From: Pseudomonadota bacterium
GTDB taxonomy: Bacteria > Pseudomonadota > Gammaproteobacteria > Steroidobacterales > Steroidobacteraceae
Length of the DNA: 5,218 bases
NCBI GenBank assembly: GCA_021850555.1
Contig: JAJZLX010000071.1
Coordinates: 399 to 5,616, forward strand
Direction: 5' to 3'
In this document: piece after piece, positions 1 to 5,218 of the stretch
Position numbering within the stretch: position 1 is the stretch's first letter
How the letters are laid out: every line of letters begins with the position of its first letter
Program-made: the position numbers and the translations under genes
The notes under the pieces: model-generated
Database searches by the model: none
Told to the model about the DNA's origin: nothing
What the model saw: only the letters and a program-made list of their open reading frames with translations

Positions 1-2
1 AC

Positions 3-647
3 GGTGGAACGATCACCATCGGCAATATGACGTGGACAATTAAACCCGACGTCTACGCCGCGGGACTCAAGAAGGTTGACTATTACATCGCACATCGGAT
101 ACTGCTGGGGCCGGCCGTTCCGTACGTCACCAACGACCTGACGATCATGGTGTCCAAGGGAAATCCCGCCCATATCACCGGCCTGAAGGACCTCGGGAAC
201 CCAGGGGTACGCCTGTCGATGCCCAATCCGGCCTGGGAAGGTGTGGCACGCCAGATCAAGCTTGCCCTGACCAAGGCCGGGGGAGCGGCGCTCGAGCGCA
301 CGGTGTACGTGAGCAAGGTTGCCGACGGCCAGACCCTGCTCACCCACATCCATCATCGCCAGACGCCGCTGTTTCTGATGGAGGGATTGGTCGATGCCGG
401 GGTCACTTGGAAGTCCGAGGCACTTTTTCAGGAACAGGCCGGTCATCCGATCAGGCATGTCGACATCCCCGCCGCGCAGAACGTCACGGCGGTGTACGCG
501 GCTGCGGTGGTCCGCGGCGCAGCTCATCCGCAGGCGGCGCGCGCGTGGATCCGGTTCCTTCGCTCGCCGGCGGCACTGAGAATCTTCGAGCACTATGGCT
601 TCAGGTCGGCACTCCATCGGAACGGCGCACATCACTCCACTCCCTGA
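3..647 (+). CDS. ModA-like periplasmic solute-binding protein, 5' end outside the window
   Basis: The reading frame is open to the first base, so the gene begins upstream; the ATG at 27 is only an internal methionine. The visible ~214 residues look like the second half of a type II periplasmic binding protein of the molybdate/tungstate/sulfate class. Seen: a DLTIMVSKGNP strand-turn (family pattern 'vlv..kGNP'), then 'LKDLGNPGVRLSMPNP', typical of ModA, and a C-terminal block ending in ARAWIRFLRSPAALRIFEHYGFR, matching the 'A..F..FL.S...q.i...yGF' ending of ModA proteins. Such proteins bind an oxyanion in the periplasm and deliver it to an ABC permease; no permease or ATPase gene follows here. 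The signal peptide and first lobe are out of view. The stop lies 18 nt before doxDA, suggesting one transcript, so an oxyanion ligand linked to sulfur metabolism is possible, but the ligand cannot be read from sequence. Confidence 0.82.
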   Translation, partial: GGTITIGNMTWTIKPDVYAAGLKKVDYYIAHRILLGPAVPYVTNDLTIMVSKGNPAHITGLKDLGNPGVRLSMPNPAWEGVARQIKLALTKAGGAALERTVYVSKVADGQTLLTHIHHRQTPLFLMEGLVDAGVTWKSEALFQEQAGHPIRHVDIPAAQNVTAVYAAAVVRGAAHPQAARAWIRFLRSPAALRIFEHYGFRSALHRNGAHHSTP

Positions 648-665
648 CCTTATGCGGGAAAACCC

Positions 666-1736
666 ATGACCACACCACACCCCGATTCAGCGCACGTGCC
701 GGATACAGGCACGTGGCGTCTGCTTGGCCTGGCCATGTTGACGGTACGCTTCGTGCAGGGCTGGATCTACTGGGGCGGCGGCAGCCGCCGGTTCATCTAT
801 GCGCCCGCGAAGCTCGATCCACACGCCTCCAGCTGGATGGCCAACAAATTCCAGTCGGCGATGCCCGGGGCCATTCTCGGCATGAGCCACGTCGTGGACT
901 ATCTATTGCACCATTTCACGCTGCTGTATGCCGGGTTGATCGTCTTCAGCGCGGCGGAACTGCTGTTCGGCCTTTTTCTGCTGCTTGGGTTCATGACTCG
1001 GCTTTCCGCCCTGGTGACGGTCGGCCTGAGCTTCGTGCTGATGCTGCTGTTCGGCTGGCAAGGCGCAACCTGTATCGACGAGTGGACCATGGCCTCGACC
1101 AATTTCGCCATGGGTGTCGCGCTGTTCGTGGCGGGCGGGGGCGCGTATTCAATCGACGCGTGGCTGCAAACTCGCCATCCACCGCTTGCCCATACGGGGT
1201 GGTTTCAGTGGATGGGCAGCGGACCGTGGCCTTTTGCTCGCCTCGAACGCTGGAGCCTGATCGGTACCGCCGTGACGGTGCTGTTCGTCGTATTGACGTA
1301 CAACTACTATCGCGGCTCGGTGCTGACGCCCTTCCATGGCGGCCCGGTCAGCCCCGCCGCCCACCACATCAGTCTGTCCGCGGGACGAGTGAGCAGCGAT
1401 GGCAGCGTACGCTTTACCGCTTATCTGGACGCCGGGACGCCGGCGGTCCCGGAAAACGTCGTGCGCGCGGATCTGTTTGACCCTGACGGCACTCCCGTCG
1501 AACACTGGAGCGGCGCCACGCTCGCCGCGCTCCCCGCGAGCGATTTCCGCAACGAGTATGCATACAACCGCTTCGGTGCGGGATATGCCGGCATCACCGC
1601 CAAGGTAGGCGCCCGCGCCATCATCACCCTGCCGCCCACACTCCCAGGCCTGACTCTGGCCGCAGGTCGTTATCAGCTTGTGCTGCACTCCGTTGACGGA
1701 CACCCGTTCACTCTCTTGCTCACGGCCGGCAGCTGA
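666..1736 (+). CDS. doxDA: Thiosulfate:quinone oxidoreductase, fused DoxD-DoxA
   Basis: This 356-aa protein joins the two subunits of thiosulfate:quinone oxidoreductase, which oxidises thiosulfate to tetrathionate and passes the electrons to membrane quinone. Residues about 18-165 form the DoxD part: several hydrophobic helices, the signature WIYWGGGSRRFIYAPAKLDP (33-52), the SSWMANKFQSAMPG segment (55-68), and GWQGATCIDEWTMASTNFAMG (130-150). A further membrane helix (about 197-216) leads to a soluble DoxA part (about 220-356), beta-rich, with VVRADLFDPDGTPVEHW and a GRYQLVLHSVDGHPF ending. Archaeal Acidianus has separate doxD and doxA genes; the fusion is known from Acidithiobacillus and other acidophilic sulfur oxidisers. 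The start at 666 has only a weak SD (GGGAAA at 656-661), which fits coupling to the gene ending at 647. The frame is intact. No clear rho-independent terminator follows the stop. Confidence 0.92.
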   Translation: MTTPHPDSAHVPDTGTWRLLGLAMLTVRFVQGWIYWGGGSRRFIYAPAKLDPHASSWMANKFQSAMPGAILGMSHVVDYLLHHFTLLYAGLIVFSAAELLFGLFLLLGFMTRLSALVTVGLSFVLMLLFGWQGATCIDEWTMASTNFAMGVALFVAGGGAYSIDAWLQTRHPPLAHTGWFQWMGSGPWPFARLERWSLIGTAVTVLFVVLTYNYYRGSVLTPFHGGPVSPAAHHISLSAGRVSSDGSVRFTAYLDAGTPAVPENVVRADLFDPDGTPVEHWSGATLAALPASDFRNEYAYNRFGAGYAGITAKVGARAIITLPPTLPGLTLAAGRYQLVLHSVDGHPFTLLLTAGS

Positions 1737-2237
1737 GCACGTCGGCGCCGCCACGTGTGCCTGGACCTGCTTATCGTTGCCTCCAGGCATGCCTCCTCGA
1801 CGACTCACGCGGCACCGTGCCGATCCGGCGGCGCATGGCTCGAGATCACTCGGGAGCGACTCTCCGACGATCCACGCATCGTGTGATTCCGATCCCACGG
1901 AGCGCCTGCATTCCGTGTCCACACCAGCACTCCGGGCACGCCGGCGGCACTCGCGTCACTGCGGCCGCCCGTGCCCCAATGAACCACTCTCGCATTGAAT
2001 CATCCTGCACGGCGGCCGCCGATCGACAAAGTCGGTGTGGCGCGATGGACCTATCGGCGCCTTATTCGACAGCGAGCCAAGCGGCTCCCGCGAGCACTGC
2101 GCGCCACGCCCTTTACGGGAACTCGGACCCACGACGCAACGGAATTACGGAATCCGGACGTTCGATCACTCCAGCGGTCCGCCCTGCGACCCGACGTGCG
2201 CTCCGCGGCTGCGGCGATGCAATGATTGATCGGACCT

Positions 2238-2259
2238 GCGGCAGGCATTAGGCTGCCGC
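2238..2259 (+). other. Hairpin just upstream of the DUF190 gene
   Basis: GCGGCAG (2238-2244) and CTGCCGC (2253-2259) form a perfect 7-bp stem around an 8-nt loop, ending about 20 nt before the SD of the DUF190 gene. It may be an RNA hairpin in the leader or an operator dyad. There is no T-tract, and it lacks the conserved fluoride-aptamer blocks seen further downstream. The function is unknown. Confidence 0.3.
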
Positions 2260-2279
2260 GCCCGACGTTCCCGGCGCAC

Positions 2280-2285
2280 AGGAGG
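2280..2285 (+). promoter_or_regulatory. Strong Shine-Dalgarno of the DUF190 gene
   Basis: AGGAGG at 2280-2285 sits 10 nt before the ATG at 2296. It is one of the strongest ribosome-binding sites in the window and fixes the start of the DUF190 protein. Confidence 0.75.
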
Positions 2286-2295
2286 CCGTTCAGCA

Positions 2296-2649
2296 ATGCA
2301 AGGTGCGTTCTTGAGGTTCTACGTCCGCGAGGATCATCGTCATCACGGCCAACTCGCGTGGGAGTGGCTGCTCGAGCACGGCAGCAGTCTCGGTCTGCAA
2401 GGCGGTTGCGCGGTCAAATCAATGGCCGGCTTTGGTCACCGTCATGTGTTTCATGATGCCGGCTTTTCCGAACTCACCGGCACACGTATAATCGAAGTGC
2501 AATTCGTGACGGCGCAGGCGGGTGCCCGGAAATTGCTCGATCTGCTGCACCGCGAGAAGCTACGGCTGTTCTATGCCTATATCCCGGCGTCCTTCGGCGT
2601 CGTCAACCCCGATGACGCCGATCCGCCTGCGGCCGCTGATGGGTCCTGA
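2296..2649 (+). CDS. DUF190 (UPF0166) protein, PII-like fold
   Basis: The product is 117 aa, the usual size for DUF190 proteins, which are small and resemble the PII signalling fold. Seen: an N-terminal strand AFLRFYVREDHRHHGQLAWEWLLEHG (from residue 4), then GLQGGCAVKSMAGFGHRHVFH (about residues 34-54), matching the family's 'Ga.v..g..GfG....' core, then a strand RIIEVQFVT and a C-terminal helix followed by RLFYAYIPASFGV. The molecular role of the family is not settled. It is known to lie often beside, or fused to, the fluoride channel gene crcB, which fits the two fluoride riboswitches about 0.8 kb downstream. The Pro/Ala-rich tail after about residue 105 is poorly conserved and overlaps the convergent ATPase gene. 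Upstream is a non-coding gap; I see no clear sigma70 promoter. Confidence 0.85.
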   Translation: MQGAFLRFYVREDHRHHGQLAWEWLLEHGSSLGLQGGCAVKSMAGFGHRHVFHDAGFSELTGTRIIEVQFVTAQAGARKLLDLLHREKLRLFYAYIPASFGVVNPDDADPPAAADGS

Positions 2650-3389
2650 GCGGTCATCTGCCCCGCCGAGCGCACCGACAATTCCGCTCGTACCATCGCG
2701 AGCGCGTGGTAGCGTACGGCCGCCTCGGTGTCGACACACAAGACCGTGATCAAAGGACCACAGGTGCACCAGTAGCGCTGCTCGCGGGCAAGTTGAGTGC
2801 ATTTCGCGATCCATCCGGGCCGACCGCGCGATGCTTCGACGAACGCCTCACGCGCGTCCGCGGCGAGTGCCGGCAATCGTGAAGCGCTCCAACGATCATC
2901 GAGAAGGCGGCGCAGTTGGCGGTCCGTGGCCGCCGGCATGCGTACCGACAGCGCCCCGTAGCGCCAGGGCCGCATGCGCGCACGCTCGACAACAGTGTCG
3001 ACGTCGACCACGGTCAGAACACCGGCGATCTTGCCGTGCAAGCGTCTCAGGAACGACACCATCGCGGTACCGTTGCAGCGGAAATGGTCGAGCAGCAGGA
3101 CCCCCGCCCGCCGGTCCGCCGCGTGCCACAGCCGGCCACGAGCCGTGCGCCGCCCGACCGTGCACGTATCTATGCCGGGATATGCACGCTCCAGAACTCG
3201 CGTGATGTCATCGAGGCAGCTGGTCGACGCAGAGTAGGCGCACGGGACTGCACTCAGTTGGAGTCGAGCCAGCAACTGCGTGAGGACAGACGACTTGCCG
3301 CTGCCACGTGGGCCGTAGAGTGTCATATGCTCGCCGCGCAACAACCGTCGTTCCAGTTGCCCGATGAACTCAGCCACCCGTGACTGCAT
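2577..3389 (-). CDS. P-loop (AAA-type) ATPase under a fluoride riboswitch, function unknown
   Basis: This 270-aa protein has an N-terminal helix (MQSRVAEFIGQLERRLLRG), then LYGPRGSGKSS (Walker A, 24-34, with K32), a Walker B-like VLLLDHF (97-103, D101), an arginine-rich middle section, and GRPGWI (189-194), resembling the sensor-2/lid turn of small AAA-type ATPases. There are no membrane segments. The residue after the Walker B aspartate is His, not the usual Glu, so hydrolysis chemistry may differ. The last ~28 residues are Ser/Ala/Gly-rich and lie where the gene overlaps the convergent DUF190 gene by 73 bp. The ATG at 3389 is chosen because it starts the family-like helix and no other start lies between it and the in-frame stop at 3434-3432. 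Its leader carries a fluoride aptamer (3477-3425), so expression is probably fluoride-induced. The partner and substrate are unknown. Confidence 0.8.
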   Translation of the reverse strand: MQSRVAEFIGQLERRLLRGEHMTLYGPRGSGKSSVLTQLLARLQLSAVPCAYSASTSCLDDITRVLERAYPGIDTCTVGRRTARGRLWHAADRRAGVLLLDHFRCNGTAMVSFLRRLHGKIAGVLTVVDVDTVVERARMRPWRYGALSVRMPAATDRQLRRLLDDRWSASRLPALAADAREAFVEASRGRPGWIAKCTQLAREQRYWCTCGPLITVLCVDTEAAVRYHALAMVRAELSVRSAGQMTAQDPSAAAGGSASSGLTTPKDAGI

Positions 3390-3398
3390 GGGTCTATC

Positions 3399-3431
3399 TG
3401 CCTGCCATCCGCACGACTCTCGACGCAGGCA
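3399..3431 (-). promoter_or_regulatory. Alternative hairpin (expression platform) before the ATPase gene
   Basis: On the minus strand TGCCTGC (3431-3425) pairs perfectly over 7 bp with GCAGGCA (3405-3399), with a 19-nt loop. The 5' arm takes up most of the P1 3' strand of the fluoride aptamer. The 3' arm covers the SD-like GGCAGG (3406-3401) about 11 nt before the ATPase ATG. The two folds therefore exclude each other. Inference: without fluoride this hairpin hides the ribosome site, and with fluoride the aptamer forms and frees it. No U-tract follows, which argues for translational rather than termination control. Confidence 0.6.
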
Positions 3432-3477
3432 TCATCAACCGCGGAACGCGGCACTTCGGGGACGGATGCCATCTCCC
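3425..3477 (-). promoter_or_regulatory. Fluoride riboswitch (crcB motif) controlling the ATPase gene
   Basis: Read on the minus strand from 3477 downward: GGGAGATGGCAT (3477-3466), a TCCC block (3462-3459), GAAGTGCC leading into a CCGCG-TTC-CGCGG hairpin (3451-3439), then TTGATGATGCC (3438-3428). Pairings seen: GGGA 3477-3474 with TCCC 3462-3459; GGCAT 3470-3466 with ATGCC 3432-3428 (P1); CCGCG with CGCGG. Order, spacing and the conserved GATGGCAT and TGATGATGCC blocks match the crcB-motif fluoride aptamer as I remember it from Pseudomonas syringae. The usual CCTAC 3' end reads CCTGC here. It lies 36 nt upstream of the ATPase start. Fluoride riboswitches are normally ON-switches. This assignment rests on reading motifs and helices, not on a covariance search. 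Confidence 0.85.
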
Positions 3478-3488
3478 TTCGGTCTTAC

Positions 3489-3518
3489 AGTTTAGGATGC
3501 TGCGACCTGCGATCGCAA
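3489..3518 (-). promoter_or_regulatory. Probable sigma70 promoter for the ATPase riboswitch transcript
   Basis: Minus-strand TTGCGA (3518-3513) as -35, an 18-nt spacer, and TAAACT (3494-3489) as -10. The predicted start near 3482 falls about 5 nt before the aptamer. Each hexamer matches consensus at four of six positions. The placement, rather than the hexamers alone, supports the call. Confidence 0.4.
3508..3517. repeat. 10-bp palindrome between the divergent promoters
   Basis: TGCGATCGCA is a perfect palindrome that overlaps the -35 element of the minus-strand promoter and lies about 26 nt upstream of the plus-strand -35. It could be an operator for a protein regulator acting on both promoters, or chance in GC-rich DNA. 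Confidence 0.25.
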
Positions 3519-3543
3519 GTCTTCGCGACCGCGGCCACGGCGC

Positions 3544-3572
3544 TTGCTGGCCATCCGACGCATGTGTATATT
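3544..3572 (+). promoter_or_regulatory. Probable sigma70 promoter of the hyf-like operon
   Basis: TTGCTG (3544-3549) as -35, a 17-nt spacer, and TATATT (3567-3572) as -10. This is the most AT-rich spot in the divergent region. The predicted start near 3579 is exactly where the fluoride aptamer begins (3580), as is common for leader riboswitches. Confidence 0.5.
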
Positions 3573-3579
3573 GGCCCGC

Positions 3580-3638
3580 GGGGAGATGGCATTCCTCCCG
3601 CAACCAAGAACCGCCGCATCCGGCTAATGATGCCTACC
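3580..3638 (+). promoter_or_regulatory. Fluoride riboswitch (crcB motif) controlling the hyf-like operon
   Basis: GGGGAGATGGCATTCCTCCC (3580-3599) is followed by AAGAACC (3606-3612), a GCCG-CATC-CGGC hairpin (3613-3624) and TAATGATGCCTACC (3625-3638). Pairings seen: GGGAG 3581-3585 with CTCCC 3595-3599; GGCAT 3588-3592 with ATGCC 3630-3634 (P1); GCCG with CGGC. The sequence follows the Pseudomonas syringae fluoride aptamer, as I remember it, almost block for block (GGAGATGGCATTCCTCC, AACCGC, then TGATGATGCCTAC). One deviation: the usual TGATGA reads TAATGA. The family senses fluoride and usually turns on fluoride-resistance genes such as crcB; to my recollection formate hydrogenlyase-type genes were also among the genes first linked to the motif. 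Here it precedes a 43-codon ORF and hyfC/hyfE-like genes. Confidence 0.92.
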
Positions 3639-3673
3639 CATTCCGTCATTGCGACGGAGGAGTGGTAGCGCAT
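3630..3673 (+). promoter_or_regulatory. SD- and start-codon-sequestering hairpin (expression platform)
   Basis: An imperfect long hairpin can form around the loop ATTGC (3648-3652): TTCCGTC 3641-3647 with GACGGAG 3653-3659 (one G-U), A3640 with T3663, CTACC 3634-3638 with GGTAG 3664-3668, and ATGC 3630-3633 with GCAT 3670-3673. Bulges are GAG 3660-3662, C3639 and C3669. It buries the SD GGAGGAG (3656-3662) and the first two bases of the ATG at 3672, and it uses the P1 3' strand of the aptamer. The two folds are mutually exclusive, as expected for a translational ON-switch. The pairing is seen directly; the switching direction is inferred. Confidence 0.65.
3656..3662 (+). promoter_or_regulatory. 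Riboswitch-controlled Shine-Dalgarno
   Basis: GGAGGAG lies 9 nt before the ATG at 3672. It is the only strong ribosome site between the aptamer and the hyfC-like gene's own weaker site, and it is half buried in the alternative hairpin. This makes the ATG at 3672 the first start of the operon. Confidence 0.65.
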
Positions 3674-3803
3674 GAGACCCGAGTTCATCCCGAGTCCCGT
3701 CGGCAGGCTGTACCCGCGACCGAGGTCGCGCGTTCCCCCTGGTGATCCAAGACCATGGTGTCGGGTTCCGCCTGAAACAGCGCCGAGTCACGCCAGGAGC
3801 TGA
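3672..3803 (+). CDS. Small 43-aa ORF between fluoride riboswitch and hyfC-like gene
   Basis: The ORF starts with ATG at 3672 behind the SD GGAGGAG and stops with TGA at 3801-3803, 3 nt before the GTG of the hyfC-like gene. The predicted peptide (MRPEFIPSPVGRLYPRP..., ending HARS) is rich in Pro and Arg, has one Cys and no membrane helix; I recognise no family. The evidence for translation is the riboswitch platform, which hides exactly this SD and start codon. It is in the same frame as hyfC, so only the TGA separates the two. Likely roles: a leader ORF whose translation is coupled to hyfC, passing the riboswitch signal to it; a small subunit of its own; or the degenerated start of a lost gene such as hyfB. 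Codon use and composition look non-protein-like, so leader is my preferred reading. Confidence 0.45.
   Translation: MRPEFIPSPVGRLYPRPRSRVPPGDPRPWCRVPPETAPSHARS
3794..3799 (+). promoter_or_regulatory. Shine-Dalgarno deciding the GTG start of the hyfC-like gene
   Basis: CAGGAG at 3794-3799 is 7 nt before the GTG at 3807. It lies inside the last codons of the small ORF, an arrangement typical of translational coupling. Confidence 0.6.
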
Positions 3804-3806
3804 CGC

Positions 3807-4751
3807 GTGGCGCGGGCCGTGCTGCTGCAGATCGCCCAGGTCCTGACCGTCGTCATGCTCGCGCCGCTGCTGCAGGGGATCATCCTGCAGTGGGAGGAAC
3901 GGGTTCAACGCGCGCGTGGACCCGGAATCTTCCAGCCCTACCGCGATCTGCGGAAGTTGTTTCACAAGCAGCTCGTGATCCCGGAGACCGCGAGCTTCAT
4001 CTACTGGGCCGCGCCCGTTATCGCCTTCACCTGCATGCTTACGGTGCCGATTCTGATCCCGGTGCTGACGAACTTTCCGCTGCCCCTCTCCGACATGGGC
4101 GACATCCTCGGCGGCGGGCTCATTCTGACCCTGGGCTCATTCTTCATCACCCTGGCGGGTCTCGACTCCGGCAGCGCCTATGGCGGCATTGGCTCATCGC
4201 GGGCAGTGATGCTCGGGATTCTTGCCGAACCCACCCTCATTCTGGTCTTCGTCGGCATCACGCTGCTCGCGAAATCAATGCTGCCGTTCGCGGTCAACCA
4301 TGTGCTCGTCGGCCAACCGGCCGTGTACTGGGGCCCCGCGCACCTGTTTTTGGTCGCCGCATTCTTCATCCTCTTGCTCGCCGAAACCGACCGGCTGCCT
4401 TTTCACTCCAGCACCCACATCGAGGTATACATGATCGAGGAGGCCCGCATCCTCGAGTATTCCGGCCCGTTATTGGCGTTGCTGCGCTGGGCCTCGGCGA
4501 TGAAGCAATTCATCCTCTACATCATCTTCTGCAACGTACTGCTGCTACCCTGGGGGCTGTCGATTCAGGGTACGGCCCTGGGCGCTCTCGGCGCCGCCGG
4601 CGGACTGCTCGTGAAATTCGCGGCCGTCGGAGCGGTGGTGGTCCTCGTCGAGACCATGCAGGCGCGCCTGCGCTACTACCGCTATCAGGAACCGCTCGCA
4701 GCCTCCTTCCTGCTCGCGATTCTCGCGATCGTCGCCAACCAGGTGAGGTAA
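3807..4751 (+). CDS. hyfC: HyfC-like membrane subunit (hydrogenase-4 / NuoH family)
   Basis: This 314-aa integral membrane protein (about eight hydrophobic helices) belongs to the NuoH/HyfC/HycD family, which joins the membrane arm to the electron-transfer arm in complex I-related enzymes. Motifs: RARGPGIFQPYRDLRKLF (35-52), the conserved first cytoplasmic loop; GLDSGSAYGGIGSSRAVMLG (118-137); and AETDRLPFHSSTHIEVYMIEEARILEYSG (192-220), the acidic loop near the quinone/proton path. This loop matches the HyfC branch ('THLE..MI.EA.ILEYSG') better than NuoH; the usual PFD or PVD reads PFH here. The GTG start at 3807 is backed by an SD and by where family members begin. The stop is 2 nt before hyfE. 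No hyfB precedes it, as it would in the Escherichia coli hyf operon. Fluoride control is inferred from the leader. Confidence 0.9.
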   Translation: MARAVLLQIAQVLTVVMLAPLLQGIILQWEERVQRARGPGIFQPYRDLRKLFHKQLVIPETASFIYWAAPVIAFTCMLTVPILIPVLTNFPLPLSDMGDILGGGLILTLGSFFITLAGLDSGSAYGGIGSSRAVMLGILAEPTLILVFVGITLLAKSMLPFAVNHVLVGQPAVYWGPAHLFLVAAFFILLLAETDRLPFHSSTHIEVYMIEEARILEYSGPLLALLRWASAMKQFILYIIFCNVLLLPWGLSIQGTALGALGAAGGLLVKFAAVGAVVVLVETMQARLRYYRYQEPLAASFLLAILAIVANQVR

Positions 4752-4753
4752 CG

Positions 4754-5218
4754 ATGTTCGCCGCCCATATTCCACCGCTCGCCGGATCGCTGTTCAGCCT
4801 GCTCGCCATCGTCAGCCTGTTGCTGGCATTCGTCATGCTCGGCTCACGCTGGCTCAACGCCTACCTCGGCGCGTTCGCCCTGCAATCGTGGTTGATTGCC
4901 GTGCTCTCAGCGGCTGTCGCCTATTACGGAGGGTATCCCGAGCTGTACGGTATCGCGGCACTCACCGCGTTGTTTCGCGGTCTGGTGCTGCCGTACCTGC
5001 TGTTGCGCATTACGCGACGCCTGAACGTCGACCGCGAATTGCACGAGCGGCTCTCGCCGAGTGCCAGCCTCGTGGTAGGCGCCCTGCTGGTCGTGTTCGC
5101 CTTCGTGGTCGCAAATCACCTGAGCACGGTCCTTGGACTCGGCGGCACGGTCGCGGTGCTGGCCCTGACCGCCATGCTGTCCATGAAGCTCATCGGCTTT
5201 CTGATGCTCGTGGTGCGC
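4754..5218 (+). CDS. hyfE: HyfE-like membrane subunit, cut by the window end
   Basis: The first 155 codons are visible; full-length HyfE proteins are about 215 aa, so about a quarter is missing. Hydrophobic helices fall at about 12-30, 36-58, 67-86, 105-122 and 126-155, with a charged stretch RITRRLNVDRELHERLSP (85-102) between the third and fourth. The MSMKLIGFLMLVVR at the visible end corresponds to the HyfE segment before its conserved 'GfL.lENGifl' motif. The small membrane subunit HyfE resembles NuoK at its C-terminal half and sits beside the proton-pumping subunits in group 4 hydrogenase-like complexes. The ATG at 4754 has AGGTGAGGT (4741-4749) upstream and starts 2 nt after the hyfC stop, so the genes form one operon. 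HyfF and the hydrogenase-like subunits would be expected next. Confidence 0.85.
   Translation, partial: MFAAHIPPLAGSLFSLLAIVSLLLAFVMLGSRWLNAYLGAFALQSWLIAVLSAAVAYYGGYPELYGIAALTALFRGLVLPYLLLRITRRLNVDRELHERLSPSASLVVGALLVVFAFVVANHLSTVLGLGGTVAVLALTAMLSMKLIGFLMLVVR

Follow-up and report, generated by a model that had tools for sequence, protein, structure and literature searches.

A back-to-back pair of predicted fluoride riboswitches between an ATPase gene and an Ehr-like operon of a Steroidobacteraceae bacterium

Can a single ion be sensed twice, by two separate RNAs, within one control region? This question is raised by a stretch of 5,218 nucleotides (termed here the window) in which an initial reading of the letters alone (the sequence-only reading) had noticed two crcB-motif aptamers on opposite strands, one in front of an ATPase gene and the other in front of a Hyf-like operon. 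The features that frame the question are as follows (coordinates are those of the window):

2577..3389, - strand: AAA ATPase gene, 270 aa (AAA_22/AAA_16 at E 3e-5, under the Pfam cut-offs)
3419..3485, - strand: fluoride-riboswitch-like aptamer of the AAA ATPase gene (27.8 bits, below cut-off; P1 with a G.G mismatch; alignment with related leaders extends across the entire aptamer)
3573..3643, + strand: fluoride riboswitch aptamer (RF01734) in the leader of the Ehr-like/hyf operon (46.9 bits against 34; pairs counted on 12 leaders)
3582-3585/3595-3598, 3613-3616/3621-3624 and 3588-3592/3630-3634, + strand: P1, P3 and pseudoknot, respectively, of that aptamer
3807..4751, + strand: hyfC/nuoH-like gene (NADHdh; Pfam PF00146, E 6e-36), first of the Ehr-like operon
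4754..5218, + strand: hyfE-like gene, cut by the window end (NCBIfam NF008556, E 3e-5, 23.8 bits where the cut-off is 136; without a Pfam family)

The + strand match, found by cmscan over the whole window at 3573-3643, passes the Rfam gathering cut-off of 34 bits with a score of 46.9 (E 5.9e-11). Its 5' block, GGGAGATGGCAT, occupies 3581-3592 and has its exact complement at 3466-3477, which is where the sequence-only reading had located the two blocks; downstream of each 12-base block, on the strand of that block, come a G+C hairpin and then ATGATGCC, and the two 5' cores face each other across a spacer of about 100 bp (3478-3580). The + aptamer lies upstream of the leader open reading frame (ORF) of hyfC, and the - element upstream of the ATPase gene, in both cases on the same strand as the gene. 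One label has to be changed: GGCAT/ATGCC, which had been read as P1, is the pseudoknot helix, and P1 is GGAG/CUCC, judging from the Rfam structure line (which marks no pseudoknot) and from the known anatomy of the aptamer. Covariation within the aptamer itself is absent across the hyf set because the aptamer hardly varies there. The window differs from the species genome at five single bases (41, 62, 1987, 3620 and 3652), one of which falls within the P3 loop of the + aptamer.

On the - strand, positions 3485-3419 match the model at 27.8 bits (E 6.3e-6, for a searched stretch of 321 nt), which is under the cut-off; P3 and the pseudoknot can pair, and P1 has, besides its G.G mismatch, a competing hairpin. 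The sequence-only reading had itself named a passing score on only one strand as an outcome that would count against the pair, and within the window this is literally what is found; yet 10 of the 13 ATPase-side elements of the genus (window counted) do pass, the core is kept across 12 leaders, and the ATPase gene itself has a dN/dS of 0.15-0.28 against three relatives and its own paralogue (a rough estimate, as dS exceeds 1 in three of the four comparisons). The passing scores, for elements whose neighboring ATPase genes were located by tblastn, are 38.7 (the paralogue on contig C18 of genome G000), 36.7 (G006), 36.7 (G298), 50.0 (G036), 46.0 (G008), 35.2 (G013), 42.9 (G147), 43.0 (G194), 35.6 (G206) and 36.0 (G275), where G006 and G298 are not independent, having an identical hyf-side leader and an identical ATPase-side core; the scores below the cut-off are 27.8 (the window and G000), 25.7 (G007) and 25.1 (G003). 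Alignment of 12 ATPase leaders shows hardly any change in the 5' block or in the block UGAUGAUGCCUGC, and the loops and the spacer are variable.

A further peculiarity of the - element is shared by the window, G206 and G007: a predicted hairpin, GGG.GAUGG:CCGUC-CCC, in the 5' part of the element buries GAUGG with a gain of 4.9-6.6 kcal/mol (depending on folded length), which, under an energy model that leaves out the pseudoknot, is the largest among 134 elements. A gain of at least 2 kcal/mol is seen in 46 of the 134, the next largest being 4.2. Hence, predicted misfolding may weaken or blunt the ATPase-side switch in the clade to which the window belongs. To judge from its dN/dS, purifying selection apparently acts on the ATPase gene; it has 260 homologues at E ≤ 0.001, and Steroidobacteraceae are named for two among the 120 listed. 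A DUF190 gene (window 2296-2649) runs toward the ATPase gene and has no riboswitch before it in the window; DUF190 genes are found near the ATPase in several related loci as well. Elsewhere on the window's contig, a weak fluoride riboswitch match (25.1 bits; L009, 4236-4297) lies 44 nt ahead of an enolase gene.

What, then, is the operon on the other side? Its products are NuoH/HyfC, a HyfE-like protein, two Mrp-like subunits, a NuoB-ferredoxin protein and a 49-kDa-type large subunit. Within the large subunit (L009, 9265-10767) RVSGIGSVAH is aligned with RVCGICGFAH of 7z0s_E, a formate hydrogenlyase subunit of known structure; the nickel-binding motifs of a [NiFe] hydrogenase large subunit are, as given in the text of PMC4378227, RxCGxCxxxH and DPCxxCxxH/R. 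The L1-column cysteines are absent in all 13 large-subunit homologues from the loci, and no DPCxxC occurs where their C-termini align (three being truncated); in two homologues a single CxxC does occur, at another place in the sequence. Because the large subunit lacks the nickel-binding cysteines, the operon is not that of a [NiFe] hydrogenase: the two nickel-binding motifs by which group 4 enzymes and formate hydrogenlyases are recognized are both missing, and what the operon encodes--a hydrogenase-like large subunit without nickel ligands, together with Mrp-like membrane subunits--is the combination by which Ehr complexes are recognized. From its sequence, therefore, the operon fits an Ehr-like complex rather than a hydrogenase. 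The flanks proposed at the outset, an ATPase gene and a Hyf-like operon, stand. As for fluoride exporters, the host genome has a single CrcB gene (C27) and four CLC genes (C22, C48, C60, C61), all on contigs without riboswitches, its nine riboswitches being on C18 and C39; CrcB genes do occur near riboswitches in other members of the genus (G006, G017, G194 and G298).

How each aptamer might control its gene is suggested by predicted folds of the two leaders, which involve the following segments:

3630..3638, + strand: pseudoknot 3' strand and tail, AUGCCUACC, predicted partner of 3664-3673 when the aptamer is unformed (folds, pair counts)
3664..3673, + strand: GGUAGCGCAU, predicted sequestering partner reaching into the leader ORF start codon (folds, pair counts)
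3672..3803, + strand: 43-codon leader ORF with its stop 3 nt ahead of the hyfC start (comparable ORF in 15 of 15 hyf leaders)
3425..3431, - strand: UGCCUGC, pseudoknot 3' strand and tail of the ATPase leader (folds)
3399..3405, - strand: GCAGGCA ahead of the ATPase start codon, predicted partner of 3425-3431 (folds, alignment)

In the predicted fold of the + leader AUGCCUACC lies against GGUAGCGCAU, covering the start of the short ORF. More generally, when the leaders are folded to minimum energy, the 3' strand of the pseudoknot with its tail finds a downstream partner (at least 5 of 9 bases paired) in all 15 distinct hyf leaders and, by the same rule, in 11 of 12 ATPase leaders (none in G275), both counts being made without a shuffled control; the partner is mostly 20-40 nt past the aptamer core. 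At another fold length, as judged by eye, pairing with the ribosome-binding site (RBS) is missing from the minimum-energy folds of the C18 paralogue of G000 (both sides) and of the ATPase sides of G007 and G013. Within an alignment of 12 hyf leaders (which omits L022 and L138, being of another type, and the species copy L003), 90.6% of the cells of the platform are paired and four inner pairs are changed on both sides; four such pairs are reached by 5 of 500 shuffles and slid versions of the helix give 0-3, while its covariation score of 0.139 is reached by none of 500 shuffles, and slid controls attain at most 0.098. As the rows are related, this covariation supports the platform but does not prove it. 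In the folds of the L022 and L138 leaders it is ACUCCUCCU that pairs with the RBS segment. Ungapped complementarity of the tail is of little use as a general test, since p ≤ 0.05 is obtained for only 34% of the 134 elements; for the window's + leader p is 0.20. A transcription-terminator platform was also considered and set aside, as the folds favored pairing around start codons.

All 15 distinct hyf leaders (the window and its species copy being taken as two, and the frameshifted paralogue being one of the 15) have a leader ORF of 23-53 codons that begins 31-44 nt past the aptamer core, with stops that fall from 9 nt before to 4 nt into the hyfC start, including nine with an NTGA overlap. (The filter admitted stops within 40 nt of the hyfC start; L021 has another candidate, 31 nt short.) This geometry suggests translational coupling to hyfC, and both leaders are predicted, from their folds, to be translational ON switches.

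Each leader also has a candidate promoter of its own, and the two promoter-like sites are placed back to back within the spacer:

3544..3572, + strand: predicted sigma70-like promoter, TTGCTG-17-TATATT (sequence; promoter statistics over 64 sides)
3489..3518, - strand: predicted sigma70-like promoter, TTGCGA-18-TAAACT (sequence; promoter statistics over 64 sides)

Across 32 distinct divergent pairs (64 sides, many of them related, with the window's pair represented by its species copy), the -10 element of the best -35/-10 match, scored with matrices drawn from general knowledge, begins 10-22 nt 5' of the aptamer on 56 of the 64 sides, versus 29.5% in shuffles; the mean promoter score is 9.1 versus 3.0 in shuffles.

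Is the arrangement peculiar to this locus? The host genome has nine RF01734 matches, and three divergent pairs account for six of them: ATPase/hyfC (the window), a paralogous ATPase/hyfC pair on C18, and HEAT-repeat/dynamin, also on C18. In the second ATPase/hyfC pair (L010, 1689-3044) hyfC is frameshifted and a MutS-like gene, not hyfE, comes next; further along (L010, 3059-16370) is a fluoride-switched island that comprises, besides a second hyf-type operon, genes for a HEAT-repeat protein, a histidine phosphatase, two MutS-like proteins and two dynamin-like GTPases. The genus as a whole has 13 divergent pairs in 10 genomes, found without recourse to a DNA pattern and separated by 77-132 nt between model ends (77-90 in 11 of the 13); their annotated partners are ATPase/hyfC, HEAT/dynamin and dynamin/second-type hyfC. 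In G003, for which reference proteins only were used, the riboswitch opposite the ATPase points at the 3' end of an enolase gene, and another gene may be present there. Among 60 relatives and 296 genomes of the order (overlapping sets), divergent pairs are confined to this genus. An assembly artefact is ruled out as their source: the window and the species genome differ at 5 of 5218 bases, and the pairs occur in other genomes with different partners.

Across the phylum the divergent arrangement is rare, since among the matches listed from 398 genomes (67 of them with an RF01734 match; inspected by eye, under stricter filters) no divergent pair was found outside the host genome. It is nevertheless not restricted to the genus. 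A DNA pattern for the divergent pair, in which core-to-core distance was restricted to 88-118 nt (so that the pattern partly sets the spacing), matched at least 118 stretches; under a rule combining sequence and pairing, complete pairs are present in 30 of the 118 loci listed, bins of the genus included. A chance pair is unlikely because this rule finds 105 elements in 866,765 bases of pattern-selected loci, versus none in one mononucleotide shuffle per locus. Whole-genome Rfam searches were then applied to 31 genomes chosen for pairs, elements or both-strand matches (hence the counts are not frequencies), all 31 of which have matches over the cut-off. Among 150 matches listed, those within 700 bp of each other make up 27 divergent pairs, from 17 of the 31 genomes, together with two tandem neighbors and no convergent ones; 21 of the 27 listed pairs have 35-97 nt between model ends, six of them exactly 83, and two are from Pollutimonas contigs with identical coordinates, which are likely copies. 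The 17 genomes include Rhodanobacter, Achromobacter, Variovorax, Pandoraea, Pollutimonas, Bradyrhizobium, Paenibacillus doosanensis, an Acidobacteria bin and two bins of the archaeal genus Methanothrix (L080 and L109), whose pairs have 97 nt between model ends and score over the cut-off on both sides. Paraburkholderia sp. DHOC27 (L108) has 34 fluoride riboswitch matches, those listed all being on one contig.

Outside the annotated bins of the genus, 20 loci provide 21 pairs and thus 42 sides, on 39 of which an ORF was called mechanically; Pfam was run on 30 of these (near-duplicates and short or cut ones being omitted), and 7 of the 30 have no Pfam family. The remaining families include Voltage_CLC, CrcB, enolase, MutS_V, NADHdh (HyfC), dynamin, HEAT, histidine phosphatase, DUF190, a CMAS-type methyltransferase and a CBS protein, and the pairs for which both sides could be named are CLC/MutS-like (Achromobacter), enolase/HyfC (L098), CrcB/enolase (Pandoraea), MutS-like/enolase (L147) and HEAT/CBS (L177). 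According to the texts of PMC2864571 and PMC5533749, fluoride riboswitches are known to accompany genes for CrcB, enolase, chloride transport and formate hydrogen lyase as well as mutS.

Taken together, these observations bear out the divergent pair itself, and its most probable interpretation is that a strong aptamer in the Ehr-like leader and a weaker one in the ATPase leader are two separate translational fluoride ON switches, each with its own predicted promoter. On the + side, AUGCCUACC would pair with GGUAGCGCAU when fluoride is absent, hiding the start codon of the leader ORF; when fluoride is bound, the pseudoknot would form and free that start, and hyfC would be translated by reinitiation of ribosomes that finish at the leader ORF stop. 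In the ATPase leader, on the - strand, UGCCUGC would pair with GCAGGCA upstream of the ATPase start, likewise hiding it in the absence of fluoride. Because the two predicted RNAs do not overlap, one diffusible signal, fluoride, could open both gene sets together.

Three other explanations have to be weighed against two working switches. The first is that only the + element works in this species and that the ATPase-side aptamer is decaying or locked off, the pair being the relic of a double switch. The subthreshold score of the - element, its P1 G.G mismatch and a GAUGG-burying hairpin that is the strongest of the 134 and common to G206 and G007 all point this way, as do the elements of G003 and G007, which are under the cut-off too; but G206 has the same hairpin and still passes, the hairpin energy omits the pseudoknot, the blocks of the pseudoknot and UGAUGA have been conserved, predicted pairing of the tail close to the start of the ATPase gene persists, and that gene has a dN/dS of 0.15-0.28. 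Loss of the second switch is accordingly regarded as unlikely, though a serious candidate.

Unlikely, too, is the idea that the riboswitches are real and that their head-to-head order is a by-product of packing fluoride-switched genes into islands, with no regulatory meaning of its own. Genomes that bear pairs are indeed often rich in riboswitches, as the host and Paraburkholderia sp. DHOC27 illustrate; packing alone, however, accounts poorly for close neighbors that are nearly all divergent among the matches listed (from genomes chosen for pairs or elements), for a close spacing that recurs in unrelated lineages (where the pattern partly sets it), or for the narrow spacing of 11 of the 13 genus pairs, which were found without the pattern. 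Finally, the 12-base inverted repeat, being exact, might be an operator for a DNA-binding regulator, with the RNA match incidental. This is very improbable indeed: the covariance-model match covers the full length, conserved 3' blocks and RBS-pairing segments follow downstream, and other pairs have arms that are not complementary to each other (e.g., GGCGATGGAGT with GGAGATGGCAT in L076), so that the whole-aptamer match and the recurrence with different arm sequences were taken to rule the operator out.

If two separate ON switches are indeed present, then one ion is sensed twice at one control region, and opposite gene sets open together without a protein regulator. Two back-to-back aptamers about 100 bp apart would also constitute a searchable signature leading to fluoride-defence islands, and the locus points to a testable role for a fluoride-switched Ehr-like complex and to riboswitch control exerted through a coupled leader ORF. 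A bolder proposal, offered tentatively and with the balance of likelihood against it, is that divergent pairs are a recurrent module of fluoride-defence islands in bacteria and archaea, and that the operon of the 'formate hydrogen lyase' kind found here encodes a nickel-free, complex-I-like ion pump acting against hydrogen fluoride, its expression being gated through a leader ORF that the riboswitch controls and that is coupled to hyfC. The notion of a pump against hydrogen fluoride is an idea of the present analysis.

The RNA class is known, and the divergent arrangement appears to be undescribed: in agreement with the sequence-only reading, which knew of no such case, a search of open-licence full texts found no described divergent fluoride-riboswitch pair. 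Ehr complexes (PMC6349859, PMC4378227) likewise combine a large subunit without nickel-binding motifs with Mrp-like or complex-I-like membrane subunits; here, however, a fluoride riboswitch leads the operon, and the main text of the Sulfobacillus paper (PMC4378227) mentions neither fluoride nor a riboswitch. The fluoride-resistance operon on island GI3 of Enterobacter cloacae FRM (PMC5533749) is also a riboswitch-run set that includes enolase, CrcB and others, but it has a single riboswitch and a single six-gene operon, and the words divergent, hydrogenase and mutS do not appear in the main text. Contiguous (tandem) riboswitches (PMC12452182) resemble the present pair in having two closely placed aptamers but are described as lying ahead of a single regulated gene; that main text does not contain the words opposite, strand, divergent or orientation. 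There is, lastly, the fluoride riboswitch, or crcB motif (RF01734), itself, with which the elements described here share aptamer fold, leader position and kinds of downstream gene--mutS, K+/Cl- transport and formate hydrogen lyase genes being already listed in the text of Weinberg et al. 2010 (PMC2864571), the main text of which uses neither 'divergent' nor 'opposite strand'--and from which they differ in that two aptamers, on opposite strands, share one spacer.
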